DNA of 64,000 nt from Candidatus Gastranaerophilales bacterium (GTDB lineage: Bacteria; Cyanobacteriota; Vampirovibrionia; Gastranaerophilales; Gastranaerophilaceae), in assembly GCA_944323135.1 (NCBI GenBank), contig CALURI010000001.1:62001-126000 (forward strand), given 5' to 3'. The notes beneath the pieces are model-generated. The model did not search any database and was not told the origin of the DNA. It was given only the letters and a program-made list of their open reading frames with translations. Each line of letters starts with the position of its first letter. The first letter of the stretch is position 1. This document shows positions 1 to 64,000 of the stretch, piece by piece. Position numbers and translations under genes: made by a program.

Positions 1-72
1 ATTTTTAACCTACCTTTATATTTATATAAAGTATTTTTCAATAAAAAAATTTACTATTATATTAAGAAATAT

Positions 73-108
73 TAAAAAAAGAGCTTCGGTAATCGAAACT
101 CTTTTTTA
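73..108 (-). terminator. Rho-independent terminator after rplT
   Basis: A 9-bp stem (80-88 with 94-102, one mismatch) with a 5-base loop is followed on the minus strand by a run of Ts. It lies just downstream of the rplT stop. There is also a T run on the plus side, so it could work in both directions. Confidence 0.8.
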
Positions 109-132
109 TTTTACTTTTTTCAAAGCTTTTAA

Positions 133-483
133 TTATTTTGCAGCATTTGCTGCTTCAAAAACAACTGAAAATGCTTCAGGATCTCTAACTGCCATATCAG
201 CAAGCATTTTTCTGTTAACTGTAATATTAGCTTTTTTACAAGCATTAACAAATCTTGAATAGCTCATACCACGTTCTCTAACAGCCGCATTGATTCTTAC
301 AATCCACAAACGACGCATATTACGTTTTGTTGTACGTCTGTCTCTGTAAGCATATTTTAAAGCTTTCATAACAGCAATATTAGCAACTTTAAAAATTCTG
401 CTTCTTGCGCCAATAAAGCCTTTAGCTAATTTTAATATTTTTTTATGTCTTTTGCGTAATACATTACCACGTTTTACTCTCAT
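133..483 (-). CDS. rplT: 50S ribosomal protein L20
   Basis: L20 binds 23S rRNA early in assembly of the large ribosomal subunit and in many bacteria represses its own operon by binding the mRNA leader. The 116-residue product has the normal family length, a very basic N-terminal extension ([18 protein letters not shown]) and the conserved core with [11 protein letters not shown]. It lies 11 bases downstream of rpmI, the usual gene order, and is followed by a terminator. infC, which normally precedes this pair, is not adjacent: the next gene upstream is an unrelated metallo-hydrolase. Confidence 0.98.
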
Positions 484-494
484 TTACCTGCCTC

Positions 495-704
495 CTATCT
501 TGCATACTTTCTGTAAGGTAACTCTTTTGAAATCAATTTGAAATGTGATTCAGAAATTGAAATCATTTTGAAAATTCTGCGTTTTCTTGAAGCAGATTTG
601 TGTTGAAGTAAGTGGCCTATACCAGCTTGTCTTCTGACAATTTTACCTGTTGCCGTAACTTTATAACGTTTAGCAGCAGACTTGTGTGTTTTCATTTTTG
701 GCAT
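495..704 (-). CDS. rpmI: 50S ribosomal protein L35
   Basis: Small basic ribosomal protein of the large subunit. The 69 residues begin MPKMKTHKSAAKRYKVTATGK, the family signature, and keep the central GHLLQHKSASRKRR segment. The start is supported by a GGAGG-type Shine-Dalgarno sequence a few bases upstream. It is the first gene of the rpmI-rplT operon and is preceded by its own promoter and a leader of about 120 bases. Confidence 0.97.
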   Translation of the reverse strand: MPKMKTHKSAAKRYKVTATGKIVRRQAGIGHLLQHKSASRKRRIFKMISISESHFKLISKELPYRKYAR

Positions 705-822
705 TTTGTCCTCCTTTGTATACCGCTTTTACACAACAATTACGTAAGATGTAATCGTTATATAAACGGCAGTTAGTGTACTTTAAAAAGCTTTTGGCAT
801 ACCAAAGCCATAAAACTTTTGC
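705..822 (-). promoter_or_regulatory. rpmI-rplT mRNA leader (possible L20 autoregulatory leader)
   Basis: Between the predicted transcription start (about 822) and rpmI lie about 118 untranslated bases with at least one hairpin: the arms at 790-797 and 802-808 pair with one bulge. In many bacteria L20 represses this operon by binding the leader. Location and structure fit that role, but I could not match the sequence to a known leader class. Confidence 0.4.
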
Positions 823-828
823 GTAACA

Positions 829-857
829 ATTATATTACGCTCATAATTTATTTGCAA
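829..857 (-). promoter_or_regulatory. Promoter of rpmI-rplT
   Basis: TTGCAA (852-857) and TATAAT (829-834) are separated by 17 bases on the minus strand, a near-consensus sigma-70-type promoter. A perfect inverted repeat GCGTAA/TTACGC (821-826 and 835-840) brackets the -10 box and could be an operator. Confidence 0.7.
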
Positions 858-875
858 GACTATTGTTAATTTTAA

Positions 876-1667
876 TTAATCAACTGTAATTCTTAGTCCT
901 GAATAAACTTCTTTCATTTTGACATATTCAGAAAGAACTATCTTGGAATTCAAATCACAACAATGGCAAGGATAAAAGTTTTTAATATTTAAATCTCTCA
1001 AATAAATACCAAGCTCTCTTATTTTATATTCAGTTTTATTATTAAGGAAAATTCCACCGATAAATGTCTCAATTCTCGTTTCTCCTGTAACTTTTTTAGC
1101 ATACTCTACAATATTAGGAATCCCCATATGAGAACAACCGACAACAAGAGTCAACCCATTTTCACCTTTGTATGCTAATGCTGTTTCATCTTTATATTTA
1201 TAATCAGTATTAAAATATTTAGGAATTTCACCAAGATATAAAAGTTTTGGTGTAATCCAGCGGGGTTCTCTTGTATATTCAACATCAAAAATATCACATA
1301 ACTTTTCTGATTCACCAGGGAAACCTATATTCTCAGCTTTTTCATTCAATTTAGGTTCAAAAGTATCAGGGTGAGTAATTATAGTTTTAAGATTTAAACT
1401 TATACCTGCCATTAACATTTTACGATATAATGATTCTAATCTTAACAAACCTCCTGTATGATCTTTATGGCCGTGTGAAAGAATTATTTCATTTACATCT
1501 GCAAGATCCAAACCGAGTTTATATGCATTTTTTATAAAAGCATCACTATAACCGCAATCAAATAAAACTTTATGATAGTTATTTTCAAGCAAAACAGAAA
1601 ATCCGGGCTCGCCGAGTAAAAAATAATTAGTTTTACAATAATTGTCTACAAGAACAGTTAAATCCAT
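876..1667 (-). CDS. Metallo-beta-lactamase-fold hydrolase
   Basis: Protein of about 263 residues with the MBL metal-binding signature SHGHKDHTGG near residue 65 and a later GCSHMG histidine motif. The layout resembles the subfamily often annotated as dihydropterin-ribofuranosyl-aminobenzene-phosphate synthase-like MBL proteins; the substrate cannot be told from sequence. I start it at ATG 1667 (MDLTVLVDN). A longer frame reaches back to 1742, but its first 25 codons contain a strong promoter (1687-1715), and a GAGGG ribosome site sits just before 1667. It lies downstream of nadE, with its own promoter inside the end of that gene's 3' region. Confidence 0.85.
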   Translation of the reverse strand: MDLTVLVDNYCKTNYFLLGEPGFSVLLENNYHKVLFDCGYSDAFIKNAYKLGLDLADVNEIILSHGHKDHTGGLLRLESLYRKMLMAGISLNLKTIITHPDTFEPKLNEKAENIGFPGESEKLCDIFDVEYTREPRWITPKLLYLGEIPKYFNTDYKYKDETALAYKGENGLTLVVGCSHMGIPNIVEYAKKVTGETRIETFIGGIFLNNKTEYKIRELGIYLRDLNIKNFYPCHCCDLNSKIVLSEYVKMKEVYSGLRITVD

Positions 1668-1686
1668 TAATCCCTCGTATACATGC

Positions 1687-1715
1687 ATTATAACAAATAA
1701 TATAAGAAATTGCAA
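1687..1715 (-). promoter_or_regulatory. Promoter of the MBL-fold hydrolase
   Basis: TTGCAA (1710-1715), 17 bases, TATAAT (1687-1692) on the minus strand. The predicted transcription start falls just upstream of the GAGGG site and ATG 1667, which decides the start codon of the downstream gene. Confidence 0.75.
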
Positions 1716-1738
1716 TATTAAGCAGTACTTAATTAATT

Positions 1739-3142
1739 TCAATAAAATCTTTGAACAACAGGCAAATTAACCCCATTACAAAATGAACGCTCAGTAAGTC
1801 TTACACCTAAACAGACTTGATGACGTTTAAATTGCATACGATATATCTTTTTAATTGTTTCATCAACAAGTGATTTATCATATTTGTTATATATTTCATC
1901 AAGAGGTTTATTTTCTTCTATATACATTTCAATAATATCATCCAAAACAGCATATTCAGGTAATCTATCCTGATCTTTTTGTCCAGGATGAAGCTCTGCT
2001 GAAGGTGCCTTATCAATAATCTCTTGAGGAATTATTTCTTTATCTCTGTTTATATAATTTGAAACTTTATAAACATTAGTCTTTGTTAAATCACAAATTA
2101 AATTAAAACCGCCTGCCAAATCTCCATATAATGTCCCAAATCCCATTGCACTTTCTGACTTGTTACCTGTTGATAAAAGAAGTCTGTTTTCACGATTTGA
2201 ATAAAACATTAAAATTAAAGCCCTTAATCTTGCCTGTAAATTTTCTTCCGCCAAATCATGTAATCTTTCACGGTTTTTCATAAATTCTTCAAACATTGGT
2301 GTAATAGGTTCTTTTACTGTTTTTATACTAATATTTTCGGCAAGTTTCAAACTGTCCGTAACACTGCCTTCTGATGAATACATACTTGGCATAAGAACAC
2401 CAAGGACATTATCAGCTCCAATCGCCTTTTGGGCAAGTACAGCTGTTAGAGCACTGTCTATCCCTCCTGATAAACCAAGAACTATCTTTTTAAACCCTGT
2501 ATTTTCACAATATTCTCTTAACGCAAATGTTGTAACATCAATAACTTGTGCTTCTATAGGTTCTTCGTAAAACTCTATAACTCTGGAAAAATCAACTGTA
2601 TCTATATCTTCCTTACATAAAGGCATTTGCATTACAAGTTTGTTATTAGAATTTTTTGCAAAACTCAAACCTGCAAAAACATTTTCATCAGCTGTACCTA
2701 AAGCGTTTATATAAATTAAATTACAATGAGTATTTATACTTTCAACAAATTCTTTATATGTATGCATTGCATAATATCTATTTTTGGCCAAAATATACAA
2801 ATCACAATCTACATCTTCCTCAAAAGTATCTGAAACATATACCTTTTGACCGCAAATATCAAAAAAACCATAATCAGAAACTTCTACTTCCCCATTTCGA
2901 ATTAAAATGTCGCCTATAATAATATTCTGTTTATAATTTTTATCAGCAACAGCTCTATATAGTTCTGCTTGTGCTGACATACAATTTTCGTCAAAAATTA
3001 AATCTTTACCGCCTAATTCTTCAACATCTATCTGCGGAAAAACTATCAAATCACAATCAGAATTTATATTTTTTATTATGTTATCTAAATTAAATTTAAA
3101 ATCTGCTGTTTTTAATCTTATTTGTGCAACTGTAATTTTCAT
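1739..3142 (-). CDS. nadE: NAD+ synthetase with a degenerate glutaminase domain
   Basis: Makes NAD+ by ATP-dependent amidation of nicotinic acid adenine dinucleotide, the last step of the pathway whose early enzymes nadB and nadC lie near 28-31 kb. The C-terminal half has the ATP-pyrophosphatase P-loop SGGIDS and the conserved KSESAMGFGTLYGD region. The N-terminal half is recognisably a nitrilase-type amidase domain but is short: the protein has 467 residues against about 550 for glutamine-dependent enzymes. The FPEL catalytic glutamate appears as Q37 (VFPQID), the Lys-containing KxxLP segment is missing, and the ICED cysteine aligns with S104. I infer that it uses free ammonia, or ammonia from a partner. 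Synthetase identity is secure; loss of glutaminase activity is inference. Confidence 0.9.
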   Translation of the reverse strand: MKITVAQIRLKTADFKFNLDNIIKNINSDCDLIVFPQIDVEELGGKDLIFDENCMSAQAELYRAVADKNYKQNIIIGDILIRNGEVEVSDYGFFDICGQKVYVSDTFEEDVDCDLYILAKNRYYAMHTYKEFVESINTHCNLIYINALGTADENVFAGLSFAKNSNNKLVMQMPLCKEDIDTVDFSRVIEFYEEPIEAQVIDVTTFALREYCENTGFKKIVLGLSGGIDSALTAVLAQKAIGADNVLGVLMPSMYSSEGSVTDSLKLAENISIKTVKEPITPMFEEFMKNRERLHDLAEENLQARLRALILMFYSNRENRLLLSTGNKSESAMGFGTLYGDLAGGFNLICDLTKTNVYKVSNYINRDKEIIPQEIIDKAPSAELHPGQKDQDRLPEYAVLDDIIEMYIEENKPLDEIYNKYDKSLVDETIKKIYRMQFKRHQVCLGVRLTERSFCNGVNLPVVQRFY

Positions 3143-3199
3143 AATTTTATCCTCAATGTAGTCTATTACATAATTTTTAATTATTTTTATTAAAATAAT

Positions 3200-4123
3200 C
3201 TATTCTAATTTCAAATAATTAACCTTTTCCCAACTCAAATCTAAATACTTAACCTTAGAATCTACAAGTTTTACTTGCGGCAATATCGACGGAATTCTTT
3301 CAATACGCTTATAAACATTTTCATCAATTTTGCCTATTCTTATATTAACAGTTTTAATTTTTACATATATATCATTCGGATTTCTAAAATCTATATATTC
3401 AACAGGTTCTTTCGAATAAGTTTCAACATACTTGCTTATTTTTTCAATTTCATGCAATCTTGTTAAATTCCACTTACGATAATCGTCTCCTTTGTTTCCG
3501 TAAGACAACACTTTAATAGTCTTATATTCCGGACTCAAAGGCAGATATTCATGTCCGATAAGCTGTCCGTCAGTTGTGAAAAATGCGACAGGAGAAACCT
3601 TTTCATCCGGTGCTATTGTTATAATCGGGATTCTTTCTTTTACTATAATCTGTAATCTTGCTGGGAATGCATAACGTCTTATATAAACATCTTCTATAGG
3701 CTTTAATTTTAACAATTCTTTCTTTATAGCATCAGTCCTTGCCATATAAATAGGAACATTAGGAACATTACTGTTTTTTAAAAGTACAAGAATCTTATGT
3801 GAAGGAACAATTTTATTATTAATAATTTCAACAGATCTACCGCCAACATAAGTAAAGGCATTTTTATCCATATACCAGCCCTTACATTTTAAACCGTAAA
3901 CTAAAAACATAATAAAAAACAAAGAAAGAAAAAATCGTACAAAAGCACGGAACCGTTCTTGCTTCATTCTTCCTTTACGCACAAGACGTTCACGGCGTTT
4001 TTTCTTCACAAGATGTTTTCCGTCAGGAATAGGTGGTTCGCCTGTTATTTCAACATTTTCAGAAAATTCATGATATTCAGTATATTCATTTTCTATATTA
4101 TGATTTTGTTCATCGTCTTGCAT
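3200..4123 (-). CDS. ftsQ: Cell-division protein FtsQ-like (POTRA domain)
   Basis: Bitopic membrane protein that links the early and late divisome. The 307 residues show a long polar, Lys/Arg-rich cytoplasmic N-terminus, one transmembrane helix at about residues 60-77 (FFLSLFFIMFLVYGL) and an outside region with the POTRA/FtsQ pattern (IEDVYIRRYAFPARLQIIVKERIP). It follows ddl directly, with adjacent stop and start, in the classical murC-murB-ddl-ftsQ order. ftsA and ftsZ do not follow; nadE does. Confidence 0.88.
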   Translation of the reverse strand: MQDDEQNHNIENEYTEYHEFSENVEITGEPPIPDGKHLVKKKRRERLVRKGRMKQERFRAFVRFFLSLFFIMFLVYGLKCKGWYMDKNAFTYVGGRSVEIINNKIVPSHKILVLLKNSNVPNVPIYMARTDAIKKELLKLKPIEDVYIRRYAFPARLQIIVKERIPIITIAPDEKVSPVAFFTTDGQLIGHEYLPLSPEYKTIKVLSYGNKGDDYRKWNLTRLHEIEKISKYVETYSKEPVEYIDFRNPNDIYVKIKTVNIRIGKIDENVYKRIERIPSILPQVKLVDSKVKYLDLSWEKVNYLKLE

Positions 4124-5074
4124 TTACTTATTCAATCCTGCACTATTTAAAATTAATTGTACCAAATTATCGTAGTTTATATCCATAGCAGCAGCCTGAG
4201 CAGGCAAATCGCTGACTGTTGTCATTCCTGGGCTTGTATTGATTTCCAATAAATAAGGAATATCATCTTTCATCATAAAATCTATTCTTGATACACTTCT
4301 GCAGCCTGCTGTTTCAAAAGCTTCAACTGCAGCTTTTTTTACAGATTTTGTAACCTCCGGTGAAAGATTAGCCGGACATATAAATTCTGACATCCCTTGA
4401 GTATATTTAGCTTCAAAATCATACCATTCAGTTTTTGGTCTAATTTCTAAAACTTCGGTTGCAAAAGCTTCTCCGTTACACTCTAAAACGCCTACCGTAA
4501 CGAAAAATCCATCAATAAACTCTTCAATTAAAACATCATCATTATATTTTAATGCTGTTTCATAAGCTGATTTCAAATCTTCTTTTCTGTCGACTTTTGT
4601 CATTCCGAAACTTGAACCCTCACTAACAGGCTTTACGAAAAGAGGATAAGTAAGATTTTTTGTTTTTTCGAATAAATCATCACCTTTTTTAACAAATGCT
4701 GATTTTGCCATAACGATTTTAGGATTTGTTGACAAAATTCTCTTTGTATATTCTTTATTCATACACAAAGAGCTGGACATAACGCCGCAACCTGTATAAG
4801 GAATTCTTAAAATTTCTAAAATCCCTTGAATACAACCATCTTCACCATATTTACCATGCAATGCATTAAAAGCGTAGTCATATTTTCCATCTTTTAATTT
4901 TATTGCAATATCTTTATCTACAACAACCATTTCGGCATTTTTATAACCAAGTCTTTGCAAAGCATCGTAACAACCCTTTCCGGATCTCATTGAAACTTCT
5001 GCTTCTGAAGACATTCCACCGCACAAAACAGCAATTTTTGCATTTTTATCTATATCAGCTTTAATTTCCTGCAT
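4124..5074 (-). CDS. ddl: D-alanine--D-alanine ligase
   Basis: ATP-grasp enzyme that joins two D-alanines for the peptidoglycan stem peptide. The 316 residues contain the N-terminal GGMSSEAEVSMRSG motif, the ATP-grasp lysine loop (PLFVKPVSEGSSFGM), and the C-terminal metal and substrate residues in RIDFMMKDDIPYLLEINTSPGMT. It overlaps the end of murB by 25 bases and abuts ftsQ, so it is translationally coupled within the cell-wall operon. Confidence 0.96.
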   Translation of the reverse strand: MQEIKADIDKNAKIAVLCGGMSSEAEVSMRSGKGCYDALQRLGYKNAEMVVVDKDIAIKLKDGKYDYAFNALHGKYGEDGCIQGILEILRIPYTGCGVMSSSLCMNKEYTKRILSTNPKIVMAKSAFVKKGDDLFEKTKNLTYPLFVKPVSEGSSFGMTKVDRKEDLKSAYETALKYNDDVLIEEFIDGFFVTVGVLECNGEAFATEVLEIRPKTEWYDFEAKYTQGMSEFICPANLSPEVTKSVKKAAVEAFETAGCRSVSRIDFMMKDDIPYLLEINTSPGMTTVSDLPAQAAAMDINYDNLVQLILNSAGLNK

Positions 5075-5964
5075 ATTTTAACCTCTTCTTCATTATTTCC
5101 GCCCAAATATCTGACCTCGGGCTTTAATTCTATATTAAACTTATCTTTTACTCGAGAATACATCTCATCCATTAATTTTAAAATATCTAAAGATGTTGCC
5201 TCGCCATCATTTATAATAAAATTAGCATGGTTTTCCCAAACATAAGCACCGCCTATTTTTAGTCCCTTAACACCGGCTTCATCCAAAAGACGACCTGCAG
5301 AATCCCCTTGAGGATTTCTAAATGTACTTCCGCAATTTGGCAAAGTTAAAGAAGGCTGTTTATTTTGTCTGAACGACAAATTTTCATTCATCTTTTCTTG
5401 GATTTTCTCTTTTGCAGAAGGACTTAAGACAAATTCAGCCTCCAAAACAGAATAAGGTTTTTTCTGACAAATTGATGTTCTGTAACTAAACTCCATATCA
5501 GAATTTGATAAAGAAATAATGCCTTTTTCAGGACAATAAACTTTAGCTAAAGCCAAAACATCTGCAATCATTTGTCCATGTGCTCCGGCATTCATAAAAA
5601 CCTCTCCGCCGACAGAACCTGGAAATGCAACCATAAATTCTAAACCGCTTAAGTTTTCTTCCAAAGCTAATTTAGACAACTTTGTTCCTCTTACGCCTGC
5701 ACCTGCAATTACTCTATTACCGTCAAATTTTATAGAATCAATTTTTTTTGTACAAATAACAGCACCGTCATAACCGTCAGATGATACCAAAATATTAGAA
5801 AAATTCCCGGCAACAAAAGCATTCGGTTCTTTTTTTACTATTTCAACAAATTCTTCAACCGATTCAGGGAAATACATTCTTGCAATTTTCCCGCCGATTT
5901 TAAAAGATGTCATTTTCTTTATATCGTAATCAGTTTCCAGCACCAATTGCCTCTTTTCCTGCAT
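5050..5964 (-). CDS. murB: UDP-N-acetylenolpyruvoylglucosamine reductase
   Basis: FAD-dependent reductase that forms UDP-MurNAc from the MurA product using NADPH. The 304 residues carry the FAD-binding segment (VAGNFSNILVSSDGY), the AFPGSVGGEVFMNAGAHG loop, the proton-donor serine in NCGSTFRNP and a C-terminal glutamate in LKPEVRYLG. The length and missing insertion suggest a type II (short) MurB. It overlaps murC by 35 bases and ddl by 25. Confidence 0.96.
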   Translation of the reverse strand: MQEKRQLVLETDYDIKKMTSFKIGGKIARMYFPESVEEFVEIVKKEPNAFVAGNFSNILVSSDGYDGAVICTKKIDSIKFDGNRVIAGAGVRGTKLSKLALEENLSGLEFMVAFPGSVGGEVFMNAGAHGQMIADVLALAKVYCPEKGIISLSNSDMEFSYRTSICQKKPYSVLEAEFVLSPSAKEKIQEKMNENLSFRQNKQPSLTLPNCGSTFRNPQGDSAGRLLDEAGVKGLKIGGAYVWENHANFIINDGEATSLDILKLMDEMYSRVKDKFNIELKPEVRYLGGNNEEEVKICRKLKLI

Positions 5965-7309
5965 TCAAAAGTTCTTTTGACAGATTTGTAATTGTACCTG
6001 CTCCCAAACCGATTACAACATCATCTTTTTTAAGTTCCGGATACATAGTTTTTGCAACATCAGCAATTGAACCTTTAATATACTCACATGGAATATCAAT
6101 GTGTTTTGATAAATCTTTTACAAAATTTTCCGAGTTTATCCCATCGATTACATCTTCCGATGCTGAATAAACATCAGTTACAACAACTTTATCCACTCCT
6201 GAGAATGCATCTAAAAATTCATTCCACAGATTTTTCAACCTTGTATATCTGTGAGGTTGGAATACGGCAATAATATGTTTATCCTGCATTCCTTCAGCAG
6301 ATGATAAAGTAGCTTTTATTTCAGTCGGATGATGCGCATAATCATCATAAACAGTAACTCCGTCAAATTCCGCAACTTTTTGAAATCTTCTGCCCATACC
6401 CGCAAATGTAGCAAAATGAGGCTTTACTAAATTGATATCAACACCTGCCTGATGCAAACTTGCAAGGACAGATAATGCATTATAAACATTATGTTTTCCG
6501 CGAAGAATTATAGTTAAATCCGTTAAAAATTCGCCTTTAAAATAAACATCAAACGTAGTGCAATCTGGTTTGAAATTAATATTACAAGCTGTATAATCAG
6601 CATCTGAAAGCCCAAATGTTAATGTTTTGTGACTATGAAGGCTCATCGTTGCATTACAATCTTTATTTACAAGAACAGTAGAGCTTTCCGGCATATTTGA
6701 AATAAATTTTTCAAAAGTGTCAAGAATTGATTTCAAACCATCCTTATAAAAATCCAGATGATCTGCTTCTAAATTGTTTATAACACAGACATTCGGGCAA
6801 TATTTTACAATAGTACCGTCACTTTCATCCAATTCTGCACAGAAAAATCTACCGTCTTGAGAATGCGCGTTTATTCCAAGTTCAGGAATAATACCGCCTA
6901 CAACATAAGATGGTTTTAATCCTGCTTTTTCAAGAACATAAGATGAAAGCCCGCTTGTAGTTGTTTTCCCGTGAGTGCCTGAATATCCGAGGAAGAATTT
7001 ACCACATCTTGAGATTTCAGCCAAAATATCCGAACGATGATAAACTGTGAGTCCTAACTCTCTTGCTCTAATCATTTCCGGATTATTTTCACGAATTGCG
7101 GTACTGGCTACCACAGTAGCATCATTAGGCACATTCTCAGCCTTTTGACCAATATAAACTTTTGCACCTAAATCTCTTAATTTTTGAATATATTTACTGT
7201 CAACAATATCAGAGCCTGACACTTCGCATCCGTTTTCCAACAAATACTTTGCCAAACCACTCATTCCGACACCGCCTATTGCGATGAAATAATATTTATC
7301 TTTTTTCAA
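5930..7309 (-). CDS. murC: UDP-N-acetylmuramate--L-alanine ligase
   Basis: Adds L-alanine to UDP-MurNAc in the cytoplasm. Visible motifs are the N-terminal glycine-rich UDP-binding loop (IAIGGVGMSGLAKYLLE), the ATP P-loop GTHGKTTTSG, the DESDGT stretch and the C-terminal YDDYAHHPTEI. I prefer a TTG start at 7309 because it follows an AAGGGA ribosome site by 7 bases. A longer frame from ATG 7360 contains a TATAAT box (7349-7354), so it is probably promoter rather than coding. First gene of murC-murB-ddl-ftsQ. Confidence 0.93.
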   Translation of the reverse strand: MKKDKYYFIAIGGVGMSGLAKYLLENGCEVSGSDIVDSKYIQKLRDLGAKVYIGQKAENVPNDATVVASTAIRENNPEMIRARELGLTVYHRSDILAEISRCGKFFLGYSGTHGKTTTSGLSSYVLEKAGLKPSYVVGGIIPELGINAHSQDGRFFCAELDESDGTIVKYCPNVCVINNLEADHLDFYKDGLKSILDTFEKFISNMPESSTVLVNKDCNATMSLHSHKTLTFGLSDADYTACNINFKPDCTTFDVYFKGEFLTDLTIILRGKHNVYNALSVLASLHQAGVDINLVKPHFATFAGMGRRFQKVAEFDGVTVYDDYAHHPTEIKATLSSAEGMQDKHIIAVFQPHRYTRLKNLWNEFLDAFSGVDKVVVTDVYSASEDVIDGINSENFVKDLSKHIDIPCEYIKGSIADVAKTMYPELKKDDVVIGLGAGTITNLSKELLNAGKEAIGAGN

Positions 7310-7436
7310 AACTCTATCCCTTATCTGTGTGTATATATTACATATTCTATTATAATACATAAATTCATATACGGGCGGAATTTTACTATTTGTAAAGAGA
7401 TTTATTCAAAAAACAATTACTTGTACTCTTTAAAGC

Positions 7437-7476
7437 AAAAACAGGTTAGAAAATAAAAATTTTCTAACCTGTTTTT
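7437..7476. terminator. Terminator after leuS
   Basis: A perfect 13-bp stem (7441-7453 with 7460-7472, loop TAAAAA) flanked by A and T runs ends leuS transcription on the minus strand, ahead of the murC promoter. It can form in either direction. Confidence 0.88.
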
Positions 7477-7493
7477 ACGAAATAATAAAATAT

Positions 7494-9977
7494 TTATTTT
7501 ACAACAATGTTAACTAATTTTTTAGGAACAACAATTGTTTTTACAATATTTTTCCCGGCTGTAAGTTCTTTTACTTTAGCGCTAGATAAAGCAAGAGCCT
7601 TCAATTCATCTTCTGACAAAGCCTCATCAGCTTCGATTTTATCTTTTACTTTACCGTTAATTTGAACAACCAAAGTAATTGAGCTTGCTTTAGCCAAATT
7701 GTCATCCCACATTGGCCATTCTTGTTCATGTACAGAACCTTCTCCGCCAAGCTCATGCCAAGCTTCTTCTGTCAAGTGAACTGCAACAGGTGACATTAGT
7801 TTAATTAACGTGATAATTGCAAAACTCAAAACATTTCTGTCTTCATCATCCAAATCGGATTTCTTGCCTCTCCAATCATATATTGCATTGACAAGTTCTC
7901 TGTATTTTGAAATTACAGTATTAAACTGGAAGTCATTAGAAATATCATTTGTAATTCCTTTAATTGCAATATGAACAAGTCTAAGAAGGTTGTCATTATC
8001 TTTCTTTTTCAATTCTCCGGCAGCAAATTTCGGATAATTAAAGTTGATATTTTCTGCATCGGAAGATATTAATCTCCAAACTCTGTTCAAGAATTTGTAA
8101 CAGCCTTCGACACCTGCATCAGACCAGTCAAAATCTCTTGCCGGTGGTGAATCCGAAAGAATGAATAACCTTGCTGTATCAGCTCCGTAATTTTCAAATA
8201 TTTCATCAGGATCAACCGTATTACCTTTTGACTTAGACATTTTAGAGCCGTCTTTTAAAACCATTCCTTGAGTTAAAAGATTTTTAAACGGTTCATCAAA
8301 GTCAAGAAGACCTAAATCTCTCAATGCTTTTGTGAAAAATCTTGAATACAATAAGTGCAAAATAGCATGTTCAATACCACCTACATATTGATCAACCGGT
8401 AACCATTTATTTACTTTGTCTTTTGCAAACGGCAACTTGTCATTTTTTGCATCTGAATATCTTAAATAATACCAGCTAGAGCATACAAAAGTATCCATTG
8501 TATCTGTTTCACGCTTAGCAGGACCGCCGCAACAAGGACAAGTTGTATTTACAAATGTTTTTGATGTCGTAATCGGAGATTTCCCTACAACAGAGAAATC
8601 AACATCTTTAGGCAACATTACCGGCAGCTGATCTTCAGGGACAGGTTGAATCCCGCATTTTTCACAATATACTACAGGAATTGGGGCTCCCCAGTATCTT
8701 TGTCTTGAAACCAACCAATCTCTTAATCTGTATTGAGTTTTAAATTCACCAAATCCTTCATCAACTGATTTTTGAGTAATAGCTTTTTTAGCTTCTTCAT
8801 TTTTCATTCCGTTAAATTCGTTGGAATTTACAAGAACACCAGGTTCCGTATAAGCTTCTTCTTTACAATCCGAAGGATTTTCAGGATTTTGAATTACAAC
8901 CTTCAATGGTAAATTATATTTCTTTGCAAAATCAAAATCTCTTGTATCATGTGCAGGAACAGCCATAACAGCACCTGTACCGTATTCTGCAAGAGCGTAA
9001 TCTGCTGTCCAAAGAGGGAATTTTTCTCCCGTAAACGGGTTTATACAATGAGTGCCGAGAGGAACACCCGTTTTTACTCTGTCTGTTGATAATCTTTCAA
9101 TTTCAGTCATTTTACGTGCATTTGCGCGATAGAGTTCAACAGCTTCCTTATTTTCAGGAGTAGTCAATTTTTCAATATCTTTATATTCCGGTGCCACGAC
9201 AAGATAAGTTATACCGTGTACTGTATCCGGACGGGTTGTATAAACAGGAACTTCCAAATCATTTTCAACAACTTTAAATCTAAAAATTGCACCTTGAGAT
9301 TTTCCAATCCAATTTTCCTGCATTATTTTAACATTATCACCCCAGCCGGTTAATTTATCCAAATCTTCAAGCAAGACTTCTGCATAATCAGTAATTTTTA
9401 AAAACCATTGTGATAAATATTTTTTCTCAACAACATGGTCGCATCTCCAGCATTTACCATCGATTACCTGCTCGTTTGCAAGAACGGTTCCGCATTCTTC
9501 GCACCAATTTACTGCAGCTTCTTTTTTATAAGCCAATCCTTTTTTATAAAGCTGAAGGAACAACCATTGAGTCCATTTATAATAATCAGGTTTGCAAGTA
9601 GTAACTTCTCTGTCCCAATCATAAGAAAGACCGAGCATTTTTAACTGTTTAGTCATATATGCGATATTTTCATCAGTCCATGTTTCAGGGTTAGCACCAT
9701 GTTTCATTGCCGCATTTTCAGCCGGAAGCCCAAAACTATCCCAGCCCATCGGATGTAAAACATTATACCCGTTCATCTTTTTAAAACGTGCTATAACATC
9801 GGTTATTGTATAATTTCTGACATGTCCCATATGAAGCTTCCCTGAAGGGTAAGGAAACATTGACAACGCATAATATTTTGGTTTTTCACTGTCATCGGGG
9901 GTTTTGAATACTCCTTTTTCTTCCCAGATTTTCTGCCACTTTTTTTCTATTTCCTGAGGAAAATATGCATCTTTCAT
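7494..9977 (-). CDS. leuS: Leucyl-tRNA synthetase
   Basis: Class I aminoacyl-tRNA synthetase charging tRNA-Leu. The 827 residues show the HIGH-type motif in GKLHMGHVRNYT, the zinc-like CxxC pairs (CEECG, CWRCD), the CP1 editing domain with TTRPDT and VPAHDTRDFDF, and the KMSKSKGN loop. Length is normal for the bacterial enzyme. It is monocistronic, with a terminator downstream, and is transcribed divergently from prepilin A. Confidence 0.98.
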   Translation of the reverse strand: MKDAYFPQEIEKKWQKIWEEKGVFKTPDDSEKPKYYALSMFPYPSGKLHMGHVRNYTITDVIARFKKMNGYNVLHPMGWDSFGLPAENAAMKHGANPETWTDENIAYMTKQLKMLGLSYDWDREVTTCKPDYYKWTQWLFLQLYKKGLAYKKEAAVNWCEECGTVLANEQVIDGKCWRCDHVVEKKYLSQWFLKITDYAEVLLEDLDKLTGWGDNVKIMQENWIGKSQGAIFRFKVVENDLEVPVYTTRPDTVHGITYLVVAPEYKDIEKLTTPENKEAVELYRANARKMTEIERLSTDRVKTGVPLGTHCINPFTGEKFPLWTADYALAEYGTGAVMAVPAHDTRDFDFAKKYNLPLKVVIQNPENPSDCKEEAYTEPGVLVNSNEFNGMKNEEAKKAITQKSVDEGFGEFKTQYRLRDWLVSRQRYWGAPIPVVYCEKCGIQPVPEDQLPVMLPKDVDFSVVGKSPITTSKTFVNTTCPCCGGPAKRETDTMDTFVCSSWYYLRYSDAKNDKLPFAKDKVNKWLPVDQYVGGIEHAILHLLYSRFFTKALRDLGLLDFDEPFKNLLTQGMVLKDGSKMSKSKGNTVDPDEIFENYGADTARLFILSDSPPARDFDWSDAGVEGCYKFLNRVWRLISSDAENINFNYPKFAAGELKKKDNDNLLRLVHIAIKGITNDISNDFQFNTVISKYRELVNAIYDWRGKKSDLDDEDRNVLSFAIITLIKLMSPVAVHLTEEAWHELGGEGSVHEQEWPMWDDNLAKASSITLVVQINGKVKDKIEADEALSEDELKALALSSAKVKELTAGKNIVKTIVVPKKLVNIVVK

Positions 9978-10046
9978 CTTTTTCTTCTCTCCTAATCTTA
10001 TGGAGAAATGGTAACATGAATAAAAATTATAATCAAATTGAAAATC

Positions 10047-10075
10047 TTGACAAATTAAAAAAAATCATAAATAAT
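10047..10075 (+). promoter_or_regulatory. Promoter of prepilin A
   Basis: TTGACA (10047-10052), 17 bases, AATAAT (10070-10075). The region from -35 to -10 closely resembles the prepilin B promoter at 53028-53056, with the same spacing and an almost identical AATCRTAAATAATAA end. Confidence 0.7.
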
Positions 10076-10112
10076 AAAAATGGAGTTTCTAAATTATATC
10101 AGGAGGCAAATT

Positions 10113-10909
10113 ATGGATAGAGAAGAGCTGAAAATCGCCCCCCCCCCGAACAGCAAAATATTGTAAAAAATTTAAAAAAAAGACTTAACTTTCATCCAAA
10201 ATTATGCCATATTAGTGATATGAAACATCACTTTAAATTTTTAGGTTTTACTTTAGCGGAAGTTCTCATTACTTTAGGTATCATTGGAGTAGTGGCTGCA
10301 TTAACAATGCCTTCGTTAATCACAAATTATCAGAAAAAAGCAACTGCTAAAAAACTTGCCCGATTTTATTCAACAATGAGTCAAGCTATTCTTAGATGGG
10401 AACAAGATGAAGGGCTTGCACCTGAAGATATTAAATTCAGTTCAGATATCATTCTTAACGGTGCAAATACGCAAAAATGGTATAATGAAACAATTGGACA
10501 ATACATAGAAAATATATCACAAAAAACGACTTCTAAAGCATTTTCTGTTGCCCTTAAAGACGGTTCAGGATTTGATGCTTATATAAAAAGTGCAAACTCT
10601 ATGTATATATTTTACTGCATTGAATATAAATATTGTAGAGTTCCTAATGACCCAAATGCAGAGGAAGGATATTTCAATGGAAAAACAAGTTTTCTTTTTG
10701 CTATTTCAAATGGTAAATTAATAACATCCCTTGCTGATTCACAAAATAAAACAAGAGAAACTCTCTTAGAAAAATGCAAATATGGGAATACAGATAATCC
10801 ATCAATAAGCTCAAAAGGCAGAAGGCATGAATGCACAAGATTAATTCAAATCGATGGCTGGGAGATAAGAGACGATTATCCTTGGAATCAAATTATGCTT
10901 GAAAATTAA
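10113..10909 (+). CDS. Prepilin-like protein A, out of frame at a C10 tract
   Basis: Type IV pilin/pseudopilin-like protein. An AGGAGG site (10101-10106) is followed by ATG 10113, which reads MDREELKIAPPP and then, with the C10 tract as given, stops after 17 codons at 10164. With one more C the frame runs on through MKHHFKFLG to the motif G|FTLAEVLITLGIIG and to the stop at 10909, giving 265 residues. G|F would be the prepilin peptidase site, and the segment after it is the hydrophobic assembly helix. The ATG at 10220 gives a typical 9-residue leader but has no clear ribosome site, so it may be a weak secondary start. The C-terminal domain (TSFLFAISNGKLI and several cysteines) is of the kind seen in small pseudopilins. 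Its exact role is unknown. Confidence 0.8.
10138..10147 (+). repeat. C10 homopolymer in prepilin A
   Basis: Ten consecutive Cs at nucleotides 26-35 of the ORF starting at 10113. The distance from that ATG to the prepilin reading frame is 2 modulo 3, so C11 or C8 joins the two frames. C runs of this length are otherwise absent from this AT-rich window except at the other three prepilin genes. Confidence 0.95.
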
Positions 10910-10918
10910 ATATTTTAT

Positions 10919-10947
10919 TTTACTTTATTTAATTTTTAAAGTATAAT
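10919..10947 (+). promoter_or_regulatory. Promoter giving a leaderless mRNA (gene at 10955)
   Basis: TTTACT (10919-10924), 17 bases, TATAAT (10942-10947). The ATG at 10955 begins 7 bases after the -10 box, at the expected transcription start, and no Shine-Dalgarno sequence is present. Confidence 0.6.
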
Positions 10948-10954
10948 AAAACAT

Positions 10955-11908
10955 ATGAATAAGAATTTATCCGTTTTATTAATTACAGCTTTATTACTTT
11001 GTGCTGCAACACAACAACCGACAAATGCTACTGGATTTTTTGCAGTACAAAAAGCAAAAATTGAACAAAATAGAGTATACAAATCAACTTTTAATGATAT
11101 TAAAAATGTCATTAAACAACAAAATGTATTTGCAAACAAATATGATATAAAAGGCTTGTCCGGACTATATGCAGAGGATTTTGTAAATTCTGACGGTTTT
11201 AATAAAGAAATTTATTTCAAACTTATAGAAGAAACTTGGAAAACTTATCCGGATATTTCTTATTTGACTGAAATTAAAAATATTGAATTCAGCGATAACT
11301 ACGCAACCGTATTTGTAAATGAAATAGCCGTTGCAACGTCCAAAGAAGAAATAGGTGAATTTACGGCAATAGGAGAATTATATTCAACTTCTCAATGTGT
11401 ATATCACTTGGAAAAACGCGGCGCAAAATGGCTTATAAATTCCGAAAAAGTTATTGAAGAAACTTCTACTTTAAAATTCGGTGATGCAAGGTACACGGAT
11501 ATTCAACTAAATGCGCCAAAACAAATCGGTGCTGGCAAAGAATACACAACAACATTGAAAGTAGATGCCCCTCAAGACAGTGTTGTAATTGCATCCATTA
11601 ATAAAGAAAATATTATTTATCCGCAAACAAAATCAGATGATGCATTCAGAAAAATGCCTGATGACAATATATTAGAAAGAGTATTTACCTCAAATAAAGA
11701 TAACGTAAATGAATATGCTGTAGCGTCAATCGGAATTACAAGAGCAGAAAATTATTCAGATGATAAAATTCGGGTTTATATGGGTGGACTTGCATTTATC
11801 ATGACAAGAATAAATATTATTCCCGAAAATAAGTATATAAAACTTGATACTCAACCTGAAAAAGAGGTAAAAAAACAGGAAGTTTCGAATTATGGAAAAA
11901 GCAAGTAA
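10955..11908 (+). CDS. Secreted protein with an NTF2/SnoaL-like region
   Basis: I do not recognise a named family. The 317 residues begin with a signal peptide (LSVLLITALLLCAA, cleavage perhaps near residue 25). Residues about 45-165 look like an NTF2/SnoaL-like cone: helices with DIKGLSGLYAEDF, then beta strands ending in YHLEKRGAKWLINSEK. A second beta-rich part follows (about 175-300) and a Lys-rich tail. It is probably exported to the periplasm or cell surface. Its 3' end overlaps lspA by 17 bases, which suggests coupling. Transcription appears to be leaderless. Confidence 0.7.
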   Translation: MNKNLSVLLITALLLCAATQQPTNATGFFAVQKAKIEQNRVYKSTFNDIKNVIKQQNVFANKYDIKGLSGLYAEDFVNSDGFNKEIYFKLIEETWKTYPDISYLTEIKNIEFSDNYATVFVNEIAVATSKEEIGEFTAIGELYSTSQCVYHLEKRGAKWLINSEKVIEETSTLKFGDARYTDIQLNAPKQIGAGKEYTTTLKVDAPQDSVVIASINKENIIYPQTKSDDAFRKMPDDNILERVFTSNKDNVNEYAVASIGITRAENYSDDKIRVYMGGLAFIMTRINIIPENKYIKLDTQPEKEVKKQEVSNYGKSK

Positions 11909-12353
11909 ATTTATATATTTTGTAATTTGTTATGTGTTTTTTATATTTACAGACCTGTATCTTTCGAACATGATAGTGGAAAATCTTGTCGGAGGGATGA
12001 AATATTCAAACAAAGTGTTTTATCTTAACTATATAAAAAATACAGGTGCAGCATTCAGTATTCTCAAAGATTCAAGAGAACTTCTTATAATTCTTTCGAT
12101 GATAGCTCTTGTGCTACTCGCTTTATACGTAATTAAACATTTAAAATCAATATCTTTAAAAGCATGTTTTTTCATAGCACTTTTATCTGCCGGAATTGCC
12201 GGGAATCTGCATGAAAGAATTATTTACGGCTATGTAAGAGATTATTTTCAGGTAAATTTCATTAATTTCCCTGTTTTTAATATCTCAGATATATTTATAA
12301 ATATCGGAGTAATAGCACTTATAATACTTATACTTATTAATAAGAAAAAATGA
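11892..12353 (+). CDS. lspA: Lipoprotein signal peptidase (signal peptidase II)
   Basis: Membrane aspartic protease that removes signal peptides from lipoproteins. The 153 residues have four hydrophobic segments, the NTGAAFS motif, and both catalytic aspartates: one in YVRDYF and one in FNISDIFI. The usual GN..DR motif reads GNLHER, a D-to-E change at a non-catalytic position. It overlaps the gene before it by 17 bases and the pseudouridine synthase after it by 4 bases (ATGA). Confidence 0.93.
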   Translation: MEKASKFIYFVICYVFFIFTDLYLSNMIVENLVGGMKYSNKVFYLNYIKNTGAAFSILKDSRELLIILSMIALVLLALYVIKHLKSISLKACFFIALLSAGIAGNLHERIIYGYVRDYFQVNFINFPVFNISDIFINIGVIALIILILINKKK

Positions 12354-13258
12354 TTATTTATATAGATGAAAATGATGAAAATAAAAGGCTGGACAGTTTC
12401 TTATCAGAAATCTCTCCAGATTTTTCACGTTCAAAAATCCAAAATTTAATAAAATCAGGAACCGTAAAAGTTAATAATGCGGTAAAAAAATCTTCTTATA
12501 TATTGAAAGAAAATGATAAAATCGATTTTGAAATTCCCGAAACTGAGAATATAAAAATTGAACCGCAAAATATTCCGCTTGAAATTATTTGGGAAGACGA
12601 AAACATGCTTGTAGTAAACAAACCTTCAGGAATGCTTACCCATCCTACATCTATTGAAAGAGAAAACACTCTTGTTAACGCATTATTATACAAATATGGC
12701 AATAATTTATCCAATGTAAACGGAGAATTCAGACGCGGGATTTTGCACAGGCTTGACAGAAACACATCCGGACTTTTAATGGTTGCAAAAAATAATAAAG
12801 CACACGAATTTCTTGCAAATCAAATAAAAAAACATACAATTACAAAAAAATACCGTGCAATAGTGAAAGGTATTATCAACGAAGAAGAATTTGAAATAAC
12901 TTCACCAATCGGGAGAAATCCAAACCAGCCGCACAAAATGATGACAAAAGAAGATGGCAAACCAAGTAAAACTATAGTTAAAGTTATTGAAAGATTTAAA
13001 GATGCAACTTATGTGGACTTAACACTAATTACAGGAAGAACACACCAAATAAGAATTCATATGAAAAGCATTAACCACCCCGTATATAACGACACATTAT
13101 ATGGTGCAGGACAAAGCAAAGTCAAAACAGATGAACAGGTTTTACAGTCATACTTTTTGAGGTTTACAAAACCATTTAAAGATGAGATAATGGAACTTGA
13201 AATTGAGCCTGATGAGAAAATATCCAAAGTATTAAAATTCTTAAGGGCAAATAAATAA
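12350..13258 (+). CDS. RluD-family 23S rRNA pseudouridine synthase
   Basis: Converts uridine to pseudouridine in RNA. The 302 residues have an N-terminal S4 RNA-binding domain (RLDSFLSEISPDFSRSKIQNLI), the catalytic HRLDRNTSGLLM motif with its aspartate, and the ITGRTHQIRIHM motif typical of the RluA/RluD group. The coupling lspA-rluD is common in bacteria. The exact uridine target (RluC, RluD or another) cannot be decided. Confidence 0.93.
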   Translation: MIIYIDENDENKRLDSFLSEISPDFSRSKIQNLIKSGTVKVNNAVKKSSYILKENDKIDFEIPETENIKIEPQNIPLEIIWEDENMLVVNKPSGMLTHPTSIERENTLVNALLYKYGNNLSNVNGEFRRGILHRLDRNTSGLLMVAKNNKAHEFLANQIKKHTITKKYRAIVKGIINEEEFEITSPIGRNPNQPHKMMTKEDGKPSKTIVKVIERFKDATYVDLTLITGRTHQIRIHMKSINHPVYNDTLYGAGQSKVKTDEQVLQSYFLRFTKPFKDEIMELEIEPDEKISKVLKFLRANK

Positions 13259-13287
13259 CAATTTAATAAAATTAAGAGGTTAAAAAA

Positions 13288-13665
13288 ATGCAAGCGATAT
13301 CAATAATTTCAACATTAATTCTGATATTTTTGATTATAATGAACTATCAAGATACGGCAGGTGTAACAATTTTGAGCAGCAAAATCGCACAAATTCTAAA
13401 AGTAACACCCCATACCTTAACATTAAATATGGCTTTATACACACTAATAATTTTTATACTCGGCGAACTTTCAGCAATATTTTTCTTCGCACCGATTTAT
13501 ACGTCTTTAAAAGAAAAATTCCAAGCATATAAAAGAGAACTTGAAAAAGGCTCTATCTCAAATACATCAGCAGAAGCTAAAATTCAAGTATTAGAAAACA
13601 AAATTACAGTATTGGAAAAAGCCCTTAACGAAGCACTAAATAATAATAGTAACGATAACCAATAA
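13288..13665 (+). CDS. LapA-like two-helix membrane protein
   Basis: The 125 residues have two transmembrane helices (about 3-19 and 45-68), the NYQDTAGVTILSSK linker typical of the LapA/DUF1049 domain, and a cytoplasmic C-terminal coiled coil (about 85-118). LapA-type proteins take part in envelope or lipopolysaccharide assembly in proteobacteria; the role here is unknown. An AAGAGG ribosome site precedes ATG 13288. It is the last gene of the run that starts at 10955 and is followed by a terminator. Confidence 0.7.
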   Translation: MQAISIISTLILIFLIIMNYQDTAGVTILSSKIAQILKVTPHTLTLNMALYTLIIFILGELSAIFFFAPIYTSLKEKFQAYKRELEKGSISNTSAEAKIQVLENKITVLEKALNEALNNNSNDNQ

Positions 13666-13681
13666 AAAACAACATAAAAAA

Positions 13682-13712
13682 ATACCCGATAATTATATCG
13701 GGTATTTTTTTA
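13682..13712 (+). terminator. Terminator after the LapA-like gene
   Basis: Stem ATACCCGATA/TATCGGGTAT with a 4-base loop, followed by TTTTTTT on the plus strand. It separates the plus-strand operon from the convergent YtxH gene. Confidence 0.9.
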
Positions 13713-13726
13713 TTTAAACAGAAATT

Positions 13727-13999
13727 TTAAGCTTCTTGTTTTGCTTCTTTTTGCTGGTTAATAAGGTTTTGAAGTTTTTCTTTAATTTCATCACCTTTTC
13801 TTTGCATATCAGAAACAACATCATCAGCTTTAGATTGAATTTCTTTAACTGTTGCATCGGCTCTTTTCATAGCTTCTTTAGCACCATCTGCTAACATTGC
13901 ACGAGTTTCTTCACCTGATTTTGGAGCAAGCAAAACACCTGCAATAGCACCAATTGCACCGCCGACTATAAAACCTGCTAAAAATTTAGTTGCTGACAT
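13727..13999 (-). CDS. YtxH-family small membrane protein
   Basis: The 90 residues begin with a glycine-rich transmembrane helix (FLAGFIVGGAIGAIAGVLLAPKSGEETR), the YtxH signature, followed by a long charged amphipathic helix with predicted coiled coil (residues 40-85). YtxH proteins are general-stress-associated in Bacillus; their biochemical function is unknown. It forms a cluster with a DUF948 protein and a second YtxH protein on the same strand. Confidence 0.85.
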   Translation of the reverse strand: MSATKFLAGFIVGGAIGAIAGVLLAPKSGEETRAMLADGAKEAMKRADATVKEIQSKADDVVSDMQRKGDEIKEKLQNLINQQKEAKQEA

Positions 14000-14070
14000 A
14001 ATTTATATCTCCTTTACTGTTTCTTATACATTTTAACAATTGCGACTTTATAAATAATCACCGGAAACGG

Positions 14071-14427
14071 CTATTTTCTAAATAGACTGTAGGCAGTTGT
14101 AAATCCTTTTATCAATCCGCCAAACAAAGTCCCGGAAATAATTTTAGTCTTATTCACAAATTTGCCAACCGCTGATTTGAAATCACCGACGCCCTTATCA
14201 GTATTCTTTACTATTTCATTAATTGAACTCAACGTTTGATTTAATTCTTTAAGTGTCGGTTTCAATTCCGTATTGACTATATTTGAAGTTTCATTCAAAT
14301 TCTTTGCCAGAGTTGAAAGGTCAATCAAAAGTTTAACCAAGAAACCTGCAACAACAATGACTACAATACCTGTTGCCCAAGCTAAAAATGTTAACCCTTG
14401 ATTTAATGCAATTTGAGACATCTCCAT
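14071..14427 (-). CDS. DUF948-family membrane protein
   Basis: The 118 residues have an N-terminal transmembrane helix (ATGIVVIVVAGFLVKLLIDLS) and a heptad-like helical region (LKPTLKELNQTLSSINEIVKN), as in DUF948 proteins, which are often encoded beside YtxH. Function unknown; probably an envelope-anchored coiled coil. It lies between the two YtxH genes. Confidence 0.8.
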   Translation of the reverse strand: MEMSQIALNQGLTFLAWATGIVVIVVAGFLVKLLIDLSTLAKNLNETSNIVNTELKPTLKELNQTLSSINEIVKNTDKGVGDFKSAVGKFVNKTKIISGTLFGGLIKGFTTAYSLFRK

Positions 14428-14481
14428 TTTTTAATTTTCCTTTTACTGACTAAATAAGTTATAACGTTTTTATATTAATAA

Positions 14482-14799
14482 CTAATTTTCATAATTATAT
14501 TCATCATCCATTTCTTCAAGCTCTTTTGCTTTAAGAAGTTTCTTTGATTTTATCATATTATTAAATTTTCTAAATTGCCTTTCCAGCTTATATTTCATAA
14601 GATCAATATTTTCAAGTGCCTGTTTTTTAGCTTCCTTAATTGCAGGAGAGTTTTTTTCATACAATTCACACGCAGCTTCTTTAATCTGACGTCTTGATTC
14701 TTCTCCCGGTTTCGGGGCATACAAAACACCCGCAATAAGCCCGCCGACAACACCTGCAAGCAAACCCATTCCGAACATTAATGATTTGTTTTTACTCAT
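14482..14799 (-). CDS. YtxH-family small membrane protein (second copy)
   Basis: The 105 residues start with MSKNKSLMFGMGLLAGVVGG, continuing through the VLYAPKPGEESRRQ signature, with a Lys-rich helical tail ending in an acidic stretch (ELEEMDDEYNYEN). It is a diverged paralogue of the protein at 13727. Promoter or RBS for the group lies just upstream (GAGGT before ATG). Confidence 0.82.
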   Translation of the reverse strand: MSKNKSLMFGMGLLAGVVGGLIAGVLYAPKPGEESRRQIKEAACELYEKNSPAIKEAKKQALENIDLMKYKLERQFRKFNNMIKSKKLLKAKELEEMDDEYNYEN

Positions 14800-14854
14800 A
14801 ACATAACCTCATCTTTCATATATAATATTAACATATTTTTTAAATTATTACAAG

Positions 14855-15214
14855 TCAAACGGCGAAATCAACCACTACGTCTCTAATTGCGCCAACTAAT
14901 CTGTAAATTTTTGAAGCTTTATCTGCTTTCATTTTAAATAAAAATAAAAAAGTATAAATAACTATAATAATTATAGTCTTATATACAACCTGCTCCTGTT
15001 TTTTCTTTATAAACACTACGAATTTTTCAAAAGAATTATTGAAAGTAGAAACTAAACATCTTGCATATTGTAAACAATTCAACACAAGAGGATTAAAGAC
15101 CTTTATACACTCATTATATTTACATACAGCCCTGTCGGCTTTTACTATATAATTAATTATGGTAAAAGCAATTATTAATTCTGCTATAAAAATTATTGCA
15201 ATAAATAAATACAT
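14855..15214 (-). CDS. Hypothetical membrane protein
   Basis: Not recognised. The 119 residues show two hydrophobic helices (about 2-22 and 78-93), cysteines at the helix 1 to middle segment, and a basic KKKQEQ turn. It is the first gene of the minus-strand small-membrane-protein group that continues with YtxH, DUF948 and YtxH. It could be another envelope-associated helper. No clear ribosome site is visible, so the start is uncertain. Confidence 0.55.
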   Translation of the reverse strand: MYLFIAIIFIAELIIAFTIINYIVKADRAVCKYNECIKVFNPLVLNCLQYARCLVSTFNNSFEKFVVFIKKKQEQVVYKTIIIIVIYTFLFLFKMKADKASKIYRLVGAIRDVVVDFAV

Positions 15215-15302
15215 TTTTTTATTATTTCTTACTTTTGTATTATTATAATAGAGAAGTATAGAATAATATTAAGGGAAAGAAAATACGTCTAAAGGACTAT
15301 TT

Positions 15303-16631
15303 ATGATAGGGAAAATAAAATTCTATCCTGCTTTAATAACAGCCAAAAGTGCATATCTTGCAATCAAACTCCTCAGCAAATCCTCAGGAACGTCATTTGC
15401 CGGAATGGTTGCTTTGAAAATATGCCCTGATTTTTTAAAGTATTGTTCCAAATATGTAAAAAAACGAATAATTACAATTACAGGAACTAACGGCAAATCC
15501 ACAACATCAGGGCTAATTGCGCATATCCTTGAAGTCGCAAACCAAAAAGTTATACACAATCTTAAAGGTGCAAATATGCTCACAGGAGTTGCAAACGTTT
15601 TTGCGCTTGAAATTGAACCTTTAAAAAAATTTGATTACGCGGTAATTGAATCTGATGAAGCATATTTAACTAAACTCTATGACTATTTAAAATCCGATTA
15701 TCTTGTAGTAACAAACCTTTTCCGTGACCAACTCGACAGATACGGAGAATTGAATACCACTGCAGGATTTATAAAAAACGCAATCGATAAAAATCCAGAT
15801 TTAAAACTTGTTTTAAACGCAGATGACCCGATTGTCGCAACATTTAACCGGACTAAATATGCAGTTTATTACGGATTTGAAAATGTCGAATATCACTGTA
15901 CTTATGAGCACAAATCAAATGCTCCCTCAGAAGTATTTAATTGTTCCTGTAACGAAGAACTCAAATATTCAAAACAATTCTTTGCACAACAAGGGCACTA
16001 TTATTGTCCAAAATGCGGCTACAAACGTCCTCAATGCAACTATCCAGCAAACGTGAAAATTTATGATGATTATTCAATAATTTCAATTGAAAACAAAGGC
16101 ATAACTTTTGAATTTAAAATAAATCTCACAGGACTTTATAATGCATATAATGTATTAGCTGCAATATCTTTCGGATTTGAAGCAGGATTAAATCAACAAG
16201 AAATTCAAAAAGCCCTTGATACATATAAAGCAATCTTCGGACGTACCGAAAAATGCACTATTAATGGAAATCCAGCAATAATTCAACTTATCAAAAATCC
16301 GACAGGAGCAAGTGAAGTTTTAAAAACCGTTGATTTAAAATCAAATATAGTAATTGCAATTAATGATAATTATGCAGACGGACGTGATATCTCTTGGCTT
16401 TGGGATAGTGATTTTGAGCAATTGAAAAATGCTGAAAAACTTATTATAACATCAGGCACAAGAGCAAATGATATGGCGGTAAGATTAAAATATGCAGGAG
16501 TACCGCAAGAAAAAATTCTGGTAGAACCAAATTTAAAAAAAGCAATAAATAAAGCGACAACAGAAGGTAAAACAACAATATTACCTTCTTATACAGCACT
16601 TTTAAAGCTTACAGCAGAAAGAGGGAAATAA
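15303..16631 (+). CDS. murT: MurT-like Mur ligase (lipid II isoglutaminyl synthase subunit)
   Basis: Mur-ligase-fold protein of 442 residues with the P-loop TITGTNGKSTTSG, a four-cysteine zinc-ribbon insertion (C-x-C near residue 217 and CPKC near 238) and the C-terminal DUF1727 domain with NDNYADGRDISWLWD, whose aspartate is essential in MurT. In Gram-positives MurT pairs with the glutaminase GatD to amidate the D-Glu of lipid II. Here gatD is not adjacent: pdxJ follows after 2 bases. Either gatD is elsewhere or this enzyme works differently. Confidence 0.85.
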   Translation: MIGKIKFYPALITAKSAYLAIKLLSKSSGTSFAGMVALKICPDFLKYCSKYVKKRIITITGTNGKSTTSGLIAHILEVANQKVIHNLKGANMLTGVANVFALEIEPLKKFDYAVIESDEAYLTKLYDYLKSDYLVVTNLFRDQLDRYGELNTTAGFIKNAIDKNPDLKLVLNADDPIVATFNRTKYAVYYGFENVEYHCTYEHKSNAPSEVFNCSCNEELKYSKQFFAQQGHYYCPKCGYKRPQCNYPANVKIYDDYSIISIENKGITFEFKINLTGLYNAYNVLAAISFGFEAGLNQQEIQKALDTYKAIFGRTEKCTINGNPAIIQLIKNPTGASEVLKTVDLKSNIVIAINDNYADGRDISWLWDSDFEQLKNAEKLIITSGTRANDMAVRLKYAGVPQEKILVEPNLKKAINKATTEGKTTILPSYTALLKLTAERGK

Positions 16632-16633
16632 AA

Positions 16634-17344
16634 ATGTTATTAGGCGTAAATATAGATCACATAGCAACTTTAAGAAATGCAAGAGGCGGAGTTGAGCCAA
16701 GTGTTGAGAAAGCTGCAGAAATTGCAGAAGAAAACGGAGCTTCATCAATTACAACACACTTAAGAGAAGACAGACGGCATATAAAAGATGAAGACGTTTA
16801 TTCTTTAATAAATAAACTAAAAACCCGTTTAAATCTCGAAATGGCAATGGCAGAAGATATCCAAAAAATTGCACTTGATATCAAACCATACTCAATATGT
16901 CTTGTACCTGAAAAACGACAGGAAATAACGACAGAAGGCGGTCTTGATGTCGCAGGTCAGTTAGAAAAGGTTACAGAATTTATAAAACCTCTACTGGACG
17001 CAGGAATTATCGTAAGCTTATTTATTGATCCTGACGAAGAACAAGTTAAAGCATCTGCAAAAACAGGAGCACAATTTATTGAAATGCATACCGGAACATA
17101 TTCTGAATGTTTTGGTTATGAAGAAGAGGAAGAAGAATTCCAAAAGCTTAAGAAATCAGCAGAATTAGCCCAAAGTTTAGGCTTAAAAGTTAACGCAGGA
17201 CATGGACTTAACTACGAAAATGTTCATAGAATGCACGAAATACAAGGGCTGCATGAACTAAATATCGGACACAGCATTATTTCACATGCAGTATTTACAG
17301 GTCTTACACAAGCCGTAACAGAAATGAGAGATTTAATAAAATAA
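16634..17344 (+). CDS. pdxJ: Pyridoxine 5'-phosphate synthase
   Basis: TIM-barrel enzyme that condenses 1-deoxy-xylulose-5-phosphate with 3-amino-2-oxopropyl phosphate to make pyridoxine 5'-phosphate, in the DXP-dependent vitamin B6 route. The 236 residues start LLGVNIDHIATLRNARGG and contain HLREDRRHI, EMHTG and GHGLNY, all active-site motifs. It lies 2 bases after murT and 16 before the zinc-ribbon gene, so the three probably form one transcript. Confidence 0.97.
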   Translation: MLLGVNIDHIATLRNARGGVEPSVEKAAEIAEENGASSITTHLREDRRHIKDEDVYSLINKLKTRLNLEMAMAEDIQKIALDIKPYSICLVPEKRQEITTEGGLDVAGQLEKVTEFIKPLLDAGIIVSLFIDPDEEQVKASAKTGAQFIEMHTGTYSECFGYEEEEEEFQKLKKSAELAQSLGLKVNAGHGLNYENVHRMHEIQGLHELNIGHSIISHAVFTGLTQAVTEMRDLIK

Positions 17345-17360
17345 AAACAATGGAGAAATT

Positions 17361-17675
17361 ATGAAAACCGAAAAAGAAATTGCGGAAGAAATGGCTCAAG
17401 TTGTTGAACAAATGCGTCTTGATGACATAGAAGACAATCCTGACATTATAGATGAATACTTTGACTGTGACTGCTGCGGAGAAAATAAATGTCTTGCAGG
17501 CTCTATTGAATATGAAGGTTACAGACTATGCAATGATTGTGTTCTTCTTGCAGAAACAGGTTTTGCTCTCGGAAAAATTAAAACAGTAAAAGACCTTATT
17601 GACGTAATTGAAGATAAGCATCTGGAAGCACTTTCAAACTTTGTAAAAGAAGAAGAAAAACGCTTAAATAACTGA
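17361..17675 (+). CDS. Small zinc-ribbon-like protein, unknown function
   Basis: Not recognised. The 104 residues have an acidic N-terminal helix, then paired cysteines (CDCCGENKC near residue 35-43 and CNDC near 57-60) that should bind one zinc ion, and a C-terminal helical part (VKDLIDVIEDKHLEALSNFVKEEEKR). A GGAG ribosome site precedes the ATG. Co-transcribed with pdxJ. Confidence 0.75.
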   Translation: MKTEKEIAEEMAQVVEQMRLDDIEDNPDIIDEYFDCDCCGENKCLAGSIEYEGYRLCNDCVLLAETGFALGKIKTVKDLIDVIEDKHLEALSNFVKEEEKRLNN

Positions 17676-17791
17676 TATAATGAGATCTTTAAAATTAAGC
17701 CTTGAGAATACCTTATATTAGAAAAGTAACCCAAAAGAATTAGAAACATTTCTTTACATATAGTTATAAAGTATTAGTTATGTGGTATATA

Positions 17792-17894
17792 TATAATATA
17801 AGAGAGAGCTTGATGATAAGATAGCTAACACAACAATACATATATAATTCATAAGCTTGACGAGTATGTAAATCGCAACCTCGTCATTTTTTTT
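17792..17894 (+). ncRNA. Possible short transcript ahead of rex
   Basis: The 274 bases between the zinc-ribbon gene and rex hold a TATAAT box (17792-17797) followed about 60 bases later by a clear terminator: TGACGAG (17858-17864) pairs with CTCGTCA (17880-17886) before a T8 run. An RNA of about 90 bases could be made. The -35 is weak, and the terminator may simply end the pdxJ operon. Confidence 0.3.
17858..17894 (+). terminator. Terminator upstream of rex
   Basis: A 7-bp stem (17858-17864 with 17880-17886), 15-base loop and T8 tail on the plus strand. It isolates rex from the murT-pdxJ transcript. Confidence 0.8.
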
Positions 17895-17937
17895 GCTTAT
17901 AAAATCAGATTTATCTGCCGCTAATATTGATTTATGC

Positions 17938-17943
17938 TATAAT
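17938..17943 (+). promoter_or_regulatory. -10 box of rex (leaderless start)
   Basis: TATAAT ends 6 bases before the rex ATG at 17950. The expected transcription start falls on or next to the ATG, and no ribosome-binding sequence is present. No good -35 is visible. Confidence 0.5.
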
Positions 17944-17949
17944 AATTCT

Positions 17950-18564
17950 ATGGAAAAGAAAATTTCAGATAAAGTTATCAACAGATTAACACTTTATCAT
18001 TGCATATTATCAGATTATATTGATAAAAAAATAGAATTTATCTCCAGCAAACAAATTGCCCAATTACTAAATATTGATGATTCTCAAGTTAGAAAAGATA
18101 TTAACTTTTTGAACAATTCCGGGAAAAACAGAGTAGGCTATATTGTAAAAGAATTAAAAATTTCAATAGAAAAAACTCTCGGCTTCAAAAAAAATAAAAA
18201 GGCTTTTATTATAGGTGCCGGAAATCTAGGAACAGCTATCGCAAACTACGGCAATTTTAAAGATTACGGACTGAACATTCTTTCTTTATTTGACAATTCT
18301 CCTGACAAAATAGGCAAAATTATAAACGGAATGGAAATCCAAGATATAAAAAATCTTCCAAACATTGCAAAAAAAGAAGATGCAGATATAGCAATTCTAA
18401 CAGTTCCTGCCCGTTTTGCACAATCTACCGCAGATTTTCTTGTCAAATCAAACATTAAATACATCTGGAATTTTGCTCCGGTTGTTCTTTCTGTCCCTCC
18501 AAACGTGCAGGTTTGGAATGAAAATTTAATGGGAAACTTTCTTCAATTCACTTATGACATCTAA
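17950..18564 (+). CDS. rex: Redox-sensing transcriptional repressor Rex
   Basis: Senses the NADH/NAD+ ratio and represses fermentation and respiration genes when NAD+ is high. From ATG 17950 the protein has 204 residues: an N-terminal winged helix (SSKQIAQLLNIDDSQVRKDI) and a Rossmann domain with GAGNLGTAIANY. A longer frame from 17893 reads through the terminator tail and the -10 box, so I reject it. The C-terminal end overlaps the convergent coaX gene by 39 bases. The link to NAD metabolism fits nadE, nadB and nadC elsewhere in the window. Confidence 0.93.
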   Translation: MEKKISDKVINRLTLYHCILSDYIDKKIEFISSKQIAQLLNIDDSQVRKDINFLNNSGKNRVGYIVKELKISIEKTLGFKKNKKAFIIGAGNLGTAIANYGNFKDYGLNILSLFDNSPDKIGKIINGMEIQDIKNLPNIAKKEDADIAILTVPARFAQSTADFLVKSNIKYIWNFAPVVLSVPPNVQVWNENLMGNFLQFTYDI

Positions 18565-19314
18565 CTTATTTATTTGATAAAGATACCTCAACCCTTCAAG
18601 AGTCAATGTCGGATTTATAAAATCAAAATGTCTTTTCAAATAATTTGCGATTAAACCGGAATATCCGCCTGTTGCAACTATAACAGCCTTTTCTCCCAAT
18701 TCTTTTTCGCATTGTTCAATAAGACCGTCAATCATACTTGCGGAACCTCTCAATACACCTGAAAGAATTGCATCAGTCGTGTTATGTCCAATAGCCGAAT
18801 TTGATAAAGCAACTTCAATTCTGGGCAACTTTGAAGTAAATTTATTCAGAGCTTTTAATTGCAAATTTAAACCGGGTGCAATAATTCCGCCAATAAACTC
18901 TCCGCTACCGTTTACAATATCAAAAGTTGTAGCAGTACCAAAATCAACAACAATGACAGGATGTTTATATAAAACATAAGCTCCAGCAGCATTTGCAATT
19001 CTGTCAGCACCTGCTTCTTTTGGAATATCAAGAGCTATCTTTACACCTGTATTAATATCTGTAGATAAAATAATTGAATTTAGTTTAAAAACATTATCCA
19101 CAGCTATTTTAAACTTTTGAGTAAGTTCTTCAACAACTGAAGATATAATACATCCACCTATATTAAAATCCTTAAACAAAGTTCTTAGAAGAACTTCATA
19201 CTCCTCTAATGATAAATCTTTATCAGAGGCTAATCTATATTCTTCAACAAGGGCATCTTCTTCAAAAAGCCCAAGGGTAATGCTTGTATTCCCAATATCG
19301 GCTGTTAATAACAT
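18526..19314 (-). CDS. coaX: Type III pantothenate kinase
   Basis: Phosphorylates pantothenate, the first step of coenzyme A synthesis; feedback-resistant and needs a monovalent cation. The 262 residues contain DIGNTSITLGLF (phosphate-1), GADRIANAAGA, VDFGTATTFDIV and GGIIAPGLN, the family motifs. The last 13 codons overlap the 3' end of the convergent rex gene. A strong hairpin lies directly before the start codon. Confidence 0.96.
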   Translation of the reverse strand: MLLTADIGNTSITLGLFEEDALVEEYRLASDKDLSLEEYEVLLRTLFKDFNIGGCIISSVVEELTQKFKIAVDNVFKLNSIILSTDINTGVKIALDIPKEAGADRIANAAGAYVLYKHPVIVVDFGTATTFDIVNGSGEFIGGIIAPGLNLQLKALNKFTSKLPRIEVALSNSAIGHNTTDAILSGVLRGSASMIDGLIEQCEKELGEKAVIVATGGYSGLIANYLKRHFDFINPTLTLEGLRYLYQINKLDVISELKKVSH

Positions 19315-19348
19315 AATACACTAATCCTCTTTCGAAGATTAGTGTATT
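19315..19348 (-). promoter_or_regulatory. 12-bp hairpin directly upstream of coaX
   Basis: AATACACTAATC (19315-19326) pairs perfectly with GATTAGTGTATT (19337-19348). On the coaX mRNA the loop holds GAGG, the likely ribosome site, and the stem ends at the ATG. There is no T run, so it may be a translational control structure, or a weak terminator for the gene at 19374. Confidence 0.5.
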
Positions 19349-19373
19349 ACAAATATAAACTTTTTGCAAAGTA

Positions 19374-19586
19374 TTAGCCTAAGAATGCCCCTTTACCTTC
19401 GGTACCGGATTTACCTACAGTAAATGCACTGTTAAAATTGTCAGGCAAATTATTTATATAAGAGCCAAAGCCATTCATAAATGCACCAATATTTTCCCAG
19501 GGATATTTTTTCTTAACCTGAGAAGAAAATGCTGCTTTGTTCGACTTATCTTCAATCCCAATAGCTTCAATACGTCCAGTTGTCAT
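19374..19586 (-). CDS. Small hypothetical protein (70 residues)
   Basis: Not recognised. The protein has no signal peptide or membrane helix; it is rich in Gly, Asn and Phe (WENIGAFMNGFGSYINNLPD) and ends GTEGKGAFLG. A GGAGA ribosome site lies 7 bases before ATG 19586, which supports translation. It sits alone between sdaAA and coaX. Confidence 0.6.
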   Translation of the reverse strand: MTTGRIEAIGIEDKSNKAAFSSQVKKKYPWENIGAFMNGFGSYINNLPDNFNSAFTVGKSGTEGKGAFLG

Positions 19587-19697
19587 AACTATATCTCCTT
19601 AGTCATACTTATATCTCATATCTCTTATATATATACTAAAGATATAAATTCCACAAAATTGACTAATCTGAACAAAATCGTTACATAAGTTAACAAT

Positions 19698-20576
19698 TTA
19701 TTTCAAAATATTCTTCTCAAGTGCAATTGCAGTTTTAGTTTTAGCCAAACCTCCTTGAGAGCTTTCTTTCAACAAAGGTGACATTAGTTGTCCTGTCTGT
19801 TCCATTGCATCGACAACTTCATCCGGAGGAATTTTTGAAATAATACCTGCCATAGCAAGTTCAGAAGATGTTACAGCATGAATTGCCAGAAATGGATTTC
19901 TCTTTACACAAGGGATTTCAACCAACCCACAAACAGGATCACAAGTAAGCCCCATAACATTTTTTAAAGCAAGAGCAACAGCATTTATAATTTGTTTGGC
20001 ACTTCCGCCTCTCATCTGAGTTAAGGCAGCTGATGCCATAGCAGATGCAACACCGCATTCAGCTTGGCAACCGCCAACAGCACCTGCTAGTGCCATTTTG
20101 ACGGAAACAATTCTTCCGACTTCTCCTGCTGTTATAAGAGCATTTATCTGGTCATTCTCACTTATATTATTATCTTCTGCATAAGCTATTATTACAGATG
20201 GAACAATTCCGCAAGAACCAGCTGTAGGACAAGCCGCAATTATACCCATTCTTAAATTCTGTTCACTTGTTGCAAGTGCATAAGTCATTATTTTCTGTGC
20301 AGTCTTTCCAAGTATGGAATTTTCTGATTTAAATCTTTTTTGAAGTTTATAACAATCGTCCCCGCTCATTCCGCTAGGTGAAGGCTCTGTTGACTTAAGC
20401 CCTGTTTTTATCGCTTCTTTCATTGCATTTAAACTTTTTGCAGCCTGCATTCTTATTTGATATTCGGAATATTCGCCTTTTGATACTTCATAATCCAATG
20501 CTGCATCATAAATTGTTTTTTTCTGTTCTTTACAGACATAATATAACTGTCTAAAAGTTGTTATTACATTTTCCAT
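19698..20576 (-). CDS. sdaAA: L-serine dehydratase, alpha subunit
   Basis: Catalytic subunit of the iron-sulfur L-serine ammonia-lyase, which deaminates serine to pyruvate. The 292 residues contain the GSCGIVPSV motif and CDPVCGLVEIPC, supplying the cysteines that hold the [4Fe-4S] cluster. The oxygen-labile cluster fits an anaerobic lifestyle. It lies 2 bases downstream of the beta subunit gene; the two-subunit form is typical of Firmicutes-type enzymes. Confidence 0.95.
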   Translation of the reverse strand: MENVITTFRQLYYVCKEQKKTIYDAALDYEVSKGEYSEYQIRMQAAKSLNAMKEAIKTGLKSTEPSPSGMSGDDCYKLQKRFKSENSILGKTAQKIMTYALATSEQNLRMGIIAACPTAGSCGIVPSVIIAYAEDNNISENDQINALITAGEVGRIVSVKMALAGAVGGCQAECGVASAMASAALTQMRGGSAKQIINAVALALKNVMGLTCDPVCGLVEIPCVKRNPFLAIHAVTSSELAMAGIISKIPPDEVVDAMEQTGQLMSPLLKESSQGGLAKTKTAIALEKNILK

Positions 20577-20578
20577 AA

Positions 20579-21247
20579 TTAACTTTCCAATTTTTTAATA
20601 TATCTGACAATATACATGTGTTGCAATTCACTTACTTCATCAAGACAATGCTTCGAAAGTTCACCATCCACACAAATACACATAGAAGCATCTTTGCCTT
20701 TGCCGCTTCTATCGCAATGAAGTGAAGCAATATTAACATTATCTTTCTGTATAATACCGGTAACAGCAGATATTACACCGGGCATATCTTCATAAACCAG
20801 AAGTAATGTATTATATTTCCCGTCAAGATTTACCGAAAACTTATTTATCTGTGTAAGAAGGATTTCCCCTGCACCGACTGAGGCACCGGAAAGAGTCATA
20901 TTCAATCCGCCTTCAAAAACAAAATCAACGGCATTTGGATGACGATTAAAATCTTCGAAATATTCAAATTCATAATTTATTTGTTTTGCCTGCTCTGTAT
21001 CAAAAACATTTTTTATTCTGTAATCGTCTACAGAAAATCCCAAAAGTCCTGCAAGAAGTCCTTTATCAGTACCATGCCCTTTTCCTGTTAGAGCATAAGA
21101 ATTATAAAGTTTAAATGTTACTTTATCAGGCTTTGCATTATAAACATTGCGTGCAAGTAACCCCAACCTTACCGCACCTGCTGTATGAGAGCTTGAAGGA
21201 CCTGCCATTACCGGTGAAATTATATCTATAATTGAAGATTGACGCAT
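20579..21247 (-). CDS. sdaAB: L-serine dehydratase, beta subunit
   Basis: Partner of the alpha subunit. About 222 residues: an N-terminal SdaA-type domain (AGPSSSHTAGAVRLG) and a C-terminal ACT domain (YNTLLLVYEDMPGVISAVTGII), which may bind serine as a regulator. I start at ATG 21247 (MRQSSIIDI), preceded by AAGGA. A longer frame to 21286 includes a TATAAT box and is unlikely to be coding. Confidence 0.92.
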   Translation of the reverse strand: MRQSSIIDIISPVMAGPSSSHTAGAVRLGLLARNVYNAKPDKVTFKLYNSYALTGKGHGTDKGLLAGLLGFSVDDYRIKNVFDTEQAKQINYEFEYFEDFNRHPNAVDFVFEGGLNMTLSGASVGAGEILLTQINKFSVNLDGKYNTLLLVYEDMPGVISAVTGIIQKDNVNIASLHCDRSGKGKDASMCICVDGELSKHCLDEVSELQHMYIVRYIKKLES

Positions 21248-21391
21248 ATCTAAAATCCTTATATATCTATAATTATAACATCTCATTAACTAATGTAAAT
21301 AATTTAAAAAATTATGACAATAAATTCTGATTTTATGTTTTTATATATATACGAAGTGTGTATCAATTTTTTAGTGTAGTAAAGGAGTAAG

Positions 21392-21532
21392 ATGTTTAGT
21401 CCTGAATTTATGAGATATTTAATTAATTACCAGAAATCAGAGTTTACCCCTGAAGATACAAAAAAGGAAATCAAATTTAAAAATAACAAATCAGGTAAAC
21501 TTGTAGAAGTTTTAGTTACGGTTATGAAATAG
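21392..21532 (+). CDS. 46-residue small ORF
   Basis: ATG 21392 follows an AAAGGAG ribosome site by 5 bases and opens a frame of 46 codons to TAG 21530-21532. The product starts MFSPEFMRYLINYQKSEFTP and has a Lys-rich middle and hydrophobic end (KLVEVLVTVMK). Not recognised. The stop lies just beside the end of the candidate sRNA on the other strand. Confidence 0.5.
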   Translation: MFSPEFMRYLINYQKSEFTPEDTKKEIKFKNNKSGKLVEVLVTVMK

Positions 21533-21534
21533 AT

Positions 21535-21662
21535 AAAAAAAAACGCCGTTCTCTTTCGAAACCGGCGTCGGAATTCTTTGAATAATTCCTCGTAATAGTG
21601 TGAAGTGTAGTGTGCAATAAAACGTTTTTTTGATTCCTCGTTTTATGCTTTTCCTCGTGTCA
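21535..21662 (-). ncRNA. Candidate small RNA
   Basis: On the minus strand a strong terminator (stem of CGCCG with CGGCG, positions 21544-21568, then nine Ts) ends a stretch that contains no ORF but three copies of ACGAGGAA. One copy is in the loop of a 10-bp hairpin (GC-TAAAACG arms near 21615-21650). Upstream are TTGATA and TATATA separated by about 18 bases. The expected RNA is about 130 bases. The rest of the 521-base gap between sdaAB and surE holds the 46-codon ORF and the surE promoter. Confidence 0.5.
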
Positions 21663-21718
21663 TGTATATAAAAAATTTTTTGTATATATAATTGCTATAT
21701 TTTTAATATCAAATATAT

Positions 21719-21740
21719 ATTTTGTTACAAAAATTAATAT
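21719..21740 (+). promoter_or_regulatory. Operator-like motif upstream of surE
   Basis: Contains the 13-bp palindrome TTTTGTTACAAAA followed by a TTAATAT-type end, immediately after a TTGCTA-N17-ATATAT promoter. A 22-base copy with one mismatch lies at 44092-44113 at nearly the same distance (68 against 65 bases) from the next start codon. Confidence 0.45.
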
Positions 21741-21807
21741 TTCCTTATTAAAATGGGTTATAGTATTATATAAACATAGAATTTATAAATAATATAAAAG
21801 GAGAGAT

Positions 21808-22602
21808 ATGAAAATATTAGTATCAAATGATGACGGAATTGCCGCAAACGGGATAAGATGTCTGACAGAAACTCTTGCTCAAGAACATGATGTATATGTA
21901 ATTGCACCGGACAGAGAAAGAAGTGCTGCAGGACATTCTTTAACTTTACATACACCTTTAAGGGTTGAAGAAGTTGAAGCATATCATGGAGTTAAAAGAG
22001 CTTGGGTAACAACAGGAACTCCCGGAGATTGTGTAAAGATAGGGATTAATGCTATTTTATCGCCTGAAGAACAGCCTGACATTGTTATTTCAGGGATTAA
22101 TCACGGCCCGAATCTTGGTGCTGACATACTTTATTCCGGAACTGTAAGCTGCGCAATGGAAGGAGCAATGCTGGGTGTTCCGAGTATTGCAGTATCTCTT
22201 GCAAGTATGAACTATGAATACGAAAACTTTAAATATCCTGCAAGATTTGTTAATTTATTACTCAGAAAACTAAAAGAATTTAATTTCCCTAAAAAGAGCA
22301 TTTTAAATATAAATGTTCCTGCATTAGACGAGGAAGATATTGCAGGTGTTGCAATAACAGAACTCGGCAGAAAAATGTTTACAGACAATTACGAAAAAAG
22401 AATCGACCCGAGAGGAAAAGTTTATTACTGGATGGCCGGAGAACTTATTACAGAAGCGGAAGATTCAAATACAGATATTGCCGCAGTTAAAAATAATAAA
22501 ATTTCAATAACTCCCGTAACTTATGAAATGACAAAAGAAGATGTTATGGCAAATCTTGAAAACGTTTTATGCAAAGACAATACTTGTAACTGGTTTAATT
22601 AA
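21808..22602 (+). CDS. surE: 5'-nucleotidase SurE
   Basis: Metal-dependent phosphatase acting on nucleoside 5'- and 3'-monophosphates and polyphosphate. The 264 residues carry the metal-binding SNDDGIAANG (Asp8, Asp9), the APDRERSAAGHSLT stretch with its serine, and SGINHGPNLGADILYSGTVSCA. A GGAGAG ribosome site precedes ATG. It is monocistronic, with an operator-like motif upstream and a strong terminator downstream. Confidence 0.97.
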   Translation: MKILVSNDDGIAANGIRCLTETLAQEHDVYVIAPDRERSAAGHSLTLHTPLRVEEVEAYHGVKRAWVTTGTPGDCVKIGINAILSPEEQPDIVISGINHGPNLGADILYSGTVSCAMEGAMLGVPSIAVSLASMNYEYENFKYPARFVNLLLRKLKEFNFPKKSILNINVPALDEEDIAGVAITELGRKMFTDNYEKRIDPRGKVYYWMAGELITEAEDSNTDIAAVKNNKISITPVTYEMTKEDVMANLENVLCKDNTCNWFN

Positions 22603-22603
22603 A

Positions 22604-22640
22604 AAATGCGGGCTTTTATTAATAAAAGCCCGCATTTTTT
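22604..22640. terminator. Bidirectional terminator between surE and the SPOR gene
   Basis: A perfect stem of about 17 bp (22604-22620 with 22621-22637), with GC-rich core GCGGGC, flanked by A and T runs. It serves both convergent genes. Confidence 0.92.
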
Positions 22641-22665
22641 ACCATCTGACTTTTTAAATTTTTAA

Positions 22666-23337
22666 TTACTCAGTAATTATTCTGGCAGGATAGTTATTTC
22701 TCAACAAATCATTTACTACACTTTGAGCTTTTTCACGTGTTGAATAAGAACCTACCTGAATTGTATAAGCACCGCCTATATTTCTGACAAACGGAGAAAT
22801 ATTCATGCCTGATTCTGCAATAATACCTTTTGCCACTTCTGCCTGTTCTTTTGTAGCATAATAACCGACAACAACTTTAGATGATGCAACAGGTTGTTGT
22901 TTTGGAGCAGGAGAAGCTGTTTCTACAGGCTTCGGATTAGCTGCCTGTTCTGCTAAAGTAACAGGTTCTTCTGAAACTCCCCCGGCAGCAGTTTGTTTAT
23001 CATCTTTTTTAGTATCCGGAATAACAACTTTTTCATCTAATTCATCTGCAAATGTACTGTCTTCTTTATTTGCAGTCTGGGAATCTTCATCCTGCAATAA
23101 CTTTAACCTTTCATCAACAGAAGTTTTATCAACTTCCTCTGTCTGAACGTCAGAATTATCTTCGCCAATTGAAACGTCCACTTCCGGAGAAATTTGTTTT
23201 GCTATACCCAAAAATAACAAAAGTAAAATAAAAAATGTAGAAACAAAAATTATAATACCTTCATTCGGATTTTTAGTAACTTTTTTTTGATATTCTTTAT
23301 AACTTATATGCGAAGGTTTTCTTGAATCCTCTTCCAT
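22666..23337 (-). CDS. SPOR-domain membrane protein
   Basis: The 223 residues have a short cytoplasmic N-terminus, one transmembrane helix (about 27-46, GIIIFVSTFFILLLLFLG), a long acidic/proline-rich linker and a C-terminal SPOR domain (about 150-223) with GYYATKEQAEVAKGII and YTIQVGSYSTREKAQ. SPOR domains bind peptidoglycan stripped of stem peptides at the division septum. Last gene of the operon that begins with the HEAT-repeat protein, 1 base overlapping the DUF366 gene. Confidence 0.85.
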   Translation of the reverse strand: MEEDSRKPSHISYKEYQKKVTKNPNEGIIIFVSTFFILLLLFLGIAKQISPEVDVSIGEDNSDVQTEEVDKTSVDERLKLLQDEDSQTANKEDSTFADELDEKVVIPDTKKDDKQTAAGGVSEEPVTLAEQAANPKPVETASPAPKQQPVASSKVVVGYYATKEQAEVAKGIIAESGMNISPFVRNIGGAYTIQVGSYSTREKAQSVVNDLLRNNYPARIITE

Positions 23338-23891
23338 TATACACCTCTAACTTTTGTTGATGCCAATATTATATCACTAATTTCTTCAGAATACTTTTCC
23401 AAAATTTCATTTGCAAACTCTTTTATATCTGAAATCCCTAACTCGCTTGTTAATCCGCTTGCCTTTACCGGAGCTCCTGTTGAATCAATATTTATACCTG
23501 TATGAATTAAGATTGAATTAACAGATTTTGTTGCAATAGATACAGTTAATTTTTTCTCGTCAAAAAATAAATCGTCACCGTTTCTTGTAATTACAAAGCC
23601 TCTTTTTTCAAGAGCCTCTTTTATAATACATATTAAGAGTCTTTGTCTAAAAACACCTTCTACTAATCCGACATTAAACTGCTCGGAAATAAAACTGAGC
23701 ATTGATTTACTGTAAATAGGTTCATTATTGATAACATCTTCAATATCAACCATTTCAGTCAACTTAACATCACACTCACCTATAAAAGCAACCGCTGCAT
23801 CACCTTGGATTTTAAAGTTTTTATAAATCCAATGAGGAGATAACTGCCACCCTTCGTATTTTATTTCTTTATCAATAAATTGTATTTTCAA
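23337..23891 (-). CDS. DUF366-family protein
   Basis: The 184 residues match the DUF366 pattern as I recall it: MKIQFIDKEIKYEGWQLSPHW at the start, then AFIGECDV, MVDIEDV, FRQRLLICIIKEAL, RNGDDLFF and SVSIAT. Function is not established. It overlaps queC by 4 bases, a tight coupling that suggests a role in 7-deazaguanine (preQ0/queuosine) metabolism. That link is inference from context. Confidence 0.8.
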   Translation of the reverse strand: MKIQFIDKEIKYEGWQLSPHWIYKNFKIQGDAAVAFIGECDVKLTEMVDIEDVINNEPIYSKSMLSFISEQFNVGLVEGVFRQRLLICIIKEALEKRGFVITRNGDDLFFDEKKLTVSIATKSVNSILIHTGINIDSTGAPVKASGLTSELGISDIKEFANEILEKYSEEISDIILASTKVRGV

Positions 23892-24553
23892 AAAAGTTTC
23901 CTTATATAATATGTGTCATGATTATAATTTAATGCATTTTTTAATCTGGTACAAGATTCACAGATTCCGCAATGTTTGTCGCCTCCTGCATAACAACTTC
24001 TGACGTATTCAAGCGGAATTTTATTATCTAACGCCTGCTTTACTATAGCATTTTTATCATAATTTATCAAGGGCGCAATTACTTTTGGATGTTTTTGTGT
24101 TGAATATTCAAACTCTTCGTTTATTTTATCTATGAATTGTTGAGTATTATCCGAAAAAGTCTGACCTTCTTCCTTATTTGCACCTATTAATATATAATCG
24201 TAATCTTCTCCGTCGGCATAGGAACCGGCTATATTTAAAAATAATCCGTTACGATTCGGAACCCAAACATTTTTTGCAGATTGTTCAGGAATATCAAGTT
24301 CAACACCATGCGGAATTTCTTTATCACTAACAAGTGCTGTATGCGTGACACTTTTTAACCAATCTAATTTTATAATTCGGTGTTCAATTTTATAATAATT
24401 ACAAATATCTCTGGAAGCATTAATTTCATATTCAGCTGACTTTTGCCCATAATCAAAAGTTAATGCAAGAGATACTCCGTACTTTTCAAAACCGATTCCT
24501 AAACTTACAAGAGAATCAAGACCACCTGATAAAAGAATAATCCCTTTATTCAT
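23888..24553 (-). CDS. queC: 7-cyano-7-deazaguanine synthase
   Basis: ATP-dependent conversion of 7-carboxy-7-deazaguanine to preQ0 for queuosine synthesis. About 221 residues with the PP-loop LLSGGLDSLVSLG, the YGQKSAEYEI segment, NVWVPNRNGLFLNIA and the C-terminal zinc site C-x8-C-x2-C-x2-C (SCYAGGDKHCGICESC). I start at ATG 24553 (MNKGIILLS); a start at 24574 is also open. It overlaps the HEAT-repeat gene and DUF366. Its pathway partners queD, queE and folE are not in the window. Confidence 0.93.
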   Translation of the reverse strand: MNKGIILLSGGLDSLVSLGIGFEKYGVSLALTFDYGQKSAEYEINASRDICNYYKIEHRIIKLDWLKSVTHTALVSDKEIPHGVELDIPEQSAKNVWVPNRNGLFLNIAGSYADGEDYDYILIGANKEEGQTFSDNTQQFIDKINEEFEYSTQKHPKVIAPLINYDKNAIVKQALDNKIPLEYVRSCYAGGDKHCGICESCTRLKNALNYNHDTYYIRKLF

Positions 24554-25496
24554 CCTCATTATCCTCTTCTTCATACTCAGAAATCATTGAGACTGCCTCA
24601 ATTTTCAAAAAATCAGGATAATCAGAACTGTTTGCAACTTCATCCAAAATCTCACGACCGATTAAATTATAAAGAGCTATTAATGCATTTTTCTTAACCT
24701 CTTCATTTTTATCTTCCACGAGACAATTCTTTATCGTCTTTACAGCTTCTGGGTTGTCACTTTCCATAATAGCTTCAATTGCATTAATCCTTATTTGCGG
24801 GGATTCATCAAGTAATGAATTTTTCAAAGCGTTAAAAACTCTTTCATCATTATCTAATCTTAATTTTCCAAGAGCTTCAATTACACGTTCTTTTAAAAAA
24901 GTAAATTTATTCCAAATACCTTTTTGAGCTTCCAAAATACTTACAAGCGGATCAACAGCCCTCAAATCACCTAACATACCAAGAGCAGAAGCTGCAGTTT
25001 CACGTAAATATACAGATTTTTCATCTTCATCTTTCACTACTTCAATCAAAGGTGCAACCGCATACCTATCACCAATTCTTCCTAATGCATCAGCACACGC
25101 AAGTCTCACCTTATAATTTTCATCTTTGTTATTTAAACAATATAAAAGAGCAGTTACAGCAGATGTATCTTTAAGGTTGGCGATTGCTTTTGCACATAAA
25201 GCTCTTACATTTATAAAAGCATCTTTTTCCTCTTCAATATTTTTCATTAATAACAAATCCAAAAGAGGACTTAATGAAGAATTATCTCTCAATCTATCTG
25301 AACATTGAATAACATGCATTAAAATATCAGGATTTTTTGAAATTGATAGAAAATAATTATATATTTTCACAAGATTATCCCGTTCATAAACTTCATCAAG
25401 GGCGAGAATATTCCGAACAACAGAATCAATATCGGACGTATCAAACAGGTTACATTTTTTAGCTATTGAATCTAAATCCAAGTAATCTTTTTCCAC
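24546..25496 (-). CDS. HEAT-repeat protein
   Basis: The 316 residues consist of repeated helix pairs with HEAT-like signatures, for example RLACADALGRIGDRYAVAPLIEVV and ETAASALGMLGDLRAVDPLVSIL. Such proteins bind partner proteins, and PBS-lyase-type HEAT proteins are common in cyanobacteria; no partner can be named. First gene of the operon with queC, DUF366 and SPOR. Confidence 0.8.
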   Translation of the reverse strand: MEKDYLDLDSIAKKCNLFDTSDIDSVVRNILALDEVYERDNLVKIYNYFLSISKNPDILMHVIQCSDRLRDNSSLSPLLDLLLMKNIEEEKDAFINVRALCAKAIANLKDTSAVTALLYCLNNKDENYKVRLACADALGRIGDRYAVAPLIEVVKDEDEKSVYLRETAASALGMLGDLRAVDPLVSILEAQKGIWNKFTFLKERVIEALGKLRLDNDERVFNALKNSLLDESPQIRINAIEAIMESDNPEAVKTIKNCLVEDKNEEVKKNALIALYNLIGREILDEVANSSDYPDFLKIEAVSMISEYEEEDNEDE

Positions 25497-25588
25497 TTAT
25501 TCACCCCGTATCTACCTGAAAATATACTATAAAACCGTTTTTTTTTCAAGTAAAAACAGAAAATTACTACAAATTTAGTAATATTTTA

Positions 25589-26439
25589 TTAATCATCTTC
25601 TTCTACATTCTTATATTGTAATTTGCCGCCAGATAAAATACTGAATAAGCTGTTTGAGCCAAAAACATTCCATTGAGATTTACCTATTTTATCAGCCCAT
25701 ACAGTTACACCAAATGCATCATAACCAAACTTATTAGGTCTTTTGGGACCATTTACATCTATATATATAGCGCCACAATCATTACGAGTTTGAGTCCAAG
25801 TTACAGGAGTACCATCAGGATTGTATATCATATTACCGTCTGAATCCAATGAAGTTCCTGTAACAACAGTATCAACACATTTGTTGCCTAGCGAAAAAAA
25901 TATAACTCCATTATCAGGTAAAATTATTGCAGGAAGAGATAAACGAGAATATTTATTTTTATAACTTGACATTAACGCTTGATAATTCAAATCTTTACAT
26001 AATTTGTCATTCGAAGTCGAAAGACATAAATGTCCGTTAGAAATATATTTTGAAAAATTTGTAGCAACATCATTAGCAGTTTCTGCTCCGGCATATAAAA
26101 CAGAATTATCTCCCGGAATTCCTGCATCTGCCTGAGCGAGTTTCAATGCTTGTAGAACTATTGAATAATCTTTTTTAGCCTTTGTAATTACTTCTTTTTC
26201 CTTATAATTCGCAATTAATGAAGGCAAAGTCATTGCAGCAACGACTCCGATAATTCCTAAAGTAATTAAAACTTCTGCAAGTGTAAAACCTTTAAATTTA
26301 ATCATTCCAACTCCATTATAATAGTGATAATACACATCACCATTATAACAATTTTTTTGTTTTTTGCAAGCTTTTAAAACATATAAGGAGCCTAGAAACG
26401 CCCCCCCCCCGACTTAACGGTTCTTAACAATCTTATCAT
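25589..26439 (-). CDS. Prepilin-like protein C, out of frame at a G10 tract
   Basis: AAGGAG lies 6 bases before ATG 26439, which reads MIRLLRTVKSGGG and stops after 15 codons. One more G in the tract (26401-26410) fuses this frame to FLGSLYVLKACKK and on to MIKFKG|FTLAEVLITLGIIG, giving 283 residues ending at 25589. A second start is plausible at ATG 26304, with GGAG just upstream, giving a normal 6-residue leader; so this gene may be partly expressed even out of frame. The C-terminal domain is pseudopilin-like with DNGVIFFSLGNKC and IYIDVNGPKRPNKFGYDAFGV, resembling small prepilins that display a disulfide-bonded globular head. Confidence 0.78.
26401..26410 (-). repeat. G10 homopolymer in prepilin C
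   Basis: C10 on the plus strand, G10 in the mRNA, at nucleotides 30-39 of the ORF starting at 26439. The offset to the prepilin frame is again 2 modulo 3, so one extra base joins the frames. The plus-strand flanks (GAGCCTAGAAACG before, GACTTAACGGTTCTTAACA after) resemble those of the tract at 59468. Confidence 0.95.
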
Positions 26440-26460
26440 ACTTTGCTCCTTTCCAATAAA

Positions 26461-26506
26461 AAAAACAGATTATTTTTATTATAACCTGTTTTTTCATTAT
26501 TTTCAA
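26461..26506 (-). promoter_or_regulatory. Terminator/promoter overlap ahead of prepilin C
   Basis: AAAACAGATTAT and ATAACCTGTTTT (26462-26493) form a terminator with a T8 tail for the gene ending at 26536. On the same strand TTGAAA (26501-26506), 17 bases, TATAAT (26478-26483) forms a promoter for prepilin C. Transcription would start near 26471. Confidence 0.65.
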
Positions 26507-26535
26507 GTTTTATATTATGAGAAATTATTTATTAT

Positions 26536-27495
26536 TTACTTGTGCTTTTTCATTTGTCTTTGATTTTTATGAGCAAGATATTTTTCACAAAGCAGATTAG
26601 CAGGTTTTGTTACAACAACAGGAACAAAGTAACGATATACAAAACCAAATACAAGCATTGATCTCAAAAGTCCCATACCTGTAATTTTTTTACCTAATTC
26701 AGTTGATATTGCAGATATTTTATTTTCTTTTACAAGCTTATCAATAAATTTGTTAAGCGGAATTTTAGGGATTGATTTAACAGGTCCGTCACTGTTTTTA
26801 GCTGCTTTGATTATGTTTCTATCAAACAAAAGATTCGCTATTTCTGACATTTTTATTTCATTTTTTGCATTTTGAGCCAATTTATTTACATCTGCTTTTG
26901 GGTCTTTCTTAAGGCCTTTATTTACATGATTTATCGCAGCTTTTATATCTTTGAAATCTTTTTCAAAATCTTTATCCTGTAATTGAAGTCCGACATATTT
27001 TGCAGTAACATCTTCCCACCAAGTTTTTAAATACTTATCCAAGGAGTATGCACCGATTGTTGATAAGAACCATGTCAAACTTTGGTTTACGGCAAGAGTA
27101 TTTTTTCTGTCTTTATCCAATTTATCGTTTGTCAAAGTTTTTTGCACATACAAACCGCTTGTAATCATAGAACCAACAGTCAAACAATGTTGGAACAAAT
27201 TATTACTGTTTTTAAGTTTATCTGCGACATAACCAAGCGGTTTGCTATCAACAATTTTTGATGTAAAATGTTTTGCTATTTTATCAGTAAATTTATTATA
27301 AAAATTTGAGAAAGGTTTAAAGAATCCTGATTTATTTTTAGCCGCCTGCTCTACAACCTGTTCTGCAGCATCTGCAATCTTTGAGGTATTTGCAGTAAAA
27401 CTTTGATGTTTTATATTTTTAACGTTTTGTTGGTTAAAGTTGTAAGAATTTCTATTGTAATTATTTAAAGGATTTGTGTTTAATATTATATTCAT
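26536..27495 (-). CDS. Lineage-specific membrane protein
   Basis: No known family recognised. The 319 residues begin with an Asn-rich disordered region ending SFTA (about residue 34), then amphipathic and hydrophobic helices (about 103-120, 135-155, 278-300) and a basic tail. The same disordered start ending in F[TE][GA] is found in the next gene upstream and in the gene at 63066. It shares its overall layout with the protein at 27495, to which it is translationally coupled (1-base overlap). Confidence 0.6.
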   Translation of the reverse strand: MNIILNTNPLNNYNRNSYNFNQQNVKNIKHQSFTANTSKIADAAEQVVEQAAKNKSGFFKPFSNFYNKFTDKIAKHFTSKIVDSKPLGYVADKLKNSNNLFQHCLTVGSMITSGLYVQKTLTNDKLDKDRKNTLAVNQSLTWFLSTIGAYSLDKYLKTWWEDVTAKYVGLQLQDKDFEKDFKDIKAAINHVNKGLKKDPKADVNKLAQNAKNEIKMSEIANLLFDRNIIKAAKNSDGPVKSIPKIPLNKFIDKLVKENKISAISTELGKKITGMGLLRSMLVFGFVYRYFVPVVVTKPANLLCEKYLAHKNQRQMKKHK

Positions 27496-28304
27496 TATTG
27501 AACACCTCCTTTAAATTGAAATTCCTGAAATACAGGTTTATCAATCTTATTCATTTGAAATTCCATGTTATTATCCTTTTGCGGGGTTGATGCTTTTTTC
27601 TTTTCTACGCCAAATACATACTTCAAAATCGGAGGAATCAAAGCAATTGTTAAAATAGATCTTGGAACAGCTATAATCCAATCAGGAATATTTTTAGCAA
27701 GAATATCCAAACTGTTCTTATGCTTGTTCATTGCTTTAAATAATTCTCTGGATTTTCTGTTAACAATTTCACCGGCAGAATTTCTTAAATCTGCTCTTTT
27801 TTCAAGAGCTGTAGAAATCCTTTTCATTTTTGTTAATTTTTTACTTCCGAATTTTTCAGGGTCTTTAAACAATTTTTGAATTGCTGTATCAAGAGGACTT
27901 GTAATAATCGTTGATGCAACAAATCCTAAAATTGCAGAAGCTAAAGAGTGACCCGAGGCATAAATTTTATCTTCTTTATCTTTTTTACCGGGTAATGCCA
28001 TAATCGTTGCAGGTCTCATTACACCGGCTAAAATTAATGCGACAAGAGTACTTGTTGAAATATTATGATGTTCGGTTTGCAACAAGAACTTATTAAACCA
28101 ATTTTTGGTTAATATACCGCCTTTATTTAAAACATTTGCGGCAGTCTCACTCTTACCCGTAAAACTGCCGCAATAGTTTGCATTATATCCTGTGTTATCA
28201 TACATGCTCTCGTTATTTTTCTCTCTAAAGTTTCGAGAATGTGAATAGAGCTTAGAGTTACCCTGCTTTAGGGTCATATCATACTGTACTGAATTTATCT
28301 TCAT
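27495..28304 (-). CDS. Lineage-specific membrane protein with SFTG start motif
   Basis: No known family recognised. The 269 residues have a polar N-terminus ending in CGSFTGK (about residue 46-52), hydrophobic helices (STLVALILAGVMRPATIMA and AILGFVASTIITSPLDTAI) and a third near residue 215 (IIAVPRSILTIALIPPIL). Together with the gene downstream it forms a two-gene unit. The short F-x-G motif after a disordered start may be a targeting or sorting signal; that is inference. Confidence 0.6.
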   Translation of the reverse strand: MKINSVQYDMTLKQGNSKLYSHSRNFREKNNESMYDNTGYNANYCGSFTGKSETAANVLNKGGILTKNWFNKFLLQTEHHNISTSTLVALILAGVMRPATIMALPGKKDKEDKIYASGHSLASAILGFVASTIITSPLDTAIQKLFKDPEKFGSKKLTKMKRISTALEKRADLRNSAGEIVNRKSRELFKAMNKHKNSLDILAKNIPDWIIAVPRSILTIALIPPILKYVFGVEKKKASTPQKDNNMEFQMNKIDKPVFQEFQFKGGVQ

Positions 28305-28418
28305 TTTTTCACCAAATAAAATTAAATGTCTTCTACATTCATTTTAAAACAAAGGAAAAAATTTTTTGCTATATATTTTAAGAAACTTTACATATTTTTT
28401 TTTAAAAATAAGGATAAT

Positions 28419-28460
28419 AAATAACAGGTATAAAATTTCAAATTTTAATACCTGTTATTT
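28419..28460. terminator. Terminator after nadC
   Basis: Long AT-rich stem with a central ACAGGTAT/ATACCTGT core, arms 28419-28438 and 28441-28460. On the minus strand it follows the nadC stop by about 20 bases. The remainder of the gap to 28305 (poly-T rich) shows nothing else clear. Confidence 0.7.
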
Positions 28461-28481
28461 ACAATAATATTTTGAAACATT

Positions 28482-29312
28482 TTAGATATCTAAAGCCAAA
28501 TCCAAAGTAGGAGCTTTCGCAACAATTGCACTTGAAGATATGATATCAACTCCTGTTGATGCGATATTATTAACTGTTTGAAGATTAACATTACCGCTTG
28601 CTTCAACAACTGCACGATGATTTATCAATTCTACCGCCTTTTTCATCACATCAACAGGCATATTGTCAAGCATAATAATATCAACATTAAGTTCAACTGC
28701 TTCTTTTACCTGATCTAACGTATCACATTCCACTTCAATTTTATGAGCATGTGAAAGATTTTCTCGGAGCTTTTTAACTGCATTTGTAATAGAACCGGCA
28801 AGCCTTATATGATTATCTTTAATCATTGCGCAATCAGAAAGATTAAATCTATGTAAAGCTCCGCCACCTGTTTTTACCGAATATTTTTCAAAAGCTCTGA
28901 AATTCGGAGTAGTTTTACGAGTGTCAACAATCTTTGCTGGATATGGTTTTATAGCATTTTGATACTTATATGTTTCAGTTGCAATGCCTGACATCCGCTG
29001 AATATAATTCAATGCAACACGCTCTCCCATAAGAAGTTCTTTAGCAGGCCCTGAAATATCAGCAATCTTATCACTTTTTTTGATTATATCACCGTCTTTA
29101 AAATGAAAATTAATTTCAATTTTATCCGATAACAATTCATAAACTGTTTTAAAAACATCACAGCCGCACAAAATGCCATCACTACGAGTATTCAAAGCAC
29201 CGTTCAAAAAATCTGAATCCTCTGCCAGATTTTCAGTTGTAATATCTCCATAACCGATATCTTCCAACAAAGCATTTTTAACATGCTCTTTTACATATAG
29301 CTTATTTAACAT
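28482..29312 (-). CDS. nadC: Nicotinate-nucleotide pyrophosphorylase (carboxylating)
   Basis: Quinolinate phosphoribosyltransferase: turns quinolinate and PRPP into nicotinate mononucleotide in de novo NAD synthesis. The 276 residues contain LEDIGYGDIT, RKTTPNFRAFEK, GGGALHRFNLSD and MIKDNH, all diagnostic. It overlaps nadB by 11 bases. nadA, which makes quinolinate from the NadB product, is not in the window. Confidence 0.97.
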   Translation of the reverse strand: MLNKLYVKEHVKNALLEDIGYGDITTENLAEDSDFLNGALNTRSDGILCGCDVFKTVYELLSDKIEINFHFKDGDIIKKSDKIADISGPAKELLMGERVALNYIQRMSGIATETYKYQNAIKPYPAKIVDTRKTTPNFRAFEKYSVKTGGGALHRFNLSDCAMIKDNHIRLAGSITNAVKKLRENLSHAHKIEVECDTLDQVKEAVELNVDIIMLDNMPVDVMKKAVELINHRAVVEASGNVNLQTVNNIASTGVDIISSSAIVAKAPTLDLALDI

Positions 29313-30918
29313 AATCAGGAACCTTATACCCCTTGGTTATAATACTATGAACACAATCTTCATTAGACTGCGGATAATCCGTACGATAATGAGCACCCCT
29401 TGATTCTTTTCGCATCAATGCTGAATTTATAATCAATTCAGATGTAATCAACATATTTCTGAATTCATATTCTTCTCTGCTTGTGCATTTATAAGAACGA
29501 GGAAATTCTGTTTTCAAATGTTCCAAATCATCAACAGCCGAAAGTAAAGAATGTTCATCTCTAAAAATACCGACCTTATTCCACATGATTTCTTGTAATT
29601 TCTTCTTCATCATAGGAATATCCAATTCATCAAGGATTATTTCTTCATCTGTATATTTATCAATTACAGACTTTATGTTTTCATCAATCTGTTTCGGGGT
29701 TTTTAACTCAATTGATTTTAAATATTCCGCAACAGAATAAGCACAAACAACACATTCTAATAATGAATTACTTGCAAGCCTGTTACCGCCATGCAATCCT
29801 GTTGATGCGACTTCTCCTATTGCATACAAACCGCTGACAGATGTTTCTCCTTTAAGGTTAGTCTTAACTCCGCCCATATAATAATGAGCAGCCGGAGCAA
29901 CAGGAATAAAATCATGAGCAATGTCAATACCGTTTTCCAAACATTTTTGAGAAATATTAGGAAAACGTTTTGCAAGCTTTTTAGAATCAATACACGCAGC
30001 ATTCAAATAAACATTATCCGTGTTATTTTTTTTCATTTCATTAAAAATTGCACGTGTAACAATATCACGAGGGGCAAGCTCTTTGCGTTCATCATATTTA
30101 GCCATAAATTCAACGCCGTCGCTATCACAAAGTTTTGCACCTTCGCCTCTTACAGCCTCAGAAATTAAAAATCTGTTTTCTCCGCAATCTATTGCCAATG
30201 CTGTCGGATGGAATTGTACAAACTCCATATCCTGCATTACAGCTCCGGCATTATAAGCAATAGCTAACCCATCACCGGTTGCACCGACAGGATTTGTTGT
30301 ATATTTATATAATTGTCCAATACCACCGGTCGCAAGAATTACGGCAGAAGAATAAATAGTTTCATATTCCTGAGTTTCATCATTATAAACCAAGACACCT
30401 TTACATTCATTGCCGCTTACAAGAAGTTCTACTGCATCTGTTTGTTCATAAACTTCAATATTTTCATTTTCTTGAACTTTACGGCACAAAGCTTTTTCAA
30501 TCATTTTACCGGTTGCATCACCGCCGGAATGTAAAATCCTTCTTACACTATGAGCTGCTTCTTTAGTAAAACATAAATTATTGTTTTCATCACGGTCAAA
30601 TTCAACACCAAATTTTAATAAATCTTTGATTACTTCATCTGAGTGCTCTGATATATATTTTACAGTATTAAATTCACTTAATCCTGCACCTGCTTTTATA
30701 GTATCTGAAATATGAGAAGCAGTAGAATCAGCTTTATTTTCTTTCATAACTCCAACCATACCGCCTTGAGCATATCTGGAATTACTTTCCCCTAATTTTG
30801 ACTTGGTTATCAAAAGTAAACCGTCAGGCAAATCAACCTGCTGTTCTATTTTTAAAGCAGCATATAATCCTGCAATTCCGCTCCCTATTATTATTGTAGA
30901 ATATTTTGAATATTTCAT
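29302..30918 (-). CDS. nadB: L-aspartate oxidase
   Basis: FAD enzyme that oxidises L-aspartate to iminoaspartate, the first step of NAD synthesis; in anaerobes fumarate can be the electron acceptor. The 538 residues show the FAD dinucleotide fold (IIGSGIAGLYAALK), SRYAQGG, HSVRRILHSGGDATG, EFVQFHPTAL and HGGNRLASNSLLEC. It is upstream of nadC in a two-gene operon. Confidence 0.97.
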   Translation of the reverse strand: MKYSKYSTIIIGSGIAGLYAALKIEQQVDLPDGLLLITKSKLGESNSRYAQGGMVGVMKENKADSTASHISDTIKAGAGLSEFNTVKYISEHSDEVIKDLLKFGVEFDRDENNNLCFTKEAAHSVRRILHSGGDATGKMIEKALCRKVQENENIEVYEQTDAVELLVSGNECKGVLVYNDETQEYETIYSSAVILATGGIGQLYKYTTNPVGATGDGLAIAYNAGAVMQDMEFVQFHPTALAIDCGENRFLISEAVRGEGAKLCDSDGVEFMAKYDERKELAPRDIVTRAIFNEMKKNNTDNVYLNAACIDSKKLAKRFPNISQKCLENGIDIAHDFIPVAPAAHYYMGGVKTNLKGETSVSGLYAIGEVASTGLHGGNRLASNSLLECVVCAYSVAEYLKSIELKTPKQIDENIKSVIDKYTDEEIILDELDIPMMKKKLQEIMWNKVGIFRDEHSLLSAVDDLEHLKTEFPRSYKCTSREEYEFRNMLITSELIINSALMRKESRGAHYRTDYPQSNEDCVHSIITKGYKVPDYVK

Positions 30919-31008
30919 ATTAATACACCTTATGTATATTTACCAATTATATAATAATTCAAAAGAATTTATTTTGCTATAACAAATATTAAGATTTAAT
31001 TAAATTTA

Positions 31009-31040
31009 CAAAAAAGCCACCTTTTAGTTGGCTTTTTTGA
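31009..31040 (-). terminator. Terminator after the gene at 31048
   Basis: AAAAAAGCCA pairs with TGGCTTTTTT around a 9-base loop, directly downstream of the small membrane protein gene on the minus strand. It can also act for plus-strand transcription. Confidence 0.8.
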
Positions 31041-31047
31041 TTTAGCG

Positions 31048-31362
31048 TTATTTATTATCCGCTTTTTTTATTTCTTTTTTAACAGGTGGTTTAATATCAT
31101 TTTTCTTTGCTTCTATTTTATGTTTTTTATGAGGGTGATCCGGCTTAAATTCTCTGTGCCCATCATAATAAGGAGCATCATACCTTAAATGCATAGCGGG
31201 AGGGCAAGGTCTTTCCGGAGGTCTGATAGCTGCAGTAAACAAACATAGTGCAACAAGACACCCTATAAATGATGCTGCAATAGTCAATAAAAATTTCGCG
31301 AAATCAGGACTAATTGACCACTTTGAATTGTTTTCCGTTTCTTGTTTAATTTCTTCTGTCAT
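31048..31362 (-). CDS. Small single-span membrane protein, basic tail
   Basis: Not recognised. The 104 residues have one transmembrane helix (about 24-45, LLTIAASFIGCLVALCLFTAA), followed by a Pro/His/Tyr segment (RPPERPCPPAMHLRYDAPYYD) and a Lys-rich end. Ribosome site GGAGAG precedes the ATG. Its tail could bind nucleic acid, peptidoglycan or another protein; nothing more can be said. Confidence 0.6.
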   Translation of the reverse strand: MTEEIKQETENNSKWSISPDFAKFLLTIAASFIGCLVALCLFTAAIRPPERPCPPAMHLRYDAPYYDGHREFKPDHPHKKHKIEAKKNDIKPPVKKEIKKADNK

Positions 31363-31569
31363 AATCTCTCCTTTTTGTTTTTAATCTGTAAAATATTTCT
31401 ACTATTTATTAAACGATATATATAAAAATTTTGTTCATTTTTATTATAAATATTTTAATCAATATTTTTAATATAAGTCAATAAAATATAATATTAGCAT
31501 AATTTATCCATAAAAAAGGGATTAATTACTGCTACAAAAATTTTATAAGTAATATAGGGAGAAAACATT

Positions 31570-32229
31570 ATGACTATAAATATATTACTTGTAGAAGATC
31601 AAAAACTTATACGTGTAGGATTAAAATCACTTTTTGAAGGGCAAAATGAAATAATTGTTTCTGCGGAAGCTCAAAGCGGTAAAGAAGCTGTTGAAAAATT
31701 CCGAAATATACACCCTAATGTTGTTGTAATGGATATAGGTTTACCAGATATTTCAGGGATAGAAGCTACAAAAAGGATTTTAGAGATTGACAACAAAGCA
31801 AAAATTATAATTTTAACATCACACCTGAGTGAACAAGAAATAATAGATGCACTTCATGCCGGAGCTTGCGCCTATGTAATGAAAGATATCAGCACAGATG
31901 CATTACAAATGATTATAAAAACCGTAAAAGACGGGGCAATGTGGCTTGATCCTCAAGTTGTTCCAATATTACGCGAAAAGAATTGCGGAGTAATTCCACC
32001 GCGTCAAATGTCAAGAGCAATGTTCAAAGAACAACACGCAAACCTAACCCAAAGAGAATATGAAGTATTAAAACTTGTAGTTGACGGTCTGTCAAATCAC
32101 GAAATAGCAGAAGAACTGACTATTTCAGAACACACAGCAAAAGCGCACGTATGTAACATTATCCAAAAGCTCGTAGTTGATGATAGGACACAAGCTGCTG
32201 TTAAAGCGCTAAAAGAAGGATTAGTTTAA
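31570..32229 (+). CDS. NarL/FixJ-type response regulator
   Basis: DNA-binding response regulator of 219 residues. The receiver domain (1-120) has the acidic pair in LVEDQ, the phospho-acceptor Asp in VVMDIGLPD, T in ILTSH and K in YVMKD. The LuxR-type helix-turn-helix is at about 155-215 (LTQREYEVLKLVVDGLSNHEIAEELTISEHTAKAHV). No histidine kinase is adjacent, so it is an orphan in this window. An AGGGAGA ribosome site precedes ATG. Confidence 0.93.
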   Translation: MTINILLVEDQKLIRVGLKSLFEGQNEIIVSAEAQSGKEAVEKFRNIHPNVVVMDIGLPDISGIEATKRILEIDNKAKIIILTSHLSEQEIIDALHAGACAYVMKDISTDALQMIIKTVKDGAMWLDPQVVPILREKNCGVIPPRQMSRAMFKEQHANLTQREYEVLKLVVDGLSNHEIAEELTISEHTAKAHVCNIIQKLVVDDRTQAAVKALKEGLV

Positions 32230-32245
32230 TATATAATAAACAGAT

Positions 32246-32304
32246 GTCCCCTTGTAAAACCTTAAATATTCTGTTATATAATATTTGAGGTATTATACGG
32301 GGAC
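32246..32304 (+). promoter_or_regulatory. Long-range hairpin before sulP
   Basis: GTCCCC (32246-32251) can pair with GGGGAC (32299-32304), extended by GTA/TAC, enclosing about 45 bases that include a TATAAT-like sequence. The 3' arm lies 8-13 bases before the sulP ATG, where the ribosome would bind. It could only act on transcripts that read through from the response-regulator gene. Confidence 0.3.
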
Positions 32305-32311
32305 TTGTATT

Positions 32312-33892
32312 ATGAAAACAGGGATATTCACAAACTTTAAAGGGGATTTACAAGGAGGGATTACCGCAGGCGTAATAGCTTTACCGCTTGCAATAGCATT
32401 TGGAGTCTCCAGCGGTCTGGGAGCAACTGCCGGAATATACGGTTCAATTATAGTAGGTATGCTTGCATCTTTATTTGGCGGTACTCCTACGCAAATAACA
32501 GGTCCAACAGGTCCTTTAACCGTAGTTGTTGCATCTGTTATCGCAATACACTCAAATAATCCAAATTTAATCTTTGCAGCAATCTTCCTATCAGGACTTT
32601 TTCAAATTATACTGGGAATTTTTAAAGTCGGCAAACTCATCAATTTCATCCCCTATCCGGTAATCTCAGGTTTTATGAGCGGAATTGGCGCGATTATAAT
32701 ACTGTTGCAAATAAATCCCTTATTTGGAATAGAATTCAGCGGAACCCCTGTTGAAGGATTAATAAATGCTCTTAAATCCATTGGGAATATAGATTTTCAA
32801 AGCATAATATTAGGTTTTATAACCCTTGCAATAGTATTTTGGATACCTAAAAAAATCGCTAAATTTATTCCTCCGCCTTTAATTGCATTAATTTTAGGAA
32901 CAATAACAGCAATTATATTTAATTTTGATGTTAAAACAATAGGCGAAATTCCAAGAAATTTCCCAAATTTCATATTTCCGACATTCAAATTATCAGAAAT
33001 TGAAATAATTATACCGGTAGCATTAACACTTGCTGTTGTCGGGTCGATAGATACACTTTTAACATCACTTGTAGCGGATTCTTTAACAAAAACCAAACAT
33101 AAATCCGATAAAGAATTAATCGGACAAGGAATAGGAAATATTGCAGCATCAGTATTCGGAGGTTTAGTGTCTTGCGGTGCTATGATGCGAACTGCTGTTA
33201 ATATCAAAAGCGGCGGCAGAACAAAACTTTCAGGTATAATTCATGCAATCTTTCTTATTATGGTAATAATTTTTCTTGCACCTGCAGCATCAAAAATCCC
33301 GCTTGCAGTCTTAGCAGGGATTTTAATTAAAGTAGGAATAGGAATTATTGATTATAAATTTATAAAACTTTTAAAAGTTGCACCAAAAAACGACTTGCTT
33401 GTAATGCTTCTTGTATTTTTAATAACTATTTTTGACGATTTAATTCTTGCAGTTGGGGTTGGTGTAATATTATCATCAATTCTTTTTGCTGCTAATATTG
33501 CGAAACAAACCGATATAAAACTTGTCGGACTATCTGATTTAAAAAATGAAAATTATATTGATGAAGATTTAAAAAATCATACAATGATAATGCATATTGA
33601 CGGAACATTATTTTTCGGTTCAGCATCTCTTATCGCAGCAAGAATTGATGATGTTTTAGATAACAAAACGGTTATTGTCGATTGTTCAAATATTAAAAGT
33701 ATGGATATATCTGCCGTATTCGCTTTGGAAGATTTGGTTTTAACTTTAAAAAGTAAAAATGTAAGAGTTATAATTATATTTAACAACAGAGAAGTTGCGG
33801 CATCCTCTCTTAAATTAGGGTTACGCAAGCTTATCGGCCACAAAGACATAACTTTTTCAACAGAAGAAGCTCTTAATAATGTACAAAATTAA
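32312..33892 (+). CDS. SulP-family anion transporter with STAS domain
   Basis: Inner-membrane anion permease, of the family that includes the cyanobacterial bicarbonate transporter BicA and sulfate carriers. From ATG 32312 it has 526 residues: about 12-14 hydrophobic helices (GDLQGGITAGVIALPLAIAFG, then GPTGPLTVVVASVIA) and a C-terminal STAS domain (about 435-525) with IIVDCSNIKSMDISAVFALEDL. A longer frame from 32285 has no ribosome site. The anion carried cannot be told. Confidence 0.9.
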   Translation: MKTGIFTNFKGDLQGGITAGVIALPLAIAFGVSSGLGATAGIYGSIIVGMLASLFGGTPTQITGPTGPLTVVVASVIAIHSNNPNLIFAAIFLSGLFQIILGIFKVGKLINFIPYPVISGFMSGIGAIIILLQINPLFGIEFSGTPVEGLINALKSIGNIDFQSIILGFITLAIVFWIPKKIAKFIPPPLIALILGTITAIIFNFDVKTIGEIPRNFPNFIFPTFKLSEIEIIIPVALTLAVVGSIDTLLTSLVADSLTKTKHKSDKELIGQGIGNIAASVFGGLVSCGAMMRTAVNIKSGGRTKLSGIIHAIFLIMVIIFLAPAASKIPLAVLAGILIKVGIGIIDYKFIKLLKVAPKNDLLVMLLVFLITIFDDLILAVGVGVILSSILFAANIAKQTDIKLVGLSDLKNENYIDEDLKNHTMIMHIDGTLFFGSASLIAARIDDVLDNKTVIVDCSNIKSMDISAVFALEDLVLTLKSKNVRVIIIFNNREVAASSLKLGLRKLIGHKDITFSTEEALNNVQN

Positions 33893-33960
33893 AAAATAAT
33901 GCTATTATAATTATACAATATTATTAAATTAAAAATTATAATAAAACAGGAGGAGAGTAT

Positions 33961-34539
33961 ATGAAAAAGATTATTATTCTTGCATTAATGTTACTTTCAG
34001 TTCAAACGGCAGTTTTTGCAGACGCTGAAACTGATATGCATCAAGCATATATTGCAAAAATTCAAGCACAAGATATAAAATATAATACCTATAACTTTTT
34101 TAAAGCAATCAACGAAGGCAATGTTCAACTTGTTGACCTGTTCCTTAAATCAGGAATGAGCGCAGAATCTACATTTATGAAAACACCTGCTATATATATG
34201 GCAATAGCAAGCAACCAAAATGAAATTGTACAATTATTACTTGAGAACAAAGTAGATCCCAATAAAGCTACAGCAGGAATAACTCCCCTTGTTATGGCTA
34301 TAAGACAAAAAGACTGCAAAATTGTTGAAACTTTGATTTCATACGGAGCAGATGTTAACCAAGTTTCAGGAAATATAAAACCCCTGTCTTATGCAATCAA
34401 GAAAAAAGAACCTAAAATTGTTGAATTATTAATAAATGCAGGAGCAAAACCGGATAATGAAGTATTGCTAAATGCATTAAAATCTGATGATAATTACATA
34501 AAAGACACCGTTTTAAAACGATATAAAACAATGGAATAA
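33961..34539 (+). CDS. Exported ankyrin-repeat protein
   Basis: The 192 residues have a signal peptide (MKKIIILALMLLSVQTAVFA) and four to five ankyrin repeats (for example TPAIYMAIASNQNEIVQLLLENKVDPNKA and TPLVMAIRQKDCKIVETLISYGADVN). It is likely periplasmic and probably binds another protein. A GGAGGAG ribosome site precedes the ATG. Confidence 0.88.
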   Translation: MKKIIILALMLLSVQTAVFADAETDMHQAYIAKIQAQDIKYNTYNFFKAINEGNVQLVDLFLKSGMSAESTFMKTPAIYMAIASNQNEIVQLLLENKVDPNKATAGITPLVMAIRQKDCKIVETLISYGADVNQVSGNIKPLSYAIKKKEPKIVELLINAGAKPDNEVLLNALKSDDNYIKDTVLKRYKTME

Positions 34540-34670
34540 ATAATATAAATTAAACCATTTCTTGTATTAATATGAAAATTTATTGACAACAACAAAAAGA
34601 ATAATTTACTATAAAAATATAAAAAATATAAAAATTAATTACTTCAACCAGAGAATAAGCGGAGAGAATA

Positions 34671-35822
34671 ATGAAATACAGTTTAACCAGAAAACAATGG
34701 GGAATATTAATTTTGCTTGTAATTATCGTTCCGATAATCTACAACAAAACATCAGGTTTTATAACAGGTATGATTCAAAAACAAGCAATGAAAATGCCTA
34801 AAGAAGTAGAAGTTGGGACTCCACATATAGAGGAAATTAATGTCTCTGCAGAAGCTACAGGACGTGTAGAAGCTAAATATTCTGTTGATCTTGTCGCAAG
34901 AGTTCCCGGTTTTCTGTTAAAAAAATACTTTAAAGAAGGAGATTTTGTAAAAAAAGGTCAACTTCTTTTCCAAATAGATCCAAGGGAATACCAAATTGAA
35001 GTAAACAATTCTCTCGCAAATGTTAACCAATACAGCGCATTACTAAAAAATGCACAACAAGAATTGAATAGAGCTAACGCTCTTATTAAAGAAGATTTAA
35101 TAAGCCGCTCAGATGTTGACCAAAGCTTGGCATCAAGAAACCAAAATAAAGCACTCTATGATGCAGCTCGTCAACAACTTGAACTTGCTAAAGTTAATCT
35201 TAGTTATACATCAATTAAATCTCCGATTGACGGGAGAATAGGCAAAGTTAATATTACTGAAGGAAACTATGTAACCGCAACTTCAGGCTCGCTTGTTAAT
35301 ATTTCCAGCGTTAATCCGGTTTATGTAAGTTTCAGCTTAAAAAGTGATGACTTTGTAAAATTACTTAAAGGAAGTAATCGTTTTAAAGATGCACAGGTCA
35401 GAGTTCAATTTAACGACGGAACCTGGTATGACAAAGTCGGAACTGTTAACTTTGTAGACAATAAAATTGATAAGGATTCAGGATCTGTGAGTATGCGTGC
35501 TACATTTGACAATTCTAAAATGTGGCTTGTCCCCGGTGATTACATGAAAGTACAAATAACAGCTCCTAAACTTGTTAAATATATGACAGTTCCGCAATCT
35601 TGTACAAAAGGCGATGCCATGAGCGGGTATTATGTTTGGGGTGTTGAAGATAACAAAGCTGTCAGAAAAAATATAAAAGTTTCTGATGTTATTGATAATA
35701 ACTGGATAGTAGAAAACGGACTTAACTTGAATGATGTGATTGTACTTTCAGGGATACAGAATATCGCAGCAGAGGGTCAAAAGTTAAAACCGGTACAAAA
35801 ATCAAATGATACAAATAAATAA
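34671..35822 (+). CDS. RND efflux periplasmic adaptor (membrane fusion protein)
   Basis: Links the inner-membrane RND pump to the outer-membrane channel. The 383 residues have an N-terminal membrane anchor (WGILILLVIIVPIIY), the biotinyl-lipoyl-like domain (VSAEATGRVEAKYSVDLVARVPG and SPIDGRIGKVNITEGNYV), an alpha-hairpin with coiled coils between them (about 95-165), and beta-barrel/MP domains. First gene of a three-gene efflux operon; 12 bases before the permease. Confidence 0.95.
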   Translation: MKYSLTRKQWGILILLVIIVPIIYNKTSGFITGMIQKQAMKMPKEVEVGTPHIEEINVSAEATGRVEAKYSVDLVARVPGFLLKKYFKEGDFVKKGQLLFQIDPREYQIEVNNSLANVNQYSALLKNAQQELNRANALIKEDLISRSDVDQSLASRNQNKALYDAARQQLELAKVNLSYTSIKSPIDGRIGKVNITEGNYVTATSGSLVNISSVNPVYVSFSLKSDDFVKLLKGSNRFKDAQVRVQFNDGTWYDKVGTVNFVDNKIDKDSGSVSMRATFDNSKMWLVPGDYMKVQITAPKLVKYMTVPQSCTKGDAMSGYYVWGVEDNKAVRKNIKVSDVIDNNWIVENGLNLNDVIVLSGIQNIAAEGQKLKPVQKSNDTNK

Positions 35823-35834
35823 CAGGGAAGTTTA

Positions 35835-38800
35835 ATGAAAAAAATATTAGATAAAGATCAGCTTTTCTTTTTTATAAGAAAACCGAGATTTGCATTAGTA
35901 ATATCTGTTTGTATAGTTATTTTAGGTTTAATATCATTATTTAGCCTTAAGCAAGAAAGTTATCCTGATGTAACACCTCCACAGGTAAGAGTTTCCGCAT
36001 CATATCAAGGTGCAAGTGCAGAGGTTATGGAATCTTCTGTTGCAACTGTATTGGAAAATAAATTAAACGGTGTTGAAAATATGTCTTATATGACATCAAC
36101 TTCAACCGACGGAAGTTATAGTTTAACGATTTATTTTAAAGTCGGAACAGATAAAAATATTAACTTGATGAATGTTCAAAACTTAATTCAAAGAGTTCAA
36201 TCACAACTTCCTGAAGAAGTCCAAAGAACAGGGGTAACAGCAATAAGCAGAACATCAGGTTCCGGTGCAATTATCTTAACACTTTATCCAGAATCAGGGA
36301 ATTGGTCTCAATTAGACTTAACCAACTATGGTTCTATATATATTAAAGATGAATTAAAACGTGTTGAAGGCGTAGCTGACGTAAGTGTATTCGGCGGCGG
36401 GAATTACTCAATGAGAATATGGCTTGACCCGCAAAAAATGGCAGGATTACACATTTCAACAAGTGAAGTAAAAAATGCAATAACAAACCAAAATACTCAA
36501 GTCGCAACAGGGGCTTTAGGCGCATTACCGACAGATGATCCTCAAGCTTTACAGATAACCCTAAAAACTCCAGGCCGTCTTGATGAAGTAAAACAGTTTG
36601 AAAATATTATTATACGTTCAAATTCAGATGGCTCAAATGTAAAAATAAAAGATATTGCCCGCGTAGAACTTGGTGCTGAATCTTATTCCAATCTCGGGCT
36701 TGTTAACGGTAAACCTTCAGCTGTTGTTGTTATTTCTCAATTACCTGATGCTAATATTATTAATCTTTCAAAAGCAGTTAAGGCTAAAGTTGACGAAATT
36801 AACGGACGTTTAACAAACGGGATTAAAATTCTTTATGTTAAAGATGATGCCGACTTCATTCACGAATCAATGAAAGAAGTTGAATTTACAATCCTTATGA
36901 CAGGTTTAATTGTTGTCATAATAATATTCTTATTCCTTGGAGATGGAATGGCTACACTTGTTCCTTGTGCAACAATTCCTGTGTCTTTAATAGGTACATT
37001 CTTTGTTCTAAACATTATGGGTATGACTATTAACCTGTTATCACTGTTTGCTCTTGTACTTGCAGTCGGGGTTGTAGTTGATGATGCTATTGTTGTAATT
37101 GAAAACGTAAAACGCCACATTGAAGAAGGTAAATCCGCAATTATTGCTACACAACTTACAATGCAGGAAGTAGGATTTGCACTTGTTGCTATGGCTTTGG
37201 TATTAATGGCCGTATTCGTACCTATTATATTTATGACAGGTATGACAGGCGTTATGTATAAACAATTTGCTGTATGTATTGCAGTTTCTATCGCAATTTC
37301 TGCGATATGTGCACTGACACTTTCTCCTGCGATGTGCTCTCACTTTTTGGGACAACAAAATAAAGTACACGATTTTAGCAACCACCCTTTAATTGAACAT
37401 CTTGATAATATTAAAGAAAGAATAAATAAAAAAACTTCAGTAATTGTAATAAGATTTAACGAACTTTTCTCTAAAGTTGAAGATTTTTACATTGAATATG
37501 TAAAAAAATTCGTTTATAATAAAAAACTTGTTGCAATATTTTATGCAGGGATTATTCTTTTAACATTAATCTCTTTCAAAACAATTTCAACAGGTTTTAT
37601 TCCGGATGAAGATCAAGGGATTTTAATTGCAAGCATCACTCTTCCTGATGGAGCATCTCTATCCAGAACAGAAACAGTTGCAAGAAAATTTGTTGATGAA
37701 ATAAAAAACATTCCTGGTATAAATCCTGAAAAATTAACAGTTTTTGGAGGTGACGGAGCTGTAAACTCTGCTAACGTAATTATCCAGCTTTTGGATTACA
37801 GCGAAAGAAAAATGAATCCAATTAAATGGGTTGTACGAAAAATAAAAGGAGAAGAAACAAACCTTGCACATACCGCAGTTTTAAATAAAATAAGAGCTGT
37901 TGCCGCAAATACTAAAGAAGCACAAATTCAAGCATTTTCTCCACCGGCTATTAACGGTATGAGTATGATGGGCGGTTTTGAATTCCAAATGTTATCTCAA
38001 GGGGAATATACCCCTCAAGAAATGGAAACTTGGGCAAATAAGCTTATTGCAGCAGCTAATCAAAACCCGTCTTTATCAAGTGTTAACACAACATTCCAAG
38101 CAAATGTTCCTCAATATATTGTAGAAATTGACTATGAAAAAGCTCTTGCCCAAAATGTTGATTTGCAAGAACTTTATTCAACACTATCTTCAATGCTTGG
38201 AACATATTATGTTAATGATTTCAATAAATATGACAGGGTTTTCAAAGTACAAATGCAAGCTGAAAGCAAATTCAGAGATACTGCAACCGATCTTTCAGGT
38301 ATATATGTAAAAAATAATAACGGAGTTATGGTTCCAATATTATCAATTGTAAAATTAAAACAAACAGTAGGAACAGCTTCCATTACAAGATATAACCAAT
38401 ATAAATCAGTACAAATTCAAGGGCAACAAGCTTCAGGTAAAAGTTCAGGCGACGCAATGAACGCAATGGAACAAGTTGCAAAACAAACATTACCTGATGA
38501 TATGACCTTCGATTGGTCAGGAACTTCAGCTCAAGAAAGAGAAGCTTCAGGACAAACATTAATGATTGTCTCAATGGCATTAATCTTTGTTTATTTATTC
38601 CTTGTAGCCCTGTATGAAAGCTATACTATACCTGTTGCAGTACTATTAATATCACCTATTGCAGCATTGGGAGCTTTAATATTCCAAATGATGATTAATC
38701 AATCATTTGATATTTATTCACAAGTAGGTATGATAACATTAATAGGTCTTGCCGCAAAACAATCTATTCTGATTGTTGAGTTTGCAAAAGAAGAACATGA

Positions 38801-39086
38801 AAAACATGGGCTCTCTGTAAAAGAAGCTGCCATACAAGCCGCAAAATTAAGATTTAGGGCTATTATGATGACCGAACTCGCATTTATTATCGGTGTTTTA
38901 CCGATGTTATTTGCAACAGGTGCAGGCGCAAATTCAAGAATATCAGTAGGTTCAACAGTATTTGGCGGTATGATTGCCGCTGCTACTTTAGGAGCAGTGC
39001 TTACACCTGCATTCTATGTTATAGTTCAAGAATTTGTAGATTTGTTCCCTAAAAAAGAAATTACTGAAAAAGATTTGGAGATGTAA
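35835..39086 (+). CDS. RND multidrug efflux permease (AcrB/HAE1 type)
   Basis: Proton-driven pump of the inner membrane, 1083 residues with two sets of six transmembrane helices. Proton relay residues are present: the Asp pair in [14 protein letters not shown] and the Lys in [14 protein letters not shown]. Porter-domain motifs [19 protein letters not shown] and the docking loop region are also visible. Its substrates are unknown. It is followed after 6 bases by the TolC-like gene. Confidence 0.97.
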
Positions 39087-39092
39087 AATACA

Positions 39093-40646
39093 ATGAAAAA
39101 GATTTTAAATCTGTTTTTAATATGCACAATTATAAGCTTAAGTACAACGCCCTCAATGGCTTTAAGCTTTTTTGGAAAAAATAAAACTAAAGTAAATGAA
39201 AAAGAAAAAATTGAAAAGGTTAACAAGGAAGAAAAAGCTGAAAAGGTTGAAATCGTAAAACCTGACAATGAAAAACCTAATCTTAAGCGTGAACTAAAAA
39301 AGCACAAAGAAAATGTAAAACATCAGCAAAAATCATCTCAAGAAGCTGAAGGGATGTACGAAACCAAATTCCCTGTGATAAACAGCCAGATAGAATATTC
39401 TGATATGAATGGGGAAGTAACTTTAAGTGACTGCATAAAACTTGCAATTACTCATCACCCGACAATTATGTCAGCTATAAGCAACGCAGAAATTTATAAA
39501 ACTATGATAGGACAAGCCTGGTCAAACTATTTTCCGACCCTGAGCGCCGGTGTAAGTTATTCAAGAAATGACACACTTATGACAATGTCAAGTTCCTATG
39601 CAAGAATGATGTCTCAAAAATACAATATGTATTATATGCCGACAATTTCTGCAAACTTACTATTATTCGATTTCGGGAAAACAAAATCAAATGCCGATAT
39701 GGCAACTAAAACTTATGAATCTTCAAGATATGATGCAGAAACAAGTATTGAACTTGTTATATATAATGTAAAAGTGGCATATTATAATCTTGTTTTTGCA
39801 GAAATTCAAAAAAAAGTTTATGAAGATACCGTAAAAGATTTTGAACTTCAATACAAACAGGCAAAAGCTCAATATGATATCGGAAGAAAAGCCAAAATAG
39901 ATGTTACAACTGCTGAATATAACTTAGGGAACGCTAAAGTTAATTTAATTAAAGCAAAAAATACCCTTGAACTTGCAGCTGCAGAACTTGCAAATGCTGT
40001 TGGTATTCCTGAATTGGAAAATGTTGTATTAAAAGATCAATTAAATTCAAAAGCTTATAACGTTAATTTCCCTGATTTATTAAAAACAGCTCAAGCATCA
40101 AGACCAGCCTTATTATCTGCAAAAAAACTTATGGATGCTGCAGAATTAAACATAAGAAGTGCAAAACGAGCATTTACACCTGATGTATCAGCTTTCGGTT
40201 CATACAATCAAGGGGGACGTCAAATAGACAGCGATTACGGATATCAATTCGGAGTTCAATTAAACTACAATGCGCTAAATTTAATGTTATTGAAAAAACA
40301 AGTTGATCAGGCAAAAGCTGAATATAAAAAAGCTGTTGCCGATTATGAACAACAAAGACAAAATGTTTATTTAGAAGTTAAAAGTGCTTATATAAATCTT
40401 TTAAATTCTCATGACAGTATTTCTGTTTCAAAACTTGCATTACAACAGGCAAAAGAACGTCAATATCAAGCTTTCAGAAGATATCAGGTAGGACTTGGCG
40501 ATGCAATTGAATTTAAAGATGCTGAAAACAGTTACCTGAATGCTCAACTGGATTATTACTCAAACCTTCTTAGCTACAACATAAATGCTGCTGAACTTGA
40601 AAGAGTAATTGGTGCTCCTATTAAAGAATCCGAACAAGATTTATAA
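39093..40646 (+). CDS. TolC-like outer-membrane efflux channel
   Basis: The 517 residues start with a signal peptide (ILNLFLICTIISLSTTPSMA), then a Lys/Glu-rich linker (about 30-90) that is longer than usual, and the OEP repeats: VTLSDCIKLAITHHPTI, DVTTAEYNLGNAKVNLI and LGDAIEFKDAENSYLNAQLDYY. It forms the outer-membrane duct for the pump encoded just upstream. Its presence confirms a two-membrane envelope. Confidence 0.95.
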   Translation: MKKILNLFLICTIISLSTTPSMALSFFGKNKTKVNEKEKIEKVNKEEKAEKVEIVKPDNEKPNLKRELKKHKENVKHQQKSSQEAEGMYETKFPVINSQIEYSDMNGEVTLSDCIKLAITHHPTIMSAISNAEIYKTMIGQAWSNYFPTLSAGVSYSRNDTLMTMSSSYARMMSQKYNMYYMPTISANLLLFDFGKTKSNADMATKTYESSRYDAETSIELVIYNVKVAYYNLVFAEIQKKVYEDTVKDFELQYKQAKAQYDIGRKAKIDVTTAEYNLGNAKVNLIKAKNTLELAAAELANAVGIPELENVVLKDQLNSKAYNVNFPDLLKTAQASRPALLSAKKLMDAAELNIRSAKRAFTPDVSAFGSYNQGGRQIDSDYGYQFGVQLNYNALNLMLLKKQVDQAKAEYKKAVADYEQQRQNVYLEVKSAYINLLNSHDSISVSKLALQQAKERQYQAFRRYQVGLGDAIEFKDAENSYLNAQLDYYSNLLSYNINAAELERVIGAPIKESEQDL

Positions 40647-40659
40647 AATATACATTTAT

Positions 40660-40700
40660 AAATAAAATCCCTTCTATTAAAAAGAAGGGATTTTATTTAT
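40660..40700. terminator. Terminator after the efflux operon
   Basis: Perfect stem AAATAAAATCCCTTCT / AGAAGGGATTTTATTT (40660-40675 with 40683-40698), A- and T-rich outside. It can serve both the efflux operon and the convergent gene at 40707. Confidence 0.9.
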
Positions 40701-40706
40701 AACAAT

Positions 40707-40931
40707 TTATACTTTTTCTTTTTTATCTTTATGATGTTCTATTTTTTCTGTAACTTTTTCTTTTATATCACAAGCTTTTTCTTGTACGTCATCTTTCATT
40801 TCATGAGCTTTGTCTTTTAATTTTTCAGCTCCTTCTTTTATATTTTCTTTAAAATTTTCAGCTTTTTCTCTGGCTTTTTCAGCAACATCATGCATTTTTT
40901 CTTTCATTGTTTCTTTATCTTTTTCCATCAA
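40707..40931 (-). CDS. LEA-like amphipathic helical repeat protein
   Basis: The 74 residues are almost all Lys, Glu, Asp, Ala and Met in 11-residue-type repeats (EKAREKAENFKENIKEGAEK, LKDKAHEMKDDVQEKACDIK). This is the pattern of group 3 LEA/desiccation-type proteins and of apolipoprotein-like helices. No signal peptide. The function, probably stress protection or membrane contact, is inferred from composition only. Confidence 0.65.
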   Translation of the reverse strand: MMEKDKETMKEKMHDVAEKAREKAENFKENIKEGAEKLKDKAHEMKDDVQEKACDIKEKVTEKIEHHKDKKEKV

Positions 40932-41020
40932 ATACTTCCTTTCTTTTAGGTAACATAAACATTATTCACGATAATTAACAAATATTTATGCGTAAAAAGT
41001 ATAATTTTTCTTAAAAACAT

Positions 41021-41048
41021 TTGCTATTAAAGCTTGTTTCAGTATAAT
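41021..41048 (+). promoter_or_regulatory. Promoter of the ABC exporter
   Basis: TTGCTA (41021-41026), 16 bases, TATAAT (41043-41048), about 32 bases before the ATG. Confidence 0.6.
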
Positions 41049-41080
41049 AAAATATGTAAAAAATTAAGAAAAGGTAATAA

Positions 41081-42880
41081 ATGATAATAAATACATATTT
41101 GAAAAATACAGTTGATCAAATTTTAAAATTAAGATTTGTTGTAAATTATCGCAGAATGTGGCCTTACATAAAACCATTCTGGTTTAGAGCTTTATGTTCA
41201 ATGCTTATATGTATTCCGATAGGCTCATTAGATGCCGTAATTGCCCTTGCTTTAAAACCATATATGGATCTTGTAATGGTTGAAAAAAGTATTTCATCTC
41301 CTTGGTATATTCCAATAGGTATTGTTGCATTCACATCTATTCAAGGCGGATTAAAATACCTTTCATCATATTTATCTACTTGGGTTGGTGGAAAAATTAC
41401 AAACGGACTAAAATACGATTTATTTAAAAAACTTTTAACCCTGCCTACATCTTTTTATGATAAAAGAAATTCCGGTGATATAGTATTCCAATTTAATAAT
41501 CAAGCTGACATAGCTTGTTCTGGATTATTGGATAATTTAAGTGTTTTTACACAGAGGATTTTTTCTTCAATATCTTTAGTATGTGTATTATTTTATAATT
41601 CCTGGCAACTTGCTTTAATAGCTGTTGCCGTTTTGGGCTGTGCTTTCGCACCGGTTGCAAAATTACAAAAAAGGATTAAAAGCGTTATGAGCAAAACCGT
41701 TATTGCGGATGCTTCAATTATCACAGCTTACAATGAAGCTTTTGCAGGAAATAAAACCATTACATCATATAACCTTTCCCAACATGAAGCAGGAAAATTC
41801 TCTTGGATATTGAAAAATGTATTTAATTTAAGAATAAAAATGGTTCAAAAAACTCAATGGCTTTCACCGATGATGCATGTAATTGTTTCAGTAGGTATTG
41901 CTGCGGCTATTGGTTATGGCAGCCATTTAATTATGACAAATAAAATTACAAGCGGAAATTTTGTATCTTTCATCACTGCATTAATTCTGCTTTATACACC
42001 TGTTAAAAATATTGGTAATAACTTGAACGCAGTACAATTTTCATTCTTTTCAATAGAACAAATTTTTGGAATTTTAGATTCTGTTCCGGAAATAAGGAAT
42101 AAAGAAAATGCAATTACTCTAAAACGAGATCATTCAAGAATTCAATTTATTGATGTAAACTTTGAATATGTCCCAAATGTTCCGGTACTTAAAAATGTTA
42201 ATCTTGACATCAGAGCAGGAGAAACCATTGCTCTTGTCGGGAATTCCGGCGGAGGAAAAACTACTATTGTAAATCTGTTACCTCGTTTCTATGACGTAAA
42301 ATCAGGTGCCATATTAATTGACGGTACTGATATTAGAGATTTTACATTGGAATCGCTCAGACAAAATATTGCAGTTGTTTTCCAAGATAACTTTTTATTT
42401 TCAGGCACAATTCGTGAAAATATTCTTCTTGGGAATGAAAATGCAACAGATGAGCAAATTCAAAAAGCTGTAAAAATGGCCTATCTTGATGACTTTATAG
42501 CATCTTTACAAGACGGATTAAACACACAAATTGGAGAAAGAGGGATTTTACTCTCAGGCGGACAAAAACAAAGAGTAGCTATTGCCAGAGCATTTTTGAA
42601 AAACGCTCCTATCTTAATTCTTGATGAAGCAACAAGTGCACTGGATAATAAAGCAGAAGCTATTGTTCAAAAAGCGATTGATAATCTGATGCAAGACAAA
42701 ACAGTATTTGTTATTGCTCACAGACTTTCAACAGTTCAAAATGCTAACAAAATTGTTGTTATTACGCAAGGAGAAGTTGTAGAAGTCGGAACTCATAATG
42801 AACTTATGAAAATTAATAACGGACAATATAAAACTCTTTATGAAATGCAATTTAAAAAACAAGAAACTACTTCAGTATAA
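41081..42880 (+). CDS. MsbA-like ABC exporter (fused membrane and ATPase domains)
   Basis: The 599 residues make a half transporter that works as a homodimer. A six-helix membrane domain (about 30-330, with KLLTLPTSFYDKRNSGDIVF) is followed by an ATP-binding domain with Walker A GNSGGGKTTIVN, signature LSGGQKQRVAIARA, Walker B ILILDEATSALD and H-loop IAHRLST. The family includes lipid A flippase MsbA and drug exporters; the substrate is not known. Monocistronic, convergent with the MarR-like gene. Confidence 0.94.
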   Translation: MIINTYLKNTVDQILKLRFVVNYRRMWPYIKPFWFRALCSMLICIPIGSLDAVIALALKPYMDLVMVEKSISSPWYIPIGIVAFTSIQGGLKYLSSYLSTWVGGKITNGLKYDLFKKLLTLPTSFYDKRNSGDIVFQFNNQADIACSGLLDNLSVFTQRIFSSISLVCVLFYNSWQLALIAVAVLGCAFAPVAKLQKRIKSVMSKTVIADASIITAYNEAFAGNKTITSYNLSQHEAGKFSWILKNVFNLRIKMVQKTQWLSPMMHVIVSVGIAAAIGYGSHLIMTNKITSGNFVSFITALILLYTPVKNIGNNLNAVQFSFFSIEQIFGILDSVPEIRNKENAITLKRDHSRIQFIDVNFEYVPNVPVLKNVNLDIRAGETIALVGNSGGGKTTIVNLLPRFYDVKSGAILIDGTDIRDFTLESLRQNIAVVFQDNFLFSGTIRENILLGNENATDEQIQKAVKMAYLDDFIASLQDGLNTQIGERGILLSGGQKQRVAIARAFLKNAPILILDEATSALDNKAEAIVQKAIDNLMQDKTVFVIAHRLSTVQNANKIVVITQGEVVEVGTHNELMKINNGQYKTLYEMQFKKQETTSV

Positions 42881-42887
42881 AAATTGG

Positions 42888-43343
42888 TTATAATTGCAAT
42901 GATAAAGTTATATTTTTAATTTTTAGCAATGTTTTAGTGAACGCTAAAAGTTCATTCTCTGATATAAATTTTAATAAAATTCTTAATGCCTCTGTACTTG
43001 CATAAATTGAATCTTCATAAATTTTCTCTCCGGTTCTGGTTAGTTCATAATATCTGACTTGAATATCACAAGAATTACTTTTTACTTCATTTATGTACTT
43101 TTTCTTTTTAAGTTTTTCTAAAAATTTTCCGACATAATCTTCATCTCTCAGTAAGACTTTTGTAAGAGTTCTTTTATTCAAATGAGGATAATATACAAGA
43201 GTATCTAATATTATGAATTCATCAAGTGAGATTTTATTTTTCATATGATCCGCAAACGATTTTTTAACATAACCATAAAATATTCTAACTGATGTCTCTA
43301 ATTGAAATAACAAACTGTTTACAAAATTAACTTTTGAATACAT
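42888..43343 (-). CDS. MarR-like winged-helix regulator
   Basis: About 151 residues with the MarR layout: an N-terminal dimer helix, a winged helix at about 50-115 (LDEFIILDTLVYYPHLNKRTLTKVLLRDEDYVGKFLEKLKKK, then YYELTRTGEKIY) and a C-terminal helix. I prefer ATG 43343, which follows a GGAG site; a frame from 43355 would start inside that site. The convergent ABC exporter is a possible target, by position only. Confidence 0.75.
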   Translation of the reverse strand: MYSKVNFVNSLLFQLETSVRIFYGYVKKSFADHMKNKISLDEFIILDTLVYYPHLNKRTLTKVLLRDEDYVGKFLEKLKKKKYINEVKSNSCDIQVRYYELTRTGEKIYEDSIYASTEALRILLKFISENELLAFTKTLLKIKNITLSLQL

Positions 43344-43504
43344 ATAAATCTCCATTATAAAAATCGTAAAATATGTACAACAATATTAATAAAATTTTTT
43401 TTAAAGTCAATAAAATATATTAATAAAAATCAACCAATAATTTGATGCATTATTAATAATATAATTATAAAATTTTCTTGAGAAAAAAAATATGAGGGTT
43501 AAAT

Positions 43505-43705
43505 ATGTTAAAATGGATTATTGTAATTTTAGTAATTGCTGCAGGTGCTTGGGCTTATTTTAATCTTGATCTAACCGGAATGAAAAATGAAGCACAAGAT
43601 AATACAATGAATGCTATTCAAAATGAAAAAACAATAAAAGTATTCTTTGATGCAGACAAACAAAACAAAGATCAAACCAAACAAACAATTAAAGACAATT
43701 TTTAA
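43505..43705 (+). CDS. Small single-span membrane protein
   Basis: Not recognised. The 66 residues begin with a hydrophobic helix (WIIVILVIAAGAWAYF) followed by a polar, Lys/Asp/Asn/Gln-rich tail. It has a GAGGG ribosome site and its own terminator, so it is likely a real independent gene. Confidence 0.65.
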   Translation: MLKWIIVILVIAAGAWAYFNLDLTGMKNEAQDNTMNAIQNEKTIKVFFDADKQNKDQTKQTIKDNF

Positions 43706-43709
43706 AATG

Positions 43710-43744
43710 AAAAGACCGGTAATATTATAAACCGGTCTTTTTTA
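43710..43744. terminator. Terminator after the gene at 43505
   Basis: AAAGACCGGT (43711-43720) and ACCGGTCTTT (43731-43740) form a perfect 10-bp stem followed by Ts. Confidence 0.9.
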
Positions 43745-43819
43745 TTCCATCCTATCCTAAAAATTATTTCCTATTTTCTTCCTATTGATTTTCCAACAAC
43801 TTTATTTACAGGGATAAAA

Positions 43820-43996
43820 CTATGCAATAAAATTAGTTCCAAACCTGCTTGCGCCATGGAAAAATGACTGACGCATCATCTCTACCAAAGTTTTCTTTAC
43901 AATATATTTTTTATTTAAATCAATTGAATTAACTGCATCTGAAGTTTGTTTATATGTGTCAGTTACGGTATTAGAAAATAAAAGCATATTTGACAT
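43820..43996 (-). CDS. 58-residue small ORF
   Basis: ATG 43996 follows a GAGAGG site by 9 bases and opens 58 codons to TAG at 43820. The product (MSNMLLFSNTVTDTYKQTSD at the start, ending RFGTNFIA) has no membrane helix; it is mildly basic with a helical middle (KKYIVKKTLVEMMRQSFF). Not recognised. It occupies most of the 430-base gap between 43705 and 44178; the rest is promoter-like AT-rich DNA. Confidence 0.55.
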   Translation of the reverse strand: MSNMLLFSNTVTDTYKQTSDAVNSIDLNKKYIVKKTLVEMMRQSFFHGASRFGTNFIA

Positions 43997-44064
43997 AGCT
44001 TTAAAACCTCTCTTTTTCTTTATTTTGCTCTCGTACTTATATAAAAAATTTTTATAAAAAAATA

Positions 44065-44113
44065 TTGACTTTTTATATTCAATTTATATAAATTTTGTTA
44101 CAAAAGTTAATAT
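44065..44113 (+). promoter_or_regulatory. Promoter and operator-like palindrome of the gene at 44178
   Basis: TTGACT (44065-44070), 16 bases, TATAAA (44087-44092), followed directly by TTTTGTTACAAAA (44093-44105) and AGTTAATAT-type sequence. The palindrome covers the expected transcription start, as a repressor site would. See the matching motif before surE at 21719-21740. Confidence 0.45.
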
Positions 44114-44177
44114 ACACCAAAGATTTTTACAAATTATTCCGTAAATAAAAAGTGTATATAAGAAAGGAGAAAAATCA

Positions 44178-44708
44178 ATGGCAGATATTAATGTAACCGG
44201 TGTAAATACAGGGATAGACATTAACAAATGGAAAAAACTTACGGCTGAAGAAATTTTAAAAGAAGAAAGCAAAGGCACAGATATTCCTGCCGAATTGATA
44301 TCTTGGGCAGAGCAAATGGCTGCTTTTGCAAAAATTCCTGATAACGTAACTTATGAACAAGTTGATGGAGATGTTGGTATTGATGCCTTAGATAAACTTG
44401 GCATTACTCCTGAAGAAGCCGGACTTGCAGAACCGCAGGCAGAAAATGCAATAGCTCCTGAAGAAACTGTTGAACCTGATGCAATACAGGATCCTACAAG
44501 AATACAAGAAGCAGATGTTACAACAGAACAAGATGAAAATATATTTATGAATGCAACACCTGGTCAAGCAGCAATAGAACCTCAAGCTACAACAGAACAA
44601 ACAGAAGAAGAAGCTGCACAAAATGAAACTCTAACCATAGCAGACACTGCTCTTACGACAGATCCTGAAGAAATTAGAAAACGTAAACGTAAATTAGGTT
44701 TAGAATAA
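44178..44708 (+). CDS. Acidic hypothetical protein
   Basis: Not recognised. The 176 residues have a short structured N-terminus (ITGI-type, with WKKLTAEEILKEESKG and ELISWAEQMAAFAK), then a long acidic, Glu/Thr/Ala-rich low-complexity part (about 85-165) and a basic end (RKRKRKLGLE). No signal peptide or membrane helix. An AAAGGAG ribosome site supports the start. It overlaps the convergent rpe gene by 9 bases. Confidence 0.65.
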   Translation: MADINVTGVNTGIDINKWKKLTAEEILKEESKGTDIPAELISWAEQMAAFAKIPDNVTYEQVDGDVGIDALDKLGITPEEAGLAEPQAENAIAPEETVEPDAIQDPTRIQEADVTTEQDENIFMNATPGQAAIEPQATTEQTEEEAAQNETLTIADTALTTDPEEIRKRKRKLGLE

Positions 44709-45338
44709 AGATTTTATAGCAGATTCAATATCTTCAGATTTATATATATAATTTCCAGCGACTAAAGAATTTGCACCGTAAGATGTGCAAATTCTTGCTG
44801 TTTCTGCATTTATCCCGCCATCAACTTGAATTATCATATCTTTATGCGCAATATTTTTAATAAACGGAATTTTTTCTGCACACCAAGACATAAATTTTTG
44901 TCCGCCAAACCCTGGTTCCACAGTCATTACAAGGACTAAATCCAAATCGTCAATATAAGGAGTTAAAACATCAGCAGGTGTATTAGGTTTTATCGATAAA
45001 CCTGCTTTCACATCAAATGATTTTATTAAATTTATGGTTGATTTCACATCTTCTCCGCATTCAATGTGAAACGTCAAAATATCAGCACCTGCTTTTGCAA
45101 ACGCTTCAATATACTTTTGCGGATTTTCAATCATTAAATGAACATCCAAAGGCATATCAGTAATTTTATTTATTGATGAAACAACAGGAACACCAATTGT
45201 AATATTCGGTACAAAATGTCCGTCCATTACATCTATATGTAACCAATCAGCACCCGCATTTTCTACACGTTTTATATCACGCTCTAAATTTGCGAAATCT
45301 GCTGATAATATTGATGGAGAAATAAATACTTTACCCAT
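44700..45338 (-). CDS. rpe: Ribulose-phosphate 3-epimerase
   Basis: Interconverts ribulose-5-phosphate and xylulose-5-phosphate in the pentose phosphate pathway. The 212-residue TIM barrel has SPSILSADFANL, HIDVMDGHFVPN, VHLMIENP, VMTVEPGFGGQKF and VDGGIN. Last gene of the pyrH-frr-cdsA-rnc-rpe run; overlaps rnc by 8 bases. Confidence 0.97.
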   Translation of the reverse strand: MGKVFISPSILSADFANLERDIKRVENAGADWLHIDVMDGHFVPNITIGVPVVSSINKITDMPLDVHLMIENPQKYIEAFAKAGADILTFHIECGEDVKSTINLIKSFDVKAGLSIKPNTPADVLTPYIDDLDLVLVMTVEPGFGGQKFMSWCAEKIPFIKNIAHKDMIIQVDGGINAETARICTSYGANSLVAGNYIYKSEDIESAIKSLF

Positions 45339-46020
45339 TGATTACTCCTAAAATTTTGCAAGCTTGATATGCAGCATTCTGTTCGGCTTCCTTTTTGGTT
45401 TTGCCGGAACCTTCCGAAATCTTTTTCCCTGAATATGAAACTGCAACAGTAAAAGTCTTATTATGATCGGGACCTGTTTCAGATATTAACGAATATACAG
45501 GAGTTTCTTTTGTTAAAGCCTGAGTATACTCCTGAAGCAATGCTTTTGCATTAAATTTTTCAAAATTTTTATCTACATCTATAATATAAGGCATTAAAAC
45601 TTTCTTTAAAAACGATACTATCTGTTCAAACTTACCATCAAGATAATAAGCTCCCAATACTGCTTCAAACGAACAAGCACAAACAGACTCAATATGTGCA
45701 AGCCCTTGTTTTGCCTCATGATGCGCTAAAATGATTAAGTCACACAACCCAATTTCATTTGCAATTTTAAATAAAGTATTATCTGAAACAACTATTGACC
45801 TGATTTTTGACAAATCACCTTCCTGATAATCAGGAAATTTTTTAAATAAAATATCTGAAACAGCTAACTTTAAAACAGCATCACCTAAAAATTCAAGTCT
45901 TTCATAATTCTCTATGTATGGAAGATTTTTTTCCTTTGTATAAGAAGGATGAGTCAAAGCACGTTTAAAATATACCGGACTATCAATTTTTACTTTGAAA
46001 ATTTCTTCCAATTCTTTCAT
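45331..46020 (-). CDS. rnc: Ribonuclease III
   Basis: Cuts double-stranded RNA in rRNA and mRNA processing. The 229 residues have the signature NYERLEFLGDAVLKL with metal-binding acidic residues, a second catalytic segment (ACSFEAVLGAYYLD) and a C-terminal dsRNA-binding domain (ALLQEYTQALTKETPVYSLI to AYQACKIL). It overlaps rpe and abuts cdsA. Confidence 0.97.
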   Translation of the reverse strand: MKELEEIFKVKIDSPVYFKRALTHPSYTKEKNLPYIENYERLEFLGDAVLKLAVSDILFKKFPDYQEGDLSKIRSIVVSDNTLFKIANEIGLCDLIILAHHEAKQGLAHIESVCACSFEAVLGAYYLDGKFEQIVSFLKKVLMPYIIDVDKNFEKFNAKALLQEYTQALTKETPVYSLISETGPDHNKTFTVAVSYSGKKISEGSGKTKKEAEQNAAYQACKILGVING

Positions 46021-46896
46021 TTAAAACAAACCTTTTATAGAATTTATAATATCATGAGAAAACACAAAGTATTTACAAACATAATACATCACAGGAATAG
46101 TAAATATAAAACTGTCAGATCTGTCTAAAAATCCGCCATGACCCGGTAATGAATTTCCTGAATCTTTAACACCTGCATCGCGCTTTAATAAAGATTCGCA
46201 CAAATCTCCAATTTGAGCAAATACTGTACAGATAAATCCTATAAGTACAGATACATACCATTGAACCTCAACAAAGCAATAATTTATGAATGCACCAACA
46301 ATTAATGCCCCGATAATAGCACTAACTGCTCCCCCGATTGACCCTTCTATAGTCTTATTAGGACTAACAACAGGTGCAAGTTTACGTTTCCCAAATCTCG
46401 TACCTGCATAATAACAACCGACATCAGTCAAAAGAATTGCCGTAAACATCATTACAACAAAACCAAGACCGTCATGATAAGTAGCGGAATGCATATCACG
46501 CAAGAGCTGCAAATGCAACGGGAAATACCCGCAATATACAAAACCCAGAATTGTTGTTGCTACATTTGCAATATAAGGTTGACGCCCTCTAAATAATACC
46601 CACAAAAAAGCCATAAAAGTACAAAGAGTTAATGCAAATGCAACATAATCGAATCTGTCAAAATAAGTTATTACCGCAAGTATTGCCTCTGCAAATAAAA
46701 TTATTTTTAAACTCGGGAAAAAACCTTTGTGCTCTAAAATTTTAACATACTCTTTTGATGCAAAATATATTACAACTGCTAATAAAAGAAACAATGCAAT
46801 ACCGCCGAGAATTATACAGCCCATTGCAATAGTTCCCATTATAAAACCGGTTAACATCCTTGTTGCATTTTTATTTAACCCTTTTGGTGCATCCAT
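46021..46896 (-). CDS. cdsA: Phosphatidate cytidylyltransferase
   Basis: Makes CDP-diacylglycerol, precursor of phospholipids. The 291 residues have about eight hydrophobic helices and the C-terminal signature, here KRDAGVKDSGNSLPGHGGFLDRSDS. It sits in the common frr-cdsA order with a 1-base overlap to frr. Confidence 0.95.
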   Translation of the reverse strand: MDAPKGLNKNATRMLTGFIMGTIAMGCIILGGIALFLLLAVVIYFASKEYVKILEHKGFFPSLKIILFAEAILAVITYFDRFDYVAFALTLCTFMAFLWVLFRGRQPYIANVATTILGFVYCGYFPLHLQLLRDMHSATYHDGLGFVVMMFTAILLTDVGCYYAGTRFGKRKLAPVVSPNKTIEGSIGGAVSAIIGALIVGAFINYCFVEVQWYVSVLIGFICTVFAQIGDLCESLLKRDAGVKDSGNSLPGHGGFLDRSDSFIFTIPVMYYVCKYFVFSHDIINSIKGLF

Positions 46897-47462
46897 TATA
46901 CTGTCATAACCTCTTTTTCTTTGTCTGAAACTGATTTATCAATGATTCCTGTATATTTATCAGTTAATTTTTGAATTTTATCCTGATTATCCTTTACTGC
47001 ATCTTCCGGAAGATTTTCGCTTTTTTCAATTTTTTTCAAATCATCAGTCATATCGCGACGAATATTTCTTATTGCTACTTTTGCATCTTCACCCATTTTT
47101 TTCACATCTTTAACGATATCACGTCTTCTTTCTTCAGTTAAAGGAGGAAAAGGAAGTCGAATACATATTCCGTCACTGTTCGGAGTAATACCGATTTCTG
47201 CTTTAATAATTCCTTTTTCTATTTCTTTTATAATAGATTTATCATACGGAGTTATAACCAGCGTAGTTCCGTCTTGTACAGTAACCTGAGACATTTGACG
47301 CAAAGGGGTAGGTGCACCGTAATAATCAACAACAACTTTATCTAAAATCAAAGGATTTGCTCTGCCTGAACGCACAGAACCAAATTCTTTATGTAACTGA
47401 TTAATTGTTTTCTCCATTTTCTCTTCACCGAATAAAAACAGTTCATCTAACGCTTCCGTCAT
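46896..47462 (-). CDS. frr: Ribosome recycling factor
   Basis: With EF-G it splits ribosomes after termination. The 188 residues form the three-helix bundle plus beta domain: SVRSGRANPLILDKVVVDYYGAPTPLRQMS, TEERRRDIVKDVKKMGEDAKVAIRNIRRD. Downstream of pyrH, the classical order. Confidence 0.97.
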   Translation of the reverse strand: MTEALDELFLFGEEKMEKTINQLHKEFGSVRSGRANPLILDKVVVDYYGAPTPLRQMSQVTVQDGTTLVITPYDKSIIKEIEKGIIKAEIGITPNSDGICIRLPFPPLTEERRRDIVKDVKKMGEDAKVAIRNIRRDMTDDLKKIEKSENLPEDAVKDNQDKIQKLTDKYTGIIDKSVSDKEKEVMTV

Positions 47463-47536
47463 TTTTACATCCTTTCTTATAAAATTAAAACATCATTTAA
47501 ATTCTACATTATTTTTTCTTCTTATATAAGTATAAA

Positions 47537-48253
47537 TTAACTTATATATGTTCCGATCTCTTTCCCTTCAAGAATATCTACAAGTCCGTTTTGTGCATCA
47601 AAATCAAATACTACTATTGGAATATTATTTTGTTTGCATAACGCACAAGCCGATGTATCCATAACTTTTAACCCGTTTATAATAATATCATCATAAGTAA
47701 TTTTATCTAATCTCTTAGCATTGGGATTAATTTTCGGATCATCCGTATAAACACCGTCTACACCATTTTTTGCCATTAACATAGCCTCTGCATTAATTTC
47801 AGAAGCTCTCAATGCTGCAGCAGTATCTGTTGTAAAGAAGGGATTTCCAGTACCTGCCGCAAAAATTACTACACGGCCTTTTTCAAGGTGTCTTATAGCC
47901 CTGTGTCTAATGTATGGTTCTGCTATTTGATTAATAGCAATAGCACTTTGAACACGACAAGGAATTTTCATCTGATTTAAAGCACTTTGCAAGGCAATAG
48001 CATTCATTACAGTCGCAAGCATACCGACATAATCTCCTGATGCTTGATCCATTCCTAACTTTGCACTGTTTCGCATTCCGCGAAAAATATTTCCGCCGCC
48101 TACTACAACAGCAATTTCAGCGCCAAGCTCACGAGCCTTTTGGATTTCTTCCGCAATCTTTTTAACAGGTTTTTGATCAATCCCAAATTGTTGATCTCCA
48201 AGTAAAGCTTCTCCGCTTATTTTTAATAATATACGTTTATATTTCATGTCCAT
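47537..48253 (-). CDS. pyrH: Uridylate kinase
   Basis: Phosphorylates UMP to UDP; hexameric amino-acid-kinase fold. Motifs: RILLKISGEALLG, IAVVVGGGNIFRG, GNPFFTTDTAAALRASEI and DGVYTDDP. I start at ATG 48253, which follows GAGG by 6 bases; starts at 48265 (inside the ribosome site) and 48247 are alternatives. First gene of the pyrH-frr-cdsA-rnc-rpe run. Confidence 0.96.
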   Translation of the reverse strand: MDMKYKRILLKISGEALLGDQQFGIDQKPVKKIAEEIQKARELGAEIAVVVGGGNIFRGMRNSAKLGMDQASGDYVGMLATVMNAIALQSALNQMKIPCRVQSAIAINQIAEPYIRHRAIRHLEKGRVVIFAAGTGNPFFTTDTAAALRASEINAEAMLMAKNGVDGVYTDDPKINPNAKRLDKITYDDIIINGLKVMDTSACALCKQNNIPIVVFDFDAQNGLVDILEGKEIGTYIS

Positions 48254-48493
48254 CGGATACCTCATCTTTCAATTATACTAAACTAAAGAAACAATATTGT
48301 AAAGTAATTAAGACAGATATTTTTCTAATTTTTATTAAGTTTTATTAACTTTAAATAATCACTTAAAACCATTGATATTAAACAGTTTTAGAAATTAGTA
48401 TATATTTTTTAAATAAAAAATAGCACTTTTTTAAATCAATTTGTTTTTATTAAATTATAGAGCAGATATCACACTTAAAGAAAAGGAGAATAT

Positions 48494-48682
48494 ATGGCAC
48501 GAGTATTAATTTCTATGCCCAAAGAGTTTTTAGACAGGATTGATCAAGTTGCAGACGGCGAAAACAGATCTAGAAGCGAACTTATTCGAGAAGCTTTAAG
48601 GACTTACATCTACAAACAAAAAATTCGACAGTCGACAACATCTGCTCAAAATGCAGAACTTTTGGAATCATTATTAGAATGA
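48494..48682 (+). CDS. Ribbon-helix-helix DNA-binding protein
   Basis: The 62 residues show the CopG/Arc-type fold: a beta strand (ARVLISMPKEFLDRIDQVA) and two helices with the SRSELIREALRTYI turn. Such proteins are repressors, often antitoxins, but no toxin-like gene is adjacent. An AAAGGAG ribosome site precedes the ATG and a terminator follows. Confidence 0.88.
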   Translation: MARVLISMPKEFLDRIDQVADGENRSRSELIREALRTYIYKQKIRQSTTSAQNAELLESLLE

Positions 48683-48710
48683 AAGACCGCAAAAAGCGGT
48701 CTTTTTTTTA
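48683..48710 (+). terminator. Terminator after the RHH gene
   Basis: AAGACCGC (48683-48690), loop AAAAA, GCGGTCTT, then a T8 run. Confidence 0.92.
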
Positions 48711-48773
48711 TAACAAAACAGTAATTTTTAAACAAATTTGTAAATTTGTCTTCACAAACTAGCAAAAAAATAT

Positions 48774-48802
48774 TTGATGTTTTTTTACAAATAGTGTATT
48801 AT
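48774..48802 (+). promoter_or_regulatory. Promoter of the four-winged-helix regulator
   Basis: TTGATG (48774-48779), 17 bases, TATTAT (48797-48802). About 35 bases upstream is a 10-bp palindrome ACAAATTTGT (48732-48741) with an overlapping AAATTTGT copy, a possible operator. Confidence 0.5.
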
Positions 48803-48822
48803 TGGCAATGAGGTATGTGTGT

Positions 48823-49968
48823 ATGAATAATATTAAATATGTCCTTCCGCAGAAATCTAATTTAGAACAGATTAAAGTGAGTGACATAACTGTTTCTCTC
48901 CCTGATTTAAAAAATATTAATGAATCAAAAGCTATTGCAATCGGCAAATGGCTTATATATTTAATAGAAAATGATAAATGTGTAAAACCTAATTACTTAT
49001 TACCGTCAAAACCTGACCTTGCATACCTTTTAGGAGTAAGTATCGGAACAATACAAAATGCGCTAAGATACATTGAAGATCTTGGATATGTAGAATCAAA
49101 ACAATGTATCGGAACAATTGTACGTGACAGAAATAATAAAGATTATTGCATGCGAAAACTTACATCTAAACGTGAAATTGCCATAAACGCAATAAAAAAA
49201 TATATTATTGATAAAAAATTTACAGAAGGTCAAAACCTTCCATCTTCAAGAAATATTTCATCATACATAGGATGTTCATCAAACACTACAAGGCTTGCTT
49301 TAGAATATTTGGGTACACTTGGAATTCTTGAACACAAATTTAAAAAATCAAACGAAACAGGATGGGTTATTAAATCTCTTGATTTTAAAATTGATGAAAA
49401 CTTTGATGAAAATTTAACATTAGTAAAAAAAGTTGAAAATGATTTAAAAAATTTTATTTCATCAAATTTAAAAATAGGAGATAAAATTCCTGCTCATGCT
49501 GATCTTTCGTCAAAGCTATCTGTAAGTATTAAAACTATTCATGATGCATTGAAATTTTTAATTGAAGAAGGAATACTTATGGCACGCAGAGGCAGATACG
49601 GTACAACTGTTATAAAAATGCCTAATGAGAAAAATACTTACGAAAAGAAAGAAACCTCAATCTTTGCACCTGCTCCTGACACAGCATTTTACTATTATGA
49701 AAAAACTCAAAATCATATAAAAAGAATGATTGCGGAAAAATATGAGATTGGAGCGAAACTTCCGTCAATTATTGAACTTTCAAAAGAGCTTGATTTAAGC
49801 CCAAACACAATTAGAAAAGCTTTTCATAATTTAGCAAAAGAAGGTTATCTCGCATTTTCACGCGGACGTTATGGCGGAACATTTGTAATTGATATTCCTG
49901 AAACGGACGAACAGGCATTTAAATGGCTTGCGGTTAACCCGAAATATGCAGAAGTGTACAAAAATTAA
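48823..49968 (+). CDS. Regulator with four tandem GntR-type winged helices
   Basis: The protein (about 381 residues from ATG 48823) consists of four GntR-like winged-helix units and no recognisable ligand domain. Counting from ATG 48823, they lie at about 35-101 (LPSKPDLAYLLGVSIGTIQNAL), 115-173 (LPSSRNISSYIGCSSNTTRLAL), 203-267 (IPAHADLSSKLSVSIKTIHDAL) and 289-355 (LPSIIELSKELDLSPNTIRKAF). Units 3 and 4 keep the wing sequence RRGRYGTT/SRGRYGGT; units 1 and 2 are more diverged. GAGGT precedes the chosen ATG; a frame from 48802 starts at a TTG within the -10 box. Ordinary GntR regulators have one such unit plus an effector domain. Confidence 0.85.
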   Translation: MNNIKYVLPQKSNLEQIKVSDITVSLPDLKNINESKAIAIGKWLIYLIENDKCVKPNYLLPSKPDLAYLLGVSIGTIQNALRYIEDLGYVESKQCIGTIVRDRNNKDYCMRKLTSKREIAINAIKKYIIDKKFTEGQNLPSSRNISSYIGCSSNTTRLALEYLGTLGILEHKFKKSNETGWVIKSLDFKIDENFDENLTLVKKVENDLKNFISSNLKIGDKIPAHADLSSKLSVSIKTIHDALKFLIEEGILMARRGRYGTTVIKMPNEKNTYEKKETSIFAPAPDTAFYYYEKTQNHIKRMIAEKYEIGAKLPSIIELSKELDLSPNTIRKAFHNLAKEGYLAFSRGRYGGTFVIDIPETDEQAFKWLAVNPKYAEVYKN

Positions 49969-50234
49969 GGGCATAAATTTTCCCAATCAGGTTCATCATC
50001 TTCTTCACCTGGTTCGATTATATGCTCACCGTTTTCCAGCATAACCTGAAGTGTCCATTTTAACTGCTGTTTATACCTTTCTCTTGCACGTTCAGATGTT
50101 TTTGCACAGAACAGAAAACTTGGAATTTCTTTAATTTCAATGTAATGGTAAGGATTTCCGTCAAAATCCAAATCCTCGCCTTCTATTAATGTCCAATTCA
50201 AATTTAAATAGTAATCCAAGTTTTTTTCAGTCAT
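49965..50234 (-). CDS. HicB-like small protein without a HicA partner
   Basis: The 89 residues resemble the HicB antitoxin core: a strand pair (NPYHYIEIKEIPSFLFCAKTSERARERYKQQLKW) and GEHIIEP. The C-terminal DNA-binding part is replaced by a short acidic tail (GEEDDEPDWENLCP). No hicA-like gene is next to it. It could be a solitary HicB-fold protein of unknown role. It lies in the truB-DUF2993-GerMN run. Confidence 0.55.
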   Translation of the reverse strand: MTEKNLDYYLNLNWTLIEGEDLDFDGNPYHYIEIKEIPSFLFCAKTSERARERYKQQLKWTLQVMLENGEHIIEPGEEDDEPDWENLCP

Positions 50235-50240
50235 TATTTA

Positions 50241-50849
50241 TTAGCCATCCAAGGAATTATCATTAAGCGGTTGAGTTATCATAATCCCTTCCCCGCCGAT
50301 TACTTCCGCTTTATTGCCTTCAATATATAGATAAACAGGTTTGTTAGTATTTCTTTTTGCAGTTTTTATAAGCTGGTACAATCTTTTATAAAGACTATCT
50401 GTCCCTCCGCCGTTTTCAAAAGCAGAGTTCAAATTGATAATTACTTTATCGGAAGTTTCATTAATAGATATAATATGGGTTTCTGCTGGAATTTCAGAAT
50501 ATACACCTTTTGATTTTTCATAAGGGGTAGGTCCGTTAATCAAAGCTTGAATTGCAAATTTAATCTTTGAACCGTCAATACTTTTATCATATTCACGATT
50601 TACAGCTCTATATATCTCTTCATTATTTGCATTTTGCCCGATAAAAAATACATTTACATATACTTTTTCTTCAGTTTTTGGCTTTGGAGTTACTATTTCA
50701 TCAGGAGGAATTTGAGGTTCTTCAATAGGTGTAAGAGGGCCTGAAACATTTTCGTCATTGTGATAAAGCATTCTCAAGCCGAAAACACAACAAATAACAA
50801 CCATTAATACAGCAGTTACACCTAAAAATACTCTTTCGTTTTTACGCAT
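50241..50849 (-). CDS. GerMN-domain membrane protein
   Basis: The 202 residues have an N-terminal transmembrane helix (about 8-26), a proline-rich linker (EEPQIPPDEIVTPKPKTEEK) and a GerMN (sporulation and spore germination) domain at about 62-190 (FAIQALINGPTPYEKSKGVYSEIP and VIINLNSAFENGGGTDSLYKRLYQL). GerMN domains also occur in non-spore formers such as cyanobacteria, where they are envelope proteins of unclear function. Confidence 0.85.
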   Translation of the reverse strand: MRKNERVFLGVTAVLMVVICCVFGLRMLYHNDENVSGPLTPIEEPQIPPDEIVTPKPKTEEKVYVNVFFIGQNANNEEIYRAVNREYDKSIDGSKIKFAIQALINGPTPYEKSKGVYSEIPAETHIISINETSDKVIINLNSAFENGGGTDSLYKRLYQLIKTAKRNTNKPVYLYIEGNKAEVIGGEGIMITQPLNDNSLDG

Positions 50850-50851
50850 GA

Positions 50852-51712
50852 CTATTCCTCATCTTTTAAAACAGTAATTCTTCCGTCTATTAATATCTTA
50901 CCGTCTGTAATATTTACATTTTTTACACTAAAATTTGCATCTTTATTTTCTAATATTTTAGCAGAAAAATCAAGCGGGTTGATATAATTTAACAGCCTTG
51001 AAAATGTATCAATATCAGTTGTAGAATTGTTTCCTTCATAAGTTGTATTATTAAGAACAATTCTACCGTTCTCAACTTTTAAATTGGCACTTAAAACAAC
51101 TTTTTTAGATTGACGTACAAAAGGTAGAGCATATTTCACAATATAATACATTTTACCGTTTTGCAATTTTACACTTGTTGAAGTAATTTTAAACAAATGA
51201 CAAACCCCGCCGATAGTATTAAAATCATTTATAAAACGTTTATAATCCGGAGAATTCATTGTGTTATTCAAATCTTCTTCAGTTATAATACTTGAAAAAG
51301 TTAAAGGTATATTTTCTTTTACTATATATTTATTATTCTGAGCAGGTGCAATGTAATTGAAATCACACAAAGTTTTTGCATCAAAATATGAAACATAAAT
51401 TCCGTCAACATCAACATTTTTTGCGGTAACCTCAAATGACTTGAATTTTCCGGCTTTCAAATCACGAGTACTATAAGAATTAACTTTCACGTTAATATCA
51501 CCTGACTGAATATTTTGATTAATGGATTTTTTTATAATACTTTCTGCAATTTTTTCCGCTAAAAAATTCTGTCCTGTTGCAGCGCTCACAAATCTTGAAA
51601 AACCTGATGTCAAATCATAAGGAGCAGGACAACTTAAAGTTTGGCAATTTTGAGCGAAACTTACTTGTCCAAAAGCTAATAAAACTAATATTAATAATAT
51701 CTTTTTCATCAT
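50852..51712 (-). CDS. Exported DUF2993 (LmeA-like) protein
   Basis: The 286 residues have a signal peptide (ILLILVLLAFGQVSFAQ) and beta-rich repeats as in DUF2993 proteins, which are frequent in cyanobacteria and actinobacteria (mycobacterial LmeA is one). Visible units are GKFKSFEVTAKNVDVDGIYVSY and ENGRIVLNNTTYEG. Function here is unknown; a lipid- or envelope-related role is possible. Overlaps truB by 4 bases. Confidence 0.75.
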   Translation of the reverse strand: MMKKILLILVLLAFGQVSFAQNCQTLSCPAPYDLTSGFSRFVSAATGQNFLAEKIAESIIKKSINQNIQSGDINVKVNSYSTRDLKAGKFKSFEVTAKNVDVDGIYVSYFDAKTLCDFNYIAPAQNNKYIVKENIPLTFSSIITEEDLNNTMNSPDYKRFINDFNTIGGVCHLFKITSTSVKLQNGKMYYIVKYALPFVRQSKKVVLSANLKVENGRIVLNNTTYEGNNSTTDIDTFSRLLNYINPLDFSAKILENKDANFSVKNVNITDGKILIDGRITVLKDEE

Positions 51713-52605
51713 AAAAACACTTTCTTCAATTTAATTTTATCATTATCTTTAATACCAACTGCACAAATTTCATCTTGATTATAAATCAAAATAACATAGT
51801 CGGATTCATTAATTTTCTTATTATTCCATAAATCTTTACAATTTTCGTTCAGTTCAAAGTCTTTTGTACAAAGCGGCATACCGTTTCTAACTTTTTCCAA
51901 ACCGGGTTCCAAAACTTTTATTACAGGCAAATCCAGTATATAAAGAGGATTAATAAGATTCTTTTCGACTGAAACCTTATCTAATTCAACACTATTTTCA
52001 ACTCTGAATTTTCCCGCCTGAGTTCTGACAAGTTTTATTAAATAACCACCGCACTCTAATAATTCGCCCATATCATGTGCAATGGATCTTATATAAGTTC
52101 CCTTTGAACATTTTACTAAAATTTCCGCCTGCTGCAATTCCTCATTAAACGACTTTAATTCTATATATTCAATAGTAACTTTTCTTGGAGTAATTTCAAC
52201 TTCTTCACCTTTTCTTGCATACTCATAAAGTTTTTTACCCTTTACTTTTATCGCAGAATAAATCGGCGGAAGTTGAGAAATTTCACCTTTAAAATTTTCT
52301 AAAACTTTTTCAATATCGCAAGCTGAAATCTTTTTCCCTGATGTAAAAACGGTTTCCCCATCTTTATCATAAGTATTAGTATCTGCGCCAAATTGTACTG
52401 TTGCAATATACTCCTTATCATCTGCTAAAAATTCTATAAGTCTTGTCGCTTTTCCGATACAAACAGGCAAAACACCTTGAGCAAAAGGATCTAAAGTCCC
52501 TGTGTGTCCGATTTGTTTTACTCCTGTAAGTTTTCTCAATCGTGCAACAACATCATGAGAAGTTAAACCTATTGGTTTATAGATATTTAAAAAGCCAAAA
52601 TACAC
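51709..52605 (-). CDS. truB: tRNA pseudouridine-55 synthase
   Basis: Makes pseudouridine 55 in the T loop of tRNAs. The 298 residues contain the catalytic region GHTGTLDPFAQGVLPVCIG with its aspartate, YKPIGLTSHDVV, and the KCSKGTYIRSIAHDMGE segment. Adjacent to rbfA (1-base overlap), as in many genomes. Confidence 0.96.
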   Translation of the reverse strand: MYFGFLNIYKPIGLTSHDVVARLRKLTGVKQIGHTGTLDPFAQGVLPVCIGKATRLIEFLADDKEYIATVQFGADTNTYDKDGETVFTSGKKISACDIEKVLENFKGEISQLPPIYSAIKVKGKKLYEYARKGEEVEITPRKVTIEYIELKSFNEELQQAEILVKCSKGTYIRSIAHDMGELLECGGYLIKLVRTQAGKFRVENSVELDKVSVEKNLINPLYILDLPVIKVLEPGLEKVRNGMPLCTKDFELNENCKDLWNNKKINESDYVILIYNQDEICAVGIKDNDKIKLKKVFL

Positions 52606-52949
52606 TAGATTTCTCCGCGTGAAATTTTATCGATAATTTCACTAACCTTTGAGCCTTTTTCCAAAGAATCAGTGTAAACGAATTTCAACTCAGGAGTCAA
52701 ACGTAAACGGATACGTTTGCCAACTTCATATCTTATTTTTGGGGTACTTTTTTCTATAATTTCTTTTGTCTTTTCAACCTGTTCATCTGAACCGAGAACA
52801 CTATATATTACTTTTGCAAAAGAATTATCATGAGAAACTTCTACATCTAAAACAGACACAACACCTGCTAAACCTCTAATTTCTTTTCGCAAAATTTCAG
52901 AGATATCTCTCATTAATTCTTTTCTTACACGTTCATTTCTTAGAGTCAT
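52605..52949 (-). CDS. rbfA: Ribosome-binding factor A
   Basis: KH-like protein for late maturation of the 30S subunit and 16S rRNA 5' processing. The 114 residues show RVRKELMRDISEILRKEIR and IRLRLTPELKFVYTDSLEKG. Upstream it should follow infB, but here an inverted prepilin gene (53081-53880) separates the two. Confidence 0.95.
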   Translation of the reverse strand: MTLRNERVRKELMRDISEILRKEIRGLAGVVSVLDVEVSHDNSFAKVIYSVLGSDEQVEKTKEIIEKSTPKIRYEVGKRIRLRLTPELKFVYTDSLEKGSKVSEIIDKISRGEI

Positions 52950-53027
52950 AATTATCTCCTTAGTAAAAAAATTATAACATGAAATATTAAAAAATTAATA
53001 AACAAAACGACTATTTATTTTTATACC

Positions 53028-53056
53028 TTGACAAAAATCAAAAAATCGTAAATAAT
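53028..53056 (+). promoter_or_regulatory. Promoter of prepilin B
   Basis: TTGACA (53028-53033), 17 bases, AATAAT (53051-53056); nearly the same as the prepilin A promoter from -35 through -10. Confidence 0.7.
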
Positions 53057-53080
53057 AAGAGAAAAAAGAAGGAGGCTGGA

Positions 53081-53880
53081 ATGTTCTATTTAAAAGCGTT
53101 AAGGGTTGCCCCCCCCCCGCAAAGGTCGCTTATATCAAGGGAAATAATGGGTTTAATTTAACAAAATCTTTTGCAGATAAAATTTTATCGGATAACTATT
53201 CTTGTGCTTTTACCCTCGCTGAAGTTTTAATTACTTTAGGAATTATTGGTGTGGTTGCAGCACTTACAATGCCGGCTCTTATTAGTCATCACAAAAAAAT
53301 GGAGACTTCTGCAAGATTAAAAAAATTTTATTCATCTATGGAACAGGCAATAAAACTTAGCGAAATCGATAACTGGAATTCGGAAGAATGGACAAAAGCT
53401 TCAACGCAAAAAGATGAAAACGGGAACGTTGATTATGAAGCTAACGGAAAAATATCAAAAGAATTTTTTATGACATATTTAGCTCCATATTTTAAATACA
53501 CTAAAATCGTTGACGGGATTAATAATGTAGATGAAGACGGGAATAATACAGGCAGCGGAACTCAAACCACCGTTTATCTCGCAGACGGTTCAACATTCAG
53601 TTTCAATAACGGTAGCTGCATAGACATCATTTTTGATTCAAATGGAAACAGCAAGCCAAATATTCAGGGAAAAGACAAATTTGTATTCTATATGTGTTTT
53701 ACAAATTCATCTAAAAAAAACGTATGTGGAAACAGTAATAAAACTTTTTGCACAAGAAGACAAGCTTACAATAGTAGAACTGAAATCGTTGAGGCCTGTA
53801 AAACGCATACATATTATTGTTCAGCACTTTTAGAATATGATAACTGGGAATTTAAGTCAGATTACCCGCACAGGTTATAA
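53081..53880 (+). CDS. Prepilin-like protein B, out of frame at a C10 tract
   Basis: An AAGGAGG site lies 6 bases before ATG 53081, which reads MFYLKALRVAPPP and, with C10, stops at 53161 after 26 codons. One extra C links it to AKVAYIKGNNGFNLTKSF and then SCA|FTLAEVLITLGIIG, giving 266 residues to the stop at 53880. No ATG, GTG or TTG start lies between the tract and the pilin motif in that frame (a GTG inside the hydrophobic helix, at 53251, is not a real start), so expression depends on tract length. The C-terminal domain is Cys-containing and pseudopilin-like (VYLADGSTFSFNNGSCIDIIFDS). It is inserted head-on between infB and rbfA and overlaps the infB stop by 6 bases. Confidence 0.82.
53109..53118 (+). 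repeat. C10 homopolymer in prepilin B
   Basis: Nucleotides 29-38 of the ORF beginning at 53081. The offset to the prepilin frame is 2 modulo 3. The encoded LRVAPPP resembles LKIAPPP encoded at the prepilin A tract. Confidence 0.95.
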
Positions 53881-56367
53881 GCTTGATCTTTCAACTTCTT
53901 CTTTAGTTGAAACTTCAATTATATCACCAATTTCAATGTCATTCCATTTAGCAAATGATATACCGCACTCAAATCCTTGTGCAACCTCTTTAACGTCATC
54001 TTTGAAACGTTTCAACTGATCAATAGCACCGCGGAATATTTCTTTGCCATCTCTATAGATAACAGCATCTTTACTTCTTACAATCTTACCTTCTGTTACA
54101 TAGCAGCCGGCAATTCTTGTTGTCTTACCGATTGTAAATACCTGACGAACTTCAGCTTTACCAAGTTCAACTTCTTTAATTTCAGGTTCAAGAAGTGAAA
54201 GCATTGTCTTTTCAATATCTTCCAAAATCTGATAAATAATATCATATTTCTTGATTGTTACACCTTCTTTTTCAGCAGCAGCAAGAGCATTTGCATCTTC
54301 TTTTACGGTAAATCCTAAAATTAATGCATTTGATGCAGATGCAAGCATAACATCAGCTTCTGAAATATCACCAACACCTACGTGAATAATCTTTGTCTTA
54401 ATTTCATTGGATTCAAGCTGAGCAATTGCCTGAGATACAGCTTCTGCAGAACCGTTTGTATTAGCCTTAATAATAAGATTTAATTGAGGAATATCATCTT
54501 CTCCTGCAGCAGCTTCACGGCGGACATGAGCCGGTAACATATTTTCTAAACGTTTATTACGTTCTTTTTCTTTTCTCTGTTCTACAATAGATTTCATTTC
54601 TTTTTCATTTTGAACAACTTCAAAATAATCACCTGCTTGAGGAACTTCTGTCAATCCTAAAATCTCAACTGGTGTAGAAGGTTCCGCCTTTTGAATTCTT
54701 TCGCCTGAATCTGATAATAATGCCCTTACACGCCCGCAAGCAGTACCAACAACAATACAATTACCGACACGCAATGTACCGTTTTGAACTAATAATGTTG
54801 CAACAGGGCCTTTACCTTTATCAAGATTTGCCTCAATTACAACACCTGAAGCTTCTGCTTTCGGATTAGCCTTCAAATCTTGAATATCAGCAACAAGAAG
54901 AATATATTCCAAAAGTTCATCAATACCTGTTCCTTGTAATGCTGAAACTTTTACAACAATTGTCTCGCCGCCCCATTCTTCAGGCACTAAACCGTGTTCC
55001 GTCAACTGTTGTAATACTCTATCCGGATTTGCATCAGGTTTATCAATTTTGTTAACAGCAACAATAATCGGAACATCTGCAGCTTTTGCGTGGTTAATAG
55101 CTTCAATTGTCTGAGGCATTATACCGTCATCAGCGGCAACTACCAAAATCGCGATATCAGTAGCTTTAGCACCGCGTGCTCTCATTTCCGTAAATGCTTC
55201 GTGACCGGGAGTATCAACAAATACAATCTTTTTCTCTTTATTATTATCAAGATAAACAGTATATGCACCAATTGACTGAGTTATACCGCCAACTTCAGTT
55301 GCAACAATTTTATGTTTTGAAGCTCTTATACTGTCTAATAAAGTCGTTTTACCATGGTCAACGTGTCCCATAATACTAACAACAGGTGCACGTTTTTTTA
55401 ATAATTTCTTGTCGACTTCTGTTAACTTTTTAACTTTTTCTTCTTTTTCAAGTTCTTCTTCCATATAAGCATCTAAATCTTCATCAAGAACTTCCAAATT
55501 ATACTCTGCGCATACTTTTTTAATAACATCAATATCTATAAGCTGATTAACAGTAGCCATAATTCCGTTAAGCATTAAAAATTTAACAATTTCTGCAGGA
55601 GTTTTCTGTATTTTTTCAGAAAGCTCACTAATTGTCATTGCTCTGTTTACAACAATTTGTGTTACTTGTTCTGTCTCTTCTTCTTTATGAGTACGTTTTT
55701 TATGCTTTTGAGCAGCTGCCTTTTCTAATGAAATTCTTTCCTGCTCTTCTTTTTTAGAATTAAAATCTTTTCCTTTTTTCTTTCCGTCAGTACGTCTGCG
55801 TCCTGAACCTTTGTTTTCATATATATCTTGAGAAATAATTGTTCTTTGAATTGGTTTTCTCTCACCTGATGGTTTTTCAAAAGGTTTTTTACTTGCTCCT
55901 TCTTTTTTAGGAGGGAAAGTTTTTTCTCCTTTTGCAGGTCTTTCAGAACGAGGCGGGAATTTTTTTGTTTCAAAGGACGGTTTTTCGACTTTTTCCGATG
56001 CAGGTTTTTGCGGAGCACGTCTAACTATTTCCAAACGATTCTGCGTTTTTGGTTTAACGACTTCTACACGAGGAATAGTAACCTTTTTCTCTTCAGGTTT
56101 TGGAGTTTCTTCTGCTTTTAACTCAGGTTCTTTTGATACAACTTCGGGAGCTTTTGCTTTTTTGACAACAAAAGCTTTTGGTTTTTTAGCTTCTTTTACG
56201 CCGCCTGATGCAATAAATTCCTTTAATCTTCTAACCTGATCAACTGTAACGGTACTTGAATGAGTCTTGCCGGTAATAGAAATTTGTGCAAATTTTTCTA
56301 TGACTTCTTTACTTGTGAGTCCAAGTTCTTTTGCTAACTCATTTATTCTAATTGTCTCAAAACTCAT
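53875..56367 (-). CDS. infB: Translation initiation factor IF-2
   Basis: GTPase that places initiator tRNA on the 30S subunit. The 830 residues start with the IF2 N-terminal domain ([20 protein letters not shown]), followed by a long Lys/Pro/Glu-rich linker (about 65-230), a second IF2-N unit, the GTPase core with [21 protein letters not shown] and AVNKIDKP, and domains II-IV. It overlaps ylxR by 11 bases. The gene order prfA-ylxR-infB is followed by prepilin B instead of rbfA. Confidence 0.97.
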
Positions 56368-56602
56368 TTATTAATCTTCCTTTCAAATCTTCGGGTATTG
56401 AAGTTTTTAAAGCTTTTGCAATTTTATTTTTTTTAAAAGCGGCTTCTATACACGAATTATTATAGCAGAGATATACAGATCTGCCAAATATTTTATTACT
56501 GTGGTTTATAACGACGTTACCGTGCAGGTTTTCCTTAGTAATTTTTATTAATTCATCTCTGTTTGTTAATTTACCACAACCTACACATTTTCGTTCTGCC
56601 AC
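56357..56602 (-). CDS. ylxR: YlxR (DUF448) RNA-binding protein
   Basis: The 81 residues start RKCVGCGKLTNRDELI and end in a basic region, with GRSVYLCYN at the middle, the YlxR signature. Usually encoded between nusA and infB; here prfA precedes it and nusA is absent from the window. YlxR-type proteins bind RNA (RNase P in Bacillus). Confidence 0.9.
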   Translation of the reverse strand: MAERKCVGCGKLTNRDELIKITKENLHGNVVINHSNKIFGRSVYLCYNNSCIEAAFKKNKIAKALKTSIPEDLKGRLINEF

Positions 56603-57684
56603 TAATTTACCTCAGCTAATTTTTCCAATTTTAACTTTTGATCGTGTTCGGTCAAAAGATTTATCAATTCATCCAAATCACCATCTATAACAGTATTAAC
56701 ATTCAAGTTATGATTAATACGATGATCTGTTAATCGACCTTGAGGGAAATTATATGTCCTGATTCTTTCGCTTCTATCGCCGGTTCCTACTTGAGAACGA
56801 CGTAAATCAGTAATTTCCTTCATTTGTTTTTGAACTTCCATATCATAAAGTTTAGCTTTAAGAATTTGTAAAGCACGTTCTTTGTTTTGCAACTGCGAAC
56901 GTTCTTCCGTACAGAATATCATAATCCCTGTAGGCTTGTGAAAGACTCTTGCAGCAGTTTCAACTTTATTAACATTTTGACCGCCGGCTCCGCCTGAACG
57001 TGCTGTTGTAATTTCAACATCATTCATATTAAGGTTTACTTCAACATCATCAACTTCAGGCATTACTGCGACTGTAGCGGTAGATGTATGCACTCTGCCT
57101 TGAGATTCCGTTGCTGGAACTCTTTGAACTCTATGTACTCCTGATTCGTATTTCAACTTAGAATAAATACTATCGCCTTTCATTGAAATAATAATTTCGG
57201 AAACACCACCTGCTTCACATTCGGTCTTACTTAAAACTTGAGTCTGCCAGCCTTGTTTATCAGCATATCTCATATACATTCTTGCAAGGTCACCTGCAAA
57301 AATGTTTGCCTCATCACCGCCGGCTCCGCCTCTGATTTCAAGCATAATATCCTTATCATCCATCGGATCTCGCGGCAATAATAAAACTTTCATTCGCTGT
57401 TCATATTCCGGAAGTTTAGCTTCATTATTTTCTATTTCGGCTTTAAGGAAACTTTTCATTTCCTCATCTTTTTCTTCATGAATCATTTGTTTGGCTTCTT
57501 CAATCGCATCAACAGCTTTTTTCCAAGCATAATAAAGTTCAACGGTTTCTTCCATAGATTTTCTTTGTTTGGAAAGATCTCTGAATTTATTATAATCATG
57601 AATTACAGCAGGATCTGAAAGAGTTTCACCTAACTCATTATATTTTTTCTCAATTTGGAGAATTTTGTCTAACATATCTTTCAT
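56602..57684 (-). CDS. prfA: Peptide chain release factor 1
   Basis: Reads UAA and UAG and releases the finished protein. The 360 residues contain the GGQ motif in [16 protein letters not shown] and [18 protein letters not shown]; the PxT-type codon-reading tripeptide region and [14 protein letters not shown] are also present. ATG 57684 begins 6 bases after a TATAAT box, so this mRNA appears to be leaderless; ATG 57675 is an alternative. It overlaps ylxR by 1 base. Confidence 0.97.
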
Positions 57685-57690
57685 ACCTTG

Positions 57691-57718
57691 ATTATAACAG
57701 GAACAAAAATTTTTTCAA
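57691..57718 (-). promoter_or_regulatory. Promoter of prfA
   Basis: TTGAAA (57713-57718), 16 bases, TATAAT (57691-57696) on the minus strand. The ATG at 57684 is at or next to the predicted transcription start. Confidence 0.65.
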
Positions 57719-57726
57719 AGTTTAAT

Positions 57727-57765
57727 AAAAAAAAAGTGGAAAACTAGTTTTCCACTTTTTTTTTA
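57727..57765 (-). terminator. Terminator after prepilin D
   Basis: AAAAAAAGTGGAAAA and TTTTCCACTTTTTTTT form a perfect stem around CTAG, directly downstream of the prepilin D stop. Confidence 0.9.
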
Positions 57766-57786
57766 TTATTTGTGAAAATTACGCAT

Positions 57787-59537
57787 TTAAAAGAGAAATT
57801 TCGCAGGTTTTATATGTTTTAAATTACAAGAATAACCGTTTTCACCTGCGCAGGACAATTCTATAGGCACTCCACTGCAATAAGGTGTAGCTGCTGATAT
57901 ATAACCGGTTGAGCAAGCTCCTTCTTTAAAAGATACACTCTTTTTCAACCAATATCTGTTACGGGAACCGTTTGCTCCAATAGTTTCATGTTCCACACTC
58001 ACCATTAAATGATTCCGACTGTCTCCGCCTGACAAACCGGGGTGAGAATTATCATAAGCCGGTATAACTGTTCCAGACATAGTTATATAAAAAGGATAAA
58101 CATCTTCCCATAAAACAGAATTACCTTTATCACCATCTATGTCAACATAAACAGTGTAACCATAGGAATTAATATTTGCCACACCGTTATAACCGCCTCC
58201 ATCTGTATTACCGGACAGTTCTGCTATTTCGCGGGGATTTTGACGAACATTATATAAACGCATACCGTTACGCAATATCAAATCAGGTTCTTTCCCGCTG
58301 AAATCTTCGGAATTTAAAGGAACTGCATCACCGGAACATTCAATACTGCCGCCTTTTGTATTTACATACCCGGCAAACATTTTACAAAAGTTTTCGCCGT
58401 TCCGAGGTAATGTACGCGGTTCAACTACACATTTACAATCGTACTCTTCATAATTCCAGCTATATCCTGCGTTGCATGCCGGCGGCCAATGTGAAGGCTT
58501 TACACTGTAATCGCAAACACCAGGTGTTGGATCATAACCTTCATATCCGTGAGAACAATAGTCACGTTGTTGGGTATAAGTATCGGGGACATCACAATTT
58601 ACTACAACGTCAGATCCTGAAGGCTCATCATCACCAGGTTCAGGATCCGGCTTTGGTTCGTTACGTACTAAAATCCCTAAAATTGATTTAGATTCAGTAC
58701 CATCGTAACGATATGTACAAGAATTATAATCATAATGAGGCTCTGAATAATAACCACAACTCATACTATCTTCTACTCCATGATAAAAGTCTCCGTCATT
58801 ACAAGGGTAAATACATCCTTCAGCAGTACTTAATCCGGGGTATGCATAAGTTCCATAATACCCGCCATATTTCCCAGGACATTTATATGGAGTAGCTTTC
58901 CCAATTTCAAGTAAGTTTGCATTATAGGCACCATAAAAAAGATCAGAAACAACATGATTAGGGCATGCTGCTGAAGCTTCGTCTAAAGTTCTCGGGACAA
59001 CACCATAAACAACCTCGTTACAAGGGGGACTATCATCACCAACATAAATAATCCCGTCAACCTCATTTGAAGTAATTGTACGTCCTTCCCCCGGTATGGT
59101 CATAATCTCTTTACCGCAAGCATAATACCCCATTGTAGGAGGAGTATCTACAACAAAATATGCTTGCGCACTTGATTTAAACAGATTAAGCACACCCGAA
59201 AAAATATTATTAGCCAGCTTATAGTTTTCTAAAATACTATATGTTTGGATATACATTTCATCATTTGACTTAAACTCAGAATACATATTACGTGAGACAT
59301 TACGAAGCACAGAATAAGCTGAATAATATGTATAAGTTATAATATTATCCAGTTTTGCCTTTGTAACACGTATACTAACAGAAACTATAACCGCTACAAC
59401 AAGTAAAACTATTACAATCTCAGCTAATGTATAAGCCCCGAAAGTTTTTTTAGGAGCTAGGAAAGCGCCCCCCCCCCAACTTTACAATTATTAACACTTG
59501 GGACAAAATTTACTGGGAATTTTCTAAATGCAGACAT
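57787..59537 (-). CDS. Large prepilin-like protein D, out of frame at a G10 tract
   Basis: ATG 59537 (or in-frame ATG 59561, after a GGAG) reads MSAFRKFPVNFVPSVNNCKV and with G10 stops after about 26 codons. One more G continues through GGGGAFLAPKKTFGA to YTLAEIVIVLLVVAVIV, a prepilin-type helix, and on to 57787, giving 583 residues. No usable start lies between tract and motif. The remainder is unusually long for a prepilin and rich in Gly, Tyr, Pro and Cys (many CNDG/CGYYS/CSHGYEGY-type segments), with a DIDGDKG motif that looks like a calcium-binding loop near the C-terminus. I suggest a surface or adhesin-like minor pilin; that is inference. Confidence 0.78.
59468..59477 (-). repeat. G10 homopolymer in prepilin D
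   Basis: C10 on the plus strand, G10 in the mRNA, at nucleotides 61-70 of the ORF from ATG 59537. The offset to the prepilin frame is again one base short. Plus-strand flanks GAGCTAGGAAAGCG and AACTTTACAATTATTAACA match those of the prepilin C tract. Confidence 0.95.
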
Positions 59538-59592
59538 ATTAATTACTTCTATCTCCTTCATAAATCGCTCCATAAAATTCTTACATATATTT

Positions 59593-59621
59593 ATATTAAC
59601 ATATACCAAAACAATTTTCAA
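59593..59621 (-). promoter_or_regulatory. Promoter of prepilin D
   Basis: TTGAAA (59616-59621), 17 bases, TAATAT (59593-59598) on the minus strand, as in the prepilin C promoter. Confidence 0.55.
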
Positions 59622-59641
59622 GTAGACAAATTGAAAAATGC

Positions 59642-59669
59642 TTGAATATCAATAATTTTTCGGTATAAT
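59642..59669 (+). promoter_or_regulatory. Promoter of the DUF475 gene
   Basis: TTGAAT (59642-59647), 16 bases, TATAAT (59664-59669), about 28 bases before ATG 59698; divergent from the prepilin D promoter. Confidence 0.65.
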
Positions 59670-59697
59670 TAATAAGAGCAAAAGGAGAAAATTCAAA

Positions 59698-60774
59698 ATG
59701 TTGGAATATTTTTTAGGTTCTTATATAGTAACTATTGCGGGGTTAATTGGTGCATATTTCTGGGGAGAACATGTACATAACGGCACAGGACTTACTTGTG
59801 TTTTTATTGCAATTGTTTTAGGTATTTTAGAAATTAGTTTATCTTTTGACAACGCAGTTGTTAATGCGATGAAACTCGAAAAAATGAGCCATAAGTGGCG
59901 CCACAGATTTTTAACTTGGGGAATTATAATAGCTGTTTTTGGCATGAGATTTTTATTCCCGATACTTGTAGTTTCAATTTTTGCTAAATTAAAAATGATT
60001 GAAGTAGCTAATATTGCACTTACTAATGCAGATAAATATGCATATTATCTGCATCAAACACATGCGCCTATTGTTACTTTCGGCGGAATGTTTCTTATTA
60101 TGCTTTTCTTAAATTATTTTTTCAATCATCAAAAAGAAGTTCATTGGATTAGACCTATTGAATATTGGCTAGCACATTTTGACCATATCAAAGGTATTGA
60201 AATTGTAATTTCACTTTTTATGCTGCTTGCTACTCAAAATTTTGTACCTGCGGAACAAAAAATTCATGTTATGATTGCAGGAATTTCAGGAATTATAACT
60301 TATTTATTAATTGACGGTTTTACTCATTATCTTGAAAAACATGAAGAAATGCGCCTTGCAAATTGCGATGTTAAAGGAGCAAGCTGTACAGGATTAATTA
60401 GTTTTCTTTACCTTGAATTAATCGATGCATCATTTTCTTTGGATGGAGTTTTAGGTGCATTTGCGCTAAGTAAAGATATCATAATTATTTCAATAGGATT
60501 AGCAATAGGAGCTATGTTTGTTCGTTCTCTTACAATAATGCTTGTTGAAAAGAAAACTTTAAAACAATTTTTATATTTAGAACATGGTGCTCATTGGGCA
60601 ATTGGAGCTTTAGCTTGTTTAATGCTGGTTTCTACAGTAAAAGAAATACCGGAAATCGTAACAGGAGGAATAGGGTTAGGTTTTATTGTCGCAGCATTTA
60701 TATCTTCAATTATGCATAATAAAAAAATGGAAAGACTGTTAGCTCAAGAACAAAATGGCGGTGAAAATGCTTAA
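59698..60774 (+). CDS. DUF475 / TerC-superfamily membrane protein
   Basis: The 358 residues have about nine transmembrane helices and acidic residues inside helices (LEISLSFDNAVVNAMKLEKM and LELIDASFSLDGVLGAFALS), characteristic of DUF475, related to TerC metal/stress-resistance proteins. Ion transport or metal homeostasis is suspected but not shown. An AAAGGAG site precedes the ATG. It overlaps the glycosyltransferase gene by 20 bases. Confidence 0.9.
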   Translation: MLEYFLGSYIVTIAGLIGAYFWGEHVHNGTGLTCVFIAIVLGILEISLSFDNAVVNAMKLEKMSHKWRHRFLTWGIIIAVFGMRFLFPILVVSIFAKLKMIEVANIALTNADKYAYYLHQTHAPIVTFGGMFLIMLFLNYFFNHQKEVHWIRPIEYWLAHFDHIKGIEIVISLFMLLATQNFVPAEQKIHVMIAGISGIITYLLIDGFTHYLEKHEEMRLANCDVKGASCTGLISFLYLELIDASFSLDGVLGAFALSKDIIIISIGLAIGAMFVRSLTIMLVEKKTLKQFLYLEHGAHWAIGALACLMLVSTVKEIPEIVTGGIGLGFIVAAFISSIMHNKKMERLLAQEQNGGENA

Positions 60775-61645
60775 ACTCCCTCTTGTTTCATTTATTGTAA
60801 CATCATATAACTATGGGAAATATATTTCAAAAACATTAGAAAGTATCAAAAATCAAACCTATAAAAACATTGAAATAATAGTTGTTGATGATTGTTCTGC
60901 GGATAATTCATGTGATATTATTGAAGATTTTATTTCTTATAACCAAGACTTAAAAATTACCCTTATTAAACATGAGCAAAATATGGGACAATTTGCCTCA
61001 ATGATTACAGGATTAAAATCTGCGCAAGGGCAATTCATAAGCTTTATAGACAGCGATGATATTTTAATACCGCAATATGCTCAAAATCATATTAGAGTTC
61101 ATTTGGAAACATCACTCGCTTTTACATCTTGCCAAATAATAGAAATTGGAGAAGAAGATGAAGTACATACAATGTATTCAACTGCATCTCCCCATTGCGA
61201 AAAACTTGATGAACTATTTGCCTGCGATAAAGTAAATTATAAAATTATAAAACACAAACGTTTCGGCGGCTGGTATTGGTCCCCAAATAGTTCTGCAATG
61301 TTTAGGAAAGCTTCTATAGAATTAATTAAAGATTTCCAAAATACAGAAAATTGGAAAATATGTCCTGATAAATTTTTATTTAATTTCGCAAATTTAATCG
61401 GCGGTTCTGCAATAATTTACACCCCTCTTATCGGTTACAGACGCCATAAAAACAACGCAGGAACTTCTAATCCGGTAACAGGTGATAAAAGACTACACAG
61501 TGATTATATAACTCAAATTAATATTAAAAATAATCTAAAAATTCGTCCTGAAACTATTAAATTTTTATGGCAGGAAAAAGAAAAACTAGGTAAAAGAAAT
61601 ACCGTTAAGTTAATCTCAACGGTACTTCTTTCATATTTATTTTAA
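60755..61645 (+). CDS. Family 2 glycosyltransferase
   Basis: The 296 residues show the GT-A fold: VSFIVTSYNYGKYISKTLESI, then VVDDCSADNSCDII, and a SFIDSDDIL metal-binding DxD-type motif. The later FGGWYWSPNSSAMFR and RRHKNNAGTSNP regions are compatible with transfer to a lipid or surface glycan. Start is uncertain: ATG 60767 (MLKLPLVSF) is an alternative to 60755. Its 3' end lies 9 bases before the convergent ahcY stop. Confidence 0.88.
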   Translation: MAVKMLKLPLVSFIVTSYNYGKYISKTLESIKNQTYKNIEIIVVDDCSADNSCDIIEDFISYNQDLKITLIKHEQNMGQFASMITGLKSAQGQFISFIDSDDILIPQYAQNHIRVHLETSLAFTSCQIIEIGEEDEVHTMYSTASPHCEKLDELFACDKVNYKIIKHKRFGGWYWSPNSSAMFRKASIELIKDFQNTENWKICPDKFLFNFANLIGGSAIIYTPLIGYRRHKNNAGTSNPVTGDKRLHSDYITQINIKNNLKIRPETIKFLWQEKEKLGKRNTVKLISTVLLSYLF

Positions 61646-61653
61646 TATATAAA

Positions 61654-62952
<1,299 letters not shown>

Positions 62953-63065
62953 TCAAATAATAAATTTTTAATCTTTTTTTGTAAAAATTTCTTAATAATA
63001 TATTACACAATGTCAAAAAAAAATCTTCAGTTGAGTTATAAATTAAGTAGTAAGGAGTTGTGAAA

Positions 63066-64000
63066 GTGAAAGTTAATTTAAATTTAAATCAGCCTAATAC
63101 AAATATAAATAGTAAAAAAATCAACTTTGAAGGATATAAACCAGCAAAAGATAACGGAGGGAACAGAGTTTACGAATTTAATTATGTTTATGATGACAGC
63201 AAATACGACTGTTATCTTGAATTATACTCTGTAGAACAAGATAATAACAACAACTATTACGTAACAAACATCTTAGAATCTATTGATTCTATGGATGATA
63301 ACTCTGACAATAAAGAATACGGAATAAAACTTGAAAGCGGCAAATCAACAAAAGTAGATTTACAAGGGGATTTCAACTTATCACTAGACCAACCTTTCGC
63401 TTATCACTACAAACTTTACCCAAAAAATAATCACAGTGCATCTCCAATTTATTTGGTTGATTCCGGAAATGTCATAAACGAAGTAGGCAAAACCAATAAA
63501 GGTTATGATATTTACAATATTGTTCCGGGTAAAGCTCCTTTAGTCAGAAAAGGCGGAGCTATGAAGCTTATTATTCCGGATAATTACAACATTGTATGGA
63601 AATATGATAATGATAACAATATTGTAATGAGAGACTCTGATGAAATAATAAATATATTACAAACATCTAAAAACTTTGCGAACAAAGTAGGCGGATCTCT
63701 TGCCGGAGTAGAACAAGATCTTGATGACGGGAAACTTGATATTTTTTCAAGAATAATCACACTTCCATTATTTACTGATGACAGTTTAACAGCACACGGT
63801 TACTGGAATAAAAACTGTTTTCAAATGGCTCATTCTCTCGGAAATATCAATAACTATACATCATTACAGAAAAAATTATTTGCAAAAGGTATTAATTTAG
63901 TATCCGATGGAGCTTATGTAAATGAAGGTCTTGAAGGGATTCACTTCCAACATATTTTAAAATGGGGTAACAAATCACCTTATTTTTACTGGTTTAACAT
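63066..64000 (+). CDS. Alpha-amylase-like (GH13-type) protein, 5' part
   Basis: The frame opens with GTG 63066, after GGAG at 63054-63057, and runs off the window end with 311 codons visible. The N-terminus is disordered and Asn-rich and ends in NFEG (residues 20-23), the motif shared with the genes at 26536 and 27495. Next comes a beta-rich part that looks like a carbohydrate-binding or N domain, then the beginning of a TIM-barrel-like region (LTAHGYWNKNCFQMAHSLGN and GINLVSDGAYVNEGLEGIHF). This pattern resembles a GH13 starch/glycogen enzyme, but the catalytic residues lie beyond the window. An N-terminal signal peptide is not visible. Confidence 0.6.
   Translation, partial: MKVNLNLNQPNTNINSKKINFEGYKPAKDNGGNRVYEFNYVYDDSKYDCYLELYSVEQDNNNNYYVTNILESIDSMDDNSDNKEYGIKLESGKSTKVDLQGDFNLSLDQPFAYHYKLYPKNNHSASPIYLVDSGNVINEVGKTNKGYDIYNIVPGKAPLVRKGGAMKLIIPDNYNIVWKYDNDNNIVMRDSDEIINILQTSKNFANKVGGSLAGVEQDLDDGKLDIFSRIITLPLFTDDSLTAHGYWNKNCFQMAHSLGNINNYTSLQKKLFAKGINLVSDGAYVNEGLEGIHFQHILKWGNKSPYFYWFN

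Follow-up and report, generated by a model that had tools for sequence, protein, structure and literature searches.

Is a start codon that is cut off from its reading frame by a run of ten G's a defect of the gene, an error in the sequence, or a switch? A gene for a large prepilin-like protein, prepilin D, raises this question. It lies on the minus strand of the 64,000-nucleotide stretch of DNA analyzed here (hereafter the window), which comes from Candidatus Gastranaerophilales, a gut bacterium related to cyanobacteria. The run (59468..59477, minus strand; C10 on the plus strand) is one base short of the prepilin frame.

Prepilin D and its tract

At the assembled length, translation from ATG 59537 gives MSAFRKFPVNFVPSVNNCKVGGGALS followed by a stop, a product of 26 aa; at G11, the same codon leads through ...GGGGAFLAPKKTFGAYTLAEI into a protein of 583 aa in all. 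A sequence-only reading of this DNA had claimed that G10 separates the ATG from the long prepilin frame, with a short product at G10 and a 583-residue product at G11, and translation before and after the addition of one base agreed with it on each count. ATG 59561 shares the frame of ATG 59537 and would give a product of 591 aa; it has a GGAG 6 nt upstream, ATG 59537 has an AAGGAG about 13 nt upstream, and because of the good spacing of the GGAG, ATG 59561 is probably the start. Judged from frame 0 translation and the GGAG spacing, the short ORF of the OFF state would begin at ATG 59561 (or at ATG 59537, which shares its frame), cross the tract, and end at a stop directly beyond it (59457..59561, minus strand). 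In the prepilin frame, a stop stands two codons ahead of the G run, and no ATG, GTG, or TTG was found between the tract and GTG 59310 (59308..59310, minus strand), the first mechanical start, which leaves out the signal and the greater part of the N-terminal helix. The ORF list holds just 57787-59310 for this gene (GTG start, 507 aa), and GAYTLAEIVIVLLVVAVIV, together with the remainder of that ORF, lies in a frame that can be reached from an ATG only with a run of 11. The further claim, that there is no alternative start and that a naive ORF search misses the prepilin signal, thus proved correct as well.

The predicted cleavage region (59422..59436, minus strand) reads GA/YTLAE, with the slash marking the cleavage site, and is linked to the ATG only at a tract length of 11 (or 8, or 14). 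This class III signal, GA/YTLAEIVIVLLVVAVIVSVS, with Glu at +5 and followed by a hydrophobic helix at residues 38-87, is typical of type IV prepilins. Prepilin D matched no Pfam or NCBIfam family, including N_methyl (PF07963); its motif, and not membership in a Pfam family, is what makes it prepilin-like. Of the three remaining prepilins in the window, two match N_methyl, one of them below the cut-off, and the third matches at the genome level; a prepilin peptidase (PF01478) is encoded in the same genome (G000:C7). In an AlphaFold model (16 rows, pTM 0.52), the mature frame (57787..59433, minus strand, stop codon included at the low end) is predicted to consist of a long pilin-type N-terminal helix, again at 38-87, a poorly modeled middle part of low confidence, and a confident beta-rich C-terminal domain from about residue 370. 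The best VIA row for this model, Dichelobacter FimA, is a weak match (Z 3.9, rmsd 4.7, 129 aligned) with nothing above it, and Foldseek found no match in the PDB at E<=0.001. The earlier description of the protein as Cys- and Gly-rich is only mildly true, with Cys at 3.6% and Gly at 9.9% of the 583 aa.

The closest copy of prepilin D, found in the Candidatus Gastranaerophilales MAG BRZ_PK__bin14 (G019; L071/L127), has the same leader and tract, but with G11. It is 98.9% identical in DNA to the prepilin D locus over 1.83 kb around the tract, and its uninterrupted ORF through leader and pilin encodes an intact prepilin of 583-591 residues. Tract length at this locus therefore differs between close relatives (G10 vs G11), as at a contingency locus. 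In the wider D family, some members have tracts of 10-12 (L074, L077, L078, L086, L088, and L094) and others lack a tract and have ordinary leaders such as MKNFLKKAYTLAEV. The tract-free N-terminus that the sequence-only reading had looked for in relatives as counter-evidence occurs only in distant members with ordinary short leaders (L072, L080, L082, and L083), and the closest copy keeps its tract. The 98.9% identity between the two species at the prepilin D locus (window 57787-59700, L071) can be set beside an average of 90% over the surrounding 6.4-kb alignment and 40-82% protein identity for most other matched prepilin bodies; because the locus stands above both, these identities suggest its recent transfer.

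A default-off register in the genome and the genus

The window contains three sister tracts, all with their G's on the minus strand and all needing a length of 11. Two belong to plus-strand genes and read as C10 (Pro) on the coding strand, at 10138..10147 (ATG 10113, prepilin to 10909) and 53109..53118 (ATG 53081, prepilin to 53880); the third, at 26401..26410, belongs to a minus-strand gene (ATG at 26439, prepilin to 25589) and reads as G10 (Gly). The four window tracts, each exactly 10 long and each in the 5' end of a prepilin gene, are not due to chance: eight G9 matches were found in the window versus a mean of 0.03 in shuffles. Runs of 6-9 G or C are absent from the window. In all four genes, a 5' coding mononucleotide tract sets the reading frame by its length, as in contingency loci. 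The prepilin body at window 53251-53880 matches Pfam DUF6613 (PF20318), a family of unknown function.

In the genome to which the window belongs (G000; 1.95 Mb, 34 contigs), there are 59 runs of G9-G11, 50 of which are exactly 10 long, and no runs of 7 or 8 were found in about 600 kb of sequence examined. Fifty-four of the 59 tracts have a ribosome site and start codon ahead of them, the distance usually being 7-10 codons, and a prepilin behind them; seen from the other side, of the 87 N_methyl matches, 51 lie no more than 400 nt downstream of a tract. Phase variation as such is well supported by the sequence data for prepilin D, and it was the single-gene view that proved too narrow, this gene being one of 54. 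The non-prepilin tracts (L033, L045, L048, and L070) show no clear switched gene. At L045 6025-6035, a leader of the usual G-type (ATGGAAAGATTTGTAAAAATTTTGAATACC) is followed by a G11 but not by a prepilin motif; this could be a remnant or another switched gene. At L048, two adjoining prepilins have almost identical leaders, one with G11 and the other with G10 (15868-15878 and 17456-17465), the former being the sole in-frame tract in the genome.

Tracts were present in 22 of 23 other sampled members of the genus, with 1 to 151 in each, and other families of the order have 0-6. In a tract-poor species (G021) with 128 N_methyl matches, the six leaders that were read are plain and short, e.g., MKKFNKKG/FTLAEV, and the part formed by leader and tract is therefore something added to an ordinary prepilin. 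Missing mismatch repair was rejected as the cause of slippage, since MutL is present in 10 of 10 genomes checked and full-length MutS1 in 9 of 10. In a partial survey of the literature, we found nothing on phase variation in Gastranaerophilales or Melainabacteria.

We determined the ON length, i.e., the length joining start and pilin with any of three added lengths allowed, for 163 linked genes from several genomes of the genus (54 from G000, 40 from G019, 43 from G006, and 26 from a mixed set), which are partly related by duplication and do not represent 163 independent cases. It is 11 (2 mod 3) in 152 of them (49/54, 39/40, 41/43, and 23/26, respectively), and the commonest tract length, taken from the assembly consensus, is 10 in every set; as assembled, 9 of the 163 are in frame. 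This register arises via three start-to-tract phases offset by three tract-to-pilin phases, and with several combinations in use it is not a single inherited arrangement. Most genes with a tract of 9 need +2, and six of the eight with a tract of 11 need 0, so that length varies around a fixed ON register; other best-match pairs between genomes also differ in tract length, by 9/10 or 10/11. Over 8,167 codons, there are 0 stops in the pilin frame and 832 and 590 in the other two. The zero is partly built in, because linked genes had to be open, and the weight therefore rests on the contrast with 832 and 590 and on the inclusion rate of 54/59. The simplest reading is that slippage has its equilibrium at 10 and that selection would have set the register such that 10 is off and its +1 neighbor is on.

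Strand polarity, flanking DNA, and leaders

All 59 tracts of G000 have their G's on the GC-skew-positive strand, which we take to be the leading strand, in 15 of 15 contigs (C16 having a skew near zero). The linked genes carry G on the coding strand in 32 cases and C in 22, and among neighbors gene direction is the same in 21 of 39 pairs (18 differ), tract strand in 44 of 44. The G's lie on one chromosome strand whatever the gene direction, with opposed genes carrying C10 and encoding Pro instead of Gly. In G006 (8 contigs, 77 tracts), the tract strand switches at two places only, as two replichores would, and the skew agrees with it in 20 of 20 stretches, in one marginally. Neighboring tracts agree in 67 of 68 pairs in G003 and in 26 of 28 in G019; the local GC skew of G019 is weak and matches the tract strand in about 15 of 20 long stretches, and that of its short stretches was too noisy to serve as a polarity test and was rejected. 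Runs of G4-G6 show only a mild strand bias. The G-strand of the tracts looks to follow the direction of DNA replication and not that of the gene.

The DNA around the tracts is also conserved. Read on the G-strand, a C directly precedes the tract in 159 of 163 cases and directly follows it in 156 of 163, the latter C usually having A or G next to it, and these C bases are kept in both gene directions and in all codon phases. Further downstream comes an RGCT. In co-oriented genes, its start falls 7-10 nt past the tract in 74 of 83 distinct flanks (shuffled mean 4.1), and in opposed genes it falls 9-11 nt past the tract in 25 of 35 (shuffled mean 1.0), counts in which paralog descent limits the number of independent cases. 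The flank of prepilin D, CGCTTTCCTAGCT (59455..59467, minus strand), is an instance of this C-R-N(4-6)-RGCT motif common to both gene directions. RGCT occurs in all three frames, and the peptides encoded by the flank DNA differ widely (LLA, SQLA, NLKL, and, on the other strand, REALRV); since the same DNA encodes quite different peptides, the constraint acts on the DNA. Both the strand rule independent of gene direction and the DNA-level flank look new. It is conceivable, although we consider it rather improbable, that C-G10-C-R-N4-6-RGCT serves as a dedicated DNA element locked to one strand. A factor coupled to replication would read it, holding dozens of tracts at exactly 10, and thus off, while permitting +1 steps; the tracts would then form a genome-wide, actively maintained slippage switchboard rather than passive contingency loci.

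Leaders and pilin bodies appear in different combinations. L040 of G000 and L189 of G019 have related bodies (78% identity) with opposite leader types, and their DNA homology starts from FTLAEVLITLG; in L062 and L168 (76% identity, opposite leader types), it begins within a few bases of the same segment, and within G019 the bodies of L173 and L181 are 90% identical with opposite leaders. The conserved N-methyl segment could be where crossovers occur: if two opposed prepilins underwent an inversion with its ends in this segment, the bodies would move, with leaders and tract polarity staying put. C-type leaders as inverted whole tract cassettes were rejected, as leaders of the two classes are unrelated past the shared near flank. 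In G019, leaders reach about 250 codons, open only in the +1 frame, and contain palindromic repeats; such long, repeat-bearing leaders may be tolerable if the prepilin peptidase removes them. These repeats, GTCATTGCGCA...TGCGCRATGAC, have a fold of about -34 kcal/mol and lie in frame within the leaders of L175 (G019:C16), L173, L181, and L168. Copies of their arms number 15 in 16.7 kb of leader versus 20 in 391 kb of longer stretches in G019, and a search of about 598 kb of G000 found no exact copy of either arm. Between the tract and FTLAE, many genes of G000 and G043 (e.g., L048, L049, and L231) have a conserved TGTTATAATAGTGATRTGNNNCATCAC, which encodes CYNSDxxHH and also looks like a -10 promoter box close to an old start codon.

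Proposed switch mechanism, alternatives, and known systems

The explanation we favor, with a probability of roughly 80%, is that the tract acts as an ON/OFF switch by replication slippage, that it sits in a disposable type IV prepilin leader, and that the genome has 54 such switches. Cells with G10 would make no prepilin from this gene, and single-base slippage in DNA replication would turn individual prepilins on in a minority of cells, with tracts switching within a population and cells differing in which few pilins of a large repertoire they display. The prepilin peptidase would then cut off the leader, whose sequence, Gly/Pro content, and length would be free to vary because of this removal. 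Strand-dependent growth or stability of G runs, or a factor reading the C-G10-C-R...RGCT site, may keep the tract on one replication strand.

The strongest rival, which we regard as unlikely, is programmed recoding, in which the DNA would stay at 10 while a +1 slip of RNA polymerase or a -1 shift of the ribosome on the run yields a small constant amount of every prepilin. Slippage in transcription at such runs is established in bacteria (PMC1088944, PMC5009743), and both the very uniform length of 10 and a correction that is nearly always +1 and hardly ever +2, as either event requires, would agree with it. However, the two gene classes differ in their mRNA, G10 in one and C10 in the other, and are nonetheless equal in length and need; strand polarity tracks replication, not transcription; and tracts of 9 and 11 occur with the ON register unchanged, including the near-identical copy of prepilin D at 11. 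Because rG10 and rC10 genes share their length and the same +1 need, we favor DNA over RNA as the slipping template, and as the polarity also belongs to replication, replication slippage over recoding.

Much less probable is a sequencing or assembly artefact, in which the true lengths are 11 and under-called by one. Homopolymers are error-prone, G runs are a known Illumina problem (PMC9187656), and nearly all genes would be intact at 11, but lengths of 9, 11, 12, and 14 do appear in assemblies, linked genes called at 11 are mostly in frame (6/8) and would be broken by a uniform -1 error, and independent assemblies of very different contiguity (G000, G006, and G019) share the same mode. That prepilin D and its sisters, although most are out of frame in the assembly, are decaying frameshifted pseudogenes is scarcely credible given frames open on both sides of the tract, an identical single-base offset in dozens of genes, ortholog bodies 70-99% identical without stops, and an intact copy of prepilin D.

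Beyond prepilin D itself, the larger finding is a genus-wide, default-off, replication-polarized set of putative G-tract switches on prepilins. It suggests large-scale pilus variation in a poorly studied gut lineage, with up to about 150 tracts per genome versus 29 in Campylobacter jejuni NCTC11168, and in nearly all tract-bearing prepilin genes the signal would escape standard annotation. A strand rule independent of gene direction also offers a natural test of leading- versus lagging-strand synthesis with respect to homopolymer length.

In the pilE/pilS system of Neisseria, silent partial copies donate sequence to a single expressed locus. A large pilin repertoire, a G-rich element near the pilin, and exchange of pilin segments are features in common. 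Unlike silent cassettes, which are donors without start or expression signals, all 54 genes here have a ribosome-site-like sequence and a start before the tract.

C. jejuni resembles the present case in its many poly-G/C tracts of 8-12 that switch surface genes, but its 29 loci are of mixed function and flanking sequence is reported to have no influence on slippage there, whereas the flank is conserved here; a default-off register and a strand rule are not reported in the portion of that account available to us (PMC4965091). At GnT hotspots, G runs on the leading strand mutate in a strand-dependent manner, and conversion of a 3' T to G extends the run (PMC12344412). Such conversion would be consistent with G tracts on the leading strand ending in C, not T, but it concerns point substitution at short runs in Pseudomonas and Salmonella and leaves the 5' C and the distal RGCT unexplained (PMC12344412).

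The sortase-dependent pilus clusters of Bifidobacterium breve UCC2003 contain an intragenic G-tract switch, and the reference tract length can be the minor one (PMC9187656). Replication polarity, a flank motif, and leader modularity, all seen here, are not described for B. breve in the available part of that source (PMC9187656). The likeness is close, with a gut commensal, a pilus gene, an intragenic G10-G11, a reference that is out of frame, and a single-base change fusing two ORFs; B. breve has two such loci, with sortase pili and a productive change of -1, and the genome studied here has about 54, with type IV prepilins and a productive change of +1 (PMC9187656).
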